Positions 1-64,000 of a DNA stretch of 64,000 nucleotides are shown piece after piece. Source of the DNA: Gallaecimonas sp. GXIMD4217 (GTDB taxonomy: Bacteria > Pseudomonadota > Gammaproteobacteria > Enterobacterales > Gallaecimonadaceae); the NCBI RefSeq assembly GCF_038087665.1, contig NZ_CP149925.1, positions 895,455-959,454 of the forward strand. The letters run 5' to 3'. The notes beneath the pieces were generated by a model that saw nothing but the letters and a program-made list of their open reading frames with translations, had not been told where the DNA came from and did no database searches. The stretch's first letter is position 1; each line of letters starts with the position of its first letter. A program made the translations under genes and the position numbers.

Positions 1-289
1 CGGCTTCGACGTGGCCGACAACGAGATAGTCCGGCGCATGGAAGCCGGCGATCTGGTGGTGACCCAGGACATCCCCCTGGCCTCCGAGGTCATAGACCAG
101 GGCGGGGTGGCGCTGAACCCCCGCGGCGAGCTCTACACCCGGGACAACATCCGCGCCCGCCTGACCATGCGCGACTTCATGGATACCCTGCGGGCATCCG
201 GGGTGGATACCGGCGGCCCGGCCGCCTTCAGCCAGGCCGACCGGCAAGCCTTTGCCAACCAGCTCGACCGACTGCTGGCCAGGCGCTGA
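1..289 (+). CDS. YaiI/YqxD family (UPF0178) protein, 3' part only
   Basis: The reading frame is open from the left edge and stops at 287-289, so the N-terminus lies outside the window. The visible 95 or so residues carry family-typical stretches: [15 protein letters not shown] followed by [13 protein letters not shown] and a C-terminal helical tail ending LDRLLARR. The family is widespread in bacteria, related to PIN-like folds, and has no firmly established activity. The 3' end of the gene is repeated just downstream (251-338), and a strong hairpin terminator follows. Family assignment is from sequence pattern only. Confidence 0.85.
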
Positions 290-338
290 CGTGCAGGTCT
301 TTGCCAACCAGCTCGATCGGCTGCTGGTCAGGCACTGA
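251..338 (+). repeat. Tandem duplication of the 3' end of the preceding gene
   Basis: The last 39 bp of the YaiI/YqxD gene, including its stop codon (251-289), recur at 300-338 with a period of 49 bp. There are four substitutions, and a TGA stop is preserved in the second copy. The second copy lies outside the gene and directly abuts the terminator. It looks like an old slippage or unequal-exchange duplication. Confidence 0.85.
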
Positions 339-341
339 AAG

Positions 342-368
342 AAAAGCCCGCCAATCGGCGGGCTTTTT
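342..368. terminator. Bidirectional intrinsic terminator
   Basis: GCCCGCC (346-352) and GGCGGGC (357-363) form a perfect 7-bp stem with a 4-nt loop, flanked by A4 on the left and T5 on the right. It can end both the rightward YaiI/YqxD transcript and the leftward lipoprotein transcript. Confidence 0.9.
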
Positions 369-370
369 GG

Positions 371-1057
371 TCAGGGGGTGATCTGCTCGGCCTGGGCCTG
401 GCCGTGGGCCTCCAGCAACTGCCTGAGCTCGGGATCGGCGAAGATCTCCTCCAGCTGGGCGCGGTAGGCCCGCAAGATGCCGTTCTGGGGCGAGTCCGAG
501 GCGGATTCCTCCACCACGTCGCGACCGGCGATGGTCTTGGCCAGCAGGGATTGGCCATTGCGGTCGAACAGGGTGATGTCGGTGTCGGTATCGAAGTTGA
601 AGGAACTGACCCAGTTCAGGTTGATGCTGAAATACCATTCCTTGAGGGCCAGGGTGATCAGCTGCTCGGCGCCGTTTTCCTGCAGGGCCTTGATCACGTC
701 GTCCCGGGAGGGCTGCGCCACGAAGTTGACGGGCTTGACCTGCCAGCCACTGTCGGCCAGGCCGGTGAGCAGGCGGTGCTGGATAAACTGGGCCAGGGTC
801 CGCTGCTTGTCGCCGTCCTGGGTGGCCAGCACCGGGTTGACGTTCCAGTCGGCGGGGATGCCGAAGGCACCGTGGGCAACGCCGATAAAGGTGCGATCCT
901 TGCCTTCCTTGACCCGCTTGCGCTCGTCCAGCACCGCCACCAGCACGGTGTTGTCGGGCTTGTAGCTGGCCTGGGGAACCTGTTCCTTGAGCGGGATCGG
1001 GGAGACGCAGGCACTGGTGACGGCGACCAGGGCCACGAGCAGCAACATTCTTATCAT
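371..1057 (-). CDS. Predicted outer-membrane lipoprotein, family not recognised
   Basis: This 228-residue protein starts at an ATG and has a hydrophobic N-terminus ending in a lipobox T-S-A-C, which puts the lipidated Cys at residue 17. The residue after it is Val, so outer-membrane sorting is expected. The mature part has a mixed alpha/beta pattern with motifs such as QFIQHRLLTGLADSGW and ends in an alanine/glutamine-rich helix. The overall plan recalls YajG-type lipoproteins, but I would not assign it. It is a single gene: the terminator at 342-368 follows it, and about 130 bp upstream are free for a promoter. Confidence 0.75.
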   Translation of the reverse strand: MIRMLLLVALVAVTSACVSPIPLKEQVPQASYKPDNTVLVAVLDERKRVKEGKDRTFIGVAHGAFGIPADWNVNPVLATQDGDKQRTLAQFIQHRLLTGLADSGWQVKPVNFVAQPSRDDVIKALQENGAEQLITLALKEWYFSINLNWVSSFNFDTDTDITLFDRNGQSLLAKTIAGRDVVEESASDSPQNGILRAYRAQLEEIFADPELRQLLEAHGQAQAEQITP

Positions 1058-1188
1058 TGTCTTTCCTTGTTTTTCAGCGGGATGGGGCCAGGTGCCGGCA
1101 CCTGGCCAATGCTGTTTCTAGTCGAGCCCGGGGATAAGGTCAATACAATTTGTTAACAATTGAGCGCTTGCCACCCTAACGCAGCCAT

Positions 1189-1220
1189 AAAAAAACCGGC
1201 CCATTGGGACCGGTTTTTTT
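1189..1220. terminator. Intrinsic terminator of the small secreted-protein gene
   Basis: An A-run followed by ACCGG...CCGGT arms and a T7 run gives a hairpin with poly-T on either strand. On the minus strand it sits 15 bp past the stop codon at 1235, so it most likely ends that gene. Confidence 0.85.
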
Positions 1221-1234
1221 CAGGGGAAACAGTG

Positions 1235-1471
1235 TTATTCTGCTTCGGCCTCACGCTTTTGGTCGCGACGGGCCAGCAGGACAGGTTTTTCCAGCTTGGT
1301 GTCGGCCTTCAGGGTCAGGCGGTGCTCCAGGGCCAGCTGACCCAGGGACTGGGCCAGGCTCTGGCTCACTTCCTGCTGCAGGGTCTCGGCATGGAGGGGG
1401 GCGATGGTCGGCTCTTCGGCCACGGCCATCATCGTCGTCATTGCGGCCACAAGGCCAGTACCCAAAATCAT
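1235..1471 (-). CDS. Small secreted protein, unknown function
   Basis: The 78-residue product begins at the ATG at 1471-1469, chosen because GAGG lies at normal spacing upstream. An in-frame TTG a few codons further out is less likely. The N-terminus (MILGTGLVAAMTTMMAVAEE) reads as a signal peptide cleaved near residue 17. The mature part is a short glutamine-, leucine- and lysine-rich helix with no cysteine. It is transcribed away from gcvA and has its own terminator. No family was recognised, and the periplasmic location is inferred. Confidence 0.65.
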   Translation of the reverse strand: MILGTGLVAAMTTMMAVAEEPTIAPLHAETLQQEVSQSLAQSLGQLALEHRLTLKADTKLEKPVLLARRDQKREAEAE

Positions 1472-1628
1472 GGTGTACCTCAAAAAAGGAAAGCTAACTC
1501 AACCAAAAAGCGTTTGTGCCGAGACGGCACGGGGATGGGAAAGCTTTCACCACAACACGAAATACGGCACAAAGTTCGTGTTCCATAAGCACTTACCCCC
1601 TCTCGGCGAGCGTAAATATAGATTCGGG

Positions 1629-1681
1629 TTGGTGCTTTTTCAAACGACGAATTATAATCACCATTGATTAGAAAAACTAAT
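1629..1681 (+). promoter_or_regulatory. gcvA promoter with LysR-type operator
   Basis: A -35-like TTGGTG (1629-1634) and a perfect -10 TATAAT (1653-1658) are separated by 18 bp. Just downstream, at 1667-1681, lies the palindrome ATTAG-AAAAA-CTAAT, which has the LysR-type T-N11-A spacing. CTAAT is the core reported for Escherichia coli GcvA sites. An operator overlapping the start of transcription would suit negative autoregulation, which is known for gcvA. Binding here is inferred. Confidence 0.6.
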
Positions 1682-1703
1682 GTATTAAAAAGGTGTTACA
1701 GCC

Positions 1704-2636
1704 ATGTCCCGGCGCCTGCCCCCCCTTAATGCTTTGAAGGTCTTCGAGGCGGCCGCCCGCCACCTCAGCTTCACCCGCGCCGCCGAAGAGCTGTTCGTGA
1801 CCCAGGCCGCCATCAGCCACCAGATCAAGAGCCTGGAGGAGTTCCTGGGCCTGAAGCTGTTCCGGCGCCGCAACCGCTCCCTGCTGCTCACCGAGGAGGG
1901 CCAGAGCTACTACCTGGACATCAAGGACATCTTTTCCCACCTCAGCGAGGCCACCGAGCGGGTGCTGTCGCGCAGCGCCAAGGGCGCCCTGACCGTGTCC
2001 ATGCAGCCCAGCTACGCCATCCAGTGGATGGTGCCCAGGCTGAGCCGCTTCTCCGAGGAGCACCCGGACATAGACGTGCGCATCAAGGCCGCCGACCAGG
2101 AGGAGGGCTCCCTCACCGACGATGTGGACGTGGCCATCTACTACGGCAAGGGCAAGTGGCCCGGCTTGGCCGCCGACCGCCTGCAGACCGAGTACCTGAT
2201 CCCGGTGTGCGCCCCCATGCTGCTGCAGGGCTCAAGGCCGCTCAGCAGCCCCGAGGATCTGCGCCACCACACCCTGCTGCACGACAGCTCCCGCAAGGCC
2301 TGGCAAGCCTGGGTGCGCCAGCTGGGCCTGCAGCACATGATCAACGTCAACCACGGCCCCATCTTCTCCCACTCCACCATGGTGCTGCAGGCCGCCGTCT
2401 ACGGTCAGGGCGTGGCCCTGGCCCACTCGGTGCTGGCCCAGCCGGATATCGCCGCCGGCCGCCTGGTGTGCCCCTTCAAGGAAGTGCTGGTGTCCAAGAA
2501 CGCCTATTACCTGGTCTGCCAGCAGTCGCAGGCCGAGCAGGGCAAGATCGTCGCCTTCAGGGACTGGATGCTGAAGATGGTCATAGAGGAGGAGCAGCGC
2601 ATGCTGCCGGAGGACGTGGATGTGGGCGAACGCTAA
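1704..2636 (+). CDS. gcvA: LysR-family transcriptional regulator GcvA
   Basis: This 310-residue protein opens with the GcvA-typical RRLPPLNALKVFEAAARHLSFTRAAEELFVTQAAISHQIKSLEE pattern (quoted here in family terms), a winged helix-turn-helix over roughly residues 1-65. A periplasmic-binding-protein-like effector domain fills about 90-300. In enterobacteria GcvA controls the glycine cleavage operon together with GcvR and purine signals. Here it is followed by a hydrolase, a DUF423 gene and rlmM. The gcvA-DUF423-rlmM order is the E. coli gcvA-ygdD-rlmM neighbourhood and supports the name. A CTAAT palindrome precedes it. No gcvB-like RNA was recognised upstream. Confidence 0.88.
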   Translation: MSRRLPPLNALKVFEAAARHLSFTRAAEELFVTQAAISHQIKSLEEFLGLKLFRRRNRSLLLTEEGQSYYLDIKDIFSHLSEATERVLSRSAKGALTVSMQPSYAIQWMVPRLSRFSEEHPDIDVRIKAADQEEGSLTDDVDVAIYYGKGKWPGLAADRLQTEYLIPVCAPMLLQGSRPLSSPEDLRHHTLLHDSSRKAWQAWVRQLGLQHMINVNHGPIFSHSTMVLQAAVYGQGVALAHSVLAQPDIAAGRLVCPFKEVLVSKNAYYLVCQQSQAEQGKIVAFRDWMLKMVIEEEQRMLPEDVDVGER

Positions 2637-2648
2637 CCAGAAGAGGAC

Positions 2649-3251
2649 ATGATGTCAGTACATACTCACACCCTGGTGCTGGCCCACGGCGCCGGCGCCG
2701 GCCTGGATCACCCCTTCATGCAGGCCATGGCCAGGGGCCTGGAGGCCGAAGGCATCAAGGTGGTGCTGTTCGACTTCCCCTACATGCAAAGGGCCAAGGC
2801 CGAGAACAAGAAGCGCCCACCGGACCGGATGCCGGTGCTGCTGGACGCCATGCGGGCGGTCATCGACGCCACCGAGGGCCCGCTGTTCTTGGGCGGCAAG
2901 TCCATGGGCTCGCGGGTGGCCCTGACCCTGGCCAAGGAGCTGGGCGAGCGTTGCCGGGGCGCCCTGGCCCTCGGCTACCCCTTTCATCCGCCCGGCAAGC
3001 CGGAGCGGCTGCGCCTGGAGCCCTTCGAGGGCCTGGCCAAGCCCACCTTGATATTGCAGGGGGAGCGCGATACATTCGGCCGCCGCGACGAGGTGGACGG
3101 CTACCCGCTGCCGGCCAATGTGAGCCTTCACTACCTGCTGGACGGCGACCACAGCTTCAAGCCGCGCAAGGCCAGCGGCCGCAGCGAAGCGGACAACCTC
3201 GATGAGGCGGTGGCCCGGATGGCGGCCTTTATCAGGGAGCACGGCCGATGA
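2649..3251 (+). CDS. Alpha/beta-hydrolase of the KANL3/Tex30-like family
   Basis: The 200-residue cytoplasmic protein starts at 2649 (a second ATG follows at once). Early it has the motif LVLAHGAGAGLDHPFMQ. The nucleophile elbow G-K-S-M-G lies near residue 82, a likely acid near LILQGERDTFG, and the catalytic His in GDHSFKPRK near residue 160. This matches the small bacterial hydrolases related to KANL3/Tex30; substrates are unknown. The gap to gcvA is 12 bp, and its stop overlaps the first copy of the duplicated DUF423 gene start, so it is probably co-transcribed with its neighbours. Confidence 0.82.
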   Translation: MMSVHTHTLVLAHGAGAGLDHPFMQAMARGLEAEGIKVVLFDFPYMQRAKAENKKRPPDRMPVLLDAMRAVIDATEGPLFLGGKSMGSRVALTLAKELGERCRGALALGYPFHPPGKPERLRLEPFEGLAKPTLILQGERDTFGRRDEVDGYPLPANVSLHYLLDGDHSFKPRKASGRSEADNLDEAVARMAAFIREHGR

Positions 3252-3343
3252 AATGGTTATTGATTTTGGCCAGCCTGTACGGTGCTACGGGTGTGGCCCG
3301 TATTGGAGCCGTTGGCGCCCCAGGCAGCGAGGTGTTGTCATGA
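3248..3343 (+). pseudogene. Mini-ORF: first duplicated copy of the DUF423 gene start
   Basis: A 31-codon frame begins MKWLLILASLYGATGVA, like the start of the real gene at 3432, then diverges (RIGAVGAP) and ends EVLS at a TGA. Its ATG overlaps the hydrolase stop, and its own stop overlaps the ATG of the next copy. It could be translated by coupling, but it most likely remains from a tandem duplication. Confidence 0.6.
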
Positions 3344-3435
3344 AATGGGTATTGGTTTTGGCCAGCCTGTACGGTGCTACGGGTGTGGCCCGTATTGGAG
3401 CCGTTGGCGCCCCAGGCAGCGAGGTGTTGTCATGA
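3340..3435 (+). pseudogene. Mini-ORF: second duplicated copy of the DUF423 gene start
   Basis: The frame again holds 31 codons (MKWVLVLASLYGATGVA... to EVLS) and is nearly identical to the first copy. It ends in a TGA that overlaps the start codon of the full DUF423 gene at 3432. The encoded peptide would be a lone hydrophobic helix with a short tail. Confidence 0.6.
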
Positions 3436-3803
3436 AATGGGTATTGGTTTTGGCCAGTTTGTATGGTGCCAGCGGTGTGGCCATGGGCGCCTTTGCCGCC
3501 CACGGCCTCAAGCAGGTGCTGAGCCCACAGCTGCTCACCGTGATGGACACCGGTGTGCGCTACCAGCTCTGGCACGCCCTGGCCCTGGTGGCCGTTTTTC
3601 TCTTGGCCGACAAGCTTTCCGGCCCCTGGCTCACCGCCGCCGGTGGCCTCTTCGCGTTCGGGGTGCTGGCCTTTTCCGGCAGCCTCTATGCCCTGGCACT
3701 GACCGGGGCCAAATGGTTTGGACCCATCACGCCCATCGGCGGGATGGCCTTGATCCTCGGCTGGCTGGCGCTGATGCTGGCGGCCTTTAAGGAGACGGTG
3801 TGA
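3432..3803 (+). CDS. ygdD: DUF423 (YgdD family) inner-membrane protein
   Basis: The 123-residue product has four predicted membrane helices and family motifs: GAFAAHGLK after the first helix, YQLWHALAL at the second, FSGSLYAL at the third and ITPIGG before the last. The family is conserved next to gcvA and rlmM in many gammaproteobacteria, and its role is not established. I start it at the ATG at 3432, the third repeat unit. Frames opening further upstream only read through the duplicated units. Its stop overlaps the GTG start of rlmM, implying translational coupling. Confidence 0.88.
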   Translation: MKWVLVLASLYGASGVAMGAFAAHGLKQVLSPQLLTVMDTGVRYQLWHALALVAVFLLADKLSGPWLTAAGGLFAFGVLAFSGSLYALALTGAKWFGPITPIGGMALILGWLALMLAAFKETV

Positions 3804-4867
3804 AACATCTGCTGATCTACTGCCGCCCCGGCTTTGAAGGGGAATGTGCCCAGGAAATCGAGGCCCGCGCCGCCGAAAAGGGCGTGTTCGGCTTCTCGCG
3901 CCTCAAGGGCAACACCGGCTACGTGCTGTACGAATGCTACGAGACCAACGACGCCGGCAAGCTGCTTGGCCAGTTGCCGGTGGATCAGCTGATCTTCGCC
4001 CGCCAGATGATCCGGGTGGCGCCGCAGGTATCGGACATGCCCCTGGACGACCGCCTCAACGCCCTGTACATGGCCGCCGGCGACACCCTGCCGGAATGCG
4101 GCCGGCTGTGGGTGGAGACCCCGGACACCAACGAGGGCAAGGAGCTCAACCGCCTGTGCCGGGCCATCGCCACCCCCATGAAGGCCTTCTTCAAGCAGGC
4201 TGGCAAGCTGACCCTCAAGGAAGACAACGACAAGCCGGTGCTGCACGTGTGCTTTTTGAGCACCGACAGCGCTTTCATCGGCTACTCGCTGCCGCGCACC
4301 CACAGCCCGCTGCTGATGGGCATCAAGCGCCTCAAATTCCCCAAGGACGCCCCCAGCCGCTCCACCCTCAAGCTGGAGGAGGCCTTCCACTACTTCCTGT
4401 CCAAGACCCAGCGCGAAAAGCGCCTGATCAGCGGCATGAACGCCGTGGACTTGGGCGCCGCCCCCGGCGGCTGGACCTATCAGCTGGTGCGCCGGGGCAT
4501 GATGGTCCAGGCCGTGGACAACGGCCCCATGGACGAGCAGCTGATGAACAGCGGCCAGGTCAAGCATATCCGCGAGGACGGCTTCAAGTACGAGCCCAAG
4601 AAGAAGAACGTGCACTGGCTGGTTTGCGACATGATCGAAAACCCCAAACGGGTCGCCAACCTGATGTGCGACTGGTTCATCGACGGCTGGTGCCACGAGG
4701 CCATCTTCAACCTCAAGCTGCCGGTGAAGCGCCGTTTCCACACCGTGGCGGAGTGCCTGGACTTGATCAGTGAGCGCATGAACGAGATGGGCGTGCCCTA
4801 CGGCCTGGCGGCCAAACACCTCTATTACGACCGGGAAGAGATCACGGTGCATCTGTTCCGCAAGTAA
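3800..4867 (+). CDS. rlmM: 23S rRNA C2498 2'-O-ribose methyltransferase RlmM
   Basis: The 355-residue enzyme methylates the ribose of C2498 in 23S rRNA using S-adenosylmethionine, before 50S assembly. It has an N-terminal THUMP-like region and a C-terminal Rossmann methyltransferase domain with DLGAAPGGWTYQL near residues 218-230. Later come DGFKYEP and the LKLPVKRR segment, which supply catalytic lysine and acidic residues. It starts at GTG (3800-3802), overlapping the DUF423 stop by 4 bp. Length and position match E. coli RlmM. A strong terminator follows. Confidence 0.95.
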   Translation: MKHLLIYCRPGFEGECAQEIEARAAEKGVFGFSRLKGNTGYVLYECYETNDAGKLLGQLPVDQLIFARQMIRVAPQVSDMPLDDRLNALYMAAGDTLPECGRLWVETPDTNEGKELNRLCRAIATPMKAFFKQAGKLTLKEDNDKPVLHVCFLSTDSAFIGYSLPRTHSPLLMGIKRLKFPKDAPSRSTLKLEEAFHYFLSKTQREKRLISGMNAVDLGAAPGGWTYQLVRRGMMVQAVDNGPMDEQLMNSGQVKHIREDGFKYEPKKKNVHWLVCDMIENPKRVANLMCDWFIDGWCHEAIFNLKLPVKRRFHTVAECLDLISERMNEMGVPYGLAAKHLYYDREEITVHLFRK

Positions 4868-4884
4868 ATGCCGTTTCTGGTAAG

Positions 4885-4911
4885 GAAGGCGCCTTTAGGG
4901 CGCCTTTTTTA
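4885..4911 (+). terminator. rlmM intrinsic terminator
   Basis: AGGCGCC and GGCGCCT pair around a short loop, followed by T6, 18 bp past the rlmM stop. This is the right boundary of the conserved gcvA-rlmM block; unusual DNA begins beyond it. Confidence 0.9.
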
Positions 4912-5408
4912 ATGGCTGCTGTTTGGGTGTTGTTTCTGGCTTGGTGCTCTTTTTCTGGCTGTGTTGGTGTTTTTAAGCTGGGTTCTTCGAGATTCCCCTG
5001 CGGGGGCGTGACTTTCTTGCTCGCCCAAGAAAGTCACCAAAGAAGGGCGGCCCGGCTCGCGTTCGCCAGCTAAAATGGGGCCAGTGGCCCCATTTCTTAA
5101 CGCGCTCACCCCTCGCTTCCACTCGTTTACCGCTGACCATGAGTGACGCGCTCCATGCGCGGCACTCATTCCCTCGTCTTCCCTGCCTCGGGCCAGCTCA
5201 CACTCGTTTCCGCTCGGCACGCTCAACGGGCGGTCCTGGCCGCTTTGCGGCCATCAGGTGGCTGTTGCATTCACGGTATTGGCAACATAATCTGGAGCTA
5301 ATTCAGGGATGATATCGGGCATCGGCCCCAGAAAAGCATGGATGCGAATACCCTCCAAAACTGTGTTTCCATCCAGCATATCTGCTATCGGCTCCCCAAT
5401 TGTGCGCG
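4912..5408. other. Gene-poor junction between rlmM and the cassette array
   Basis: I see no convincing gene here. The left part (to about 5225) is GC-rich and holds a 12-bp perfect hairpin and short complementary stretches. A 105-codon open frame on the minus strand has no ribosome site or family features. On the minus strand, 5254-5379 could encode 41 residues ending in NTVNATAT, perhaps the end of a degraded gene. The base composition drops to AT-rich from about 5260, consistent with the edge of acquired DNA. No integron integrase or attI site was recognised. Confidence 0.5.
5008..5037. repeat. Perfect 12-bp inverted repeat (hairpin)
   Basis: GTGACTTTCTTG (5008-5019) and CAAGAAAGTCAC (5026-5037) are exact reverse complements around a 6-nt loop. 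There is no T-run, so it is not an ordinary terminator. Hairpins of this CTTTCTTG type recur as dispersed intergenic repeats in several proteobacteria; whether this one belongs to such a family needs a genome search. Confidence 0.7.
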
Positions 5409-5653
5409 TTATCTCCTGAAATCAGGCGCGGTTATCTCATTCATCTTTGTAAAAGACGCTTTTAATCAAAGGATTGAGACGTGATCGGAGTTCTGGCTAT
5501 CACGCATGGGTTGGAACGATAACGCGCATGCGCGTTTTTGCCCTGATGAAACCCTTGGTAAAAACAGAATTTTTTAATTTTCAGCATGATGCGGCATCCA
5601 AGCAAAAGATCTTACCAAAGGATATCGCGCATGCGCACAATACAGCGTTAAGC
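5409..5653 (+). other. Probable gene-less integron cassette with degenerate attC
   Basis: A cassette boundary core GTTAAGC lies at 5647-5653. Upstream, GATAAC at 5518-5523 is the complement of a GTTATC core near 5408-5413, as expected if a cassette starts there. Between the two cores are 11-bp arms GCGCATGCGCG and CGCGCATGCGC. No credible coding sequence fits; a 67-codon frame overlaps the recombination site. I infer a short cassette of about 240 bp carrying no gene, with moderate to low certainty. Confidence 0.4.
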
Positions 5654-5666
5654 ATAAGGAAAGCAT

Positions 5667-6164
5667 ATGAAACATAGGTCTGTAATTCTTAAACGGGACC
5701 TTGCAATAGGGACTTTTTTTACCCAAATTAGTCTTACTTTTAATAAGATAATTTATTCTTTTTTTGCTCTATTATTCGCGTATCAAGAGTGGAGTTCGAT
5801 ATTCGATACTTTTGGGCTTGTTGAGTCTCTATTTTTCTTGTGTTTGTTTGTATTTTATCTGGTTCTCATTATATTTTTCGTCGGTTGTTTTGGCGTAGCC
5901 ATGGCATTTTTTAGCTCTGTCTTTAAAAAAGGTGTTTTAGGTCATCATGACTTTGAATTCAGCGAGGACGAGTTTACTGAGTCAACTGATTATAATAAAA
6001 CCATCCATAAATACGGCGCTATTTCAAACGTGTTTATACGGTTTGGTTCGGTATATATTTGCTTGCCAGGTGCTCAGTGGCATATTTTGCCAAAAAGAGA
6101 TTTTAAAAGCATCCAAGCTCGCAATGAGCTTCTGAACTTCTTGCGAGAGGCAAGAAATGCTTAA
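5667..6164 (+). CDS. Cassette gene 1: YcxB-like membrane protein
   Basis: The 165-residue protein has two hydrophobic helices (about residues 25-45 and 52-78), then a soluble C-terminal domain with H-D-F-E-F, KYGAISNVF, SVYICLPGAQWHILPKRDF. That pattern matches the YcxB-like C-terminal domain found in small membrane proteins of unknown role. AT-rich codons contrast with the host. AAGGAAAGC precedes the ATG. The stop codon TAA lies inside the attC core that follows, and the cassette starts at the core at 5647, 20 bp upstream, which is a typical cassette layout. Confidence 0.75.
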   Translation: MKHRSVILKRDLAIGTFFTQISLTFNKIIYSFFALLFAYQEWSSIFDTFGLVESLFFLCLFVFYLVLIIFFVGCFGVAMAFFSSVFKKGVLGHHDFEFSEDEFTESTDYNKTIHKYGAISNVFIRFGSVYICLPGAQWHILPKRDFKSIQARNELLNFLREARNA

Positions 6165-6262
6165 CAAGCGCATCTTGCCGGACTTGGGCAAATTGTCACC
6201 TTTTTACGCTGCGCTTCAAAAAAGCCGCCAATTCACCCAAGCCGCAAATGCGAGCGTTATGC
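6159..6262 (+). other. attC recombination site 1
   Basis: The R'' core GCTTAAC (6159-6165) begins a 104-bp site ending in GTTATGC (6256-6262). Inner boxes CATCTTGC and GCAAATGCG pair with one extra base. The R'' core is the exact complement of the first bases of its own cassette (TTAAGC at 5648), the signature expected of a cassette excised as a circle. Confidence 0.8.
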
Positions 6263-6281
6263 ATCAAGGGATCTGTAGTGC

Positions 6282-6590
6282 ATGGATACTTCTCAACTAA
6301 AGAAAATGAAGCGGCATAGAAGAATGTACCGCTTTATGGGGGCAATGTTTACCCTTGTGGGGGGTATGCTGCTAGTAACCTTTTTCCCGTTGTTACTGGA
6401 TGAAAATGCCACTATCAACTACAACGGTTCACCTACATCGGAATTCGGACCAAAGCTTAGCGCAGTCATATTCAACGCATCATTTGTGGTGGTCGGGCTG
6501 TTCTTTCTATTTTGTCCGAGCAAATACTTAAACAAACTTTTTGTATGGCGTCAGTCGTTTTTGGTCACTATATTCCCATGGCGAAAGTAA
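6282..6590 (+). CDS. Cassette gene 2: small two-helix membrane protein
   Basis: The 102-residue product has a basic N-terminus (KKMKRHRRMYR), a helix about residues 18-38, a short polar loop with NATINYNGS, a second helix about 62-78 and a basic tail. No family was recognised. It starts at the ATG at 6282, 25 bp past the cassette boundary, and ends just before the next attC core. AT-rich composition and position mark it as an integron cassette gene. Confidence 0.65.
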   Translation: MDTSQLKKMKRHRRMYRFMGAMFTLVGGMLLVTFFPLLLDENATINYNGSPTSEFGPKLSAVIFNASFVVVGLFFLFCPSKYLNKLFVWRQSFLVTIFPWRK

Positions 6591-6591
6591 T

Positions 6592-6681
6592 GCATAACAA
6601 ATCGTGCAATGATCGCCCTTCGGGCTGGACAGCCAAAAGCGTGGCTTCGCCACATGGCTGCCCATTCACTCTGCGTTAGGT
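6592..6681 (+). other. attC recombination site 2
   Basis: GCATAAC (6592-6598) opens a 90-bp site closed by GTTAGGT (6675-6681). Inner boxes near GTGCAATG and CATTCACTC pair imperfectly, and the centre holds further hairpins. The R'' core is the exact complement of this cassette's own start, TTATGC at 6257. Confidence 0.85.
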
Positions 6682-6685
6682 GCAA

Positions 6686-7102
6686 ATGGAATTCGCAGTC
6701 GTAATTTTTATCCTATTTATTGAAATCACTCTGTTGTTTAAAAAGGATGATAAAAATCGTGCGGCTGAAATAGATAGAATTTTTTAAGGTAGAAAGTCGT
6801 TATTACCTCACGAATTTTATGAAGCGCATTATAGCGACAAAGCTATTCCTGAATTTATTGTTGTCGATATTATTCAAATACTTGAGGCAGAATTAGAAAC
6901 GAATCTTTCCCGATTAATGCCTAGTGATGATTTCTCTGAAAATTTAAGGTATTTGTTTGAATTTGATTCCATGGCTGATGTCGCTGTTCTAGAATCAGTT
7001 GAACGCAAGTTTTCAATAAAAATATCTGACGTGGAAGCAGAGAATATTCAAGCAATTAATGACTTAGTGTTTTTTGTAAATAGCAAAGTAAATTGCACTT
7101 AA
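6686..7102 (+). pseudogene. Cassette gene 3: acyl-carrier-like protein with in-frame stop
   Basis: From the ATG at 6686 the frame gives an N-terminal membrane anchor (MEFAVVIFILFIEITLLF) and reaches TAA at 6785-6787. The same frame then stays open to 7102. Past the stop it reads RKSLLPHEFYEAHY, IPEFIVVDIIQILEAEL, LMPSDDFSENL and FDSMADVAVLESVERKFSIKI, resembling acyl carrier proteins with the D-S-M site where phosphopantetheine attaches in true carriers. The whole was probably one gene of about 138 codons. An internal ATG at 6917 could still give a 61-residue fragment. Confidence 0.6.
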
Positions 7103-7202
7103 CAAGAGAATCAATCGTGATTCGCCATAGTTTGTCATTTTTAGTTGCAAACAGCGCAATAAAATTGCCAAACCAAGCTCACACATTATTCAGGCGTTAT
7201 GA
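7097..7202 (+). other. attC recombination site 3
   Basis: ACTTAAC (7097-7103) and GTTATGA (7196-7202) bound a 106-bp site. The R'' side, GCACTTAAC, complements the start of its own cassette (GTTAGGTGC at 6675) with one mismatch. Inner boxes are weaker than in sites 1 and 2. Confidence 0.75.
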
Positions 7203-7214
7203 GGAGCCAGTACT

Positions 7215-7610
7215 GTGAAGAAAGATTACCACTTGGCAGATCAACCTATACCAGATGGCTTCCAGATCTATGAGGAAAGATTAGATGTTGCAGGCATAAG
7301 TAATTATAAAAAAGCTGCTTCAAAATTTATTCGAGGAAATAGCCCATCCCTTCTTCTGGCGCGAGAGCCCACAAATAAGTACGACAAAAACGCAATTATG
7401 ATAATCGGGTGTTATAAAGGTTTTATGCGTACAAAAAAGGTGCATATTGGCTATGTCCCAAAATCTGTAGCGAAACTCATGTGTGAGTTCGGTTTCCAAG
7501 CTTTTCAGCCAAGGCTGCTCAAGCGGTATGAGGGTAAAAGTGGCTTCGTTGAAGTTCTTTTTCAGTTATTGGGGCCCGCCGGACGGAAAAAATTATATGA
7601 ATCCTCATAA
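7215..7610 (+). CDS. Cassette gene 4: HIRAN-domain protein
   Basis: The 131-residue protein starts at GTG (7215) with GAGGAG 8 bp upstream. It carries a HIRAN-like core: DVAGISNYKKAASKFI, then LLLAREPTNKYDKNAIMI, then VHIGYVPKSVAKLM. HIRAN domains bind DNA ends or damaged DNA in eukaryotic helicases such as HLTF and occur as stand-alone proteins in bacteria. No second domain is present. The gene begins 18 bp past a cassette boundary and ends inside the next attC core. Confidence 0.78.
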   Translation: MKKDYHLADQPIPDGFQIYEERLDVAGISNYKKAASKFIRGNSPSLLLAREPTNKYDKNAIMIIGCYKGFMRTKKVHIGYVPKSVAKLMCEFGFQAFQPRLLKRYEGKSGFVEVLFQLLGPAGRKKLYESS

Positions 7611-7660
7611 CAAGCGGCGGCAGCAAGCGTAGGGCGCAATAACCGAAGGGCATTGCGCCG
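7605..7660 (+). other. Truncated attC site 4
   Basis: TCATAAC (7605-7611), preceded by CC, exactly complements this cassette's own start GTTATGAGG at 7196. It is followed by AAGCG as in the other sites, but no closing GTTRRRY core is visible. A REP-like hairpin begins instead, so the array appears cut off here. Confidence 0.6.
7633..7659. repeat. REP-like hairpin with 8-bp stem
   Basis: GGCGCAAT (7633-7640) and ATTGCGCC (7652-7659) form a perfect stem with an 11-nt loop, preceded by GTAG. The style matches extragenic palindromes mobilised by REP-associated transposases; one such gene starts about 210 bp downstream. Confidence 0.6.
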
Positions 7661-7739
7661 TATTTATGCGCGAAAACGGCTTGATGCTGACTCCCTGCCA
7701 TCAGCCGAAAGCGGCCTTTGGCACGGTAGGTCGCATTGT

Positions 7740-7776
7740 CAGCCCGTAGGTTGGGATGAGGAACGAATCCCAACAT
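7740..7776 (+). repeat. REP element, left member of an inverted pair
   Basis: The 37-bp unit contains GTAGG followed by TTGGGAT and ATCCCAA arms around a 9-nt loop. It recurs in inverted orientation at 9504-9540 with a single mismatch, so the pair brackets the REP-associated transposase gene. Confidence 0.8.
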
Positions 7777-8237
7777 GGCTATCATAGGCAGGATGCCATG
7801 ATCTTTGTTGACCCAATCCTATCAGCGGGCAACCCGCTACTCTGAACGTATTGCTTCATAAGGAGGTGAGATGCGCTATCGACGCTCACGGCTGGCGGGC
7901 GGCACCTTCTTTTTTACGGTCAACCTGGCCGATCGCAGTCAAACGCTGCTGGGCGATCACATCAAGGCGCTTCGTTCGGCTTTTGCTCGTGTGAAGCGGC
8001 GTCACCCGTTTCATGTTGATGCCATGGTGGTGTTGCCGGACCATCTTCACGCCGTCTGGACCTTGCCGTAAGGTGATGGCAACTACCCGATGCGATGGCG
8101 GCTTATCAAGGCCAGTTTCTCGCGAATGCTGCCGAAGGGAGAGCGCCTTTCGGCCTGCAGGGCTTGGAAGGGAGAGCGGGGCATTTGGCAGCGTCGCTAT
8201 TGGGAGCATGAGATCCGGGACGAGAGTGATTATCACC

Positions 8238-9320
8238 GGCCTTGTTGACCAAATCGATGGAACTTAGTCGGAGCCGGGCGATCAGATCGGCCAATCCCAG
8301 CCGTAGAAGACAACCGCCATGGCCATGAAAGCCGCTCAAAGCAAGAACAAGAAGCCCAAGGCCAAGTACCGGGTCCGTAACTGGTCCCAATACAACGAAG
8401 CGCTGGTCAAGCGCGGCTCCCTGACCTTCTGGCTGGACGAGGCGGCCATCCGCAGCTGGCATAGCACCCAGCCCAACGGCAAGCGGGGCCGGGACCTGCA
8501 TTACAGCGACCAAGCCATCACCACCGCACTGATGATCCAAGCAGTCTTCGGCTTGAGCCTGCGGGCGACGGAGGGCTTCATCAATTCGCTGTTCGAGTTG
8601 ATGGGCCTGGAGCTCAGTTCGCCGGACTACAGCAGCATCAGCAAGCGGGCCAAGACGGTGACAGTGGATATCCGTCGCCCCAAGGGCCCGGTAGCGCACC
8701 TGGTGTTCGACGCCACCGGCCTCAAGGTCTACGGCGAAGGCGAATGGAAGGTGCGCAAGCACGGCAAGGAGAAACGCCGCAGCTGGCGTAAGCTGCACCT
8801 GGGTGTGGACGGCCAGGGTCACTGGCTCATCTGCGCCGAGCTGTCCTTGGACAATGTGGCCGACGGCCAGGTCCTAGCCCCTATGCTCAGGCCACTGCGC
8901 CGCCAGATAGGCAGCGTCTACGCTGACGGCGCCTACGACAGCCGGCAATGCTACGAGGAAATCGCCCACAAAAGCGCCCGCCCGCTCATACCGCCGCGAA
9001 GCAATGCCGGTTATTGGCAGGCAGGGCATCCCCGCAACGAGGCGGTGGCGGCACTCAAGGCCGGGGAGCTGGCAGAATGGAAGGTGGCGAGCGGCTACCA
9101 CCGCCGCTCGATAGGGGAGACGGCGATGTGGCGGTTCAAGCAACTGACCGGCAACCGGCTACGACTGCGCGACTATAACGGCCAGGTTGGCGAGGCAATG
9201 GCCCGGGTTGCGGTGTTGAACAAAATGACGGCCTTGGGCATGCCGGTCAGTGACATGGTGCGCTGACCCCGGACGGTGTTGGGGCCCACTGGCCTTGGGG
9301 CTGAATTGATCAACAAGGCC
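8238..9320 (+). mobile_element. Complete IS5-family element (IS903-type), 1083 bp
   Basis: The terminal inverted repeats are GGCCTTGTTGACCAAATC at the left and GGCCTTGTTGATCAATTC read inward from the right, with two mismatches in 18. A perfect 9-bp target duplication ATTATCACC flanks it at 8229-8237 and 9321-9329, as is usual for the IS903 group. It holds one intact transposase gene. The exact duplication suggests recent insertion, into the RAYT gene. Confidence 0.95.
8319..9266 (+). CDS. IS5-family transposase
   Basis: The 315-residue DDE transposase is close to the usual IS903-group length. The acidic triad can be placed: Asp in LVFDATGLK, Asp in YADGAYDS, and Glu in the Y-x2-R-x3-E-x6-K signature (YHRRSIGETAMWRFK). 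The N-terminus is lysine-rich and followed by the DNA-binding region. It begins 81 bp inside the left end and ends 54 bp before the right end. The frame is intact, so the element may be active. Confidence 0.95.
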   Translation: MAMKAAQSKNKKPKAKYRVRNWSQYNEALVKRGSLTFWLDEAAIRSWHSTQPNGKRGRDLHYSDQAITTALMIQAVFGLSLRATEGFINSLFELMGLELSSPDYSSISKRAKTVTVDIRRPKGPVAHLVFDATGLKVYGEGEWKVRKHGKEKRRSWRKLHLGVDGQGHWLICAELSLDNVADGQVLAPMLRPLRRQIGSVYADGAYDSRQCYEEIAHKSARPLIPPRSNAGYWQAGHPRNEAVAALKAGELAEWKVASGYHRRSIGETAMWRFKQLTGNRLRLRDYNGQVGEAMARVAVLNKMTALGMPVSDMVR

Positions 9321-9503
9321 ATTATCACCGCCACATCGATTATGTTCACTTCAACCCGGTAAAACACGGCCTCGTAGCCCGTTGTCGTGACTGGCCTTAT
9401 TCCAGCTTCCATCGTTATGTTCGAAAGGGCATCCTATCTATAGAGTGGGGCCTATCCGGTTCACAGGCTGGATCGGATTTAGGGGAGTAGGGCTTGGGTT
9501 GTG

Positions 9504-9540
9504 ATGTTGGGATTCGTTCATCATCCCAACCTACGGGCTG
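9504..9540 (-). repeat. REP element, right member of the inverted pair
   Basis: The 37 bp are the reverse complement of 7740-7776 with one mismatch (in the loop). The position is 13 bp past the end of the RAYT gene. Confidence 0.8.
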
Positions 9541-9578
9541 ATGTAGGATTATGTGTAGCGAGTTTGAAGATGGATGTC

Positions 9579-9636
9579 CTTCTAGTTGCTTCTAGTTGCT
9601 TCTAGTTGTTGCTTCTAGTTCCGTCCTTCTAGTTCC
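9579..9636 (+). repeat. Short direct repeats of TCTAGTT
   Basis: TCTAGTT occurs at 9581, 9591, 9601, 9614 and 9628; the first three are at an exact 10-bp period (TCTAGTTGCT). It is a simple-sequence tract just upstream of a small gene and has no coding content that I can see. Confidence 0.7.
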
Positions 9637-9671
9637 TCATGCATAGAAAGCTCAAACATTAAGGGTTCAGT

Positions 9672-9899
9672 ATGCTGCCTACGATTTTAGGATTTATGAG
9701 TGCCTTTTTTGCCGCTATTTCTGCTCTTTTCTGGGCCCTTTCTGCCCGGGTTAACTTCAAATTTGGCTGGGATTCAGGTGACGCATTGAATCAGTCAATG
9801 AAGAAGGCATCGAAGCTCAACGCCACTGCTGCCGCGTTCACATCTGCGGCTGCGGTATGTTCTGCGGCGGCAATTGCTCTACCGCTGTTCGGTTTTTAG
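9672..9899 (+). CDS. Small membrane protein, unknown function
   Basis: The 75-residue product has an N-terminal hydrophobic helix (about residues 3-25), a polar middle (SARVNFKFGWDSGDALNQSMKKASKLN) and a second alanine-rich helix (about 53-73). TAAGGG lies 6-7 bp before the ATG. No family was recognised. It stands alone between the REP/IS region and a REP-like hairpin. I find no attC partner, so I do not call it a cassette gene. Confidence 0.55.
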   Translation: MLPTILGFMSAFFAAISALFWALSARVNFKFGWDSGDALNQSMKKASKLNATAAAFTSAAAVCSAAAIALPLFGF

Positions 9900-10225
9900 C
9901 TGGGAACTAAAAAACGCTTCACAGAAGGTTAGCAAGCGTAGGTCAATGGGATGGGGCACGAATCCCAATCTACGGCTTTGCTCAATCATCGAGCGGCATT
10001 GCGCCATCTGGGGGTTCTGGCCGGACTAATCACCCCCGGGTTGACTTCCAAAGCCGTGCGGACAAGGATTGAACCATGAACGCGAACGTCTCAGCTCAGC
10101 CGACGCGAATTATTCCCCTCATTCCCTAGGAATGGTGGGTTGGCTGCTGCATGAGATTCGCAAAACCCGCCCAGGAGGCGGTTTTTTCGTATCCGCTTCC
10201 CGGGCCTGGATGCCAAGGAGGCAAT
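9900..10225. other. Gene-free stretch with REP-like hairpins
   Basis: A third REP-like palindrome sits at about 9938-9975 (GTAGG, then ATGGGAT and ATCCCAAT arms, CTACGG). A GGGGGT...ACCCCC inverted repeat follows near 10010-10037. I see no gene: the only open frame here reads through the terminator at 10162-10187. Confidence 0.5.
10162..10187 (+). terminator. Intrinsic terminator-like hairpin
   Basis: AAAACCCGCC and GGCGGTTTTTT pair with a 5-nt loop, leaving a T-run. There is no clear gene directly upstream, so it insulates the next gene from the mobile region or ends an unseen short transcript. Confidence 0.65.
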
Positions 10226-10756
10226 ATGAACAGGGTCGCCATATTCGGTAACGCCGGTGGGGGCAAGTCGACATTGGCCAGGAAGCTGGCCGAGGCCACG
10301 GGGCTGCCGCTCTATTCCATCGACAAGCTCAAGTTCCGCCCGGGCGGCGATGAGGTTCCCCACGCTGATTACCTCAGGCAGCATGAGGAGCTGCTGGGCA
10401 GGGACAGGTGGATCCTGGACGGCTTCGGCTGCGTGCCCTCGGCCTGGCAGCGGTTCGCGGCGGCGGACACCCTCATCCATGTGGACCTGCCGCTGCTCAC
10501 CCACGGCCTCTGGATAGCCAAGCGGATGCTGAAGGGGCTCTTCGTCAATCCCGAGGGCTGGCCTCAAAACAGCCCCATCCTCAGGAGCACCCTGACCAGC
10601 TACAAGGTGCTGTGGCTCTGCCACCGCAAGCTGACCCCGGCCTATCGCAAGCTGGTGGCGGAGCAGGGCGGCGATAAGACGGTCCATCACCTGCGCTCGC
10701 CCAAGGAGATCGAGGCGCTGCTGGGCCGGCTCCGGGCAGGGGCGCCTGGCCGGTGA
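10226..10756 (+). CDS. P-loop nucleotide kinase-like protein
   Basis: The 176-residue protein starts at ATG 10226, picked because AAGGAGG precedes it by five bases; a longer frame would begin inside the terminator. The Walker A loop is GNAGGGKST at residues 8-16, followed by SIDKLKF, and RWILDGFGCVPS carries the Walker B-like region. The organisation matches the small adenylate-kinase-like proteins often annotated as topology modulation proteins; the substrate is unknown. Confidence 0.75.
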   Translation: MNRVAIFGNAGGGKSTLARKLAEATGLPLYSIDKLKFRPGGDEVPHADYLRQHEELLGRDRWILDGFGCVPSAWQRFAAADTLIHVDLPLLTHGLWIAKRMLKGLFVNPEGWPQNSPILRSTLTSYKVLWLCHRKLTPAYRKLVAEQGGDKTVHHLRSPKEIEALLGRLRAGAPGR

Positions 10757-10841
10757 AGGATTGAGCGCCCCGGCGGGCCGTGCTAGCGTGCTGGAAACGC
10801 AAAAGGGCCGGCCCTGCCGCCCCCTGACTTAAGGACAAGTA

Positions 10842-11252
10842 ATGAAGATCACCATCGAAACCCTCATCAACGCCGATCTGGCCAGCACCTGGGATGCCTG
10901 GAACAACCCCGACGATATCGTCCGCTGGAACGCCGCCTCCGACGACTGGCACACCACCAGCAGCCGCGTGGACCTGCGTGTGGGCGGCAGCTTCAGCTCC
11001 CGCATGGAGGCCAAGGACGGCAGCATGGGCTTCGATTTCGAGGGCACCTATACCGAGGTCGAGCCCCAGGCGCGCCTCCAGTACCGCATGGCCGACGGCC
11101 GCGAGGTGCTGGTTACCTTCGAGGCCGTGGACGGCGGGGTACGGGTGCTGGAAACCTTCGACGCCGATCAGCAGCACGATCCGGACTTCCAGCGCCAGGG
11201 CTGGCAGAGCATCCTCGACAGCTTCGCCCGCCATGTGGAGGCCAAGGGCTGA
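10842..11252 (+). CDS. SRPBCC/AHSA1-family protein
   Basis: The 136-residue protein matches the AHSA1 branch of the START-like fold: an N-terminal strand ITIETLINADLASTWDAWNNPDDIVRWN (family hallmark, helix plus W), GGSFSSRMEAKDGS, FDFEGTYTEVEPQARLQY and a C-terminal helix GWQSILDSFARHVEA. These proteins bind hydrophobic ligands in a central cavity; the ligand here is unknown. It is cytoplasmic, probably a single gene. Confidence 0.87.
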   Translation: MKITIETLINADLASTWDAWNNPDDIVRWNAASDDWHTTSSRVDLRVGGSFSSRMEAKDGSMGFDFEGTYTEVEPQARLQYRMADGREVLVTFEAVDGGVRVLETFDADQQHDPDFQRQGWQSILDSFARHVEAKG

Positions 11253-11370
11253 CGGCTTTCCGGTAAAGATAATTGAACTTTCAATGTCTTAGCTTGCCTT
11301 ATCCCGCACATATGAGCCCCGCGTCATGCGAGGGCTCGCCCCGACAACACCAAATAAGGACATAACAACA

Positions 11371-12234
11371 ATGCCAAGGATCCTACCCCTTGCCCTGCTC
11401 AGCCTCGGCCTGACGGGCTGCAGCGCCCATATCAGCGAAAGCGCCTTTATCGCCCAGGACAAGGCCGTCAGCCCGTACCAGGACGCCGAGCTGAACCAGT
11501 GGCAGGCGCGCTTCCCGGGCAAGTCGCTGAAACGGCTGCAGCTGACCAGCCAGGACCAGGCCGCGGTGCTGCACGGGCTGTTGCTGGACGACCCTGACTC
11601 AAAGGAGCTCATCTTCTTCATTCCCGGCAACGGCATGAAGGTGGCCAAGGGCGGCATCGAAGTGATGGAGACCCTGGCCGACTTGGGCCGGGACGTGGCC
11701 ATCTTCGACCGTCGCGGCCTGGGCGCCAGCACCGGCAAGGCCACCGTGGCCAACCAGATCAGCGACGCCGTGCAGCAATACCATTACCTGCGCCGGGAGC
11801 TGGAGCCCAGTTTCGTCACCGTGCATGGCTTTTCCCTGGGGAGCTTCGTGGCCGGCCAGCTGGCCAAGCGCCAGGACGTCGACGCCCTGGTGCTGCAGGG
11901 CTCGGCAACCAATGTGGACGACTGGATAGACGAAAGCACGCCCTGGTTCATGAAGCCCTTCCTGACCGTGGAGGTGGACGAGGCCTTTCGCGGGGTGGAC
12001 AACCAGCAAGTGGTGGCCAGGGACTATGACGGCCCCTTGCTGGTCATCGGCGGCGAGCAGGACGAACAGGTGCCTGTGGTGCTGTCCCAGCGGCTCTTCG
12101 AGGCCAGCCGTTCGAGCCAGAAGCAGCTGCTGATCGTCCAGGGCGCCGGCCACGGCAATATGCTGGAAGGCAAGGAAGAGCTCAGCCGCTACAGGGCCTT
12201 CCTGGACAAGCTTGGCGGCGGGGTTGAGAGGTAG
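11371..12234 (+). CDS. Lipoprotein alpha/beta-hydrolase
   Basis: It starts at ATG 11371 with AAGGA 10 bp upstream and encodes 287 residues. The first 16 residues form a lipoprotein signal with lipobox L-T-G-C, so it is probably membrane-anchored facing the periplasm. The hydrolase core shows FIPGNGMK (oxyanion region), the elbow G-F-S-L-G, an acid in VIGGEQDEQVP and His in GAGHGNML. A substrate cannot be deduced. It sits 2 bp before a racemase-like gene, so the pair is probably co-transcribed. Confidence 0.82.
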   Translation: MPRILPLALLSLGLTGCSAHISESAFIAQDKAVSPYQDAELNQWQARFPGKSLKRLQLTSQDQAAVLHGLLLDDPDSKELIFFIPGNGMKVAKGGIEVMETLADLGRDVAIFDRRGLGASTGKATVANQISDAVQQYHYLRRELEPSFVTVHGFSLGSFVAGQLAKRQDVDALVLQGSATNVDDWIDESTPWFMKPFLTVEVDEAFRGVDNQQVVARDYDGPLLVIGGEQDEQVPVVLSQRLFEASRSSQKQLLIVQGAGHGNMLEGKEELSRYRAFLDKLGGGVER

Positions 12235-12236
12235 AG

Positions 12237-12938
12237 ATGGACAAGGCAAGGCATATCGGCATCGTGGCCTGCAGCGCCGAAGGGGCGGCGCTGTGCTACC
12301 GCACCATCTGCATGGAGGCCCCGGCCCGGATGGGGCCGCACTGGCACCCGCAGCTGTCGCTGCACGGCCATCCGGTGGGCGAGTACCTGCCCTGCCTGGA
12401 GCGGGACGACTGGCAGGGGGTGGGGGAGCTGATGCTGTCCTCGGCCAACAAGCTGGCGGCCATGGGGGCGGAGCTTGCCATCTGCCCCGACAACACCATC
12501 CACCAGGCCTTCGACTATGTGGCGAAGCGCTCGCCCATTCCCTGGCTGCACATCGCCGAGGTGGTGGCAGACGAGGCCGAGGCCCGTGGTTACCGCAGGC
12601 TGGCCATACTGGGCACCCGTTTCCTGATGACGGGGCCCGTCTATCCCCAGGTGCTGGAACGGCGCGGCATCGCCTGGCAGATCCCGGATGAAACCGACAG
12701 GGCCATGGTGGACGCGGTCATCTTCGAAGAGCTGGTGCCGGGCCTGGTGCGGGAGGCCTCCCGCAACGCCTTTATCGGTCTTATCGAGAAGCTGGCGGAG
12801 CAGGGCTGCGACGCCGTGGTGCTGGGCTGCACCGAGATCCCGCTGCTGATCAGCCCCGACGACAGCCCGCTGCCGGTGCTGGATTCCACCCGGCTGCTGG
12901 CCAGGGCGGCCCTGGCAGCGGCGCTGAGGGTGGATTGA
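12237..12938 (+). CDS. Aspartate/glutamate racemase-family protein
   Basis: The 233-residue protein has the two half-sites of the family: an N-terminal IGIVACSAEGAALCYR with CPDNTIH further on, and a C-terminal VVLGCTEIPLLI with the second catalytic Cys. In the first half the residue at the usual Cys position reads C-P-D-N, as in many aspartate racemases. It would interconvert L- and D-amino acids without cofactor. It follows a lipoprotein hydrolase by 2 bp. Which amino acid it prefers is not visible. Confidence 0.83.
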   Translation: MDKARHIGIVACSAEGAALCYRTICMEAPARMGPHWHPQLSLHGHPVGEYLPCLERDDWQGVGELMLSSANKLAAMGAELAICPDNTIHQAFDYVAKRSPIPWLHIAEVVADEAEARGYRRLAILGTRFLMTGPVYPQVLERRGIAWQIPDETDRAMVDAVIFEELVPGLVREASRNAFIGLIEKLAEQGCDAVVLGCTEIPLLISPDDSPLPVLDSTRLLARAALAAALRVD

Positions 12939-13008
12939 GTTCGCCCTTCTCAAAGCCCGCTCCGGCCGTTATGGTGTGGCTTCTCAATGTCGCAACAAGG
13001 AGGTGCGC

Positions 13009-13266
13009 ATGACACCGGCAAAACTGGCCATCTGGAGTGTGGTCATCGGTTGTTTTCCCCTGTTCCTTTCCCTGCTCGGCGTGCTGCTGGCCAAGCTGCT
13101 CAAGTGCAACGTCAGCGCCGCCGGCGCCGACAAGTGCCTGGTGCTGGGCTACGACGTCGGCAACCTGCTCTATACCCTGATGATGATGCACTGGCTGTTC
13201 CTGATCACCGGCGGCATCACGGTGCTGGGCCTGGTAGGCGCCGGGATCTGGACCCTGGTGCGCTGA
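13009..13266 (+). CDS. Small two-helix membrane protein
   Basis: The start at ATG 13009 is set by AAGGAGG upstream; the longer frame from 12976 lacks a site. The 85-residue product has a helix at about residues 8-30, a loop with two cysteines (KCNV...KCLVLGYDVGN) and a second hydrophobic segment from about 50 to the end. No family was recognised. It is 22 bp before the sigma factor gene. Confidence 0.65.
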   Translation: MTPAKLAIWSVVIGCFPLFLSLLGVLLAKLLKCNVSAAGADKCLVLGYDVGNLLYTLMMMHWLFLITGGITVLGLVGAGIWTLVR

Positions 13267-13288
13267 CGGACCCCTCCGGCAAGCGGCA

Positions 13289-14515
13289 ATGGACAGCGTG
13301 CAGGAACAGCTGACCCAACTCTACCAGGACCAGTCCAGGCGCATCCTGGCGACCCTGATCCGCCTGCTCGGCGATTTCGATCTGGCCGAGGAGGCCCTGC
13401 ACGATGCCTTTGCCGCCGCCCTGGCCCAGTGGCCGGGGGAGGGCATGCCGGCCAACCCCAGGGCCTGGCTGGTGTCCGCCGGCCGCTTCAAGGCCATCGA
13501 CAGGCTGAGGCGGCGGGCCCGCTTCGACGCCGCCCTCGGCGAGCTGGCGGACGAGCTGGCAGCGGCGCCGCTGCCGGATGATGTCGAAGACGACCGGCTG
13601 CGGCTGATCTTCACCTGCTGCCACCCGGCCCTGGCACCGGAGGCGCAGCTGGCCCTGACCCTGAGGGAAGTGTGCGGCCTCAGCACGGAGGCCGTGGCCA
13701 GCGCCTTTTTGCAGCGCACCCCCGCCATTGCCCAGCGCATCGTCCGCGCCAAGGCCAAGATCCGCGACGCCGCCATTCCCTTCGAGATGCCCGAGCGGCG
13801 CGAGCTGCCGGACAGGCTGCAGGCGGTGCTTAAGGTGATCTACCTGCTGTTCAACGAAGGCTACGCCAGTGCCGAGGGCGAGGCGCTGCAGCGCCCGGAC
13901 TTGGCGGCCGAGGCCATCCGCCTGGGCCGGCTGTTGTGTGCCCTGTTGCCCGAGCCGGAGTGCCTGGGCCTGCTGGCGCTGATGCTGCTCCAGGACGCCC
14001 GCCGTGATGCCCGTAGTGACGACCAGGGCGAGCTGGTGCGCCTGGAAGATCAGGACCGCAGCCGCTGGCACCAGGGCCAGATAGAGGAGGGCCTGGCCCT
14101 GGTGGAGGCGGCGCTTCGGGCGGGCCCGGCCGGCCCCTACGGCCTGCAGGCGGCCATCGCCGCATTGCACGGCCAGGCGGCCAGCTTTGCCGACACCGAC
14201 TGGCCGCAGATCCTGGGCCTCTACGATCAGCTGTACAGGCGCCAGCCCACGCCTGTGGTGGCCCTGAACCGGGCCGTGGCCCTGGCCATGGTGCGCGGCG
14301 ACGAAGCCGGCCTGGCACAAGTGGAGGCCCTGCTTGGCGCCGGCGAGCTGGCCGACTACCACCTGGCCCACGCGGCCAGGGCCGAGCTGCTGGCCCGGCT
14401 GGGGCGCATCAGCCAGGCCAGGGCCGCCTTCCGGCAGGCCCTTGCCCTGGCCCGCCAGGGTGCCCAAAGGCGCTTTTTGGGCCGGCGCCTGCAGGAAATC
14501 GAAAAAAAATTGTGA
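13289..14515 (+). CDS. ECF sigma factor, ECF42-like, with C-terminal extension
   Basis: At 408 residues it is about twice the length of a simple ECF sigma factor. Region 2 covers about 15-85 (FDLAEEALHDAFAAALAQW, PRAWLVSAGRFKAIDRLRR) and region 4 about 105-165 (LRLIFTCCHPALAPE, LALTLREVCGLSTEAVASAF). The rest is a long helical, TPR-like extension with YLLFNEGY and ARRDARSDDQG typical of the ECF42 group. These sigma factors are encoded beside DGPF-domain proteins, as here, and lack a classical anti-sigma factor. The extension is thought to control activity. Confidence 0.9.
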   Translation: MDSVQEQLTQLYQDQSRRILATLIRLLGDFDLAEEALHDAFAAALAQWPGEGMPANPRAWLVSAGRFKAIDRLRRRARFDAALGELADELAAAPLPDDVEDDRLRLIFTCCHPALAPEAQLALTLREVCGLSTEAVASAFLQRTPAIAQRIVRAKAKIRDAAIPFEMPERRELPDRLQAVLKVIYLLFNEGYASAEGEALQRPDLAAEAIRLGRLLCALLPEPECLGLLALMLLQDARRDARSDDQGELVRLEDQDRSRWHQGQIEEGLALVEAALRAGPAGPYGLQAAIAALHGQAASFADTDWPQILGLYDQLYRRQPTPVVALNRAVALAMVRGDEAGLAQVEALLGAGELADYHLAHAARAELLARLGRISQARAAFRQALALARQGAQRRFLGRRLQEIEKKL

Positions 14516-14582
14516 GGGGCTGTCGAAAAGCGTGCCGCTGCTTCGACAAGTCAGTGACACACACTGAAACGGAGAGACCCCA

Positions 14583-15413
14583 ATGCGATACCTGATCATG
14601 CGTAAGGCCGACGCCGATACCGAAGCCGGCGTCATGCCCAGCCAGGAGCTGCTCCAGGCCATGGGCCAATACCACCAGCAGCTGGCCGAGGCCGGCATAC
14701 TGAGGGACGGCCTGGGCCTGAGGCCCAGCCGCGACGGCTTCAGGGTCCGCTTCGAGGGCGGCCAGGCCCTGGTCAGCGACGGCCCCTTCGCCGAGGCCGG
14801 GGCGCTGCTGGCGGGCTTCACCCTGATCGAGGTGGCATCCCGGGACGAGGCCCTGGCCTGGGCCAGGCGCTGGCCGCAGCTGGACGGCAACGGCCAGGTG
14901 GAGCTGGAGGTGCGGCGGCTGTTCGAGATGGAGGACTTCGCCGAGGGCGAGGGCAAGCAGGCGGTTGCCGAGGCCTTCGAGGGCCGGCCCCTCAATCCCG
15001 CCGCCATGGTGCCCTACCTCAGCTTCCAGGGCGACTGCCGGCAGGCCTTTGCCTTCTACGCCGAGCGCCTGGGCGGCGAGATCACCGCCATGAGGACCTT
15101 TGCCGAGACCCCCATGGCCGCCGAGATGCCGGCTCCGATGCAGGACAAGATAGTGCATGCCCGGCTGCGTCTGGGCCAGCTGGAGCTGATGGCCTCGGAC
15201 GCCCATCCGGACCAGTACCAGGCCACGGCCGGTTTCCACGTCTGCCTGCAGTTCGACGAGCCGGCCGAGCTGGAGCTGGCCTTCGACGGCCTCAGCGAGG
15301 GCGCCAGCATCCTCATGCCGGTGGCCGAGACCTTCTGGGCCAGGCGCTTCGGCATGCTGGTGGACAGGTTCGGCATCCCCTGGATGTTCAACTGCAACAA
15401 AACCAACGGATAA
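14583..15413 (+). CDS. YCII/DGPF-domain and PhnB-type VOC fusion protein
   Basis: The 276-residue protein joins two domains. Residues 1-115 are YCII-related: MRYLIMRKADADTEAG and the DGPF motif in VSDGPFAEAGALLAGF. Residues about 135-276 are a PhnB-like glyoxalase/VOC domain (VPYLSFQGDCRQAFAFYAERLGG, then WARRFGMLVDRFGIPWMFN). Both are known partners of ECF42-type sigma factors but are usually separate genes. It follows the sigma gene after 67 bp and precedes a second DGPF protein by 11 bp. Enzymatic activity is unproven. Confidence 0.88.
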   Translation: MRYLIMRKADADTEAGVMPSQELLQAMGQYHQQLAEAGILRDGLGLRPSRDGFRVRFEGGQALVSDGPFAEAGALLAGFTLIEVASRDEALAWARRWPQLDGNGQVELEVRRLFEMEDFAEGEGKQAVAEAFEGRPLNPAAMVPYLSFQGDCRQAFAFYAERLGGEITAMRTFAETPMAAEMPAPMQDKIVHARLRLGQLELMASDAHPDQYQATAGFHVCLQFDEPAELELAFDGLSEGASILMPVAETFWARRFGMLVDRFGIPWMFNCNKTNG

Positions 15414-15424
15414 GGGAGCAAGCC

Positions 15425-15790
15425 ATGAAATACCTGGCCCTGGTCTACTACCAGGATGCGAAGATGAAGGCCATGGGCCAGCCCGAGTGGCAGGCCCTCA
15501 ACGAGGAGTGCCTGGCCTGCGGCGAGGGCCTGACGGCCGAAGGACACATGCTGGCCGGCCAGGCCCTGCAGGGCGTGGACAGCGCCACCACGGTGCGGGT
15601 GCGCGGCGGCAAGGTCACCACCACCGACGGCCCCTTTGCCGAGACCAAGGAACAGCTGGCGGGCTTCTACCTGCTGGAGGCCCGGGATCTCAACGAGGCC
15701 ATCCGCCTGGCCAGCCGCATCCCCCCGGCCCGTTACGGCTGCATAGAGGTGCGGCCGGTGCGGGAGCTGGCGCCGCCCTTTTCCTACTGA
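15425..15790 (+). CDS. YCII-related DGPF-domain protein
   Basis: The 121-residue single-domain protein starts MKYLALVYYQDA and carries TTTDGPFAETKEQLAGFYLLEA, the family hallmark. It ends in a strand-rich tail RYGCIEVRPVREL. It is the last gene of the probable sigma factor operon. The family is related to muconolactone isomerase-like ferredoxin folds; a role as sensor or enzyme in the ECF42 system has been proposed for relatives but is not settled. Confidence 0.92.
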   Translation: MKYLALVYYQDAKMKAMGQPEWQALNEECLACGEGLTAEGHMLAGQALQGVDSATTVRVRGGKVTTTDGPFAETKEQLAGFYLLEARDLNEAIRLASRIPPARYGCIEVRPVRELAPPFSY

Positions 15791-15877
15791 GGTCCCTGCC
15801 CATACCCTTGTCAACGGCGGCCCTTCCGGGCCGCTGTTGTCTTTGCTGCTGGTACCGGAGCCGCCACGGCGAATGGC

Positions 15878-17443
15878 TCAGTCCGGACCGCCGGTGCGGC
15901 TGAAGGTGATGCCGGCGTAGCGCAGCGCTTGCACCTTTTCCCCCTCGACGTCGAATTGGACCACCTGGGCCCGGCTCGGCCTGAACTTGACTCGGATGCT
16001 GTCGGGCTCGGTCATGGCGGTGCTGGCGCTGCCGGCATGGCCCCAGTCGAGGCGGAAGTCCTGGTCGCCCAGGGGCTGTACCGTCAATGTCCCGGCCAGG
16101 GGGTGGCGGTAGTGCCCCAGGTAGGCGGCCCTGGGCAGGCTCAGTTGGTAGGGCTTGTCACGGTAGCCCGCCTCCTTGGCCAGCCGCTTGTCCCTGAAGC
16201 CGTAGGCCATGGCCTTGAGCTTGGCGATGCGCTGGTCCAGGCGCGCGTCCAGATCCGGTTCGCCCAGGGCCAGGCCATAGGCGTAGTCGGCGATGAGGTC
16301 GGTGAGGCGGTCGTTGAGCATGCCCTCGTTATTGAGGATCACCAGGCCCAGCTTTTCCTGGGGCATGAAGGACAGGTGCGGGCGGAAGCCCTCGAAGCTG
16401 CCGAAATGGTGGTAGAGGGACCGGCCCTTGTAGTCGCCCAGGTACCAGCCCAGGCCGTAGCCGCTGCGCCGGAAGTCGCCCTTGCGGTCGTCCAGGGCCA
16501 CCGTCTGCTGCTGGCTCTGGCGGACAAGCCCTTGTGGCAACAGCTGTCTGCCGTCCACCTTGCCCAGGTTCAGCTCGGCCGTCAGCAGCCTGGCCAGATC
16601 CCCGGCCGTGGCATAGACGCCGCCGGCGGCGTGCAGGGTACTGTCGCGCTTCTCCAGGGGCAGGGCCAGGTAGCGCTGCTCGGTGAAGAAGTCGTAGGGC
16701 CTGGCCAGGGACCAGCCGGCTTTCCTGGCTTCGCTTACCCGGGCGGTGCTGCGCGTCATGCCCAGGGGCCTGAAGACGTGGTCGGCCATCACGTCCTGCC
16801 AGGATCTGCCCAGGGCCTGACTTAGGATGTTGTAGCCGAGGTTCGTATAGTCGAACTGGCCTAGCTTGCTCTCCTGGCTGGGGCGAACGCGGGCCAGCAT
16901 CTGCAGGCGGCTTTGGCGGTCGTGGAGGCCGCTCAGGTAGAGCGCGGTCTGCAGCAGCTCATCGTCCAGGCCGGCGCTGTGATTGAGCAGGTGGCGCACC
17001 TTGATGGCCCTGGCATCGATGCCAGGGGCGAAGGCGATGCCCGGGAACAGCTCGGCCAGGCTGGTATCCAGGCCCTGGCCCCTGGCCGCCAGTTCCTGGA
17101 GCGCGGCCAGGGCGAACAGCGGCTTGGTGATGGAGGCGATATAGAAGAGGGTGTCGTCCCTTACCGGCTCCCGGCTCTCGATATCGGCCTGGCCAAAGTT
17201 GCCCCGGTAGAGGATGGCGTCGCCCCTGACCAGGATCACGGCGGTGCCGGAACGCAGCGCGAAGGCCTCCCTGAGCCTGGTCATAAAGGCATCCATCCTG
17301 GTCTTGACGGCTGGCGCCGCCACTGTCGCGACGGGCTGGGCGTCGACGGGGAGCTGGGTGGGCGTGAGGATGGCGGCGGTTGGCGTGGCCATCAGACTCG
17401 CCAGGGTAACGAGGGCGGCTTTTACGGGCATGGTGAAGTCCAT
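15878..17443 (-). CDS. Serine beta-lactamase-like hydrolase, secreted
   Basis: The protein of about 521 residues has a signal peptide (VKAALVTLASLMATPTAA). Its class C/DD-peptidase-like core carries S-x-x-K in YIASITKPLFAL, Y-x-N in FDYTNLGYN and H-x-G in YHHFGSFEG. A C-terminal lipocalin-like beta domain (about 430-521) follows, as in many esterases and peptidases of this superfamily. The start is uncertain: ATG 17443 or ATG 17431, both with weak ribosome sites. It converges with the DGPF gene and stands alone. Whether it cleaves beta-lactams, peptides or esters cannot be told. Confidence 0.85.
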   Translation of the reverse strand: MDFTMPVKAALVTLASLMATPTAAILTPTQLPVDAQPVATVAAPAVKTRMDAFMTRLREAFALRSGTAVILVRGDAILYRGNFGQADIESREPVRDDTLFYIASITKPLFALAALQELAARGQGLDTSLAELFPGIAFAPGIDARAIKVRHLLNHSAGLDDELLQTALYLSGLHDRQSRLQMLARVRPSQESKLGQFDYTNLGYNILSQALGRSWQDVMADHVFRPLGMTRSTARVSEARKAGWSLARPYDFFTEQRYLALPLEKRDSTLHAAGGVYATAGDLARLLTAELNLGKVDGRQLLPQGLVRQSQQQTVALDDRKGDFRRSGYGLGWYLGDYKGRSLYHHFGSFEGFRPHLSFMPQEKLGLVILNNEGMLNDRLTDLIADYAYGLALGEPDLDARLDQRIAKLKAMAYGFRDKRLAKEAGYRDKPYQLSLPRAAYLGHYRHPLAGTLTVQPLGDQDFRLDWGHAGSASTAMTEPDSIRVKFRPSRAQVVQFDVEGEKVQALRYAGITFSRTGGPD

Positions 17444-17638
17444 TTGCACAATAAAAGACAGAGTAGGGCAAATGGCATGCCATTCATAAAAGTGATTTTA
17501 TATCAATACCATAGCTATCCATTCCGAATTGGGTTTGGTGCTGTTGGTCAACAAGGTGGTCTGTTTCGCCACTTGTGCCGGGATTACCCTTGGGGTTCAA
17601 TGCGCCATCGAGCTGGCGCCGAATGAGGGGAGTGGCCA

Positions 17639-18160
17639 ATGCGGGATATCGGTTTGGGCGACGGCCAGTACCGGGTGGCGGTCTATGTGGCCAAGGGGCC
17701 GCCCATGGCCGAGCTCCAGGGCCTGGACGAGCTGAGGCCCCTGGTGGGGGGCGAGATAGACCACATCAATGCCGCCTGCGGCAACGGCTGGCGCAAGCTG
17801 TTCAACGTCTACGCCAAGGTGCTGTTCGCCCTGCCGGACGCCTTCGGCTTTGCCGAGCAGGCACCGACCTGGCAGCGGTACCGGGACGAACGACTGCTGC
17901 AGCCGGGCTCGACCACGGCGCTGCTGCTGAGCCCGCCCCGGCTTGGCGAAAGGCCCGATGTGCTGCACATCATCGCCGGGCGCACCCATGCCAGGGATCT
18001 GCTGGCCAGGGGGGAGCTGCAGGCGCAATTGACCTGGCTGGACGAGGAGTTCGCTATCTGCCCCGAGCACCGGCTGCTGGTGTGCCCCTATTTCGACTAC
18101 CGCCAGCTCAGCAACAGCAAGATCGCAAGGCTCAGCGAGCTGGTGGCCGCCATGGCATGA
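17639..18160 (+). CDS. Conserved-looking cytoplasmic protein, not recognised
   Basis: The 173-residue protein starts at ATG 17639 behind GAGGGGAG. It has no signal or membrane segment. Notable stretches are YRVAVYVAKGPP, NGWRKLFNVYAKVLFAL, RPDVLHIIAGRTHA and a C-terminal FAICPEHRLLVCPYFDYRQLSNSKI. Codon use fits the host, and a good bidirectional terminator follows. I believe it is real but cannot assign a family or role. Confidence 0.7.
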   Translation: MRDIGLGDGQYRVAVYVAKGPPMAELQGLDELRPLVGGEIDHINAACGNGWRKLFNVYAKVLFALPDAFGFAEQAPTWQRYRDERLLQPGSTTALLLSPPRLGERPDVLHIIAGRTHARDLLARGELQAQLTWLDEEFAICPEHRLLVCPYFDYRQLSNSKIARLSELVAAMA

Positions 18161-18188
18161 AAAAGGCCGCGCTGTGCGCGGCCTTTTG
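18161..18188. terminator. Bidirectional intrinsic terminator
   Basis: AAAAGGCCGCGC and GCGCGGCCTTTT form a near-perfect 12-bp stem with a 3-nt loop. It separates the convergent genes ending at 18160 and 18203. Confidence 0.92.
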
Positions 18189-18202
18189 TTTGCTGTCAGG
18201 GC

Positions 18203-21058
18203 TCAGCCGATCAGGTAGCGCTGCTGCTGACCCTTGTGGTTCAAGGTCAGCTCGGTGACCAGGCTGTAGGGCGGCCGGCGCCCGGCCAGCTCGGCCAGGG
18301 CCAGGTACAGGCCCAGGGTCGGCCAGGGGATCTCGTTGTCCCGTTCAAAGACGACATTCCCGGTCCTCATGGCGTCATCGACAGCATCGGTCAGGGCCCT
18401 GTTCATGGCCTGGGTGGTGGCCGTTATCGCCTCGGGATCCGGCGTAACCGCCGCCAAAAGCAACTGCAGCTCTTGCCAATGCTCGGTCATGGCCTGGTAG
18501 CCCTCGGCCAGGGCGATGGCGGAGCGGGCCAGGATCCAGAGGCGGTTCATCTGGTCTTTTACGGCCTTGTTGCCGACCGGCTGGTTGAACTGCCATTCCA
18601 GGGCATCATTCCTTCTCTTCTGCTTGGCCAGCCCCTGGTACCAGGCCAGCCTGTCCAGGCCTTTTTGCTGCTGATAGGCGGGGCGTTGGGCAGTGGCCTC
18701 GGCGCCCCTGGCGTCGGCCCTGGCCAGGGCCTGCTCGAAGGTGTCAAGCAGGTGCTCGGCCAGCTCGTTTTCCCCCAGGGCGTTGCCGTCCAGGAAGGTG
18801 CGCCACTGGACGGCGGTCAGGTTCAGGCTGGTGGCCAGGCTGGCCTTCCTGGCGCCCTTGCCCGGATTGGCGCCGAAGGCATTGAGTACCATGGTGGAGG
18901 CACCCTGCTGGCAGAGTCCCAGCTTCTCCATGCCTGCGAAATACTGGCGGACTTCGGCGTCGGTCATGTCGTCGTCGCTGACGCTGAATTGCAGCTTCAG
19001 GGGCGCCGGCATCAGCTGGCCATCCAGCAGCGCCAGCAGATCCAGGCCGGCCAGCATGGATACCTTCCTGGATTCGCCCAGCAGGGCCTGGACCTTGTCG
19101 ACTTCCGCCTGGCTGCGACAGGCGAGGATATTGCCCTGATGGTCGCTAACCACCTTGGCCAGCTCCAGGTGCTTGCTGCTCCAGCTGGCCTCGAAACCCA
19201 GCAGGCTGATGGTCAGGCTGGCCTGGCGTTTGTCCTGGTTGAGGCTGCTGTAGCTGCCCTTGATCCTGTCCACCGAGCCCTCTGCCCTGGCCTGATCCAG
19301 AAGCGCCTTGAGGTTGCCGAGGTCACGGCACCACAGTGCCCGGTAGAGGGTGCGGGTAGCGGGGGTATTCCTGAGGATCCGGCAGGAAAAGGTGGTTTCA
19401 CGGCTTTCCTTGTGCTCGCGGCTGGCTTGCCATGCCACGCCGACCCGCTGCTCCAGGTGCTCGCCGATGGCCTTGAGGATGCTGGTGCGGAATTCGCCGT
19501 ACTTGCCGAGGAAGCGCTCGAAGGGGGCGATGGCGCCGCTCATGCCGTCCTGGATCTGTGTCTTGACCTCATTGATGTTGGCCTCCACCGCCACCAGGGG
19601 AGCCAGTACCTTGTCCAGGGTGTCGTCGGCCAGCTCATGGAGCTCGCCAACCCTGTCGGCCAGGGCTCCCTTGAGCTGGTTGAGGGCATCGGTCAGGGGG
19701 GCGTCCAGCAGCTGGTGCAGGGACTGAAGCGCCGCGCCGGACAGGCCCAGCTCCTGGCCCACCAGGGCCACCAGCTCTTCGCTGACCAAGGCCGGATCCC
19801 GGTTCCAGATGCTGACCCTGTCATCCACCAGGGTGGCCAGGCGCTCAGCGATCAGGGCCTTGAGCTGCCCGGCCAGGGGCTGGATATCGGCCGCGGGCGA
19901 CGCCAGCAGCTGCTGGAGCAGGGGCGTGAAGGTGCCATCTTCCGGCAGTGCCAGGTGTTCCTCGAGCAGCTTGCCGGGCCACTTGAACTCTTCGAGCCTG
20001 GCGTCGAAGTCGCCCATGTCCGGCAGGCCCTTGTCTACCAGCCGGCGCAGGTTGTCGGTCAGGCCCATCAGGCGGACATCGGCGCCCAGTTTGAGCAGGC
20101 TGCCCCTGGTCTGGTCATGGCACTTTTGCAGGCGCACGAAGAGGCTGCTGTCGGTGTCTCTCTGGACCTCCAGCTGGAAGGTGCCCTTGTCCTTGAGGCT
20201 CAGCGACACGGACGCTGCCAGTTCGGCATCCAGGCTGATGGGTGTGTCGAACAGCTCCTGGTCAAGCTCGTTCAGGCGGCGACTGAAACTCTTGCCCAGG
20301 GTCAGGCTGGCCCCCAGGTTGATGCTGCCTTCGAAGTTCAGGCTGTGATGGTAGAGGCGGGGCTGGCCGTCGGCCATGGCGGCCAGGGTGCTGTCCAGGC
20401 TCAGGGGCGAACGCCAGTCGCTGCCGATCTCGGCCAGGGCCTGGCCCAGCCAGGCCTGCTCGGCGAAGAGGTAACAGCTGTCCAGCTCCAATCGGCTGTC
20501 GGCACCGGCCTGGATCCCCAGGCTGCCCATGGACAGTGGCAGCTCGCTGCTCAGGCCGGCAGCCAGGCTGCCACTCATGCCCAGGCCCAGCAGGCACTTG
20601 TTGTCCGGCAGTTCGTCTCCAATCTTGCTGGCAGCCTCCTCCGCGCTGAACACCTCTACCTCCAGGGCCGTGGCCAGCTCGGCAGTCAGGTTGAAGCGCG
20701 CACTTGGTTGCTCGCCTTGCCATTGGCTGCTGAGCAGGGGCAGGGCGTTTGCCCCCTGGTACGAGGCCAGGGGCTGGCAGAGTGCCTTGAGGCGCTCCGG
20801 CAGCTTGTCGCCCAGCCTGTCCTTGAGCTGCTGCCATTCCTGCTCCAGCCGTGCCTTGATCTCGGGATCCAGGCCTTCCAGGTAGCTGGAAAATTCCTGG
20901 CTGGCGGCATTGCCGGCAAAATGGTCGCTGAATTGCAGCAAGAGCTGTTCGGCGCTGAGGTTGTCGAAGTGCTCTGCTGCCTCGAACAGCTGCGAACAGA
21001 GGGTGGTGGGGATGGCGGCGGTCTTGGTGCCGGCCTGGTTGGCGAGCCAGTTGGTCAT
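18203..21058 (-). CDS. Very large cytoplasmic protein (951 aa), unknown family
   Basis: The frame codes for 951 residues from ATG 21058 with no signal peptide or clear membrane helix. Residues about 1-120 are helical. About 150-350 alternate short strands with S-L-x-L patterns (LGLGMSGSLAAGLSSELPL, SINLGASLTLGKSF, AELAASVSLSLKDK), suggesting repeated beta-hairpins. About 380-560 are helical and heptad-like, and the rest mixes both, ending LTLNHKGQQQRYLIG. No nucleotide-binding or catalytic motif was recognised. It is a single gene. Possibilities include a structural or toxin-like protein, but I have no evidence for either. Confidence 0.75.
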   Translation of the reverse strand: MTNWLANQAGTKTAAIPTTLCSQLFEAAEHFDNLSAEQLLLQFSDHFAGNAASQEFSSYLEGLDPEIKARLEQEWQQLKDRLGDKLPERLKALCQPLASYQGANALPLLSSQWQGEQPSARFNLTAELATALEVEVFSAEEAASKIGDELPDNKCLLGLGMSGSLAAGLSSELPLSMGSLGIQAGADSRLELDSCYLFAEQAWLGQALAEIGSDWRSPLSLDSTLAAMADGQPRLYHHSLNFEGSINLGASLTLGKSFSRRLNELDQELFDTPISLDAELAASVSLSLKDKGTFQLEVQRDTDSSLFVRLQKCHDQTRGSLLKLGADVRLMGLTDNLRRLVDKGLPDMGDFDARLEEFKWPGKLLEEHLALPEDGTFTPLLQQLLASPAADIQPLAGQLKALIAERLATLVDDRVSIWNRDPALVSEELVALVGQELGLSGAALQSLHQLLDAPLTDALNQLKGALADRVGELHELADDTLDKVLAPLVAVEANINEVKTQIQDGMSGAIAPFERFLGKYGEFRTSILKAIGEHLEQRVGVAWQASREHKESRETTFSCRILRNTPATRTLYRALWCRDLGNLKALLDQARAEGSVDRIKGSYSSLNQDKRQASLTISLLGFEASWSSKHLELAKVVSDHQGNILACRSQAEVDKVQALLGESRKVSMLAGLDLLALLDGQLMPAPLKLQFSVSDDDMTDAEVRQYFAGMEKLGLCQQGASTMVLNAFGANPGKGARKASLATSLNLTAVQWRTFLDGNALGENELAEHLLDTFEQALARADARGAEATAQRPAYQQQKGLDRLAWYQGLAKQKRRNDALEWQFNQPVGNKAVKDQMNRLWILARSAIALAEGYQAMTEHWQELQLLLAAVTPDPEAITATTQAMNRALTDAVDDAMRTGNVVFERDNEIPWPTLGLYLALAELAGRRPPYSLVTELTLNHKGQQQRYLIG

Positions 21059-21288
21059 GGTGAAGTTCCTTTATAACCTGGGTCTGTGAGCCTCCGTCAC
21101 AGCCTGGCGCCGGTCCTGCGCCGAGGAGGTAAGGTCAGTCTAGGGGATCCGGGCCGTCATTGGCAGGGCCTACTGGTCGAGGTCATCTCTTTGTCATCCG
21201 GGGGCCGGTGTCGGCAGGAATATTATGGGCGGTTTTGAGGTAGTCTGTTGATGAAATTGAATTTTCCTTAGGCACCTTGGAGGGCGTC

Positions 21289-22089
21289 GTGCAGCTATTG
21301 GTACGGATGACGGTGGCTTTACTGCTGATGACCTCAAGTGCACCCCTGCTGGCCAAGGGGGTGCTGTCGGATAACCAACGCATTGATAGCAAGGCCCTCG
21401 GCTATGCCCTGCAATACCGGGTCTACACACCGTCGTCCCACACGACAGGCCCCTTGCCCACCCTCTATGTCACCGACGGGCACCAGTACCTGCAAAGGGG
21501 CAAGATGGTCAGGGTGCTGGACCGGGAAATCGCCGCGGGCCGGATAGTGCCCGTGCTGGTGGTCTTCGTGGACAGCCGGGATCCCGACAAGCTGTCTGTG
21601 GACAGGCGCAACCAGCAGTTTTTCTGCAGCCCGGACTACGCGGCCTTCTTTACCGATGAGCTGATCCCGGCCATCACCAGGGACTACGGGGTCAGCCGGG
21701 CAAGGCGCGACAGGGTCGTATTGGGCTTGTCTTTCGGCGCCCTGAACAGCGCCTGTTTCGGCCTGCTGGCGCCGGAGCATTTCGGTGGGCTGGCCATGCA
21801 GTCGCCGGCCCTGCACCCGGTGCCCGGATTGCTGGAGGCCTACCGGCTGTTGAAGGTGCCCAGGCTGAAGATCTTCCTCAGCCTGGGCATCAAGAACGAC
21901 AACACCGCCAGCGGCCGTCGGCTGCGCAAGGTCTTGATGGCGGCGGGCCATGAGCTGACCTACCGGGAGGTCGCCGAGGGGCATAACTGGGACAACTGGC
22001 GACCGTTGCTGGACGAGGTGCTGGCCACTTTTTTCGCGTCCGAGCAGGAGCCAGCACCGGTACCGGGCGCACCGGCCCACGGCAAGTAG
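21289..22089 (+). CDS. Secreted esterase, enterochelin-esterase/EsD-like fold
   Basis: I start it at GTG 21289, with GGAGG 5 bp upstream, giving 266 residues. The N-terminus MQLLVRMTVALLLMTSSAPLLAK (given in full only as a description of a signal peptide ending at Ala-Lys) directs export. The core shows LPTLYVTDGHQYL, the elbow G-L-S-F-G, SLGIKNDN and the His in EGHNWDNW, the pattern of the putative esterase family. A dipeptidase-like gene follows after about 70 bp. The substrate is unknown. Confidence 0.82.
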   Translation: MQLLVRMTVALLLMTSSAPLLAKGVLSDNQRIDSKALGYALQYRVYTPSSHTTGPLPTLYVTDGHQYLQRGKMVRVLDREIAAGRIVPVLVVFVDSRDPDKLSVDRRNQQFFCSPDYAAFFTDELIPAITRDYGVSRARRDRVVLGLSFGALNSACFGLLAPEHFGGLAMQSPALHPVPGLLEAYRLLKVPRLKIFLSLGIKNDNTASGRRLRKVLMAAGHELTYREVAEGHNWDNWRPLLDEVLATFFASEQEPAPVPGAPAHGK

Positions 22090-22157
22090 GCGAGGCCTTG
22101 TCCCTGTTGCCGCCCTTTGGCAAAGTGGGCATAAAAGACCGAACCAGAATATCTTCA

Positions 22158-23270
22158 ATGCAGCGTAGACACTTCCTCCAGGGCCTGGGCGCCCTGGCAA
22201 TGCTGGGCATGGCCCCGGCCCTGGCCAGGGTGACGCCGGCCAAGCCCCTCTATTTCGACGGCCTGTCCTTCCTGCCCGAGGATCTTAACGATATCCGGGC
22301 ATCCAAACTGGACGGCTATATTTGCGATATCTCCGCCATCGAGGAGGTGAAGCAGCCGGACGGCAGCGTCAACTACAAGCGCACCTACAACGCCTGCATG
22401 AAGAGCATCAAGGCGGCCCTGGAAAGGGTGCAGGACAATCCCGGGCTGCTGCGCCTGGGCAGGACGGCGGCCGACCTGGAACAGGCCAGATCCAATCATC
22501 AGTGCGCTCTCTATTTCCAGATCCAGGGCGCCGACTGCGTGGAAGAGCGCCTGGATCAGGTCGACGAATTCCATGACCTGGGGCTGAGGGTGCTGCAGCT
22601 GACCCACCATTACGGCAACCGCTATGCCGGCGGCGCCCTGGATAAAGACGCCAAGGGCCTGAGCCGGGACGGCCTGGCCCTTATCGAGCTCCTCAACGCC
22701 CGCAACATGCTCATCGATCTCAGCCACAGCGCCGTGCCCACGGCCCTGGACGCCATCCGGGCCAGCAAGGCGCCTGTGGTGCAGTCCCACGGTGCCTGCC
22801 GGGCCATCGTCAACAACGCCAGGTGCAGCCCGGACCAGGTGATCCGTGCCATCGCCGACAGCGGTGGTGTGTTCGGGGTGTTCATGATGAGCTTCTGGCT
22901 GACCAATGACGCCGTGCCCGGTACCGAGCACTTCATCGCCCAGCTCAGGCATGTGGCCAAGGTGGGCGGCATGGACGCCGTGGCCATTGCCAACGATTAC
23001 CCGCTCAGGGGCCAGAAGAACCTGCTGGCCCTGGGCAACGACAACGCCGAAGGGGTCAAGCAGTACCTGGACTGGTGGCGCATGCAGGGCCAGCGCGGCA
23101 TCCTCGGCTTCGATCGCGAACCTGTCCATGTGGTGATCCCCGAGCTCAACCATATCGAGCGTTTCGAACGTATCGACCAGGCCCTGGCCAGGGCCGGCTT
23201 CAAGGGGGGCGAACGGGAGCGGATCCTCGGCGGCAACTGGCAGCGGGTATTGGGGCAGGTGCTGGTTTAA
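22158..23270 (+). CDS. Membrane dipeptidase-like protein (peptidase family M19), Tat-exported
   Basis: The start at ATG 22158 gives 370 residues and an N-terminus with twin arginines (MQRRHFLQGLGALAML), a Tat-type signal. The body matches family M19 (renal dipeptidase-like): FQIQGADCVEERLDQ, LRVLQLTHHYGNRYAGGA, LIDLSHSA with a ligand His, and APVVQSHGACRAI. The end is diverged. M19 enzymes are zinc dipeptidases in the periplasm or on the surface. The stop overlaps the 3' end of the convergent cyclase gene by 4 bp. Confidence 0.83.
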   Translation: MQRRHFLQGLGALAMLGMAPALARVTPAKPLYFDGLSFLPEDLNDIRASKLDGYICDISAIEEVKQPDGSVNYKRTYNACMKSIKAALERVQDNPGLLRLGRTAADLEQARSNHQCALYFQIQGADCVEERLDQVDEFHDLGLRVLQLTHHYGNRYAGGALDKDAKGLSRDGLALIELLNARNMLIDLSHSAVPTALDAIRASKAPVVQSHGACRAIVNNARCSPDQVIRAIADSGGVFGVFMMSFWLTNDAVPGTEHFIAQLRHVAKVGGMDAVAIANDYPLRGQKNLLALGNDNAEGVKQYLDWWRMQGQRGILGFDREPVHVVIPELNHIERFERIDQALARAGFKGGERERILGGNWQRVLGQVLV

Positions 23271-24202
23271 CCGCGCTTTCGCAGGCGTTTTTGGTCGTAC
23301 ATCGCCATATCGGCGCTGTTCATTGCCTGTTCGAAGCCGATGTCTGGCTCCACAATGGTGGTCATGCCCAGGCTGACGCCGATCAGCACTTCGTCACCGT
23401 CCAGCAAAAAGCTGCGGTCGAAGATGCTTTCCACCTGGACGAGCAGGTTGCCTGAGCCGGCCTGGGGCAGCAGCAGCACGAACTCGTCGCCGCCCAGGCG
23501 GGCCACCGACAGGGCCTGGCCACAGGCCTGCCTGAGGCGCCGGCCTATCTGCACCAGCAGCTCGTCTCCGGCCTTGTGGCCAAGATCGTCGTTGATGCCC
23601 TTGAAGTCGTCCAGATCCAGGAAGATCAGGCTGAAAGGTTGCCAGTGGGGCCGGGATTGGGCCTGTTCGAAGTGCTGCTGCAGCTTGAGCCTGTTGTCCA
23701 GGCCGGTCAGGGGGTCCTGGTGGGCCAGCCGGGCCAGCTTCTCCTGGTAAAGCTTTTCCTGGGTGATGTCCATATGGGTGCCCATCACCCTGAGCGGCTT
23801 GCCGTTGTCGTCCCGCTCCACCACCCGGCCCCTGTCCACCACCCAGGCCAGCTTGCCGTCCTTGCCGATCATCCTGTGTACCACCTGGTAGAAGCTGGAG
23901 CGTCCGTGCAGGTGGTCGTAGAAGGCGCTGAGCACCTCTTCGGCGTCGTCCGGGTGCAGGCGGGCCTTCCACTCGTCGAAATGGGCGCTGATCTCGCCGG
24001 GCTGGTAGCCGAGCATGGAGCCCCAACGGCGGTTGAAGATCACCAGCTTGCCCGTGGGCACGTCGAGCTGCCACAGGCACAGGCCGGTGCCGTCCAGGGC
24101 GGCATCCAGCTTTTCACGGGCGTCGTCGGCAATACGCCTCAGGCGGGCGTTTTCTGCCTGCAATTGTTCGTTTTGGGACAAGGAGGGGAGGGGCCTTATC
24201 AT
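23267..24202 (-). CDS. Diguanylate cyclase with PAS sensor domain
   Basis: The 311-residue soluble protein has a short coiled N-terminus, a PAS/PAC domain at about 30-150 (LWQLDVPTGKLVIFNRRWGSML, MGTHMDITQEK) and a GGDEF domain at about 155-308. The active-site signature G-G-D-E-F in LGGDEFVLLLP is intact and DLDDFKGIND precedes it, so synthesis of cyclic di-GMP from two GTP is expected. The allosteric RxxD motif before the active site is absent, so feedback inhibition by product may be missing. It is a single gene. Confidence 0.9.
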   Translation of the reverse strand: MIRPLPSLSQNEQLQAENARLRRIADDAREKLDAALDGTGLCLWQLDVPTGKLVIFNRRWGSMLGYQPGEISAHFDEWKARLHPDDAEEVLSAFYDHLHGRSSFYQVVHRMIGKDGKLAWVVDRGRVVERDDNGKPLRVMGTHMDITQEKLYQEKLARLAHQDPLTGLDNRLKLQQHFEQAQSRPHWQPFSLIFLDLDDFKGINDDLGHKAGDELLVQIGRRLRQACGQALSVARLGGDEFVLLLPQAGSGNLLVQVESIFDRSFLLDGDEVLIGVSLGMTTIVEPDIGFEQAMNSADMAMYDQKRLRKRG

Positions 24203-24253
24203 GCTTTTGTCTAATATTTCCGTGCGCCAAGGCCACTGTAAAGGCGTTTTTTC

Positions 24254-24934
24254 CTATTTTCCCTTGAGACTTTCGACCAGGGCCGGATCCGGGGGGCGCT
24301 GCAGCTTGCCGGCCAGGTAATGGCCGGAAAAGGCCTGGAACCAGCACTCAAGGGCCCGGGCATTGGCCGCTTCGCCGGCCTTGTCCAGCATCAGGGCGGC
24401 CACCTCCGCCGTGCACAGGTGGTTGTCCTTGTACTGGTTGCGCAGCCGGTATTGGGACAGGCCGGCGTCCGAGATACCGGTGACCGGCAGCCCATCCAGG
24501 TAGCGGCTGGTGCGCAGCATCTTACGGGCCTGCTGCCAGGTGGCATCCAGCAGCAACAGCTTGACGGGCCCGGCCGGCAGTTCCGGCTGCTGGCGCTCGG
24601 GTGGCACATAGTCCATGGGGAAGACGATCAGGCTGTTGTCGTCCAGCCAGTCCAGCAGCGCCTGGGGCGGCTCGGTTCTATGCCAGGCCCAGGCCCGGGT
24701 TGCGGGCAGCACATCGGCCACCAGCTTGCCGGTGTTGGACGGCTTGTAGGGCTCGTTGGGGTGCATCAAGAGGCCGAATTCCACCCGGCTCTTGAGGTTT
24801 GGCCTGTGGGGGCAGAGGCAAAGCTTGGGCACCAGGGCGCAGGTCGGGCAGCGTGCCACGGCACAGCCCCGGGCCAGGTAGGGGCGGCGGCTCTGTTCGA
24901 GCAGCTCGGCTTTCAGTTGCAATACGGCGTTCAT
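24254..24934 (-). CDS. tapT: DTW-domain tRNA-uridine aminocarboxypropyltransferase (TapT-like)
   Basis: The 226-residue protein has an N-terminal cysteine cluster (CPTCALVPKLCLCP) and the DTW-domain core with D-x-T-W as LLLDATWQQARKM, then YRLRNQYKDNHLCTAE. E. coli TapT (YfiP) of this family adds the acp3 group to U47 of tRNAs using S-adenosylmethionine. Length and motifs fit. It lies 48 bp downstream of the isocitrate dehydrogenase gene with a terminator between. The exact tRNA position is inferred from the family. Confidence 0.85.
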   Translation of the reverse strand: MNAVLQLKAELLEQSRRPYLARGCAVARCPTCALVPKLCLCPHRPNLKSRVEFGLLMHPNEPYKPSNTGKLVADVLPATRAWAWHRTEPPQALLDWLDDNSLIVFPMDYVPPERQQPELPAGPVKLLLLDATWQQARKMLRTSRYLDGLPVTGISDAGLSQYRLRNQYKDNHLCTAEVAALMLDKAGEAANARALECWFQAFSGHYLAGKLQRPPDPALVESLKGK

Positions 24935-24943
24935 GGATACAAT

Positions 24944-24966
24944 AAAGGCCCCTTGCGGGGCCTTTT
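24944..24966 (-). terminator. Terminator of the isocitrate dehydrogenase gene
   Basis: AAGGCCCC and GGGGCCTT pair with a 4-nt loop, 16 bp past the stop of the minus-strand gene. The T-run on the minus strand is short, so read-through into the next gene is possible. Confidence 0.7.
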
Positions 24967-24982
24967 CTTCAACACCTTGTGC

Positions 24983-25990
24983 TCAGAGGCGATCCAGGAT
25001 GGCCTGGGTGAACTCCGTGGTGGAGGCGCTGCCGCCCAGGTCACGGGTGGTGCGGTCGCCGGACTCGATGACGTCCTTCAGGGCGCTGCGGATCTTCTCC
25101 GCCTTGTCCTGCATGCCCAGGTACTCCAGCATCTGGATGGAGGCCAGGATCACGGAGCTGGGGTTGGCGATGTTCTGGCCGGCGATGTCCGGTGCGGAGC
25201 CGTGAACGGCTTCGAAGATGGCGGCATCTTTACCGATGTTGGCACCCGGGGCCATGCCCAGGCCACCGATCAGGCCGGCGCAGAGATCGGAGACGATATC
25301 GCCGAACAGGTTGGTGGTGACCAGGACGTCGAAGCGCTCCGGGTACATGACCAGGTTCATGCAGGCGGCGTCGATGATCATCTCTTCGAACTGGATGTCC
25401 TCGAAGCCCTTGGCCACTTCCCGGGCCACTTCCAGGAACAGGCCGGAGGTGGACTTGAGGATGTTGGCCTTGTGCAGCACAGTGACCTTCTTGCGGCCTT
25501 CGCGACGGGCCAGCTCGAAGGCGAAGGTGACGATGCGCTCGGCGCCTTCGCGGGAGATCACGCTCATGGCCTCGGCCTGGGTGCGCTCCTCGTTCACCAC
25601 CTGGCCGACACCGGCATACATGCCTTCGGTGTTTTCACGGACGGTGATGATGTCGATGTTCTCGTAACGGCTCTTGGTGCCCTTGAAGGAGATCACCGGA
25701 CGCACGTTGGCGTAGAGCTGGAACTGCTTGCGCAGGCTGACGTTGATGGAGGTGAAGCCGCCGCCAACCGGGGTGGTCAGGGGACCTTTCAGGGTCACCT
25801 TGTTCTGCTTGATCAGCTCCAGGGTATCCTGGGGCAGCAGCTCGCCGGTTTCTTCCAGGGCGGCCAGGCCGGCCTTGGCGAAATCGTACTCGAATTCGCA
25901 ACCGGCCTTGTCCAGAACCTTGAGGGCGGCGTCGACGATGTCGGGACCGATGCCGTCGCCGGGGATGACGGTAATGCGTTGTTTGCTCAT
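24983..25990 (-). CDS. NAD-dependent isocitrate dehydrogenase
   Basis: The 335-residue protein belongs to the short, NAD-type isocitrate/isopropylmalate dehydrogenase family. ITVIPGDGIGPDIV is at the N-terminus, followed by LKGPLTTPVGGGF, DIITVRENTEGMYAG with substrate-binding Arg, KANILKSTSGLF, NLFGDIVSDLCAGLIGG, and the cofactor loop HGSAPDIAGQNIANP. The family decarboxylates isocitrate to 2-oxoglutarate in the citric acid cycle. At this length it is unlike the longer E. coli Icd (416 residues). Marine gammaproteobacteria often carry this form. Confidence 0.88.
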   Translation of the reverse strand: MSKQRITVIPGDGIGPDIVDAALKVLDKAGCEFEYDFAKAGLAALEETGELLPQDTLELIKQNKVTLKGPLTTPVGGGFTSINVSLRKQFQLYANVRPVISFKGTKSRYENIDIITVRENTEGMYAGVGQVVNEERTQAEAMSVISREGAERIVTFAFELARREGRKKVTVLHKANILKSTSGLFLEVAREVAKGFEDIQFEEMIIDAACMNLVMYPERFDVLVTTNLFGDIVSDLCAGLIGGLGMAPGANIGKDAAIFEAVHGSAPDIAGQNIANPSSVILASIQMLEYLGMQDKAEKIRSALKDVIESGDRTTRDLGGSASTTEFTQAILDRL

Positions 25991-26225
25991 AAGTGCACTG
26001 ACTCCGTGCCTTTCGCGGATTTTCCTGTGTGGGCCTGGTCCAAATCGTAGCTGGTGTGACCAGCCCGGACCAAATTAAGCCGGCTTTTATAACACTTTTC
26101 TAGCCTAGTCTCCACATGACAGTCTGTTCGACTTATCGCCAATTGACGGCCATTGATGGTCTTGGCGTAGTCCCCAATCTAGCCCCTTGTTAGACTTCCC
26201 GCCATATAACTAAAGAGATAAGCGG

Positions 26226-28964
26226 ATGTTTGCCAAACCCTTTTTGACGCTGCTGCTGGGGGCCGCCCTCAGCGGCTCCGCCCTGGCCCAGGGCCGGCCC
26301 GTGACCCTGGACGATCTGATGGCCTTCAGGTCCATCGACAAGCCCAGTCTCTCCGACAACGGCCAGGTGCTGGCCTTCAGTGCTCAGCCGGACCGGGGCG
26401 ATGCCACGGGCGTGGTCCGTTTCACAGACAGCGACAGGAAGCTGACCGTGGCCCGGGGCACCGAGCCGGTGCTGACCCCGGACGGCCGCTATGTGGCCTT
26501 CTGGCAGCTGGCACCGCTGCTGGAGCGGGAAAACGCCAAGAAGGGCGACGAGCCCAAGAAGGCGCTGGTGGTGGTCGACAGCCAAAGCGGTGCCCAAAGC
26601 CGCTTTGAGGACGTGGTGGGCTTCGCCCTCAGCGACAGCGGCGGCCGCCTGGCGCTGCTGCTGGAGCAGCAAAAAGACGATGCGGACAAGGACAAGCAGG
26701 ACGGCCAGGATGACAAGGCCAAGCAGGACGAGCCGGCCCGGGAGCTGAAGATCGTCACCCTGGGCAGTGGCGCCCAGGAGCGGGTGGCCAACGTCAACGC
26801 CTTCGCCTTCCAGCCCGACAGCCAGGTGCTCTTCTACGCCCAGCCGGCCCGTGACGAGCAGCCCGGCCGCCTCTGGCGCCATGACGGCAAGGCCAAACAG
26901 CTGGCCGAGGCCAAGGGCCAGCGCTACGAGCAGCTGACCTTCAGCGAGGACGGCAGGCGCCTGGCGCTGCTTGGCGGCACCGCCGAGCAGGACGAGGCGG
27001 AGCGGGCCTACCAGGTGCTGCTCTTTGACGGCAAGCTCAAGACCTTGAAGCTGCCCAAGGACGGCTGGTTCGTCCCCCACCACAACGAGCTCAAATTCTC
27101 CAAGGACGGCCGCCGCCTGTTCGTGGGCCGCAAGCCCCTGGCCGACAAGCCGGCCGAGCCGGACAGCGCCTTCGAGACCGACGCCGACCTGACCGATCTG
27201 ACCAAGCTCCAGGCCAGGCGCAAGCTGCGCGTATGGCACGGCGACGACCAGCGCATCAAGCCCAACGAGGCCAAGGCCTTCGAGAAGGAGCAGAAGCGCT
27301 TCTACTATGGCGTCTTCCACCTCAACAACGGCCGCTTCGTGCAGCTGGCCGACCGGACCGTGCCGGACCTCGAACTGGGCGAGCAGAGCGGCTACCTGCT
27401 CGGCTCCAGCCAGCAGCCCTATTTACGGGAGATGACCTGGGCCGGCTTCTACCGCGACTACTACGCCATCAACCTCTCCACCGGCGAGAAGCACCTGATC
27501 GTGCGCCGCCAGTCCGAAAGCGACGCCCCCTCCATTTCCCCCCAGGGCCATTACGCCGTCTTCTACCGCGGCGGCCAGGTGCACATGCACGACGTGCGCC
27601 GAGGCCGGACCCAGACCCTGACCGCCGGCCTGCCGATAAGCTTTGCCAACGAGGACCACGACTACCCGTCCGAAACCCCGGGCTATGGCGCCGGCCCCTG
27701 GCTGGCCGACGAGTCGGCGGTGCTCTTCTACGACAAGTTCGACATCTGGCGCCTGGGCAGCAACGGCAGCGCCGAGAACCTCACCGGCGGCGAGGGCCGC
27801 AAGGCGCACATCCAGTACCGGGTGATAAGCCAGGATCCGGATAGCCCCCACGTCAGGCCGGGCCAGCCCCTGCTGCTGAGTGGCTACCACGACGACGAAA
27901 AGCACAAGGGCCTCTACCGCCTGGTGCTGGGCCGGGCCGGCATCAAGCCGCTCAAGGTGTCCGCCCACCAGTACAATTTCGTGGCCAAGGCCAGGGACGC
28001 CGATACCCTGATCTACACCAGGGAGGCCTTCGACGAGTTCCCGGATCTCTGGGTGACCAGCGATTTCAGCGACGCCCGCCGCCTCACCGAGGTCAACCCG
28101 GTCACCCGGGAGTTGGCCTGGGGCGAGCCGGAGCTGGTCAAGTGGCGCAACCTGGACGGCAGGAAGCTGCAGGGCATCCTGATCAAGCCGGCCGGCTACC
28201 AGGAAGGCCAGCGTTACCCGGTGCTGGTCTACTACTACCGTTTCTTCACGCCGCGCCTGCACCAGTTCAACGAGTTCAAGGTCAATCACAGGCCCAACTT
28301 CGCCTGGTACACCAGCAACGGCTACGCGGTGTTCCTGCCCGATATCCGTTTCGACGTGGGCACGCCGGGCGACTCCGCCACCTCGGCGCTGGTGCCCGGG
28401 GTGCAGAAACTGATCGACATGGGCATCGCCGACGAGAAGGCCATCGGCCTGCACGGCCATTCCTGGTCCGGCTACCAGACCGCCTTCGCCATCACCCAGA
28501 CCGACCTCTTCGCTGCCGCCGTGGCCGGGGCGCCGGTGTCCAACATGACCAGCGCCTATTCCGGCATCCGCTGGGGCACGGGTCTGGCCAGGCAGTTCCA
28601 GTACGAGCAGGGCCAGAGCCGCATCGGCGCCAGCCTCTATGAAGCCCCCGAGCTCTATATCGAGAATTCGCCGGTGTTCTATGCGGATCGCATCAACACG
28701 CCGCTGCTGATCCAGTTCGGCGACCAGGACGAGGCGGTGCCCTGGCAGCAGGGCATCGAGCTGTACCTGGCGCTGCGCCGCCTCAACAAGCCGGTGGTGA
28801 TGCTGCAGTACGAGGGCGAGCCCCACCATCTCAAGCAATACCCCAACAAGGTGGATTACACGCTGAAGATGAAGGCCTTCTTCGACCACCACCTCAAGGG
28901 CGCCCCGGCCCCGGCCTGGTGGTCCCAGGGCGAGGCCTTCCGGCCCGGCAAGAAAAAGGACTAG
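26226..28964 (+). CDS. Periplasmic S9-family prolyl oligopeptidase-like peptidase
   Basis: The 912-residue protein has a signal peptide cleaved after ALA near residue 21. About 25-600 contain beta-propeller-like repeats (LSDNGQVLAFSAQ, ALSDSGGRLALLL, APSISPQGHYAVFYRGG) and a lysine/aspartate-rich insert near 150. The catalytic alpha/beta domain fills the last 270 residues: Ser746 in GHSWSGYQ, an acid in FGDQDEAVPW and His in GEPHHLKQY. Ser748 replaces the Gly common in the family's GxSxGG loop. It should cleave oligopeptides. A shared terminator follows. Confidence 0.88.
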   Translation: MFAKPFLTLLLGAALSGSALAQGRPVTLDDLMAFRSIDKPSLSDNGQVLAFSAQPDRGDATGVVRFTDSDRKLTVARGTEPVLTPDGRYVAFWQLAPLLERENAKKGDEPKKALVVVDSQSGAQSRFEDVVGFALSDSGGRLALLLEQQKDDADKDKQDGQDDKAKQDEPARELKIVTLGSGAQERVANVNAFAFQPDSQVLFYAQPARDEQPGRLWRHDGKAKQLAEAKGQRYEQLTFSEDGRRLALLGGTAEQDEAERAYQVLLFDGKLKTLKLPKDGWFVPHHNELKFSKDGRRLFVGRKPLADKPAEPDSAFETDADLTDLTKLQARRKLRVWHGDDQRIKPNEAKAFEKEQKRFYYGVFHLNNGRFVQLADRTVPDLELGEQSGYLLGSSQQPYLREMTWAGFYRDYYAINLSTGEKHLIVRRQSESDAPSISPQGHYAVFYRGGQVHMHDVRRGRTQTLTAGLPISFANEDHDYPSETPGYGAGPWLADESAVLFYDKFDIWRLGSNGSAENLTGGEGRKAHIQYRVISQDPDSPHVRPGQPLLLSGYHDDEKHKGLYRLVLGRAGIKPLKVSAHQYNFVAKARDADTLIYTREAFDEFPDLWVTSDFSDARRLTEVNPVTRELAWGEPELVKWRNLDGRKLQGILIKPAGYQEGQRYPVLVYYYRFFTPRLHQFNEFKVNHRPNFAWYTSNGYAVFLPDIRFDVGTPGDSATSALVPGVQKLIDMGIADEKAIGLHGHSWSGYQTAFAITQTDLFAAAVAGAPVSNMTSAYSGIRWGTGLARQFQYEQGQSRIGASLYEAPELYIENSPVFYADRINTPLLIQFGDQDEAVPWQQGIELYLALRRLNKPVVMLQYEGEPHHLKQYPNKVDYTLKMKAFFDHHLKGAPAPAWWSQGEAFRPGKKKD

Positions 28965-28965
28965 T

Positions 28966-28992
28966 AAAAAGCCCCGCAGTGCGGGGCTTTTC
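28966..28992. terminator. Bidirectional intrinsic terminator
   Basis: AAAAGCCCCGC and GCGGGGCTTTT are perfect complements around a 3-nt loop. It ends the S9 peptidase gene from the left and the SDR operon from the right. Confidence 0.93.
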
Positions 28993-28993
28993 G

Positions 28994-29671
28994 TTACCAG
29001 GGGATGGGGCTGCCGTCGTAGGCGAGGAACTGGCCGCTGTTGCCGAGGCTGAGCTCCTCGATGCGCTGGGCCAGGCCGGCTATTGATGTGGCGGTGTCGA
29101 TCAGGGCGTTGGGGCCGCCCATGGCGGTCTGGACCCAGCCGGGGTGGTAGAGGCCGACCAGTATGCCCTCGTGGGCCAGATCCAGGGCCAGGCTGCGTAC
29201 GGCGGCGTTGAGGGCGGCCTTGGATGAGCGGTAGATGAGGCAGCCGCCGGAGCCGTTGTCGCCGATGGAGCCCATCTTGGAGCTGATGAAGGCCACCCTG
29301 GCGCTCCCGGCCTGCCTGAGGTTGTCGATCAGGGCCTGGGTCAGCAGCAGTGGGCCATAGAGGTTCACGTCCATCACCTGCTGCCAGTCCCGGCGCTTGA
29401 GGTCGTGCAGGTTGGACGGGCTGGGGCCGTAGACGCCGGCGTTGTTGATCAGCAGCTGGATGGGCGTCTGGGCCAGCCTGGCCTGCAGGTTTTGGATGCT
29501 GTCGTCCTGGCTGACATCCAGCGCCAGTACCTTGACGCCGTCCAGGGCGGCCAGCGCCACGGCATCGCCGGGGCGGCGCACGCAGGCCAGTACCTGATGG
29601 CCCTGCTGGCTGTAGTGGCGGGCAAGGGCCAGGCCGATGCCGCGGTTGGCGCCGGTGATCAGTATGTTCAT
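28994..29671 (-). CDS. Short-chain dehydrogenase/reductase
   Basis: The 225-residue enzyme has the cofactor loop TGANRGIG at residues 6-13, LLINNAGVYG, and the catalytic Y-x-x-x-K in LIYRSSKAALN, with Ser in FISSKMGSI. It resembles the small SDRs of the C-signal/sniffer type. The substrate is unknown; NAD(P)-dependent oxidoreduction is expected. Its start overlaps the stop of xni (ATGA), so it is the last gene of the operon from the cyclase to xni. Confidence 0.88.
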   Translation of the reverse strand: MNILITGANRGIGLALARHYSQQGHQVLACVRRPGDAVALAALDGVKVLALDVSQDDSIQNLQARLAQTPIQLLINNAGVYGPSPSNLHDLKRRDWQQVMDVNLYGPLLLTQALIDNLRQAGSARVAFISSKMGSIGDNGSGGCLIYRSSKAALNAAVRSLALDLAHEGILVGLYHPGWVQTAMGGPNALIDTATSIAGLAQRIEELSLGNSGQFLAYDGSPIPW

Positions 29672-30426
29672 GACGCGCGCTCCTTGATCCTCATCTGGTT
29701 CAGTTGCAGATCCAGCTTCAGGTCCACCTTCAGGCTCAGCAGGGTCCTGGCCAGTTCGGCCGCGTCGCTGTGGTCCTTGACCTTCTGCAGCGCCTTGTCG
29801 GCAGGATCGCTGGCCAGCATGGCGTCCAGGCTGCCATGGGCGGCCAGCAGCTGGGTGGCGCCCTTGGGCCCGATGCCGGGCACCCCCGGCACCTTGTTGG
29901 TGCTGTCGCCGACCAGGGCCCAGTAGTCCACCAGCTGCACCGGGCTCACCCCCAGCTTGTGCTGCCAGTGCTGGCCGTCCAGGTAGCGGCGGCCGAAGGC
30001 GTCGAACTGGGCCACCCCGGCCGGCAGCAGCTGGCCGAAGCCCTTGTCGGTGGAGATGATGGTGACGTTGACGCCGTGGCAGCGGGCGGCGATGGCCAGG
30101 CTGGCGAGGACATCGTCGGCCTCGTCCTGGGCGGGCAGCAGCGAATCTATGCCCTGCTCCAGCCAGGCATCCTGGATGGCGGGCAGCCGTTCGGCCAGAT
30201 CGGCCGGCATGGGCGGCCGCCCCTCCTTGTAGGCGGGATAGAGCCGGTAGCGCCAGGAGGGCTGCTGGCCGTCGAACACCGCCAGGCCGTGGCTGGCCTG
30301 GAGCCCCTTCAGGCAGCGCTGCACCGCCTGGCGGGCGCCGTCCATGACGGCGCCGGCATTGGCGGCATGCAGCCGTCTCAGCACATTGAGGGCGTCGAAC
30401 AGCACCAGGTGGGGTCTTGGACTCAT
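29668..30426 (-). CDS. xni: Flap endonuclease-like protein Xni
   Basis: The 252-residue protein matches Xni (YgdG/ExoIX): HLVLFDALNVLRRLHA at the start, the PIN-like acidic cluster LPAQDEADDVLASLA, IISTDKGFGQLL, and a helix-hairpin-helix DYWALVGDSTNKVPGVPGIGPKGA. The family acts on flap DNA, helped by potassium binding, near DNA repair. It lacks a polymerase domain. It lies between ppnN and an SDR gene; ppnN and xni are also near each other in E. coli. Confidence 0.92.
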   Translation of the reverse strand: MSPRPHLVLFDALNVLRRLHAANAGAVMDGARQAVQRCLKGLQASHGLAVFDGQQPSWRYRLYPAYKEGRPPMPADLAERLPAIQDAWLEQGIDSLLPAQDEADDVLASLAIAARCHGVNVTIISTDKGFGQLLPAGVAQFDAFGRRYLDGQHWQHKLGVSPVQLVDYWALVGDSTNKVPGVPGIGPKGATQLLAAHGSLDAMLASDPADKALQKVKDHSDAAELARTLLSLKVDLKLDLQLNQMRIKERAS

Positions 30427-31784
30427 CAGGCGGACACCAGCTGGTAGCAGGGGTGGTAGGCGGTACCGGGCAGCTTCATGCGGCCATCCTGGACGAAGCC
30501 CTTGAGCAGGCTGTCCATCTGCTTCATCAGCGTCTTGTCGCCGTCGAGGCGGAAGGGGCCTGAGCGCTCCACGGCGCGGATCCCCGCCTCCTTGACGTTG
30601 CCGGCGACGATGCCGGAGAAGACCCGGCGCAGGTTGCTGGCCAGCTCCACCTTGGTCTGGTGCGGGTGCAGGGACAGGGCCGCCATGTTGTCGTGGGTCG
30701 GCTCGAAGGGCAGCTGGAATTCCGGCTCTATCTTCAGCGACCAGTTGAAGTGGTAGGCGTCGCCCATGGCGCGGCGGTAGGCGTGCACGTCGGGCATGGC
30801 CGCCTTCATGTGGCGGGCCACCAGCTCGGGATCGTCGATGATGATCTGGTAGAGGTTCTGGGCCTCCGGGCCCAGGGTGGCGGCCACGAATTCATCCAGG
30901 CGGCGGAAATAGGAGGCGGCGCTCCTGGGGCCGGTGAGGATCACCGGCAGGGCCTGCTTGTGGTTCTCCGGGTGCATCATGATGCCGAGCAGGTACAGCA
31001 GCTCCTCGGCGGTGCCGACCCCGCCGGGGAAGATGATGATGCCGTGGGCCAGGCGCACGAAGGCCTCCAGGCGCTTTTCGATGTCCGGCAGGATCACCAG
31101 CTCGTTGACGATGGGGTTGGGGGGCTCGGCGGCGATGATGGAGGGCTCGGTCAGGCCCACATAGCGGCCCGGGCCGACCCGCTGCTTGGCGTGGCCTATG
31201 GTGGCGCCCTTCATGGGGCCCTCCATGGCGCCCGGGCCACAGCCGGTGACGATGTTGAGGCTGCGCAGGCCCAGCTGGTGGCCGACCTCGCGGCTGTACC
31301 AGTATTCGTCGTCGCCGATGGAGTGGCCGCCCCAGCACACCACCATGTTGGGCTCGGTCCTGGGCTGCAGCACCCCGGCGTTGCGCAGCACCGCGAACAC
31401 CAGGTTGGAGATGTGGCTGGAGTCGGTGAGGTTGAAGTCCTGGGCGTATTCCAGCCGCGAGGCCAGGTAGACGATGTCCCTGAGCACCGAGAACAGGTGT
31501 TCCTGGATGCCGCGGATGATCTCGCCGTCGACGAAGGCGTCCTCCGGCGGGTTGATCAGCTCCAGCTTGACGCCCCGCTCCCGGCGCAGCACGTTGACGT
31601 CGAAGCTCTTGTAGCGCTCCAGGATCTCCTTGGAGCTGTCGGTGTGGCTGCCGGAGTTGAGCACCGCCAGGCAGCAGTTGCGGAACAACTGGTAGATGTT
31701 GGACTGGGAGGTCTGCTTGAGGCTGTCGACCTCCAGTTGCGACAGCAGGTTCATGCTGCCGGTGGGGCTGATCTGCACTATCAT
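30426..31784 (-). CDS. ppnN: Pyrimidine/purine nucleotide 5'-monophosphate nucleosidase PpnN
   Basis: The 452-residue enzyme cleaves nucleoside monophosphates to base and ribose 5-phosphate; in E. coli it is stimulated by (p)ppGpp. An N-terminal domain (about 1-135) precedes the LOG-type catalytic domain with [15 protein letters not shown] and the hallmark [10 protein letters not shown], followed by a C-terminal domain. Length agrees with E. coli PpnN (454). The stop overlaps the xni start by one base, and the gene follows a diguanylate cyclase by 14 bp. Confidence 0.94.
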
Positions 31785-31798
31785 CCGCGAAATTCCTG

Positions 31799-33349
31799 TC
31801 AGCGGGCGACCACGACCTTGTCACGGCCGGCATGCTTGGCTTCGTAGAGGGCCTGGTCGGCCCGTTCGAAGCATTCCATGGGGCGCTCGGCCCCCTGTAG
31901 TTTGGCGGCGCCGATGGAGATGGTGATCCGCACGTCCTGGTCCCGGAACTTGAAGGGGATGCTGCGGATCGCCTCCTGGAGTTTTTCCAGGGGGCGCAGC
32001 ACCACATCGTCGCGGGTCTCGGGCAGCAGCAGTACGAATTCCTCGCCGCCGAAGCGGGCCACGAAGTCGGTGTCCCTCAGGGTGCGGCGAATGGCGTTGG
32101 CCACCACCCTCAGGGTCTTGTCGCCGGCGGTATGGCCGAAGGTGTCGTTGATGCGCTTGAAGTGGTCGATGTCGATGATGGCGATCCACAGGGCATGGCC
32201 GAAGCGCTGGTAGCGCTTGTATTCGATGCTCAGCCGCTCCTCGAAGGCGGCCCTGTTGGGGATCTGGGTCAGGCTGTCACGCAGGCTCAGGGTGCGTTGC
32301 TGGGACAGCTTGTTGATGTAGGCCTGGGACTCGGTTTCCAGCTGGCTGATCTTGTTGTGCAGCCTCTCCAGCTGGTCGTCGAGGGCCTGGCGCTGGCTGG
32401 CTTCCAGGGCCGTTTTCTCGGTGAACAGCTCGGCGAACTCGCCAAGGTGCCGGCTCATGTCCTGCTGGAGCTGGCGGGTGTCGCCGCCGCTTTCCAGTGC
32501 CGCCATCAGGGCGCCAAGCTTGTCGCTCAGGGCCTGGTTGAGGCGGTCCTGGGCCTTGCCGTCGGCCTGGTGGCTGGCCAGCACCTTGAGCGACTTGTCG
32601 TGGACCTTGCCCAGCGCCTGGGTGAGGTTGGACAGGAACTCCCTGGAGGCGCTGCGCTCCGCCTCGATGATCTTGACCAGGCTGTCGAGGAAGTCCAGCG
32701 ACAGCGCCTGCAGTTCATGCTGATCCAGGGGCGCCAGCAGGCGGCGGCGGATGTCCTGCAGCTCGTGATCGGCACCGCCCAGGTTGAGGCGGGAGATCAG
32801 CTCCATCAGCTTGTCGACCGTGCTGCGGTTGTCGTCGCTGCTGAAACTGCCGACGGCGCCGGTGTTGCGCTGGCGCAGGCTGAGGAGGCGCAACTGCAGC
32901 GACAGGGTCTCCTTGAGCAGGGGCAGCAGCCGGTACAGGCTGAGCCGCGGCATGTCCATGTCCATCAGCAGGCTGCGCACCTCCCGGCGCAGATCGCCGG
33001 GCAGGTGATTGTTGCGCTGCAGCTGGCGCAGGGCATCGCTGATCAGCCGGTGACACTGCTGGTAGGCCTGTTCGCCACGGTCCTCCAGGCCGGCCAGGCG
33101 GCCGGACAGTTGCTGGAGCTGGGCATGGCGTTCGGTCAGCACTTGGGGAGACGCCAGCAGCTGGCGCAGGCGCTGCAGGCTGTCATCCAGCTCCTGGTCG
33201 ATACCCCGGCAGGCGTGGTCCAGGTGCTTGAGCAGCGCCAGCAGCATCTGGTGGCTCTGGTCCTGGCGTTGCTTGAGCAGCTCCGTCTGTTTCAGGGTCG
33301 CAGCCAACCTTTCCCTCAGTTTTCCTTCCAAATCAATGGGGTCGCTCAT
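31799..33349 (-). CDS. Diguanylate cyclase with long helical N-terminus
   Basis: I use ATG 33349, with CAGGAC upstream; a TTG three codons earlier is possible. The 516-residue cytoplasmic protein is mostly coiled helices up to about 345, then a GGDEF domain: [14 protein letters not shown], and G-G-E-E-F in [17 protein letters not shown] sits five residues before the active site, a proper RxxD inhibitory site. So it should make cyclic di-GMP under product inhibition. The helical region probably senses a partner or dimerises. It heads the operon with ppnN, xni and an SDR. Confidence 0.9.
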
Positions 33350-33372
33350 GTCCTGCAAATCCTTTGGCTGCC

Positions 33373-35535
33373 TTAGTGGCAGTGTAACTCATCTTGTTCA
33401 TTGGCATCTTTCTGCCGGTCCAGCTCCTTCATGAGCCAGCCGAAGGACACGCCCTGGGCCTTGATGGTGCCGTTGCGCAGGGCCTCGCTCAGGCTCTGGC
33501 GGATGGGCGCGGCCAGGGCCGAGGGCAGGGTGCAGTTCTGGCCCACCAGCCAGATGGCATCGTCCTTGGTGTTGGCGCTGTCTGCCAGCTCCAGGGCATA
33601 GAGCAGGATGTCCAGCAGGGTCTCGGCATCGCCCACCCTGGGGTGGTGGGGCAGCAGCGGCAGGTAGGTACCCCCCAGGCGCAGCCGGCCGGTGTTGAGG
33701 CCGGCATTATGGCAGGCCTGATCCAGCTCCTGTTTGATGCGGCGCAACAGGGCCTCTTCCTGGCCGGGGCCGCTGCAGGGCAGGACCAGCAGCAGGTAGT
33801 CACGGGAGGGTTGGGCCAGCAGGCGGGCGTCGGCAAAGGTATCGCGCAGGCGTTTGGCCAGGACCCGGCTGCGCTGCCTGAAGGCCTGGAAGCCCAGGTG
33901 CTCGTAGCCGTCGGTGAGGCCCGGCAGGCGGATCAGCATGGCGGACAGGGGCTGGCTGGGCTGGGCGGCCAGGGACAGGTTGCCGATGTCCAGGGCCAGC
34001 TTCAGCTCCTTGAGCAGGTTATTGGCCAGCTTGAAATAGGCGCCCATGTTGGCCAGGCCAGAGCTGGGGTGCAGATCCTGGCGCTGGCGCAGCTCGGCCA
34101 GCTCATGGCGCTCGGCCCGGCGGTGGCGGCCGGTCAGCCAGATGACCAGGGCCAGCAGGGCCAGGATCAGTACAAAGAGCACCCGCTCCAGGGTGCGTGC
34201 CTGGCTGACGTCCTGCTGGGGCTGGCTGGTGGTCTGGGCCGGCTTGACCGAATAGGTGATGGCGGCCTTGGTTTGGGACTGCACCGGCATGGCAATGATC
34301 TGCTTGGCCATGTCCAGGGCCTGCTGCCACTGGTGGCGCTGCTCGTGGATGGCCTGGCCCAGGGTCAGGGCGTCGCGGAACAGGTCGTCGCTGACCAGAT
34401 CGTGCTTGCCGGCCAGCTCCTGCACCAGCTGGATCCGGGCCAGGGCCTGATCGGGCTGGCCCTGGGCCCGGGCCACCAAGGCCAGCTCGTAATGGACATG
34501 GGGCAGGTAGAGGGTGGAGTTCAGGCGGCTGAATTCCCCCTGGGCCTGGAGCAGGTATTCCTTGGCCCTGTCCAGCTCGCCCAGCTTGCGGTAGGACTGG
34601 CCGACGTTGAACAGCAGCCTGGCCACGGCCAGCTGGCGGACGCTTTGCTGCCGCTGCTCCAGCTCCAGGGCGTTGAGGAACTGCAGCAGGGCCTGATCGC
34701 TCTGTCCCACCTCGTCGTAAAGGGTGCCCAGGTAGTTGAAGGTCTGGGCCAGCTGGAAGGGGTTGTCCTGTTTCTGGAACAGGTTGACCGCTTCCAGCAG
34801 CTGGTTTTCCGCCTCATCGAAACGGCCCAGGGACTTGTAGACCAGGGCCTGGCGGCTCATGGCTTCGGCCAGTTTCTCCTCGTAGCCGTGGCGCTGGGCC
34901 AGGGCCTTGGCTTCGTCCAGCACCCGCACCGCCTCGCCCAAACGTTTGTCCTGGCGATAGAGGACGGCCTTGAGCAGGCGCAGTTCGATGAGGATGTCGC
35001 TGCGCGAGGCCAGCTTGGCGAGATCGCTGCTTTCGTCGATGAGGCGCCTGGCCTTGTTCTGGTCGCCCGTGTAGAGGTAGTAGCTGGCGGCGCTCCAGGC
35101 CGCGTCGGCGCACAGGCTCTGGGCGCGGATGCTGTCCAGGGGACGGCAATAGGCCAGGGCCCGCTCCAGCGCCGGTTCGGCGACATCGAAGTTATGGTGG
35201 TTCTGGCCTTCTTCAATGGCGATGAACAGGGCGTAGTCGGCCCGCAGCAGGGGATCGGTGATGCTGGCTTCACGGGCGTTCAACTGGGTCTTGATGTCCA
35301 GCAGGCTCTGGTCGTCGTCGTGGATGGCCATCAACGCCCAGGCTTCCAGCAGCTTGAGCTCGAATTGAAGCACCGGATCCCTGGCGGCTTGTGCCTGCCA
35401 GGACGGCAGCTTGGCCAGCACGGCTTCGGGATCCAAGGACACCTCCCGGCGTGCCTGATCCAGGTCATGGCGCGCCACGGCCCACAGGGGCTGACTGAGG
35501 CCGAGCAGCAGGAGGGTAAGGAGAAGCTTTTTCAT
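33373..35535 (-). CDS. Exported TPR protein with membrane helix and GGDEF-like tail
   Basis: The 720-residue protein has a signal peptide (LLLTLLLLGLSQPLWA), then about 430 residues of tetratricopeptide helices (AEAMSRQALVYKSLGRFDEAENQL and following, here abbreviated) in the periplasm. A membrane helix lies at about 475-495 (RVLFVLILALLALVIWL). The cytoplasmic C-terminus, about 520-720, has the length and strand-helix rhythm of a GGDEF domain but no GGDEF signature; a LRLGG element stands near the expected place. It may be a degenerate cyclase that binds partners. Inference, moderate. Confidence 0.72.
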   Translation of the reverse strand: MKKLLLTLLLLGLSQPLWAVARHDLDQARREVSLDPEAVLAKLPSWQAQAARDPVLQFELKLLEAWALMAIHDDDQSLLDIKTQLNAREASITDPLLRADYALFIAIEEGQNHHNFDVAEPALERALAYCRPLDSIRAQSLCADAAWSAASYYLYTGDQNKARRLIDESSDLAKLASRSDILIELRLLKAVLYRQDKRLGEAVRVLDEAKALAQRHGYEEKLAEAMSRQALVYKSLGRFDEAENQLLEAVNLFQKQDNPFQLAQTFNYLGTLYDEVGQSDQALLQFLNALELEQRQQSVRQLAVARLLFNVGQSYRKLGELDRAKEYLLQAQGEFSRLNSTLYLPHVHYELALVARAQGQPDQALARIQLVQELAGKHDLVSDDLFRDALTLGQAIHEQRHQWQQALDMAKQIIAMPVQSQTKAAITYSVKPAQTTSQPQQDVSQARTLERVLFVLILALLALVIWLTGRHRRAERHELAELRQRQDLHPSSGLANMGAYFKLANNLLKELKLALDIGNLSLAAQPSQPLSAMLIRLPGLTDGYEHLGFQAFRQRSRVLAKRLRDTFADARLLAQPSRDYLLLVLPCSGPGQEEALLRRIKQELDQACHNAGLNTGRLRLGGTYLPLLPHHPRVGDAETLLDILLYALELADSANTKDDAIWLVGQNCTLPSALAAPIRQSLSEALRNGTIKAQGVSFGWLMKELDRQKDANEQDELHCH

Positions 35536-35649
35536 CGCCTGTTAATCGTTTTTATGTGGCCGGCAGTCGAGCAAGCCGTTGTTGTCCCCGCCCAGGCTGA
35601 TACCATTGGCGGCTTTATAGGTATAAGCATAAATAGTCAGGGGCATGGC

Positions 35650-37410
35650 ATGAAGCCTTTATTTCCACTTTTGTTAGCCACCACCGCCTTTTACGCCCAG
35701 TCCGAGGTCCGGTACCAGCTGCGCATGACCGAGCCGGCCCACCATCTGGCAGAGGTCACCATGACCCTGCCCGCCACCGAGGCCGAGAGCCTGACCCTGA
35801 AGCTGCCGGTGTGGCGTACCGGCCGCTACGAGATCCTGGATCAGGCCAACGGCATCCGCTCTTTCCGGGCCCGCACCCTGGACGGCCAGGCGATGGCCGT
35901 CAGCAAGCTCGACAAGAGCAGCTGGCAGATCCAGGGCAGCCGGGACCAGGCCATCGAGGTCAGCTACCAGCTCTACGCCAACCGCCTTGCCGAGCGGGTC
36001 CATCATATCGATGATTCCCACGCCTTCATCGATGCCAGCGGCGCCTTCATGTATGCGGACCAGCTCCGCCAAGAGCCGGTGAGCGTGTCGCTGGAAGTGC
36101 CCCAGGGCTGGCGCAGCGTCTCCGGTATGGAGGCGACCGGTGAACACAGTTTCAAGGCCGACAACTACGACGTGCTGGTGGACTCGCCCATCGAGAGCGG
36201 CATCCACGAGGATTATCGGTTCAGGGTCGACGGCCGGGATTACGAGCTGGTGATCTGGGGGGAAGGCAACCACGACGGCGAGGCCATGGTTGCCGATCTC
36301 AAGAAGCTGGTGGCTTCCGCCGACGCCATCTGGAGCGGCTATCCCTTCGACCGCTATGTGTTCATGGTCCATGCCACTTCCGGTGCCCGCGGTGCCACCG
36401 AGCACCTCAACTCCACCATCATCCAGAGGCACCGCTTCGCCTTTGCTCCGCGGGAAAACTACCTGGGCTTTATATCCACCGCCGCCCATGAGTTCGTCCA
36501 CACCTGGAACGTCAAGGCTTACCGGCCACAAGGGCTGGTTCCCTACGACTACCAGCAGGAAAACTACAGCACCCTGCTGTGGTTGTCGGAGGGCTCCACC
36601 AGCTACCTGCAGGACCAGCTGCTGCTGCGCTCCGGGGTGATGACGGTGGACGAGTATCTCGTCAACCTGGGCAAGAAGGCCCAGGCCCACCTGGCGACCC
36701 CGGGACGTGAGGTACAGTCCGTGTCCGAGGCCAGCTTCGACAGCTGGATCGAGACCGGCGGCGACTACGGCCGCAACCACTCGGTGAACATCTACTCCGA
36801 AGGCTACCTGGTGTCCTGGCTGCTGGACGCCAAGCTGCTGGCCGACAGCGACAACAGGCACAGCTATCGCCAGCTCCACGACCGCCTCTACCAGGGCTAC
36901 CGGGTGCCGGGTACCTTCAACGACGCCGATGTGCTCAAGGAACTCAAGGCCCTGTCCGGCCGGGACTACGGCGCTTTCTGGCGGGAGCATGTCCAGGCCC
37001 CGTCGCCGGTCGACTTCGATGCCCTGCTGGCCCAGTTCGGTCTGGAGCTTAAGCGGGAAGAGGCCCAGGCGTTCCTGGGGGCCACCCTGGACGACAGCCA
37101 GCTGCCCGGCACCCTGGTGGCGGTGGAGAAGGGCAGCCCGGCCTGGCAGGCGGGCCTGACCCCGGGCGATGTGCTGGTGGCCTGGAATGGTCTGCGCCTG
37201 GCGCCGGGGACCCTGGAGGCGCGCCTCAAGGAGGCCAAGGCGGGTGAGACAATCGAGCTGGCGCTGTTCCGCCGCGATCGCCTTATCCGCCTGCCGGTGA
37301 CCCTGGGCGAGCGGGCCGGCAAGTTCAGCGTGGTGGCCGTCGACAAGCCCAGCAAGGCGCAGAAACGGGCCTTCAAGGCCTGGATCGGCCTCGACCACCC
37401 CAAGGCCTGA
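35650..37410 (+). CDS. M61-family glycyl aminopeptidase with PDZ domain
   Basis: ATG 35650, with CAGGGG 6 bp upstream, gives 586 residues; the frame is open further left only as antisense of the TPR gene. A signal peptide ends near FYAQS. Zinc ligands are H280-E-F-V-H284 in the H-E-x-x-H motif, with WLSEGSTSYLQD supplying the third. A PDZ domain covers about 470-555 (VAVEKGSPAWQAGLTPGDVLVAWNG, quoted in part). M61 enzymes remove N-terminal Gly or Ala. It is periplasmic, a single gene with a terminator. Confidence 0.9.
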   Translation: MKPLFPLLLATTAFYAQSEVRYQLRMTEPAHHLAEVTMTLPATEAESLTLKLPVWRTGRYEILDQANGIRSFRARTLDGQAMAVSKLDKSSWQIQGSRDQAIEVSYQLYANRLAERVHHIDDSHAFIDASGAFMYADQLRQEPVSVSLEVPQGWRSVSGMEATGEHSFKADNYDVLVDSPIESGIHEDYRFRVDGRDYELVIWGEGNHDGEAMVADLKKLVASADAIWSGYPFDRYVFMVHATSGARGATEHLNSTIIQRHRFAFAPRENYLGFISTAAHEFVHTWNVKAYRPQGLVPYDYQQENYSTLLWLSEGSTSYLQDQLLLRSGVMTVDEYLVNLGKKAQAHLATPGREVQSVSEASFDSWIETGGDYGRNHSVNIYSEGYLVSWLLDAKLLADSDNRHSYRQLHDRLYQGYRVPGTFNDADVLKELKALSGRDYGAFWREHVQAPSPVDFDALLAQFGLELKREEAQAFLGATLDDSQLPGTLVAVEKGSPAWQAGLTPGDVLVAWNGLRLAPGTLEARLKEAKAGETIELALFRRDRLIRLPVTLGERAGKFSVVAVDKPSKAQKRAFKAWIGLDHPKA

Positions 37411-37413
37411 TCG

Positions 37414-37442
37414 AAAAAGCCCGCTGACCAGCGGGCTTTTTT
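37414..37442. terminator. Bidirectional intrinsic terminator
   Basis: AAAAGCCCGCT and AGCGGGCTTTT pair around a short loop, with T-runs on both strands. It lies between the convergent M61 peptidase and queF genes. Confidence 0.92.
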
Positions 37443-37457
37443 ATCAGTACAACACCA

Positions 37458-38309
37458 TCACTGCCTTGGCAGGCGCAGATCTTCAGGTTCTTCTGAGCCC
37501 GTGCTTCTGTAGGGATTGATATCCAGGCCGCCCCTTCTGGTATAGCGGGCATAGACACTGAGTCTTTCCGGGCCGGCGGCCCGCATCAGATCGGTGAAGA
37601 TCCGCTCCACGCACTGCTCGTGGAACTCATTGTGCTGGCGGAAGGAGATCAGGTAGCGCAGCAGCTTTTCCCGGTCCAGTTTCGGGCCCAGATAGTGGAT
37701 GGCCACGGAGCCCCAGTCCGGCTGGCTGGTGATCAGGCAGTTGGACTTGAGCAGGTGGCTGACCAGGGTCTCTTCCACCACCTCGTCGCCGGCGATGCCG
37801 TCCAGCAGGGTGGCATCGAAGTCATAGCCGGCCACGGCGATGTCCAGCTCGTCCAGCAGTTCGCCGTCCAGCCTGGCCAGGGACTGGCCGGCCAGCTGAT
37901 CCGGGTGGAACAGGGCCACCCGAACCGGACCGCCGGCGCAGCGGCTCAGATCTTCCGCCAGGGTGGCCTGTACCTGCGCCTGGCTGTCGAAGCGGCTCTG
38001 GTTGAAGGAGTTGAGGTAGAGCTTGAAGGACTTGGATTCCACCAGGTTCGGGGTGTCGGCGGGGATCCAGAAACGGCCCACGGCCACCACCGGCTTGCCT
38101 TTGCCATTGAGCCAGGACAGCTCGTAGCCGTTCCAGATATCGACGCCATGAAAGGGCAGGCTGTCGCCCAGGCCCAGGGCGTCCCGGTTCAGGGTCCGAG
38201 GCACACCCTGCAACAGGGTGGGGTCGTACTGGTCCTGATAGCGGGTCTCCCTGCCCAGGGTCAGGCCGGACAGCTCCTTGGCGCCTTCATAGGGTGTGGC
38301 TTTTGTCAT
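37458..38309 (-). CDS. queF: NADPH-dependent 7-cyano-7-deazaguanine reductase QueF
   Basis: ATG 38309 gives 283 residues, the size of E. coli QueF (282). It reduces the nitrile preQ0 to preQ1 in queuosine synthesis. The long, two-domain form is present: [13 protein letters not shown] and [13 protein letters not shown] in the first half; [16 protein letters not shown] with the catalytic Cys, and [10 protein letters not shown] in the second. It is divergent from syd, as in related genomes. Confidence 0.95.
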
Positions 38310-38367
38310 CTTGGTCACTGCTTGGATACACTGCCCCTTATTGTACTGTGTTGTAGGAACAGACCCA

Positions 38368-38889
38368 ATGGATAAGCCCACCCTCGCGGCCCTGGAACAT
38401 CTCTACCGGCGCTTGCAGTCCTGGCCCGAATGCTGGCAATGGCAGCCGGACCCGGACTGGCCTTCGCCCTGTGATCGCGGAGACGGGCACTGGCAACCGG
38501 TACGCCAGGAGCCCCCCGGCGACTTCGCCAATGTGGAACAGGCCCTGGGCGAGACGCTGCACCCCAGCATCAAGGCCTTCTTTGGCGCTTACTATGCCGA
38601 ACACCTGACGGTGCACCATGAGCGCGGCCAGGTCACCCTGCTGGGGGTCTGGAACGAGGAAGACTTCCGGCGGCTGCAGGAAAACCTCATCGGCCATGTG
38701 CTGATGAAACGTCGCCTGGGCCAGCCGCTGACCCTGTTCTTCGCCTGCACCGACGACGACGATCTGCTGCTGTCCGTGGACAACCTCAGTGGCGAGGTGG
38801 TGCTGGAGCCCGTGGGCCAGGAGGCCAGGGAAGTGGTGGCCCTCTCCCTGGCCGAGTTCCTCGACAGCCTTACTGGAAATCCCAGCTGA
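38368..38889 (+). CDS. syd: SecY-interacting protein Syd
   Basis: The 173-residue protein matches Syd, a cytoplasmic protein that binds SecY and may watch over the translocon. Features are an N-terminal helix [27 protein letters not shown]-like (here [16 protein letters not shown]), [26 protein letters not shown] (family block, split here) and [24 protein letters not shown] precedes ATG 38368. The last 20 bp overlap the convergent gene. The queF-syd pairing matches E. coli and relatives. Confidence 0.92.
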
Positions 38890-39640
38890 GGTTGGAGACC
38901 AGGCGGCAGGCATCGCACTTGAAGTCGACGACGCCGTGCAGGCTTTCAGCCAGTCGCCAGGGCTGGCCGCAGCACGGGCAGGGCCTGTTCGCCTCGGTTT
39001 CCTGGCTTTCGCCACCGACCCGGTACAGGTAGTAGTAGGTGGGCACGCCGCTCAAAATCTCCAGCCGCTTGCAGAAATCCCGGCCACGCCTGGCCATGGG
39101 GCTCTGGTGATCGCCCATTTCCTTCAGGCAGGCCTGCTCGGCGCTGACCCCGTTCATCTGCAACTGGTCACAGGCCATCCAGTCATCCTGCCACCTCAGC
39201 AGCAGCTTGTGATCGCCGTTGGCCAGGGCAGGCAGCCGGTAGAGCGGGATGGGCAGGAAGTGGTCGCCACAGCGCAGTGGGCTGCAGCTGTGCACGAAGG
39301 TGGTGTAGAGCAGCTGCCAGCTGGGCTTGTCGCAGGGATCGGTACTGTCGGAAAAGAGATCCTGGCCCAGGCAGCGGACCCGGGGCTGGGTCAGGCCCGC
39401 CTGGCCAAGGCCCTTGAGGGCATGGCGAACGATATTGGAATGATGTTCGGGGTGCAGGCTGTCCGCCTCCGGGCAGACGGCTCTCAGCACCAGGCTGCCT
39501 TCTTCCATGATGGTAGGCAGCTCCCGGCCCGTGACCTGGCCGTTGTGGCGCCAGGCATCGAACAGCTGCATGATGGCCCGCTCGGCCACCGAGATGGGGG
39601 TGTCTTCATAGACGTCGAAGGCGACTTCCACAACGAACAT
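38870..39640 (-). CDS. DUF2310 Zn-ribbon-containing protein
   Basis: The 256-residue protein has conserved motifs of the DUF2310 family (MFVVEVAFDVYEDTPISVAE at the start, LYRLPA, YYYLYRVGG) and a C-terminal zinc ribbon formed by C-P-C-C and C-D-A-C. The family is annotated as possibly nucleic-acid-binding, without proof. Its start overlaps the stop of the 93-residue gene upstream, so they are translated together. The end overlaps syd on the opposite strand by 20 bp. Confidence 0.85.
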   Translation of the reverse strand: MFVVEVAFDVYEDTPISVAERAIMQLFDAWRHNGQVTGRELPTIMEEGSLVLRAVCPEADSLHPEHHSNIVRHALKGLGQAGLTQPRVRCLGQDLFSDSTDPCDKPSWQLLYTTFVHSCSPLRCGDHFLPIPLYRLPALANGDHKLLLRWQDDWMACDQLQMNGVSAEQACLKEMGDHQSPMARRGRDFCKRLEILSGVPTYYYLYRVGGESQETEANRPCPCCGQPWRLAESLHGVVDFKCDACRLVSNLSWDFQ

Positions 39641-39921
39641 CAGCGCGGCTCCCCGGTCTTGAGGCGGTCGATCTCGGCCTGTAACGGTGCCAGGGCGGCG
39701 GCTATGGCCGCCTGGATCCAGGCTTGCTGTTCGGCGGTGAAGGGGAGCTTTTCCTGGGCTGGAGGCTGGGCCGGCGCACCCTGCAGGGCCTGGATGATCA
39801 GCGGCAGGGGGCAGGGCCGGCCAAGGCGACTCTTGACCAGGGCCACTGACGGGCTTTTGCCCTCGGCTTGGAGTTGCGCAATGACGTTATCTAGCAGCGG
39901 GCGGAGGTCGGTTGCGGACAT
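39640..39921 (-). CDS. Small protein with KfrA-like N-terminal helices
   Basis: ATG 39921 gives 93 residues. The first half, LDNVIAQLQAEGKSPSVALV then KSRLGRPCPLPLIIQALQ, resembles the helix-turn-helix start of KfrA-type DNA-binding proteins (a G-K-x-P-x-x-x-x-V-K-x-R-L-G pattern). The second half is one amphipathic helix (AEQQAWIQAAIAAALAPLQA). DNA binding is a guess from this pattern. It overlaps the DUF2310 gene by one base, which suggests joint function. Confidence 0.65.
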   Translation of the reverse strand: MSATDLRPLLDNVIAQLQAEGKSPSVALVKSRLGRPCPLPLIIQALQGAPAQPPAQEKLPFTAEQQAWIQAAIAAALAPLQAEIDRLKTGEPR

Positions 39922-39966
39922 GGGCCTTTCGCACAATGACGGGAAAGGCGCTATTTCGCCATAAAG

Positions 39967-40197
39967 CTAGCGCAAACGCACGTCCAGTTCATCGATCAGC
40001 TCGGCCCAGTCGGAATCGTCACTCAGGCCCTCGCGCAGGAAGCTGGCCTGGGCATGGTTCCAGAACGCGGCATCGGGCAGGGCGGTACGGGCGTTCAGGC
40101 CCTTGTGCTGCTGGATGAAACCCTCGATGGCCTGGGGATCGTTGTCGAGGCCCAATTGGGCAAAAAGTTCGGCCAGCGAATGCAGTGCTGATTCCAT
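39967..40197 (-). CDS. DUF2789 family protein
   Basis: The 76-residue protein carries the family pattern: LAELFAQLGLDND near the start, then GLNARTALPDAAFWNHAQA, SFLREGL and SDDSDWAELIDELDVRL at the end. No signal or membrane segment is present. DUF2789 proteins are small helical proteins of unknown role in marine and soil gammaproteobacteria. It is separated from the next gene downstream by 45 bp. Confidence 0.88.
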   Translation of the reverse strand: MESALHSLAELFAQLGLDNDPQAIEGFIQQHKGLNARTALPDAAFWNHAQASFLREGLSDDSDWAELIDELDVRLR

Positions 40198-40304
40198 GGT
40201 GGATCTCCGAGAGGAAACTCACTGCAAGCTTAGCAGGGCCGGTCATTGCCTGATTGTTAAAAAAGGGTTAGCTTCAACTGGTCTGCTCAAAAAAGGACCA
40301 GCCC

Positions 40305-40922
40305 ATGAGTACCGCCGAAGCCCACCAGCTCAGAGCCCAATGGTTGACCGCCGAAGACATGCGGGTGGCCGCCACCATCCTCTACCAGGCCTACCATGAC
40401 GACCCGCTGTTCATGTCCCTGTTTCAAAGTACCAAGGCGGACTACGAGAGCCGGCTGCGGGCGGCCATCCGCGAGGAGCTGCAGTACCTCTGGCAAACCA
40501 AGCAGCGGGTGCTGGGGCTCTTCGAGGGGGACAGGCTCATTGCCGTGGCCTGCCTGGTTAGTGAACCCCAGTCGGCCGGCAAGATATGGAGTTGGCGCTT
40601 CAAGATGCTGTTGACTGCGGGCCTTGGCAGCACCCAGCAGTGGTTGGGACTGGAGGTGGATCTGATCCGGGCCGTGGGCGAGCAGAACTTCGACTGGCTG
40701 GCCTTTATCGCGGTTGCACCCGTCAACCAGCGCCAGGGCACGGGCAGGTTGCTGCTGGACGCCGCCATCGGTGCCAGCCGCGAGTCGGGCGCCTCCTGCC
40801 TGGCCCTGGTGCTGAGCCAACCGCAACTGGCGGACTTCTTTGCCGCCCAGGGCTTTGGGGTCCAGGGGCAGCTGGCTTTCGCCGGCCAGGAGCTGGCGCT
40901 GCTGGTAAGCAGAGGCGAATGA
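40305..40922 (+). CDS. GNAT-family acetyltransferase
   Basis: The 205-residue enzyme has the acetyl-CoA loop in FIAVAPVNQRQGTGRLLLDA (R-Q-G-T-G-R, motif A) and a C-terminal FFAAQGFGVQGQL element. An acetyl group would be moved from acetyl-CoA to an unknown amine. Its stop overlaps the start of the next gene (ATGA), so they form a two-gene unit just upstream of the sRNA genes. Confidence 0.85.
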   Translation: MSTAEAHQLRAQWLTAEDMRVAATILYQAYHDDPLFMSLFQSTKADYESRLRAAIREELQYLWQTKQRVLGLFEGDRLIAVACLVSEPQSAGKIWSWRFKMLLTAGLGSTQQWLGLEVDLIRAVGEQNFDWLAFIAVAPVNQRQGTGRLLLDAAIGASRESGASCLALVLSQPQLADFFAAQGFGVQGQLAFAGQELALLVSRGE

Positions 40923-41230
40923 AAGCCAGGTACGCCTCCTTCCGGGCGTTCTATCCCGACTACCTGGCCGAGCACCGCCATCCCGGTTGCCGGCGTCTGC
41001 ACTACCTGGGCAACGTCCTGGCGCTGTTGTCGCTGCTGGCCATCTGCCTCTTTTCGGCGTGGCAGCTGTGGTGGCTACCGCTGCTGCTGGGCTATGGCCT
41101 CGCCTGGCTCGGCCATGGTCTTTTCGAAAAGAACCGGCCCGTGACCTTCCGCCATCCCCTATACAGCCTGATGGGAGACTGGTTGATGCTCTGGCAGGCG
41201 ATCCGCAGTCATTGGCGCCGCACCTTGTAG
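40919..41230 (+). CDS. DUF962/Mpo1-like membrane protein
   Basis: The 103-residue protein has the family signature FRAFYPDYLAEHRHPGCRRLHYLGN at the start (in part) with conserved His residues, two hydrophobic helices (about 33-70, LALLSLLAICLFSAWQLWWL), then GHGLFEKNRPVTFRHPLYSLMGDW. In yeast the family member Mpo1 is an iron-dependent dioxygenase acting on 2-hydroxy fatty acids; the bacterial role is not settled. Its ATG overlaps the acetyltransferase stop. A GacA/UvrY-like palindrome starts 7 bp after its own stop. Confidence 0.86.
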   Translation: MKARYASFRAFYPDYLAEHRHPGCRRLHYLGNVLALLSLLAICLFSAWQLWWLPLLLGYGLAWLGHGLFEKNRPVTFRHPLYSLMGDWLMLWQAIRSHWRRTL

Positions 41231-41236
41231 GAAATA

Positions 41237-41254
41237 TCTCACAATTTGGTGAGA
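41237..41254 (+). promoter_or_regulatory. GacA/UvrY-type box upstream of first CsrB-like RNA
   Basis: TCTCACAATTTGGTGAGA is a perfect palindrome of two 6-bp arms around 6 bp, the geometry of GacA/UvrY sites (TGTAAG-N6-CTTACA type). It lies about 160-180 bp upstream of the predicted RNA start, as in Pseudomonas rsmZ and E. coli csrB. Binding is inferred. Confidence 0.6.
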
Positions 41255-41379
41255 GAATCCGGAAAAGGTCAGGGAGCAATGCCCAGTCGATTCAGTCTAA
41301 GTGATTATAAAGAAAGGGAATAATCTTATGTCCTGGTGTTCTGTTGGCCAGGCGGCGAACTTGCGTACAGCCTCCAGCC

Positions 41380-41407
41380 TTGTTCCGGGAAAGCGATTGC
41401 CTAGAAT
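41380..41407 (+). promoter_or_regulatory. Promoter of first CsrB-like RNA
   Basis: TTGTTC (41380-41385) and TAGAAT (41402-41407) are separated by 16 bp, which places the start near 41415. The second RNA has the same arrangement at the same distance from its conserved 5' end, which supports both. Confidence 0.65.
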
Positions 41408-41414
41408 TATCACC

Positions 41415-41725
41415 GTCGGCAGGACGCTGACATTTAGGACAGGCTCGAAAGAGCAGCCCGGCCAGGAGGCCGGAACAGGGAAAGCACCGGGATGGTGTGC
41501 ACCGCCAGGAGGGTGGTGAGGACGTTTCAGGACGAAGCGAGAGGCTGCCCGGGACGGGTTGCCGGATCAGGATGATCGCAAGGGAGCACCTTCAGGAAGA
41601 AGGAACAGGGAGATCCCAGGGACAGGGAGCATCAGGGACTGATGCAAGGAGCACGATAGAGCAAGGAATCGACATCCGCGCCGCTCAGGCCGGTTGGGGT
41701 TGGCCCCGACCGGTCTTTTCTTTTT
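41415..41725 (+). ncRNA. csrB: CsrB/RsmZ-family regulatory RNA, copy 1
   Basis: About 310 nt with some 21 GGA motifs, mostly as AGGA or AGGGA and many in hairpin loops, beginning GTCGGCAGGACGCTGAC. It ends with the stem GGCCGGTTGGGG / CCCCGACCGGTC (two G-U pairs) and a T-run at 41716-41725. RNAs of this type bind many CsrA dimers and relieve CsrA control of carbon storage, motility and biofilm genes. No protein frame within it is credible. Its 5' and 3' ends match copy 2. Numbering against csrB or csrC of E. coli is arbitrary. Confidence 0.9.
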
Positions 41726-41764
41726 GGGGCCGGTAAAACACCTACCGCGACCGCCCCGGTGCCT

Positions 41765-41782
41765 TGTGCGAGATCTCTTACA
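41765..41782 (+). promoter_or_regulatory. GacA/UvrY-type box upstream of second CsrB-like RNA
   Basis: TGTGCGAGATCTCTTACA closely follows the TGTAAG-N6-CTTACA consensus: the right arm is exact and the left differs at two bases. It is about 170-190 bp before the predicted start of copy 2, the same distance as for copy 1. Confidence 0.7.
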
Positions 41783-41917
41783 AATCCTTGCGACAAAGCG
41801 ATTTCTGATTGCATCATCGGCTTGGCTTTTTTGGAAAAGTTCTTTTAAAACAGTGCTTTGAGTGGTTGCTCTATTGGCTTGGCAGCAGCGGTGTGCCAAA
41901 AGTGCCGCCATGGCGGC

Positions 41918-41945
41918 TTGTGAGTGAAGCCACAGCGAGTAGTCT
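41918..41945 (+). promoter_or_regulatory. Promoter of second CsrB-like RNA
   Basis: TTGTGA (41918-41923), a 16-bp spacer and TAGTCT (41940-41945) align with the copy 1 promoter. The start is expected near 41953. The -10 is weak, as expected for an activator-dependent promoter. Confidence 0.6.
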
Positions 41946-41952
41946 TATCAGT

Positions 41953-42268
41953 GTCGGCAGGACGCCGATAACAAGGACAGGCTTCAGGATGAAGCAACCC
42001 GGTCAGGATGGCCGGAAGCAAGGATAAGCGCCAGGATGGTGCGGGCCGTCAGGAAGATGGTTTGGACAGTCTCAGGATGAGGCGTTGGTTGGACAGGACG
42101 TTCGACCCGAACAGGATGTTCGAAAGGACAGCTTCAAGGTGGAAGCCTTAAGGGAATTCCCAAGGATTGGGAGCATCAGGGATTGATGCAGGGAGCACCA
42201 CAGAGCAAGGAATCGACATCCGTGCCGCTCAGGCCGGCTGGGGCAAGGCTCCAGCCGGCCTTCCTTTA
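41953..42268 (+). ncRNA. csrB: CsrB/RsmZ-family regulatory RNA, copy 2
   Basis: About 316 nt with some 21 GGA motifs, beginning GTCGGCAGGACGCCGATAA and ending in the stem GGCCGGCTGG / CCAGCCGGCC with a pyrimidine-rich tail. The blocks GTCGGCAGGACG at the 5' end and AGGAATCGACATCCG near the 3' end are shared with copy 1, while the middle differs, so the duplication is not recent. The terminator tail meets the stop codon of the convergent DUF3301 gene. It should sequester CsrA/RsmA like copy 1. Confidence 0.9.
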
Positions 42269-42562
42269 TTCCCGGACCACCGGCAGATCCAACTCGATCA
42301 ATTTGCCCTTCCAGAGGCTGAAAGCGGCCTGGTAGCGTTCCTCTGGCCTGACACTGACGTAGAGCCGGTAGTCGTAGCGCAGCCCCCAGCGCCCCAGGCG
42401 CTTCTCCAGGCGACGCCCGTCCAGGGCCAGCTCCAGATATTGCAATCGGTGATCACGACAGAGCTTGATGGCAAAACGCTGCGCCATTTCCGCCTGCTGG
42501 CGTTGCTGCCAGAAGACACCCACCAGCGCCAGGCACAGCAGGATCAGGATGGCGATGTTCAT
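42266..42562 (-). CDS. DUF3301 family membrane-anchored protein
   Basis: The 98-residue protein has an N-terminal membrane helix (AILILLCLALVGVFWQQR), then the family pattern QAEMAQRFAIKLCRDHRLQYLEL, and strands YDYRLYVSVRPEERYQ and GKLIELDLP. The role is unknown; a small cytoplasmic beta domain on a membrane anchor is predicted. Its start overlaps the stop of the DUF3549 gene by 4 bp, and its own end meets the sRNA terminator. Confidence 0.85.
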   Translation of the reverse strand: MNIAILILLCLALVGVFWQQRQQAEMAQRFAIKLCRDHRLQYLELALDGRRLEKRLGRWGLRYDYRLYVSVRPEERYQAAFSLWKGKLIELDLPVVRE

Positions 42563-43500
42563 TTGGCTGCCAGTCTGTCCAGAGCCTGGGCCAGGGCCGG
42601 TGACTGGGGTTGGCGCAGCAGCGCCAGGATGAATACCCTCAGATCCGGTAGCATCACCAGATCGGCAAAGAGGGCCCTGAAACCGTCTCCTTCGGCCAGC
42701 TCGGCGGCCTGCTCCAGAAAGGGCTGGAGCCGGGCCGGATCCTGGAGGGGCTTCCAGAGGCGCCCGGCGATCGCCACCAGGGCCTGGAGATCGCCTCGGG
42801 TCAGCAGTTGATCGACGACCTGCTCAGCCCTATCGCTGCCGGCCAGGGCCCGGGCCAGGCAGAGCTTTCCTTTGCTGAGGAACAGTTGGTAGAGGGCCTC
42901 GACCAGCTCTTGGGGCAGGCTGAGGTGTTCCAGCTGCTGGCAGAGCGCTTCCAGGACAGGCGCCGGCAGTTGTGCCAGGTTGTCCCTGAACCAGTCCTGG
43001 TGCCTGTCCCTGACCGCCACATCGGCGATACCCTGGACGCCCAGCTGCGACCAATCCTGCCACGGCAGTTGGCCGCGGAAGTAGGACTGGGCCTGCTCAT
43101 AGTGCAGGGAGGCGGGTTCGCCCAGCAACAACCTGATCTGGCTGTGGAAGCTGGCCAGCTTCTCCATGGTCGGCTTGAAGGTGAAGGGGTTGTCGGGCAG
43201 CTCGTTGCTGTCGCTCTGCATGGCCGCCATCACCAGGGCCATGAACTGCGCCGAAGCACCCTGCTCCAAGAGCCCTTGCTCGTCCACGGGCAGGTGTACG
43301 AACCAGATGAAGGGCTGGGTCTGCCAGAAGACGATGCCCAGCCAGGCATGGCGTTTCAGCGGCATGGGGTAGGGCTGGGTGCCCGCGGCTATGGCTTCGA
43401 AATCCTGTTGGGGCAGGCAGGTGACCCTGCGGCCCATATCGAAGACGCGATACTGGGCGCCGGAAGCGGCCAGAAACTCGGCAAGGTTGGAAATCGACAT
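42559..43500 (-). CDS. DUF3549 family protein
   Basis: The 313-residue protein has the family start ISNLAEFLAASGAQYRVFDMGRR (in part), then PYPMPLKRHAWLGIVFW and FIWFVHLPVDEQG. Its second half is built of helical repeats, with LPAPVLEALCQQLEHLSLPQELVEALYQ as one. It is cytoplasmic and of unknown function. Together with the DUF3301 gene it forms a two-gene unit divergent from yqcC, as in several gammaproteobacteria. Confidence 0.87.
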   Translation of the reverse strand: MSISNLAEFLAASGAQYRVFDMGRRVTCLPQQDFEAIAAGTQPYPMPLKRHAWLGIVFWQTQPFIWFVHLPVDEQGLLEQGASAQFMALVMAAMQSDSNELPDNPFTFKPTMEKLASFHSQIRLLLGEPASLHYEQAQSYFRGQLPWQDWSQLGVQGIADVAVRDRHQDWFRDNLAQLPAPVLEALCQQLEHLSLPQELVEALYQLFLSKGKLCLARALAGSDRAEQVVDQLLTRGDLQALVAIAGRLWKPLQDPARLQPFLEQAAELAEGDGFRALFADLVMLPDLRVFILALLRQPQSPALAQALDRLAAK

Positions 43501-43590
43501 GGAGGCTCCTTCATTGGCTGGCGCCGGGCATTATAGGGGCTGGGCAGCGGTGATGGTATCCTTGTCCCATGCAACGTGGTGGAGTGAACT

Positions 43591-43935
43591 ATGAGTCAAC
43601 GCATTGTTACCGTTCTGGCCAAACTGGAAGCCATCGAAATGGAAATGCAGGTCCAGGGCCTCTGGTCGGATGAAGAACCCGCCGAAGAGGCCCTGGCCAG
43701 CACCCAGCCCTTCTGCGTGGATACCCTGGCGTTTGAGCAGTGGGTGCAGTTTGTGATGCTGCCCAAGCTGAAGGTCATGGTGCAGCAGGGTCAAGCCCCC
43801 AGCAACATCAGCGTCTGCCCCATGGCCGAGGAGTCGTGGAAGGAGCACGGTGAGCGCCTGGATCCGCTGCTGGATCTCTTTGCCGATGTGGACGAACTGT
43901 TGTCCGGCAAGCGGGTGCGTGACAAAAATGGCTGA
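43591..43935 (+). CDS. yqcC: YqcC family protein
   Basis: The 114-residue protein matches YqcC: LAKLEAIEMEMQVQGLW, the block STQPFCVDTLAFEQWVQFVMLPKL and MAEESW near the C-terminus. It has no signal or membrane helix. The role is not known. It starts the yqcC-truC-yqcA unit, the gene set and order also found in E. coli, and overlaps truC by 8 bp. Confidence 0.9.
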   Translation: MSQRIVTVLAKLEAIEMEMQVQGLWSDEEPAEEALASTQPFCVDTLAFEQWVQFVMLPKLKVMVQQGQAPSNISVCPMAEESWKEHGERLDPLLDLFADVDELLSGKRVRDKNG

Positions 43936-44692
43936 CGCGCCGCAGCTGACCATCCTCTACCAGGATGAGCACTTGGTCGCCATCGACAAGCCCCCCGGCC
44001 TCCTGGTGCATCGCAGCAAGCTCGCCAAAGGCGAGCGTTTTTTTGCCATGCAGCTGCTGCGCGACCAGCTGGGGCAGCATGTCTACCCCGTGCATCGCCT
44101 CGACAAGCCGACCCGGGGGGTGTTGCTGTTCGCACTGAGCAGCGAGATGGCCCGGCTGCTGTCGGCCCAGTTTGAAGCCAGAGCCGTCGTCAAGAAGTAC
44201 CTGGCCCTGGCTCGCGGCCATGTGCTGGCGGGCGACGAGCTGGACTATCCGCTGGTGGAGGAGCTGGACAAGACCACGGACGGCAGGGCCTGCCAGGACA
44301 AGGGACCGCAACAGGCGGTCACCCGCTATGAGCCCCTGGCCCATGTCGAGCTGCCCTATGCGGTGGGACGCTACCCCAGCGCCCGTTACAGCCTGGTGGC
44401 CTGCCGGCCGCTGACCGGGCGCAAGCACCAGATCCGCAGGCATTTCCACCACCTCAGCCATCACCTGATCGGCGACACTACCCATGGCGACGGCCGTCAT
44501 AACCGCCTGTTCCGCAACGAGCTGGACTTTAGCGAACTGGCCCTGTGGGCCCACGAGCTGCGCCTGAACCACCCGGTGACCGGCGAGTCCCTGGTGTTGC
44601 GCTCGGCCCTGCCGGACAGCTGGGCCGGGCTGTTTGCCCGTTTCGGCTGGGACGGACAGGCGCTGCTGGCCGAGGCGCGCAAGGCTCTGTAA
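43928..44692 (+). CDS. truC: tRNA pseudouridine(65) synthase TruC
   Basis: ATG 43928 gives 254 residues. The catalytic motif H-R-L-D-K-P-T-R is in VYPVHRLDKPTRGVLLF, preceded by LVAIDKPPGLLVHRS and followed by PLTGRKHQIRRHFHHLSHHLIGD (in part) as in the RluA superfamily. It converts U65 to pseudouridine in some tRNAs. It overlaps yqcC by 8 bp and precedes the flavodoxin-like gene by 31 bp; both neighbours support TruC over other RluA-type enzymes. Confidence 0.93.
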   Translation: MADAPQLTILYQDEHLVAIDKPPGLLVHRSKLAKGERFFAMQLLRDQLGQHVYPVHRLDKPTRGVLLFALSSEMARLLSAQFEARAVVKKYLALARGHVLAGDELDYPLVEELDKTTDGRACQDKGPQQAVTRYEPLAHVELPYAVGRYPSARYSLVACRPLTGRKHQIRRHFHHLSHHLIGDTTHGDGRHNRLFRNELDFSELALWAHELRLNHPVTGESLVLRSALPDSWAGLFARFGWDGQALLAEARKAL

Positions 44693-44723
44693 TAATGGGT
44701 GAAAACAGCAAAGAGACAGGATC

Positions 44724-45173
44724 ATGGCAGTAATTGCGCTGGTGTACGGCACCGTCTATGGCGCCGCCGAGCAGTTGGCGGAAGTGGTCAGCGAGCACTT
44801 GCAGGGTGCCGGCCATCAGGTACGCCTGGAGGGGGAAGCCTCCCTGGATAAGGTGCTGGAGCCGCGGCCCGATGCGCTGCTGGTGATCACCTCGACTACC
44901 GGCCAGGGGGACATACCGGACAACCTGTTGCCCTTCTACCTGGAGCTGAAGGACAGCTTTCCGCTCCTGAACGGCCTGCCTTTCGGGGTCATTAGCCTGG
45001 GGGACTCCAGCTACGGCGATACCTTCTGTGGCGCCGGCCGCCAGTTTGACGAGCTGCTGGCAGAGCTTGGCGGCGGCGCGCTGGCGCCCCGGCTGGACAT
45101 CGATGCCTGTGAGACCCTGGAGCCGGAAGGGCCGGCGCTGAGCTGGCTCGACACCCTGCTCGAGAAACTCTGA
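44724..45173 (+). CDS. yqcA: Flavodoxin YqcA
   Basis: The 149-residue protein has the FMN phosphate loop VYGTVYGAAEQLA, LLVITSTTGQGDIPDNL and the second loop GVISLGDSSYGDTFCGAG, as in short-chain flavodoxins of the YqcA/MioC group. It should carry electrons in the cytosol; the partner is unknown. The position after truC favours YqcA over MioC. The PTS gene follows after 2 bp. Confidence 0.9.
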   Translation: MAVIALVYGTVYGAAEQLAEVVSEHLQGAGHQVRLEGEASLDKVLEPRPDALLVITSTTGQGDIPDNLLPFYLELKDSFPLLNGLPFGVISLGDSSYGDTFCGAGRQFDELLAELGGGALAPRLDIDACETLEPEGPALSWLDTLLEKL

Positions 45174-45175
45174 CC

Positions 45176-46615
45176 GTGAAGGGGCCGCTCTTCGCCATAC
45201 TGCAGCGGCTGGGCCAGGCGCTGATGCTGCCGGTGACGGTGTTGCCGGCGGCCGGCCTGCTGCTGGGGGTGGGGGCGGCGCAACTGGCCTGGTTGCCCCT
45301 TGAACTCAGCCAACTGCTCTTTGCCACCGGCAACATGGTGTTCGACAACCTGGGGTTGCTGTTTGCCGTTGGCGTGGTGGTTGGCCTCAGCGGCAATGAC
45401 GGTGGTGCCGCCCTGGCCGCGGTGGTGGCCTATCTCATCATGGATACCGGCCTGGCAGCCTTGAGCCCGGCACAGCAGGGGCTGGACACCGGCGCCATTG
45501 GCGGCGTGCTGGTGGGGCTGATGGTGTACTGGCTCCATGCCCGCAGCCAGCGCTGGCGGCCGCCGGCCTTCCTGGGCTTTTTCAGTGGCGCGCGCTTGCT
45601 GGCGGTGCTGGTGGTGCCGGCGGCCCTGGCGATGGCGGCGGGACTGGCGCTGTTCTGGCCCAAGCTGTCTGCGGGCATCAGCGGCTTCTCCCACTGGGCC
45701 GTCACCGAAAACCCAACCCTAGCTTTCAGTCTCTATGGCCTTGGCGAGCGGCTGTTGCTGCCCTTTGGCCTGCACCATATATGGAATGTGCCCTTCTGGT
45801 GGGAGACCGGTGGCGCCTGCCTGGTGGAAGGCCAGTACCAAGCCGGCCTCAACGAGGCGGGGCAGTGCCGCCTGGCCGGGGGCGACTGGATCCGCGGCGA
45901 GATGCGCCGTTTCCTGGCCGGCGATCCCACGGCCGGCCACCTGGCCGGGGGCTACCTGATCAAGATGGTGGGGCTGCCGATGGCGGCCCTGGCCATCTGG
46001 CGCCAGGCCAGGCCCCAGGAGCGCCGGCGGGTCGGTGGCCTGATGCTGTCCGGCGCCCTGGCGTCCATGCTGACCGGGGTTACCGAGCCCATCGAGTTCA
46101 GCTTCCTGTTCGTGGCGCCCCTGCTGTATCTCTGGCATTGCCTGCTGTCCGGCCTGGCTTTTCTGCTGTGCAGCCTGCTGGAAGTGCACCATGGCATGAG
46201 CTTTTCGCAGGGCTTGCTGGATTTTCTGCTGTACTGGCCCCTGGCCCACAGCCTGGCGCCCCTGGCCTGGCTGATCCCCCTGTATGCGCTGATCTACTAC
46301 CTGAGCTTCTCCTTGGCCATCAGGCTGTTCCGGTTGGCGACGCCGGGGCGTGGTCGGCGATTGGAGCCGGCCCCGGCCTCGGAAAGGGTGGTGGCGGATG
46401 CCCTGGTGGCGGCATTGGGTGGCAGGGACAACATCGTGCGGGTGGATGCCTGTATCACCAGGTTGCGGTTGCAGGTCCGGGATGTCGACATGGTCGACAA
46501 GGCGGCCTGTCGCCGCCTGGGGGCCAGCGGGGTGGTGATGATAGGCACGGGCGTGCAGCTGGTGTTCGGTGCCCGGGCCGCCGGCCTCAAGGACGCCCTG
46601 GCGAAACAGCTATGA
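45176..46615 (+). CDS. PTS glucose/N-acetylglucosamine-type permease, EIICB
   Basis: The 479-residue protein starts at GTG 45176. The EIIC channel has about ten hydrophobic segments up to residue 395, with GLGERLLLPFGLHHIWNVPFWW and GVTEPIEFSFLFVAP (each a family hallmark, shown in part). A linker precedes EIIB at about 400-479 with the phosphorylated Cys in DACITRLRLQV. There is no EIIA domain, so it needs a Crr-type partner from elsewhere, as PtsG does. The sugar could be glucose or GlcNAc. It is only 2 bp after yqcA, which is an unusual neighbour. Confidence 0.88.
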   Translation: MKGPLFAILQRLGQALMLPVTVLPAAGLLLGVGAAQLAWLPLELSQLLFATGNMVFDNLGLLFAVGVVVGLSGNDGGAALAAVVAYLIMDTGLAALSPAQQGLDTGAIGGVLVGLMVYWLHARSQRWRPPAFLGFFSGARLLAVLVVPAALAMAAGLALFWPKLSAGISGFSHWAVTENPTLAFSLYGLGERLLLPFGLHHIWNVPFWWETGGACLVEGQYQAGLNEAGQCRLAGGDWIRGEMRRFLAGDPTAGHLAGGYLIKMVGLPMAALAIWRQARPQERRRVGGLMLSGALASMLTGVTEPIEFSFLFVAPLLYLWHCLLSGLAFLLCSLLEVHHGMSFSQGLLDFLLYWPLAHSLAPLAWLIPLYALIYYLSFSLAIRLFRLATPGRGRRLEPAPASERVVADALVAALGGRDNIVRVDACITRLRLQVRDVDMVDKAACRRLGASGVVMIGTGVQLVFGARAAGLKDALAKQL

Positions 46616-47788
46616 GCCGGTCGCCTTGGCCTTTTCGTCCAGATACAGCTTGACGAAGGCCGGGATGCTCATGGGCGCAGAATACAGAAAGCCTTGAACC
46701 TCATCCGCTTCCAGCTCCCTGGCCAGGGCCTGGTGCTCGGTGGTTTCGATACCCTCCATCACCAGGTTGAAGGACATGGCCTTGCAGAGTTGGGCGATGG
46801 CCTGCATGGCGGTCATCTTCTTGTCGTTGATCTTGAGGTCCAGGTAGAAGGATTTGTCGATCTTGAGCTCGGAAATGGGCTGCTCGCACAGTTGCACCAG
46901 GGAAACCGCACCGGTACCGAAGTGATCCAGGGCCACATTGACGCCGTGCAGCCTGACCCGGGCCAGATTTTCGATGGTTTCCGGGTTGTCCGGGGCGTAG
47001 GCCCCTTCATCCATTTCCAGGGTCAGGCGTTCCGGTTGAAACTGGTAGCGGTCACACAGGGTCAGCAGCTGGTCGCTGAAGCTGGCATTGAGTACCACCA
47101 GTGGCGTCAGGTTCAGTGACAGCCGGATCCCCGGGCAGTCCTTGAGGTCCCTGAGCGCCTTTTCCAGCAGATGGAAGGCAAAGGGGTCGGCCAGCCCCAG
47201 CTTGTCTATCTGCTCGATGAAGGCTGCCGGTGGGATCAGGCTGTCGTCACGCAGCCAGCGGGCCAAGATCTCCACCCCGCTGATCTCGCCACTGGGTCTG
47301 TGCTTGGCCTGAACATAGGGGTGGAACTGATCCAGCTCCATGGCCTGGAGAATGTCGTCCTTGCTGCACTGACCGATCAGGCGCAGGGCGGCCTTGTCGG
47401 ATTGGGCGTCCAGCCAGTTTTCCAGCAGGGCCAGCTTGCTCTCCAGCTCGATGAGCCGGGCTGGCCTGTTCAGCGCCCCCAGGAAGTGCAGGCCGAAATG
47501 CCGTGCCAGCACACCCATGGCATAGAGCACACCGGCCTCGATTGAGGAATAGAAGAGCAGGGCACGGCACTGGTTGGTTTCGCCGCAGAAGCGCAGGAAA
47601 TCAATCACCTCTTCGGTACCGGGATGCAGGTGACAGACCAGCAGGTCGAAGGGCTGGGCTATGGGGGCCATGAAGTCGCTGGCCTCGGTCACCGACTGAA
47701 ATACATGGATCTCTTCCCCCAGCTTGCGCAGTTGATGGCTGATCAATTGCTCGTGGTGAGGGTCGTCTTCCACTATGACGATGCGCAT
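46610..47788 (-). CDS. Receiver-EAL protein, both domains degenerate
   Basis: The 392-residue protein has an N-terminal receiver fold (MRIVIVEDDPHHEQL), but His53 in LLVCHLHPG takes the place of the phosphorylated Asp. The EAL domain (about 140-385) reads E-I-L for E-A-L, keeps Asn in SLNLTP and Lys in ELKIDKSF, but has ALDHFGTG where active enzymes have D-D-F-G-T-G, so one metal ligand is His. Phosphodiesterase activity is doubtful; a binding or scaffold role is more likely. It lies 12 bp after the hybrid kinase gene, the last of the operon, and overlaps the PTS gene's end. Confidence 0.85.
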   Translation of the reverse strand: MRIVIVEDDPHHEQLISHQLRKLGEEIHVFQSVTEASDFMAPIAQPFDLLVCHLHPGTEEVIDFLRFCGETNQCRALLFYSSIEAGVLYAMGVLARHFGLHFLGALNRPARLIELESKLALLENWLDAQSDKAALRLIGQCSKDDILQAMELDQFHPYVQAKHRPSGEISGVEILARWLRDDSLIPPAAFIEQIDKLGLADPFAFHLLEKALRDLKDCPGIRLSLNLTPLVVLNASFSDQLLTLCDRYQFQPERLTLEMDEGAYAPDNPETIENLARVRLHGVNVALDHFGTGAVSLVQLCEQPISELKIDKSFYLDLKINDKKMTAMQAIAQLCKAMSFNLVMEGIETTEHQALARELEADEVQGFLYSAPMSIPAFVKLYLDEKAKATGS

Positions 47789-47800
47789 CCCGCTTTCTCC

Positions 47801-50800
47801 CTACTCAGTGGTGACAAACTGCTGCAGATGCTGCTTGGTGGTCAGGCAGATCTCGGCGATGTGGTCGGCATCCTCCTTGAGGACACCGTTGTTGCTCGAC
47901 TTGGCCTTGCCCTCCAGCTCCTGGAGGCTGTCGATAAGGCGCTGGCAGCCAAAGATACGGGCCGCGCCCCTGAGCTTGTGGGCCTGCTTGGCGACCTGGG
48001 CATGCTCGGCATCACGACACAGCCGGATCAGGTCGTCACCATCTTCTTCCAGGGTTTGCAGGAAGTGGCTGACCAGGCTCTGCATGATGTCCTTGTCGCC
48101 GCCGGTTTCTTCCTTGAGCAGTGACAGATCCAGCCAGTCTTCCTCCACCACCGGCAGCGCATCCTTGCTGCCCAATTGGTTGCGGCTCCTGGCCCGGAAC
48201 TGCCCCGAGGCCATCAACTGCTCCAGGATCTCGGCGATATCGCGAATTTTGATCGGTTTGGCAATATAGTGGCTCATGCCCGCATCCAGGCACTTGCGCT
48301 TGTCGCCGGCCAGGGCGTTGGCGGTCACCGCCACTATGGGGACCTGGGGGTCGAAGGTGCGGATCTGCCGGCTGGCCTCGTAGCCGTCCATTACCGGCAT
48401 CTGGCAATCCATCAGGATCAGGTCGATATCCTGCTGCTTTTCCTTGTAGATCTTCACCGCCTGGGCGCCGTCCTCTACCAGCAGCGGGGTCAGGCCCAGC
48501 TTGCGGGCCGCCATCAGCGCCATCTCCTGGTTGATGGGGTAGTCTTCGGCAATCAGCGCCGTCAGCGGGTATTGGCGGCCGTCGATGTTCTCCACCGCCA
48601 TCCGCTGCTCGGCCAGTCTCTGGCTGATCTCCCTAGCCGACAGCCCCTGCTGGCTCATCTGCACGATCTTCTCTATGGTCTGGGCCAGTTCACGGACGTG
48701 GATTGGCTTGACCACGAAGCCGACCAGGCTGTTCATGGTGCGGAAGGTGGAGTCGATGCTGAGCATGGACGAACAGATCAGCAACTTGGCCTTGAGGGCG
48801 GATTCGGACAGGGTGGCATCCAGGCTCTGCAGGCTGGTGTTGAGGCAGCTGTCATCGATGATCACCAGATCATAGGGGCTGCCGGTGGCTTCGAAGACCA
48901 GGAAGTGCTCAAGGCCCTGGTTGATGGAGCGGGCGAAGGTCAGCCGGTTGACCCCAAGGGGCTCGATGAGTGGGCTGATGCAGTCGCGCATGCGCCTGTT
49001 GCAGATCACCAGGCAATTGAAGGACTCCGGCAGGGTCGGCAGCTGGGGAAGCTGCTGGTAAGGCAGGGGCAGGGCGACGACAAAGGAGCTGCCCACATCC
49101 ACCTGGCTTTGCACGTTGATGGTGCCGTGCATGGCTTCGACCAGGCTCTTGGTAATGGCCAGACCCAGGCCTGTGCCTTGGAAGCGGCGGGTGGAACTCT
49201 GGTCGGCCTGGCGAAACTTGTCGAAGACCTGTTGGCAGGCCGCTTCGGTCATGCCGATGCCGGTGTCTTCCACCTCGATGTGCAGCAGGCCATCCCGCAG
49301 GGAAACCGACAGCACCACGAAGCCGTCGTCGGTGAACTTGACGGCATTACCGAGCAGGTTGACCAGGATCTGCCTTACCCTCAGGCTGTCTCCCTCGACC
49401 TTGAAGGGGACCTGGGGCGGGTAGTTCATCAACAGCTCGATGCCCTTTTCCTTGGCCACCTTGTAGAGGGTGGTGCAGACGTTGTGGCACATGTCGAGGA
49501 GATCGAACTCCTCCTGGACCAGCGCCAGCTCGCCGGACTCCAGCTTCGAAAAATCGAGGATGTCATTGATGATGTTGAGCAGGGCATCGGACGAGGCCTG
49601 GATCACGTCGCAGAAGCGCCGCTGTTCGGGATTGAGGGTGGTCCGGCGCAGCTCGTCCACCATGCCGACGATGCCGTTGAGGGGGGTGCGGATCTCGTGG
49701 CTCATGGTGGCCAGGAAGAAGCTCTTGGCCTTGTTGGCCGATTCGGCCTCGTTCTTGGCCTGCAGCAGGTGCTCCGACTGCCTGGCCCTTTCCCGCTTGA
49801 GGCGCTCTTCCAGGATGATGGCGGCCAGGGTGTCCAGCACCGGCTGCAGGTTCTCCAGCACCTGATGGGTATAGCCGTCCTGGCGGTTGGCCAGGCCCAC
49901 CATGCCCAGGCATTCATCCTGGGTGATCAGCGGTATGCCCAGCACCGAATTGACCGGCTCCAGGCCGTGACCGTCATGACCTATCTGGCTGGGACAATTG
50001 TTGTTGATGACCAGTTGTCTGTCCTTGATCACCAGGCTGACCATGGGGATCAGGCCGTAGTCCTTGAGGGTGGCGACCGGGTTGTCCTTGAATCTGGGAC
50101 GATCTTCGTTATTCCAGCTGAGATCCTCTATGGCGTGGCATTTGATCTGAACCTCATCCTGGCCCTGCACCTGCTCGACCAGGAAGCCAACCGGACTCTG
50201 GGTGACCTGGAGCAGTGCCAGCAGCGATTCCTTGAGCCTGTCCTTGGGGTTGCGGTGTTCAAGGAAGCTGCTCTGGATCCGGCTGATGGCCGACAGCAGG
50301 CTGATGGCGTTCTCCTTTTCATCGATGGCGTACTGCTTCTCGGTGACGTCCTGAAAGCAACTCAGGCTCAGGGGAGTGCCGTCTTGGCTCTCGGTGCTGG
50401 TGATGGTCGCGGTCAGGTATTTGGCCTCACCGTCCCTGGTGATGACCTCCACCCGGCCGCCGCTGCTCGCCAGGTGCTCGGCCAGGGTCTGGTGGTTCTT
50501 GGCCTGCTCCTGGGCACTGAGCAGGTAACAGAAGGGGTTGCCCTGGAGTTCGTCCGGCTCGTAGCCCAGGCAGCGGGCACCGGCCGGGTTGATGTCCACT
50601 ATGGTGTCCTGGCTGTCCAGCAGCATGACCCCGTCCACGGAGTTCTGGAACAGGGCCTTGGCCTGCTGGAAACTGCGCTTGGTACGGGTGGCGAAATGCA
50701 GCAGCAGCTGGTGCCCGGCAAGGATCAGCAGTGACAGCACCATGGCCATGATGTAGTACTGGCGGCTGCTGGCATCGGCTATCCGGTAGGCTTCGTCCCG

Positions 50801-51646
50801 CCCCACTTCCGACAGCAGCCCCAGGCCCAACTCTGGGTACCAGCCGCCCTGGCCTATGACTTCCTGGCCATGGTGGTTGGTATAGCCGTTCAGGTCGGCA
50901 AAGGCCTTGGTCTGGATGACGGTGCTGGCCGCCCGGCCGGGCTCGTCGACGGCCTTGCCGGACAGCAGTTGGCCGGGCAGGAAGCGCTCATGGCCGCTGC
51001 CGGGATGGCGCTCCGGCACCAGCAGCTTGCCCTGGGGGTCCAGGGCCAGGATCTGGCCCGTGTAGCCGGTGCCCCGGCGCTCGAACAGGGGGAAGAAATC
51101 CCGATTGGCATCCCCCAGCAGCACCAGATAGCGGGTTCCCGTCACCCTGGGCAGGGCCAGGCCGGTGATGTAGGGAAAACCGCGGCCGCCGAGGATGGGA
51201 CGACTGATGGCGAAACCGTCTTTTTGCAGCCGGGTGAAAAAGTCGGGCTGGTGGCGTTTGAGCTTCAGCAGCAGCTCGTAGGCGATGGCGTCCTTGCCGC
51301 CGCCTTCAAAGCGGCTGTCCAGCAACAGGTGACGGCTGTAGCCGGACTGGGCCAGCAGCGCCGCCAGTTCGCGGGATTCGGCCGAGCCCGGCTCCAGCTC
51401 CTTGGTCAACCAGGGCCTGAAGGCCGCACTGGTGGCGATCTGCCTGGCCAGATCCTTCTGGGCACCTTGCCAGTGCATGATTTCCAACCGGATCTCATCC
51501 AGGGACTTTGCCAGCAGCAGTCGGTAATGATCCTTGGCCTGGCTGTTGACCCAATAAGCCTGCAGGCCGGCAATGGTAAACAGCAGCAGGGCGGCCGCCA
51601 CCGGTATGGCCAGCTGCCTCGGCAGGGAACGGAGCACTGATCTCAT
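47801..51646 (-). CDS. Hybrid sensor histidine kinase with PAS, GAF, receivers and HPt
   Basis: The 1281-residue inner-membrane protein is a tripartite kinase. Two membrane helices (about 12-30 and 298-315) bracket a large periplasmic sensor. Then come a PAS domain (about 325-440), a GAF domain (460-625), HisKA with His650 in [10 protein letters not shown], an ATPase domain ([17 protein letters not shown]), a pseudo-receiver (about 890-1010), a true receiver with Asp1080 in [11 protein letters not shown], and an HPt with His1223 in [12 protein letters not shown]. The C-terminal layout is like BarA, but the big sensor and GAF differ. It overlaps the upstream receiver gene by 4 bp. Confidence 0.92.
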
Positions 51647-52524
51647 GCCGTGTTCTCATCCTTCTCCAGGTGCACCAGAGGCCGCCGGATGGCATCGCGC
51701 CACCAGTCGCCTATGGCGTGCAGGACCCTGGCCTGGCGCCTGGTATTGTTACAGTTGGTTTCCCTGAGTTCCATTGCCAGGCGGTTGAGCTTGCGCAGCC
51801 TGTCCTGGGTGACGCCCCAGCTGAAGTCATCCTCCATCAGCGACTTGAGCTTGAGGCCGTGCTGAGAGATGCCGGTCAGGGCTTGGCACAGCTGCTGCTT
51901 GCCCTGCTCCAGGGTCTGGGCATCGCTGCCGAGGCTGAGTTCGTGGGACTGGCGTTTGACCAGCAGTGACAGTTTCTTGAACTGGGCATCCAGGGGGGCC
52001 AGCCCGGTGGTGTAGTGACTGCGCCAGGCGATGTTGACCGTGGGCATGCCGCTGGATTTGCTTTTGAGGCCCCTGCCGGCAGGGTGTTGCGGTGCGGCCC
52101 TGTCGGCAAACAGGGCCAGGCGCTGGTAATGGTCCGGAAGCTGGATCCGGCCTTGCTGGGACTGGCAGCTCTTCAGCTTGTCGGTCAACGCCTTGCCGGT
52201 GATGGGCTTGGCCAGGAATTCGTTGACGTCGAGCTGGATACAGGTGTCCAGCACCTCCCGGTAGGCGTTGTCGGTGATGATGATGAAGGGCAGATCATGG
52301 GGGCAGTTGAGCTGATCGGTGCGGACCTTCCAAAGCAGCTCCACGCCGCTGACCGGCTCCATCTGGATATCGGAGATGATAAGGTCGACGCCGTGTTCGT
52401 TCAGCAGCTCAATGGCCTTCTGGCCGCTGTTGGCCTGCAGGACCTCATCCACCCCCTGGGATGACAGCAGGTGGGCGACGAAGTGACACATGACGGGGAC
52501 GTCATCCGTGACCAGTACGCGCAT
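51643..52524 (-). CDS. Response regulator with degenerate hemerythrin-like output
   Basis: The 293-residue protein has an intact receiver (about 1-120): Asp7, Asp8, Asp52 as phosphorylation site in IISDIQMEP, Thr84 and Lys106 in FLAKP. After a linker, about 163-290 resemble bacteriohemerythrin: [21 protein letters not shown] follows the W...Y..GI..ID.QH pattern, and IGDWWRDAI the final helix. Yet Phe182 replaces the iron-binding His, and other ligands are missing. No DNA-binding domain is present. It heads the operon with the hybrid kinase, so signalling by protein contact is likely. Confidence 0.82.
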
Positions 52525-52590
52525 AAAGACCTCTCCTTAGATTCCACCTAAAGAATAGCCTTTTCTGTGCAAGCCGCTGTTTGGCTGAAG

Positions 52591-52614
52591 AAAAGGCAGC
52601 CAACCGGCTGCCTT
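52591..52614 (-). terminator. Terminator of the CHRD gene
   Basis: AAGGCAGCC and GGCTGCCTT pair around CGGT or its complement, with a T-run on the minus strand. It lies 4 bp past the stop codon of the minus-strand CHRD gene. Confidence 0.85.
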
Positions 52615-52618
52615 GTCG

Positions 52619-53116
52619 CTAGTCCTGCCCGTCCTGGAGGGCGCGCAGCTGTCCCCGCAGGGCCCCGGGGGGATATTCGGGGTTGTGGACGTTGATGTAG
52701 AAGCCCGAGGGGTTACCGAGGATGTCCTGGACCAGCAGGGCATCGAGTCCGCCGATGCAGTCGGCAGCGTCACCGTCCTCGGGCCCGGCCAGGAAGACCA
52801 CAGGGGGGCCATTCTCACCCCTGGCGCCCTCGTGGATATGTGCCGCCATGCCGTCGCCGACCGGCACCAGCTGGATCTTCTCCACGGTCAGTACATAACA
52901 GAGGGTGCTGTCGTCACCGTCTATGCCAAACACATAGGCTTCGCCACGACCGTTGGGGTCGCCGGCGATGCGGGCGTCGGGACCGACTTCTTCCTGGCCA
53001 CTGAGCTGGGTCGTCAATACCGTATTGCTATGCCCGGCATGGGCGATGCCGGCGCCGATGGCGAGCAGGGTGCCCAGAAGAAGGTGGCGTCTTGGCAGCT
53101 GGGTTCGTTTTGTCAT
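52619..53116 (-). CDS. Secreted CHRD-domain protein
   Basis: The second ATG (53116) is preferred because AGGAGG lies 8 bp upstream; from the first ATG the gap would be only 2 bp. The 165-residue protein has a signal peptide with RRHLLLGTLLAIGAGIAHA and then a CHRD domain, recognised by LTTQLSGQEEVGP, GRGEAYVFG, MAAHIHEGARGENGPPVVFL (at the limit) and the closing FYINVHNPEYPPGALRGQL. CHRD domains, first seen in chordin, are extracellular and of unclear bacterial role. It stands alone. Confidence 0.92.
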   Translation of the reverse strand: MTKRTQLPRRHLLLGTLLAIGAGIAHAGHSNTVLTTQLSGQEEVGPDARIAGDPNGRGEAYVFGIDGDDSTLCYVLTVEKIQLVPVGDGMAAHIHEGARGENGPPVVFLAGPEDGDAADCIGGLDALLVQDILGNPSGFYINVHNPEYPPGALRGQLRALQDGQD

Positions 53117-53224
53117 TGTCATTTCCTCCTAAACGTCGGCCTGGGGGCCGGCCGCCAGTTAACTATGGGTCAGCAGGAGAGTGGCAATGGCGCTGGTGCG
53201 GGGCATTCTTAGATCAATGTGCAA

Positions 53225-53254
53225 TAAAAAGGCAGCCTGTCGGCTGCCTTTTTC
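53225..53254 (-). terminator. dapD terminator
   Basis: AAAAAGGCAGCC and GGCTGCCTTTTT pair around a 4-nt loop. On the minus strand it lies 4 bp past the dapD stop at 53258. Confidence 0.92.
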
Positions 53255-53257
53255 TCC

Positions 53258-54082
<825 letters not shown>

Positions 54083-54099
54083 CCGGGTTCCTTGCTTTA

Positions 54100-56694
54100 T
54101 CAACTGTGCTGGCGATTATGACTTTGTGGGCGTAAGGAGTCCACGAGTCGAAGCCTGAGGGTGTTCTGCTGCGTCTCGGTGAGGGCTTCGCCTTCGGCAT
54201 TGGTGAGGATGAACAGGTCCTCGGCCCGCTCACCTATGGTGGTGATCTTGGCCGCATGGAGATTGAGGCCGCATTCGGCGAAGATCTGCCCGACCCGCGC
54301 CAGCAGGCCGGGCTGATCCAGGGCGTTGAGCTCCACCAGGCTGTGACTGCGCTGGGTCGGCAGGAAGCTGACCTCGGTGGCTACCCGGAACGGCTTGAGC
54401 TGGCGGGGCAGGGCGGTCTGGCGCAGCACCGGCGCCTTGGCGCTGGTCAGGGCCTTTTCCAGGGCCCTTCTGGTGCTCTGGATGCGGCTGGGACTGGTGA
54501 CCGGCTTGCCGTCCCTTTCCATGATCACGAAGGTGTCCAGGGCGAAGCCGTCCTTGGAGTTCATGATCTGGGCGTCGTGGATGGACAGGTTCTTGCCCGA
54601 CAACACGGTGGCGACCCGGCCGAACAGGTTCGGCCTGTCCTGGGTGTAGAGGAACAGCTCGGTGCCGCCGCGCATGGTGTGTTTGGACAGCTTGACCAGG
54701 GGCGCCGCCTTGTCGCCGTGGGCCAGTATGGCCTTGGCGTGCCAGGCCAGCTGCTCCGGGCTGTGACGCAGGAAATAGTCGGCCCGGAAGCGGTTCCAGA
54801 GGCTGGTGAGGGCACTGGCGCTGCTGCCCTGGCCGGCCAGCAGTCGCCTGGCTTCTTCCTTATGGGCGCGGATCTGGGAGCGAAAATCGATGGGCTTTTC
54901 CAGGCCGCGCCTGAGCGCCTTCTGGGCCGCGAAGTAGAGCTCCCTGAGCAGCGAGCCCTTCCAGTTGTTCCAGAGGTTGTCGTTGGTGGCGCGGATATCG
55001 GCCACGGTCAGGCAGTAGAGGTGGTTGAGGTGGTTCTCGTCCCGCACCTGGCCGGCGAACTGGCGGATCACCTCCGGATCGGAAATGTCCCGGCGCTGGG
55101 CGGTGACCGACATGATCAGATGGTGCTCCACCAGCCAGGCCACCAGGCGGGTATCCATGTCCGGCAGGCCGTGCTGCTGGCAGAAGGTCATGGCGTCGGC
55201 GGCGCCCAGCTCAGAGTGATCGCCGCCGCGGCCCTTGGCGATGTCGTGGAAGATGGCGGCCAGGTACAGCAGCTCCGGCTTGCGCATCTGCCTGACCAGC
55301 AGGCTGGCCAGGGGAAATTCCTCGGCATGCTTGGCCTGGGAGAAGCGGTGGATGTTACGCACCACCCTGAAGGTGTGTTCGTCGACGGTGTAGGCATGGA
55401 AGAGATCGAACTGCATCTGGCCGACGATCTGGCGCCAGGCCGGGAAATAGGCGGCCAGTATGCCGTGGCGGTGCATCAGGCGAAACGGCAGGCCCATGCC
55501 CCTGGGGTGGCGCAGCAGCGCCATGAAGCGCTCCCGGCAGCCGGCGTGCTCGCACAGCGGCTCGTCGAGCTGGCGGCGGGCGATGCGGATCTGCCTCAGG
55601 GTGGTGGCACCTATGCCCTTGAGGTTGGAATTTCTGGCCAGGTGCAGGAACAGTTCCAGCAGCTGCTCCGGATCCCGGGCCAGCTGCTCCGGGAAGTTGG
55701 CGCACAGCAGCTGGCCTTCGGCCCTGAAATGCGCATCCAGGGGCTTCACCTCCGGGGTGCTGTCGCTGAGCTCGTCGGCCAGCACCTGCAGCAGTATGGT
55801 GTTGAGTTCCGAAACCCGCCGCAGCACCTGGTAGAGCTGCTGCATCATGGCCTCGACGGCGGCGCGGGTGTCGTCGCCGTAGCCCAGCAGCTGGGCCACC
55901 AGCGGCTGGTGATCGAACAGCAGCCGGTTCTCGTTGCGATTGGCGGCCAGGTGCAGGGCGAAGCGCACCCGCCACAGGAAATCCCGGCATTGCACCAGCT
56001 CGTCAAGCTCCTCCTGGCTCAGCCAGCCCTGTTCGGCCAGGGCGGCCAGATCGTGGCGGTTGAGGTGCCTGAGCAGCACCCAGACCACGGTCTGGACATC
56101 GCGAAGGCCGCCGGGATTGGACTTGAGGTTGGGCTCCAGGTTGTAGGACGTGGAATCGAAGCGGCCGTGGCGGCCCTTCTGCTCCTCTACCTTGGCCTGG
56201 AAAAAGTCGGCCACAGGCCAGCATTGGCCCGGCTCCAGGCCGGCCTTGAGGGAAGCGAACAGCGCCGGGCTGCCGGCCAGCAGCCTGGCCTCCAGCAGGT
56301 TGGTGGCGATGGTGATGTCATCCCTGGCCTGGGCCAGGCAGTCGTCCAGGGTGCGGGTGGCGTGGCCCACATCCAGGCGGGCATCCCAGAGGGCGGTGAT
56401 GAAGCGGCCGACGCTCTCCTGCTCGTGCTCGGCCAGTTCGCTCTCGCTCAGCACCAGCAGGTCGATGTCGGAAAAGGGATGCAGCTCGCCACGGCCATAG
56501 CCGCCGACGGCGATCAGCGCCAGTTGTCCCTGGCCCAGGCCCAGGCTTTGCCAGAGTTCGATGAGCAGCTGGTCCATCAGCTGGGCGCGTTCAACGACCA
56601 GGGCCTGGATATCGGCATCCGGGCTCTGGCGGGCCTTGAGGCTGTCCAGGTGTTCCTGGAGGCGGTGGCGAAGGTGTTGAGTGATGTCGTTCAT
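54100..56694 (-). CDS. glnD: Bifunctional PII uridylyltransferase/uridylyl-removing enzyme GlnD
   Basis: The 864-residue enzyme adds or removes UMP on PII proteins in response to glutamine. Domains in order: nucleotidyltransferase (about 50-190) with [17 protein letters not shown]; a helical linker; an HD domain (about 435-560) with [18 protein letters not shown] carrying the uridylyl-removing H-D pair; and two C-terminal ACT domains (about 675 and 785 on) that sense glutamine. It is slightly shorter than the E. coli protein (890). The gap to dapD is 17 bp. Confidence 0.96.
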
Positions 56695-56724
56695 GGCGGG
56701 CCTGTACGGCTGGGCTCTGGCTAT

Positions 56725-56750
56725 AAAAAAGGCCCCGTAAAGGGCCTCTT
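56725..56750 (-). terminator. Possible terminator or attenuator between map and glnD
   Basis: On the minus strand, GAGGCCC-TTTAC-GGGGCCT is followed by T6, directly past the map stop. It would partly separate map from glnD transcription. Confidence 0.7.
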
Positions 56751-56751
56751 G

Positions 56752-57540
56752 TCAATGTTCGATGATCTTCGGCAGTGCCGTTTCCTCTTCCCGCCAGGTC
56801 AGCACTTCCACGCCATTGTCGGTGACCAGCAGGGTGTGCTCGAACTGGGCGGACAGGCTGCGGTCCTTGGTGACCACTGTCCAGCCGTCGCCAAGCAGCT
56901 TGCAGTGGGGCTTGCCGACATTGACCATGGGCTCGATGGTCAGGCACATGCCGGCCTGCAGCTCGGTGCCGGTGCCGGGCTTGCCGTAGTGCAGCACCTG
57001 GGGCTCCTCGTGGAAGTCCTTGCCGATGCCGTGGCCGCAGTATTCACGCACCACCGAATACTGGTGCTTTTCCACGTGCTGCTGGATGGCGTGGCCGATA
57101 TCACCCAGCTTGACGCCCGGCTTGACCATCTTGATGGCCAGGTACAGGGATTCCTGGGTCACCTTGATCAGGCGCTCGGCCTGGATGGAGGGCTGGCCCA
57201 CCACGTACATGCGCGAGGTGTCGCCGTGGTAACCGTCCTTGATGACGGTCACGTCGATGTTGATGATGTCGCCGTCCTTGAGCTTCTTGTCACTGGGGAT
57301 GCCGTGACAGATCACGTGGTTGACCGAGGTACAGATGGACTTGGGGAAACCGTGGTAGTTCAGCGGCGCCGGTACCGCCTGCTGCTCGTTGACGATGTAA
57401 TCGTGGGCGATCTGGTTCAACTCGTCCGTGGTCACGCCCTTCTTGACGTGGGGGCCCAGCATGTCCAGCACTTCGGCGGCCAGCCGGCCGGCCACGCGCA
57501 TCTTTTCGATCTCTTGTGGCGTCTTGATTATGGCACTCAT
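56752..57540 (-). CDS. map: Methionine aminopeptidase Map
   Basis: ATG 57540 gives 262 residues, the size of E. coli Map (264); frames opening earlier run into the divergent promoter. Type I enzyme that removes N-terminal Met from new proteins. Metal ligands fall in DIINIDVTVIKDGYHGDTSRM (in part), GHGIGKDFHEEPQVLHYG (His) and FEHTLLVTDNG (Glu), with an early IEKMRVAGRLAAEVLD. It is divergent from rpsB as in E. coli. Confidence 0.97.
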   Translation of the reverse strand: MSAIIKTPQEIEKMRVAGRLAAEVLDMLGPHVKKGVTTDELNQIAHDYIVNEQQAVPAPLNYHGFPKSICTSVNHVICHGIPSDKKLKDGDIINIDVTVIKDGYHGDTSRMYVVGQPSIQAERLIKVTQESLYLAIKMVKPGVKLGDIGHAIQQHVEKHQYSVVREYCGHGIGKDFHEEPQVLHYGKPGTGTELQAGMCLTIEPMVNVGKPHCKLLGDGWTVVTKDRSLSAQFEHTLLVTDNGVEVLTWREEETALPKIIEH

Positions 57541-57591
57541 TCGGCTACTCTTTCGGCGGGCTCTGAACCGTCTTAAATACGGCTCATGGCC

Positions 57592-57621
57592 TTGGTTTTT
57601 GCAAGCGCAATATGGTATAAA
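57592..57621 (+). promoter_or_regulatory. Predicted rpsB promoter with GC-rich discriminator
   Basis: TTGGTT (57592-57597), an 18-bp spacer and TATAAA (57616-57621) lead to a start near 57628. The bases after the -10 are GCGCGCC, a GC-rich discriminator typical of promoters turned down by ppGpp, as expected for ribosomal protein genes. Confidence 0.6.
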
Positions 57622-57639
57622 GCGCGCCGGCAATTCGCA

Positions 57640-57756
57640 AATCGAACTGCCCTAAACCATTAAACCACACACGGGACTGTACATGTGCCGGGGTGCCCGC
57701 AAGGGTCGGACACATGGGGACCGTGGAGGCCTAACCCCATTTTGGAGAATTTATAC
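57640..57756 (+). promoter_or_regulatory. rpsB 5' leader, probable S2 autoregulatory RNA
   Basis: The leader carries GGACTGTACATGTGCCGGGG, CCGCAAGGGTCGG and ACACATGGGGACC: ATGTG and CACAT arms can pair, with GC-rich inner helices. The layout is that of the rpsB leader of gammaproteobacteria through which S2 represses rpsB-tsf. TTGGAG then serves as ribosome site. Recognition is from pattern and position. Confidence 0.65.
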
Positions 57757-58479
57757 ATGGCTAACGTTACCATGCGCGACATGCTCAAGTCCGGTGTCCA
57801 CTTCGGTCACCAGACCCGTTACTGGAACCCCAAGATGAAGCAATACATCTTCGGTGCCCGTAACAAGGTTCACATCATCAACCTTGAGCAGACCCTGCCG
57901 ATGTTCAACGACGCTCTGAACTACCTGTCCTCCGTGGCCGGTAACAAGGGCAAGATCCTGTTCGTCGGTACCAAGCGCGCTGCCAGCGAAGCGGTCAAGG
58001 AAGCGGCCAGCAAGTGCGGCCAGTTCTACGTCAACCACCGCTGGCTGGGTGGTATGCTGACCAACTGGAAGACCGTTCGTCAGTCCATCAAGCGTCTGAA
58101 GGACCTGGAAGCCCAGTCCCAAGACGGCACCTTCGAAAAGCTGACCAAGAAAGAAGCGCTGATGCGTTCTCGCGAAATGGAAAAGCTGGAGAAGAGCCTG
58201 GGCGGTATCAAAGACATGGGCGGTCTGCCTGACGTGCTGTTCGTGATCGGTGCCGACCACGAGCACATCGCCATCAAGGAAGCCAACAACCTGGGTATCC
58301 CGGTCGTTGCCGTAGTAGATACCAACTCCGATCCGGATGGCGTTGACTACGTTGTCCCGGGTAACGATGACGCTATCCGCGCCATCCAGCTGTACGTCAA
58401 CGCCGTTGCCGACACCGTCAACAACTCCAAGCTGGGTGACGTTGCGGGCGAAGGCGAGTTCGTAGAAGCTGCCGAGTAA
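57757..58479 (+). CDS. rpsB: 30S ribosomal protein S2
   Basis: The 240-residue protein (241 in E. coli) starts [20 protein letters not shown] and shows [20 protein letters not shown] (limit length), [31 protein letters not shown] and [23 protein letters not shown] in part. S2 is the last large protein to join the 30S subunit and helps hold S1. Codon use is clearly biased to highly expressed codons compared with neighbours. It is followed by a hairpin and tsf. Confidence 0.98.
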
Positions 58480-58527
58480 GGCAATTACTACGCCCTTGAT
58501 TGACCATCGAGGACAGAAATGGTTAAT

Positions 58528-58556
58528 GGGGGCCCCTTAAAAGGCCCCCGTTTCTT
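58528..58556 (+). terminator. Attenuator-type hairpin between rpsB and tsf
   Basis: GGGGGCC (58528-58534) and GGCCCCC (58543-58549) pair, followed by GTTTCTT. The interrupted T-run suggests partial termination, which would set the S2 to EF-Ts ratio as in other gammaproteobacteria. Confidence 0.75.
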
Positions 58557-58585
58557 GGCAAAGTCCGACAACCGAGGATTTGAAC

Positions 58586-59461
58586 ATGGCAATTACTGCT
58601 GCCCTGGTAAAAGAACTGCGCGAGCGCACCGGCGCTGGCATGATGGATTGTAAAAAGGCCCTGACCGAAACCAACGGCGACATCGAAGCGGCGATCGAGC
58701 TGATGCGTAAGAGCGGTCAAGCCAAGGCTGCCAAGAAGGCCGGCCGCGTTGCCGCCGAGGGCACCATCATCATCGCTCAGGAAGGCGACAAGGCCGCCAT
58801 CCTGGAAATGAACTGCGAAACCGACTTCGTTGCCAAGGATGAGTCCTTCCTGGCCCTGGCCAACGCCGCCGCCAAGGCTGCCCTGGCCAACAACATCAAC
58901 GACATCGAGACCCTGGCCGCCACCGAAATCGACGGTGAGACCCTGGACACCACTCGCACCAACCTGATCGCCAAGATCGGTGAGAACATGAGCTTCCGCC
59001 GTGTGAGCATCGTTGAAGGCGCCAACCTGGGCGTGTACAAGCACGGCAGCCGTATCGGCGTTGTGGCCGTACTGGAAGGTGGTGACGAAGAGCTGGCCAA
59101 AGACGTTGCCATGCACGTTGCCGCGTCCAAGCCCGAGTTCGTCAAGCCCGAAGACGTGGCTGCCGAGGTTGTCGCGAAGGAGCGTCAGATCCAGATCGAC
59201 ATCGCCATGCAGTCTGGCAAGCCTCAGGAAATTGCCGAGAAGATGGTTGAAGGCCGCATGAAGAAGTTCACCGGTGAGATCTCCCTGACCGGTCAGCCCT
59301 TCGTCAAGGATCCGTCCATCTCCGTAGGTCAGCTGCTGAAAGAAAAAGGCGCCGACGTCAAATCCTTCATCCGCTTCGAAGTGGGCGAAGGTATCGAGAA
59401 GGAAGTTGTGGACTTCGCTACCGAAGTAGCCCAGCAAGCTGCTGCCGCTGCCAAGCAGTAA
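58586..59461 (+). CDS. tsf: Elongation factor Ts
   Basis: The 291-residue factor recycles EF-Tu by releasing GDP. It begins [20 protein letters not shown] (the conserved N-terminal signature) and continues [20 protein letters not shown]. The signature [14 protein letters not shown] is present, with GVVAVLEGG and [11 protein letters not shown] in the core subdomains and a C-terminal [15 protein letters not shown]. The start is ATG 58586 rather than the ATG two codons earlier. Highly expressed codon use. Confidence 0.98.
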
Positions 59462-59470
59462 GTCCCTTTG

Positions 59471-59527
59471 GGGCCGGTTTGGCCGGCCCTCATTATTCTT
59501 GGCCGCGGCCGCTTTGCGGGCGCGGCC
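59471..59527 (+). terminator. Hairpins between tsf and pyrH
   Basis: GGGCCGG...CCGGCCC (59471-59489) and a second GC-rich pair GGCCGCG...CGCGGCC (59501-59527) fill the tsf-pyrH gap. Neither has a proper T-run. They may pause or partly end transcription, or stabilise mRNA ends. Confidence 0.45.
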
Positions 59528-59552
59528 CTGTTGCATCTAGGTGAGAAGGATC

Positions 59553-60284
59553 ATGAGCAGCACACCCAAACCCCATTTTCGACGCATTCTCTTGAAGCTC
59601 TCCGGCGAAGCCCTGATGGGTGAGGAAGGCTTCGGCATAGACCCCAAGGTGCTCGACCGCATGGCCGCCGAGATCAAGGAGCTGATTGAGCTGGGCATCC
59701 AGGTGGGCCTGGTGATCGGCGGCGGCAACCTGTTCCGCGGTCGGGGCCTGGCCGAGGCCGGCATGAACAGGGTCGTGGGTGACCACATGGGGATGCTGGC
59801 CACCGTCATGAACGGCCTGGCCATGCGTGACGCGCTGCACCGTGCTTATGTCAACGCCCGTCTGATGTCCGCCATCGACCTCAAGGGTGTCTGCGATTCC
59901 TACAACTGGGCCGAGGCCATCAGCCTGCTGCGTGCCGGCCGGGTCGTGATCTTCTCCGCCGGTACCGGCAACCCCTTCTTCACCACGGATTCCGCCGCCT
60001 GCCTGCGTGGCATCGAGATCGAGGCCGACTGCGTGCTCAAGGCCACCAAGGTCGACGGTGTCTACTCCGACGATCCGGTGAAAAACCCGGATGCGGTGAA
60101 GTATGATAGGCTCACTTATCAGGACGTTCTGGAGCAGGAGCTCAAGGTCATGGACCTGGCGGCCTTTACCCTGGCCCGTGATCACGGCCTGCCCATCCGC
60201 GTCTTCAATATGAACAAGCCCGGTGCCCTCAAGGCCGTGGTGATGGGTGAAGACGAAGGCACCCTGATCAGCCACCCAGAATAA
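59553..60284 (+). CDS. pyrH: Uridylate kinase PyrH
   Basis: ATG 59553, with GAGAAGGA upstream, gives 243 residues. It phosphorylates UMP to UDP using ATP as a hexamer. [20 protein letters not shown], the [10 protein letters not shown] loop, [29 protein letters not shown] and the C-terminal [10 protein letters not shown] are all family hallmarks. The order tsf-pyrH-frr is conserved. Confidence 0.97.
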
Positions 60285-60315
60285 GTTCGACAAGCAAGAT
60301 TAAGGACCTAGCCCC

Positions 60316-60873
60316 GTGATTAACGAGATTAAAGCCGACGCCAAGGCGCGCATGGACAAGAGCCTGGAAGCCACCAAGAGCCAGATGGCCAAGATCCGCA
60401 CCGGCCGTGCCCATCCCAGCCTGCTCGACAGCATCCGTGTCGAATACTATGGTGCCGCCACGCCGTTGAACCAGCTGGCCAACGTCACTGCCGAAGACGC
60501 CCGCACCCTGAGCGTGCAGGTGTTCGACCGCAACATGATCCAGGCCGTGGAAAAGGCCATCATGACCTCCGATCTGGGCCTGAACCCCATGAGCGCCGGT
60601 GCCATCATCCGCATCCCGCTGCCGCCGCTGACCGAGGAGCGCCGTAAGGACATGGTCAAGCTGGTGCGTGGCGAGGCCGAGAACGGCCGCGTTGCCATCC
60701 GCAACGTCCGTCGCGATGCCAACAGCGACATCAAGGCCCTGCTCAAGGACAAGGAAATTTCCGAGGACGAAGAGCGCCGTGCCCAGGACGAGATCCAGAA
60801 GCTGACCGACGCCGCCATCAAGGGCGTGGACGAGCTGCTGGCCGCCAAAGAAGCCGAGCTGATGGAAATCTAA
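60316..60873 (+). CDS. frr: Ribosome recycling factor
   Basis: The 185-residue protein begins at GTG 60316 ([15 protein letters not shown]). It splits post-termination ribosomes together with EF-G. Family features: [61 protein letters not shown] (in part each) and the C-terminal helix [14 protein letters not shown]. coli RRF is the same length. Confidence 0.97.
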
Positions 60874-60898
60874 GGCCGGTTCAAGGTATAGTTTCGAG

Positions 60899-60930
60899 CG
60901 CCGTGCAGGTAACTGCACGGCGTTTGTTTT
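60899..60930 (+). terminator. Hairpin terminator between frr and uppS
   Basis: GCCGTGCAG (60900-60908) and CTGCACGGC (60913-60921) form a perfect 9-bp stem with a GTAA loop, followed by GTTTGTTTT. It divides the translation genes from the lipid and isoprenoid genes. Confidence 0.85.
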
Positions 60931-60954
60931 ATATCTGACCAAGGTAGCCTGTTG

Positions 60955-61731
60955 ATGTCCGAAGTCCCCGCATTTCTGGCAGAGGCCAAGCAGGCGATGC
61001 CCCGCCATATCGCCATCATCATGGACGGTAACGGCCGCTGGGCTGAGCAGCGTGGCCAACGCCGGGTGATGGGTCACAAGCAAGGGGTGGAAGCGGTCCG
61101 GGAAACGGTCCGTTGTGCCCGCAAGCTGGGCGTGGAAGCCCTGACCCTCTTTGCCTTTTCCTCCGAAAACTGGCGTCGCCCCCAGGAAGAAGTGAATTTC
61201 CTGATGGAGCTGTTCATGCTGGTGCTGGGGCGTGAGGTCAAGAAGCTCCACAAGAACAATATCCGCCTGCGCATCATCGGCGATACCCAGGCGCTGTCCC
61301 CCAGGCTGCAGAAGAAGATCGCCGACGCCGAGGCCCTGACCGAGCACAATACCGGCCTGGTGCTCAACGTGGCGGCCAACTACGGCGGACGCTGGGATAT
61401 CGCCCAGGCCACCAAGGTCCTGGCGGCCCGGGTGGCGGCCGGTGAGCTGGCCGTCGACGACATCGACGAGCAGACGCTGGGCGAGCAGGTCGTGCTGGCC
61501 GAGCAGCCGCCGGTGGATCTGATGATCCGCACCGGCGGCGACTGCCGGATCTCCAATTTTCTGCTTTGGCAACTGGCCTATGCTGAGCTGTACTTTACCG
61601 ATACCCTCTGGCCGGATTTCGATGCCGAAGCCCTGACCGATGCCATTGCCGCCTTCGTCAGCCGTGAACGTCGTTTTGGCTGTACCGGTGCCCAGGTAAG
61701 GGCCTGGCTGGACGAGAAAGAGAAGGAATAG
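60955..61731 (+). CDS. uppS: Undecaprenyl diphosphate synthase UppS
   Basis: The 258-residue cis-prenyltransferase makes the C55 lipid carrier for peptidoglycan. [19 protein letters not shown] contains the catalytic Asp, [14 protein letters not shown] follows, and the C-terminal [24 protein letters not shown] (in part) reads D-C-R-I-S where many homologues have E-x-R-I-S. That Asp-for-Glu change is conservative. Start at ATG 60955. It is 3 bp before cdsA. Confidence 0.96.
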
Positions 61732-61734
61732 ATT

Positions 61735-62595
61735 TTGCTGAAACAACGGGTCATCACCGCCCTTATTCTCCTGCCGCTGGCCTTCGCGGCCATCTTCCTG
61801 TTGCCCCTGGACGGTTTCGCCTGGGCCTCTGCCCTGGTCCTGGCCCTGGGGGCCTGGGAATGGGCGCCCCTGGCCGGTTTTGCCAGCAAGTTCGGCCGTG
61901 CCCTGGCCTCCCTGGCCGCCCTGGCCCTCATGGCCCTGATGCAGCTGCTGATACCGGTCAGTCAGCTGTGGGCCGATGGCCTGCCGGCCAGCCTGTACAG
62001 CCTGCCGGTGCTGCTGGGGGGCTTCTGGTGGGTGCTGGCGGCGCTGCTGGCCTATCAATATCCGGAGCCGGTGCGCTTTTGGCAGAACCACCGCAGCTGG
62101 CGGCTCATCTTCGGCGTGCTGACCCTGATCCCGGCCTGGGCCGGGCTGCAGATCCTGCGCAGCTGGCATTACGACGTGGCGCCCCTGCATGGCGCCCTGG
62201 CCATCCTCTACGTGCTGCTGCTGGTGTGGGCCGCCGACACCGGCGCCTACTTCGTCGGCCGCCGCTTCGGCAAGCACAAGCTGGCCCCCAGGGTCAGCCC
62301 GGGCAAGACCCTGGAAGGCGCCCTGGGCGGCATCGGCCTGGCCCTGCTGGTGGCCGCCATCGCCATCAGTCAGGCGCCGGCCGCCCTGTCCCCCAGTGCC
62401 CTGGTGAGCGCCAGCCTGTTTGCGGTGCTGGCCTCCATCCTCGGCGACCTGTCCGAGTCCATGCTCAAGCGTGAGGCCGGCATCAAGGACTCCGGCTCCA
62501 TCCTGCCCGGCCACGGCGGCATCCTTGACCGTATCGATTCCATTACCGCGGCGGTACCGGTGTTCGTGCTGGTGATGCTGGCCATGGGGGTCTGA
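61735..62595 (+). CDS. cdsA: Phosphatidate cytidylyltransferase CdsA
   Basis: The protein of 286 residues starts at TTG 61735, with AAGGA 7 bp upstream; no ATG is nearby. It makes CDP-diacylglycerol from phosphatidate and CTP in the inner membrane, with about eight hydrophobic helices. ADTGAYFVGRRFGKHKLAPR, VSPGKTLEGALGG and the C-terminal signature SMLKREAGIKDSGS with LPGHGGILDRIDS are clear. Its stop overlaps the dxr start by one base. Confidence 0.95.
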   Translation: MLKQRVITALILLPLAFAAIFLLPLDGFAWASALVLALGAWEWAPLAGFASKFGRALASLAALALMALMQLLIPVSQLWADGLPASLYSLPVLLGGFWWVLAALLAYQYPEPVRFWQNHRSWRLIFGVLTLIPAWAGLQILRSWHYDVAPLHGALAILYVLLLVWAADTGAYFVGRRFGKHKLAPRVSPGKTLEGALGGIGLALLVAAIAISQAPAALSPSALVSASLFAVLASILGDLSESMLKREAGIKDSGSILPGHGGILDRIDSITAAVPVFVLVMLAMGV

Positions 62596-63776
62596 TGCAG
62601 GGTGTGGTGATCCTTGGAGCCACCGGCTCCATCGGCGAGTCCACCCTGGACGTCATTCGCCGCAACCCGGCCCGCTTCAAGGTGGTGGCGCTGTCGGCCC
62701 ATTCCAGTGCCGACAAGCTGTGGGCGCAGATCCAGGAGTTCCGACCCCAGGTGGCGGTGCTGGTGGACGACGGCAAGGCAAGCTGGCTGGCCGGGCAGAT
62801 CAAGGCCGCCGGCCTGGCCACGGAGCTGCTGACCGGTGCCCAGGCCCTGGAGGACATCGCCCGGCACCCGGATGCGAGCCAGGTGATGGCGGCCATCGTC
62901 GGCGCCGCCGGCCTGCTGCCGACCCTGGCCGCGGTTCGTGCCGGCAAGCGGGTGCTGCTGGCCAACAAGGAGGCGCTGGTGATGTCCGGGGCCCTGTTCA
63001 TGGACGAAGTCAGGCGCCATGGCGCCGAGCTGCTGCCCATCGACTCCGAGCACAACGCCATCTTCCAGTCCCTGCCGCACCTTTGCCAGCAGGGCGAACC
63101 CCTGGCCAAGGGCGGGGTCACCCAGATCCTGCTGACCGGCTCGGGCGGCCCCTTCCGCACCCGAGAGCTGGCCAGCTTCGAGGCCATCACCCCCGCCGAG
63201 GCGGTGGCCCACCCCAACTGGTCCATGGGCCAGAAGATCTCCGTGGACTCCGCCACCATGATGAACAAGGGCCTGGAGTTCATCGAGGCCAAGTGGCTGT
63301 TTGGCTGCCGGGCCGAGGATATCCAGGTGGTGCTGCACCCCCAGAGCGTGATCCATTCCATGGTCCGTTACGCCGACGGCTCGGTGCTGGCCCAGATGGG
63401 CAGCCCGGACATGCGCACCCCCATCGCCCATGCCATGGCCTACCCGGAGCGCATCGCCGCCGGCGTGGCCGAGCTCGACTTCTTCAGCGTCGGCCAGTTC
63501 ACCTTCGACAAGCCCTGTGCCGAGCGCTATCCCTGCCTGGCGCTGGCCATTGACGCCTGCAAGGCGGGGCAGGGCGCCACCACGGTGCTGAACGCCGCCA
63601 ACGAGGTGGCGGTGGCCGCCTTCCTGGACGGCAGGCTGGCCTTCACCGGCATCGCCACCCTGGTGGCCCGATGCCTGGAACAGCTGGGCCATTTCTCGGT
63701 GAACGACCTGGATGGTATCCTGGCCCTGGATCAACAAAGCCGCACCCTGGCGGCAGGTCTGGTGTCGTCATGCTGA
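62595..63776 (+). CDS. dxr: 1-deoxy-D-xylulose 5-phosphate reductoisomerase
   Basis: The 393-residue enzyme turns DXP into 2-C-methylerythritol 4-phosphate using NADPH, the committed step of the MEP pathway. The NADPH loop [15 protein letters not shown] is at the start, with [23 protein letters not shown] (metal and substrate Asp/Glu), [28 protein letters not shown] (limit) and the flexible loop. It overlaps cdsA by one base and rseP by 7 bp. Confidence 0.97.
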
Positions 63777-64000
63777 GTGTTATCTGGACGCTGTTTTTCT
63801 TCCTGGTGGCCCTGGGGCTGCTGGTGACCATCCATGAATATGGCCACTTCTGGGTGGCCAGGAAGGCCGGGGTCAGGGTGGAGCGTTTCTCCATCGGCTT
63901 CGGCAAGCCGCTGTGGCAACGCCAGGGCAAGGACGGCACCCAGTACGTGGTAGCCGCCATTCCCCTGGGCGGCTATGTGAAGATGCTCGACGAGCGGGTC
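63770..64000 (+). CDS. rseP: Site-2 protease RseP, 5' part only
   Basis: The frame opens at ATG 63770 inside the dxr end and runs off the right edge after about 77 codons. A first membrane helix ([19 protein letters not shown]) contains the zinc motif H-E-Y-G-H in [15 protein letters not shown], then [10 protein letters not shown] and [12 protein letters not shown], all typical of RseP. The family cuts anti-sigma factor RseA in the inner membrane to release sigma E. The rest, including the PDZ domains, is outside the window. Confidence 0.96.

Follow-up and report, generated by a model that had tools for sequence, protein, structure and literature searches.

A putative integron platform without an integrase gene in Gallaecimonas, headed by one of at least six attI units in the chromosome

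Here, we describe a small array of gene cassettes in Gallaecimonas sp. GXIMD4217 that has no integron-integrase gene (intI) beside it and is headed by an attI unit of its own. The source chromosome (one contig, 3.35 Mb) carries at least six such units, only one of which adjoins intI. The sequence comparisons presented below make it probable, in our judgment, that the array is an integron platform without intI and belongs to a distributed integron, in which many attI sites would be served in trans by one integrase (IntI). On this reading, the four cassettes of the array would have been added successively behind the attI unit by integron site-specific recombination. The one IntI, whose gene lies about 1.16 Mb from the array, would act in trans wherever a unit has a matching core: circular cassettes would go in at any attI unit and come out via attC, and one enzyme would thereby feed many expression sites. 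Expression of IntI would itself be under SOS control through the LexA-type box at its promoter. Coordinates below refer to the window, the 64-kb stretch of DNA that was analysed (genome positions 895455–959454), unless another locus or the genome is named.

The cassette array and its attC sites

Four gene cassettes, all on the plus strand, occupy 5648–7611. The initial annotation had recognized them from the complementarity between the 5′ bases of each cassette and the core at its far end, and the four matches are present exactly as it gave them. Cassette 1 (5648–6256, beginning TTAAGC) pairs GTTAAGC at 5647 with GCTTAAC at 6159–6165; cassette 2 (6257–6675, beginning TTATGC) pairs GTTATGC at 6256 with GCATAAC at 6592–6598; cassette 3 (6676–7196, beginning TTAGGTGC) pairs GTTAGGTGC at 6675 with GCACTTAAC ending at 7103; and cassette 4 (7197–7611, beginning TTATGAGG) pairs GTTATGAGG at 7196 with CCTCATAAC at 7603–7611. 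All four cassettes are thus complementary to their own R″, with one mismatch overall, in cassette 3. Across the genus, the three informative 5′ bases fully match the cassette's own R″ in 49 of 74 cassettes; 10,000 shuffles gave 3.7 such matches on average and never more than 12, which places the pairing beyond chance, as had been surmised.

We built a covariance model of attC (R1) on 15 sites, drawn from other loci of the source genome and from three sister genomes, with zero sites from the window. In its stem, 95% of cells are paired, and 51 double changes are seen, versus 17.7 in shuffles. A MAFFT alignment of the full attC set was unusable because the left stem was misplaced in several rows, and R1 was therefore limited to the 15 well-aligned sites. 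A scan with the strict pattern GTTRRRY/RYYYAAC missed most sites, since R′ in these arrays is often GTTATGC. The R1 model identifies a complete attC in three of the four window cassettes: attC 1 at 6159–6262 (51.0 bits, E 1e-9), attC 2 at 6592–6681 (29.7 bits) and attC 3 at 7097–7202 (33.2 bits), all on the plus strand. These have the imperfect L″–L′ stem, the AAC/GTT ends and the extrahelical base of an integron cassette array, which bears out the assignment of the cassettes to the integron type. The initial annotation had expected an attC fold at each of the four sites, and this holds for three. The fourth site is a truncated stump, with no covariance-model match at its place up to E 5; R″ and about 17 further bases remain, and the 3′ half is replaced by a REP-type palindrome that starts at 7629 (7629–7659). 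The same palindrome sequence ends the array at genome position 2660864.

The cassette genes, likewise on the plus strand, are small. Cassette 1 encodes a protein of 165 aa (5667–6164) with a YcxB-like C-terminal domain (PF14317) that scores barely over the cutoff, cassette 2 a small protein of 102 aa without a family (6282–6590), and cassette 4 a protein of 131 aa with a HIRAN domain (PF08797; 7215–7610). The reading frame of cassette 3 (6686–7102) contains an in-frame stop, TAA at 6785–6787, and looks dead; either it is a pseudogene or its true start lies downstream of the TAA. Plasmids yielded no close relatives of the genes in cassettes 1 and 4. A sigma-70 scan of 5300–7800 returned no promoter-like site, versus 5.7 expected, and hence we cannot name a cassette promoter. 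Taken alone, the array is modest: of its four small cassettes, one has a dead gene and one a truncated attC. What gives the locus its interest is the attI unit at its head.

An attI unit at the head of the array

The segment at 5353–5650 (plus strand), about 300 bp long, is homologous from SOS box through crossover to the intI–attI spacer of the distant integron. It thus runs from an intI-promoter/SOS-box region to an attI crossover, with no intI attached. It scores 223 bits by nhmmer (E 8.6e-67; the window copy is among the 13 seeds of the profile), and is 84% identical to the copy at genome position 2660864 and 68% identical to the one that adjoins the intact intI (2059635). An SOS/LexA-type box, CTGTgtttccatCCAG (5361–5376), retains 7 of 8 fixed bases and lies 286 bp before the attI GTT; no perfect SOS box occurs elsewhere in the 64-kb window. 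A perfect palindrome, AACGCGCATGCGCGTT (5521–5536), is the block that the unit has in common with sister species G001. The conserved attI core (5603–5653, plus strand) ends in GCGCACAATACAGC|GTTAAGC, with the crossover GTT at 5647–5649. Over 48 bp, this core is 83–85% identical even to copies that are unalignable elsewhere. Among the copies of the source genome, conservation is highest over the last 50 bp of the unit (pairwise identity of about 0.82–1.0, versus 0.35–0.79 in the rest), in line with expectation for an attI core. The rest of the unit diverges to about 65%, while the SOS box and the core stay conserved. The locus had initially been drawn from 5409; it does contain the array, but that start falls inside the attI unit, a feature then left unnamed.

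As the initial annotation reported, there is no intI in the window; nor is there a remnant of one beside the array. A complete integron would have both an attI site, which is present here, and an adjoining intI, which is absent. With at least two attC sites and no intI nearby, the array would be reported by IntegronFinder as a CALIN, a cluster of attC sites without an integron-integrase (PMC9024848). This was one of two possibilities raised at the outset, and it stands as far as the attC cluster goes; the cluster differs from a bare CALIN in being headed by a homologous attI unit that is repeated elsewhere in the genome. The other possibility, that the array is the tail of a larger one, is not supported: the array starts on the left at an attI of its own, with a crossover GTT at 5647 and a fitting first cassette, and the REP element closes it on the right. 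The array lies beside rlmM, whose neighbourhood in four sister genomes contains neither attI nor attC. This indicates that the window platform is specific to the source lineage, and disposes of the objection that these might be ordinary chromosomal genes kept in the same order across species.

Six attI units and one integrase

The genome-wide search with an IntI profile, which had been recommended at the outset, returns one intact integrase. It is encoded at genome positions 2058626–2059567 and is the sole match over the cut-off (TIGR02249, 390 bits versus a cut-off of 265); other TIGR02249 matches in the source genome are partial, Xer-like and under the cut-off. The protein aligns end to end with Vibrio cholerae IntI4 (PDB 2a3v; 315 residues, E 2.4e-85), and the R..H-R..H..Y residues that tyrosine recombinases use for catalysis are in register. 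At this locus (L007), a predicted LexA-type box, CTGTATGGATATACAG, perfect at 8 of 8 positions, is located 15 bp upstream of the intI ATG, as in SOS-controlled integrons, and the spacer from intI to the first cassette ends in the attI crossover GCGCACAATACAGC|GTTA.

The six attI units lie at genome positions 900854 (the window), 2660864, 2059635 (beside intI), 1437238 (67% identical), 1797912 and 1762329. For the last two, the first DNA search caught only the final 48 bp, and alignment extends both to full length. In a tree of 33 units, the six form one clade, with support of 100/99. A tblastn search found no trace of intI within 3.5 kb of the five units that lack it, and no intI remnants were found beside intI-less units across the genus. 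At all six, the junction between attI and first cassette fits the rule for circular cassettes, and does so with six different cassettes: GTTAAGC/GCTTAAC in the window, and GTTAGCT/AGCTAAC, GTTATGT/ACATAAC, GTTAGAT/ATCTAAC, GTTATGC/GCATAAC and GTTATAT/ATATAAC elsewhere. The junction GTTATGT/ACATAAC, at L101, was judged by eye, the script having chosen a later GTT. The presence of different cassettes behind homologous attI sites shows that insertion took place at each unit, rather than copying of a block made up of attI and cassette. Genus-wide, the script scores a fit at 21 of the 25 units for which both the core and the next attC were located; among the four exceptions, L101 and L113 fit by eye, and L108 is more than 2 kb from the next detected attC.

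Retention of the SOS box is common, not universal. Of the remaining four intI-less copies of the source genome, three (L101, L102 and L103) have a perfect box (8/8), as do L137, L138, L139 and L144 of G002; the box is weaker in the type B units of G001 and absent from several other units. The distance from box to crossover is constant, at 285–293 bp (measured from the core GTT in L103). The left flanks of the units are mosaics of intergenic repeats, and in many cases the unit starts at the SOS box or right beside it. Inspection of the unit ends by eye revealed neither terminal inverted repeats nor target duplications, and for this reason we do not claim a transposon-like mobile unit. It is possible that the units multiplied through duplication of a platform followed by loss of intI, through gene conversion between repeats, or as a mobile unit of a kind not yet recognized. 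Repeated minus-strand ORFs to the left of the G001 units were rejected as coding, because amino-acid identity between copies drops faster than DNA identity.

Two arrays of the source genome, L135 and L136 (near 1.178 and 1.965 Mb), have no recognizable attI, which means that the distributed reading does not fit every array. The platform in the window could itself be idle at present, given the mismatch in its SOS box, the dead-looking cassette 3 and the truncated attC 4. A superintegron of the Vibrio type has cassettes by the tens or hundreds, and its attC sites are nearly identical. The arrays described here have 1 to 7 detected cassettes each, and their attC sites are diverse.

Sister species and other marine genera

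For comparison we used the family, which is represented by five genomes of one genus, one genome per species. The loci examined comprise most arrays of G000 (the source), G001 and G002, two further arrays of G003, and the intI loci, with G004 represented by its intI locus only; genome-wide counts are matches from sequence searches of the genomes. Dispersed attC arrays occur in five of five genomes, and in four genomes attI units are seen at the 5′ edge, and on the same strand, of most of the arrays examined. G001 has about a dozen attI units of three types (B, C and D) and one intI; two of the types, C and D, have their match in the attI that adjoins intI in G003 and G004. The youngest copies in G001, L105 and L108, are 95% identical over 1.1 kb. 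In G002 there are nine attI units, two arrays with no recognizable unit, and no intI, which implies that the units outlive the enzyme. In G004, intI contains an internal TGA.

One cassette bears on movement between platforms. In G001, a whole cassette of 751 bp is found twice, once in the dispersed, intI-less array L106 and once in L113, the array next to intI, and the two copies are 99.87% identical. The identity opens at CGTTAGAC and closes at ..AAACGTTA, that is, at two GTTA crossover points, outside of which the sequences are unrelated, and the ends of the cassette pair (GTTAGAC/GTCTAAC). Breakpoints at both crossovers are the pattern predicted by IntI-mediated movement between platforms. 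Homologous recombination or double acquisition could also account for the shared cassette; the former is not expected to end at both crossovers. This is a single case, and no proof.

Outside the family, five other integron carriers were examined by searching each genome with its own intI-linked attI. This gave a single attI copy in Oceanimonas sp. CHS3-5 and in Shewanella atlantica. Thalassolituus marinus has at least six, five of them without intI, and attC sites were detected behind three of those five. In Marinomonas hwangdonensis, two copies bear intI; a third, without intI, begins at its LexA box and has four attC sites. In Marinomonas fungiae, intI at the second attI copy is reduced to its first 35 residues (97% identity), which shows one route to an intI-less copy. 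From the Thalassolituus and Marinomonas copies, the layout is not confined to one genus. More tentatively, we propose that in several marine Gammaproteobacteria one SOS-induced IntI might serve many dispersed attI sites, that the segment from SOS box to attI might multiply as a discrete unit, and that some "degraded CALINs" might be parts of a working multi-site system.

Alternative explanations

It could be argued that complete integrons once stood at each place and lost intI by deletion, in which case the arrays would be frozen relics without trans activity. Loss of intI is real, as the stub in M. fungiae and the internal TGA in G004 illustrate, and G002 has nine units in a genome without intI. 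Yet the intI-less units of the genus are free of any intI remnant, and for many of them the left end lies just before the SOS box. This box and the attI core, moreover, have stayed conserved in units that have otherwise diverged to about 65%, and the cassette common to an intI-less and an intI-linked array of G001 points to exchange after the two had separated. On balance, we regard the relic explanation as unlikely, if well worth keeping in mind. A related proposal, that several distinct integrons were gained laterally and lost intI afterwards, draws on the coexistence in G001 of types B, C and D, two of which match intI-linked sites of other species. It seems improbable for the source genome, where the six units, the intI-linked one included, fall into a single clade, a result that fits multiplication within the lineage.

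Two further explanations strike us as very improbable. One is that the cassettes went in at ordinary secondary, attG-type sites and that any likeness to attI is local. Insertion at attG by IntI has been reported (PMC12901181 and PMC12444791), and L135 and L136, which have no recognizable attI, may have arisen in this way. An attG target needs no long homology, whereas the window unit is homologous to attI over 300 bp, and six copies share about 300 bp with an SOS box at a fixed 285–293 bp. Scattering of a single large array by insertion sequences or inversions, with the window as a fragment, would agree with the IS elements and repeats that flank several arrays, the window array among them, and is hardly to be credited for another reason: a broken array would have one attI, and here there are six units, each with a fitting first cassette.

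Relation to known systems

The array resembles several known systems in part. IntegronFinder 2.0 describes integrons as typically having one attI close to the integrase and treats CALINs as degraded integrons; its attI detection covers class 1 only, and attC is the sole basis on which CALINs are defined and sought (PMC9024848). In Xanthomonas, as far as the available part of the report goes, degraded platforms remain at ilvD and CALINs elsewhere are mapped without attI (PMC12444791). The likeness is that an attI-side region and cassettes persist after the function of intI is lost, with CALINs at other places. The difference is that the degraded platform there occupies the ancestral intI locus, whereas here intact attI copies are found at many new loci, one of them beside rlmM, a locus that is empty in four sister species. 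Insertion at attG shares with the proposed reading the placement of cassettes outside the main array by IntI in trans, and differs in its target, a short non-attI sequence rather than a conserved 300-bp attI unit. The delta-attI-type cassettes of class 1 and 2 integrons (PMC12901181) likewise carry attI sequence away from intI; those are pieces of attI that replace attC inside one array, whereas here complete units head separate arrays.

In the open-access literature, which leaves most subscription journals and preprints outside, we found no description of several attI platforms on one chromosome with one integrase. If many arrays have their own attI and share IntI, then one bacterium would have several first-cassette positions at once. 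If true, the number and role of CALINs would need revision, and the question of whether CALINs are dead or fed in trans becomes testable.

Neighbouring features

Several additional features were seen in and around the arrays. At L141 (4090–5011, minus strand), two attI units of different types stand in tandem about 600 bp apart, the second right after a cassette (GTTATATGG/CCATATAAC) whose attC is truncated. At L147 of G001 (7018–7917), the cassette directly behind the attI unit is duplicated exactly in tandem (452 bp, 99.8%). The same IS110-type transposase gene (MSKANTLFIGLDVHKETTD) is located just past an attC with R′ GTTGATA in both L007 (11622–13016) and L102 (10008–11402), which suggests an insertion element that may target attC. 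Defence-like genes matching PADLOC models are found in or beside arrays (L101, 9928–10715; L102, 7813–8565; L154, 5553–7127), namely a NucC-like nuclease, a CAP12/Pycsar TIR effector and a Drt8-type reverse transcriptase.

In the window, a REP-flanked unit (7739–9541) is bounded by 38-nt inverted arms at 7739–7776 and 9504–9541. Inside it, at 7871, is a gene for a REP-associated (Y1) transposase, split by an IS5-family (IS903-like) element at 8238–9320. The inverted ends of this element are 18 bp long, and it is flanked by a target duplication of 9 bp, ATTATCACC, at 8229–8237 and 9321–9329. Between the REP unit and the next gene, 9576–9637 is a short tandem array of TTCTAGTTGC-type units. Upstream of rlmM, a tandem duplication of about 165 bp (3248–3501, 91% identity) covers the start of a gene for a small membrane protein. 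Finally, 10106–10186 is a borderline Rfam match to the Pseudomonas sRNA P9, at 43.5 bits versus a cut-off of 43.
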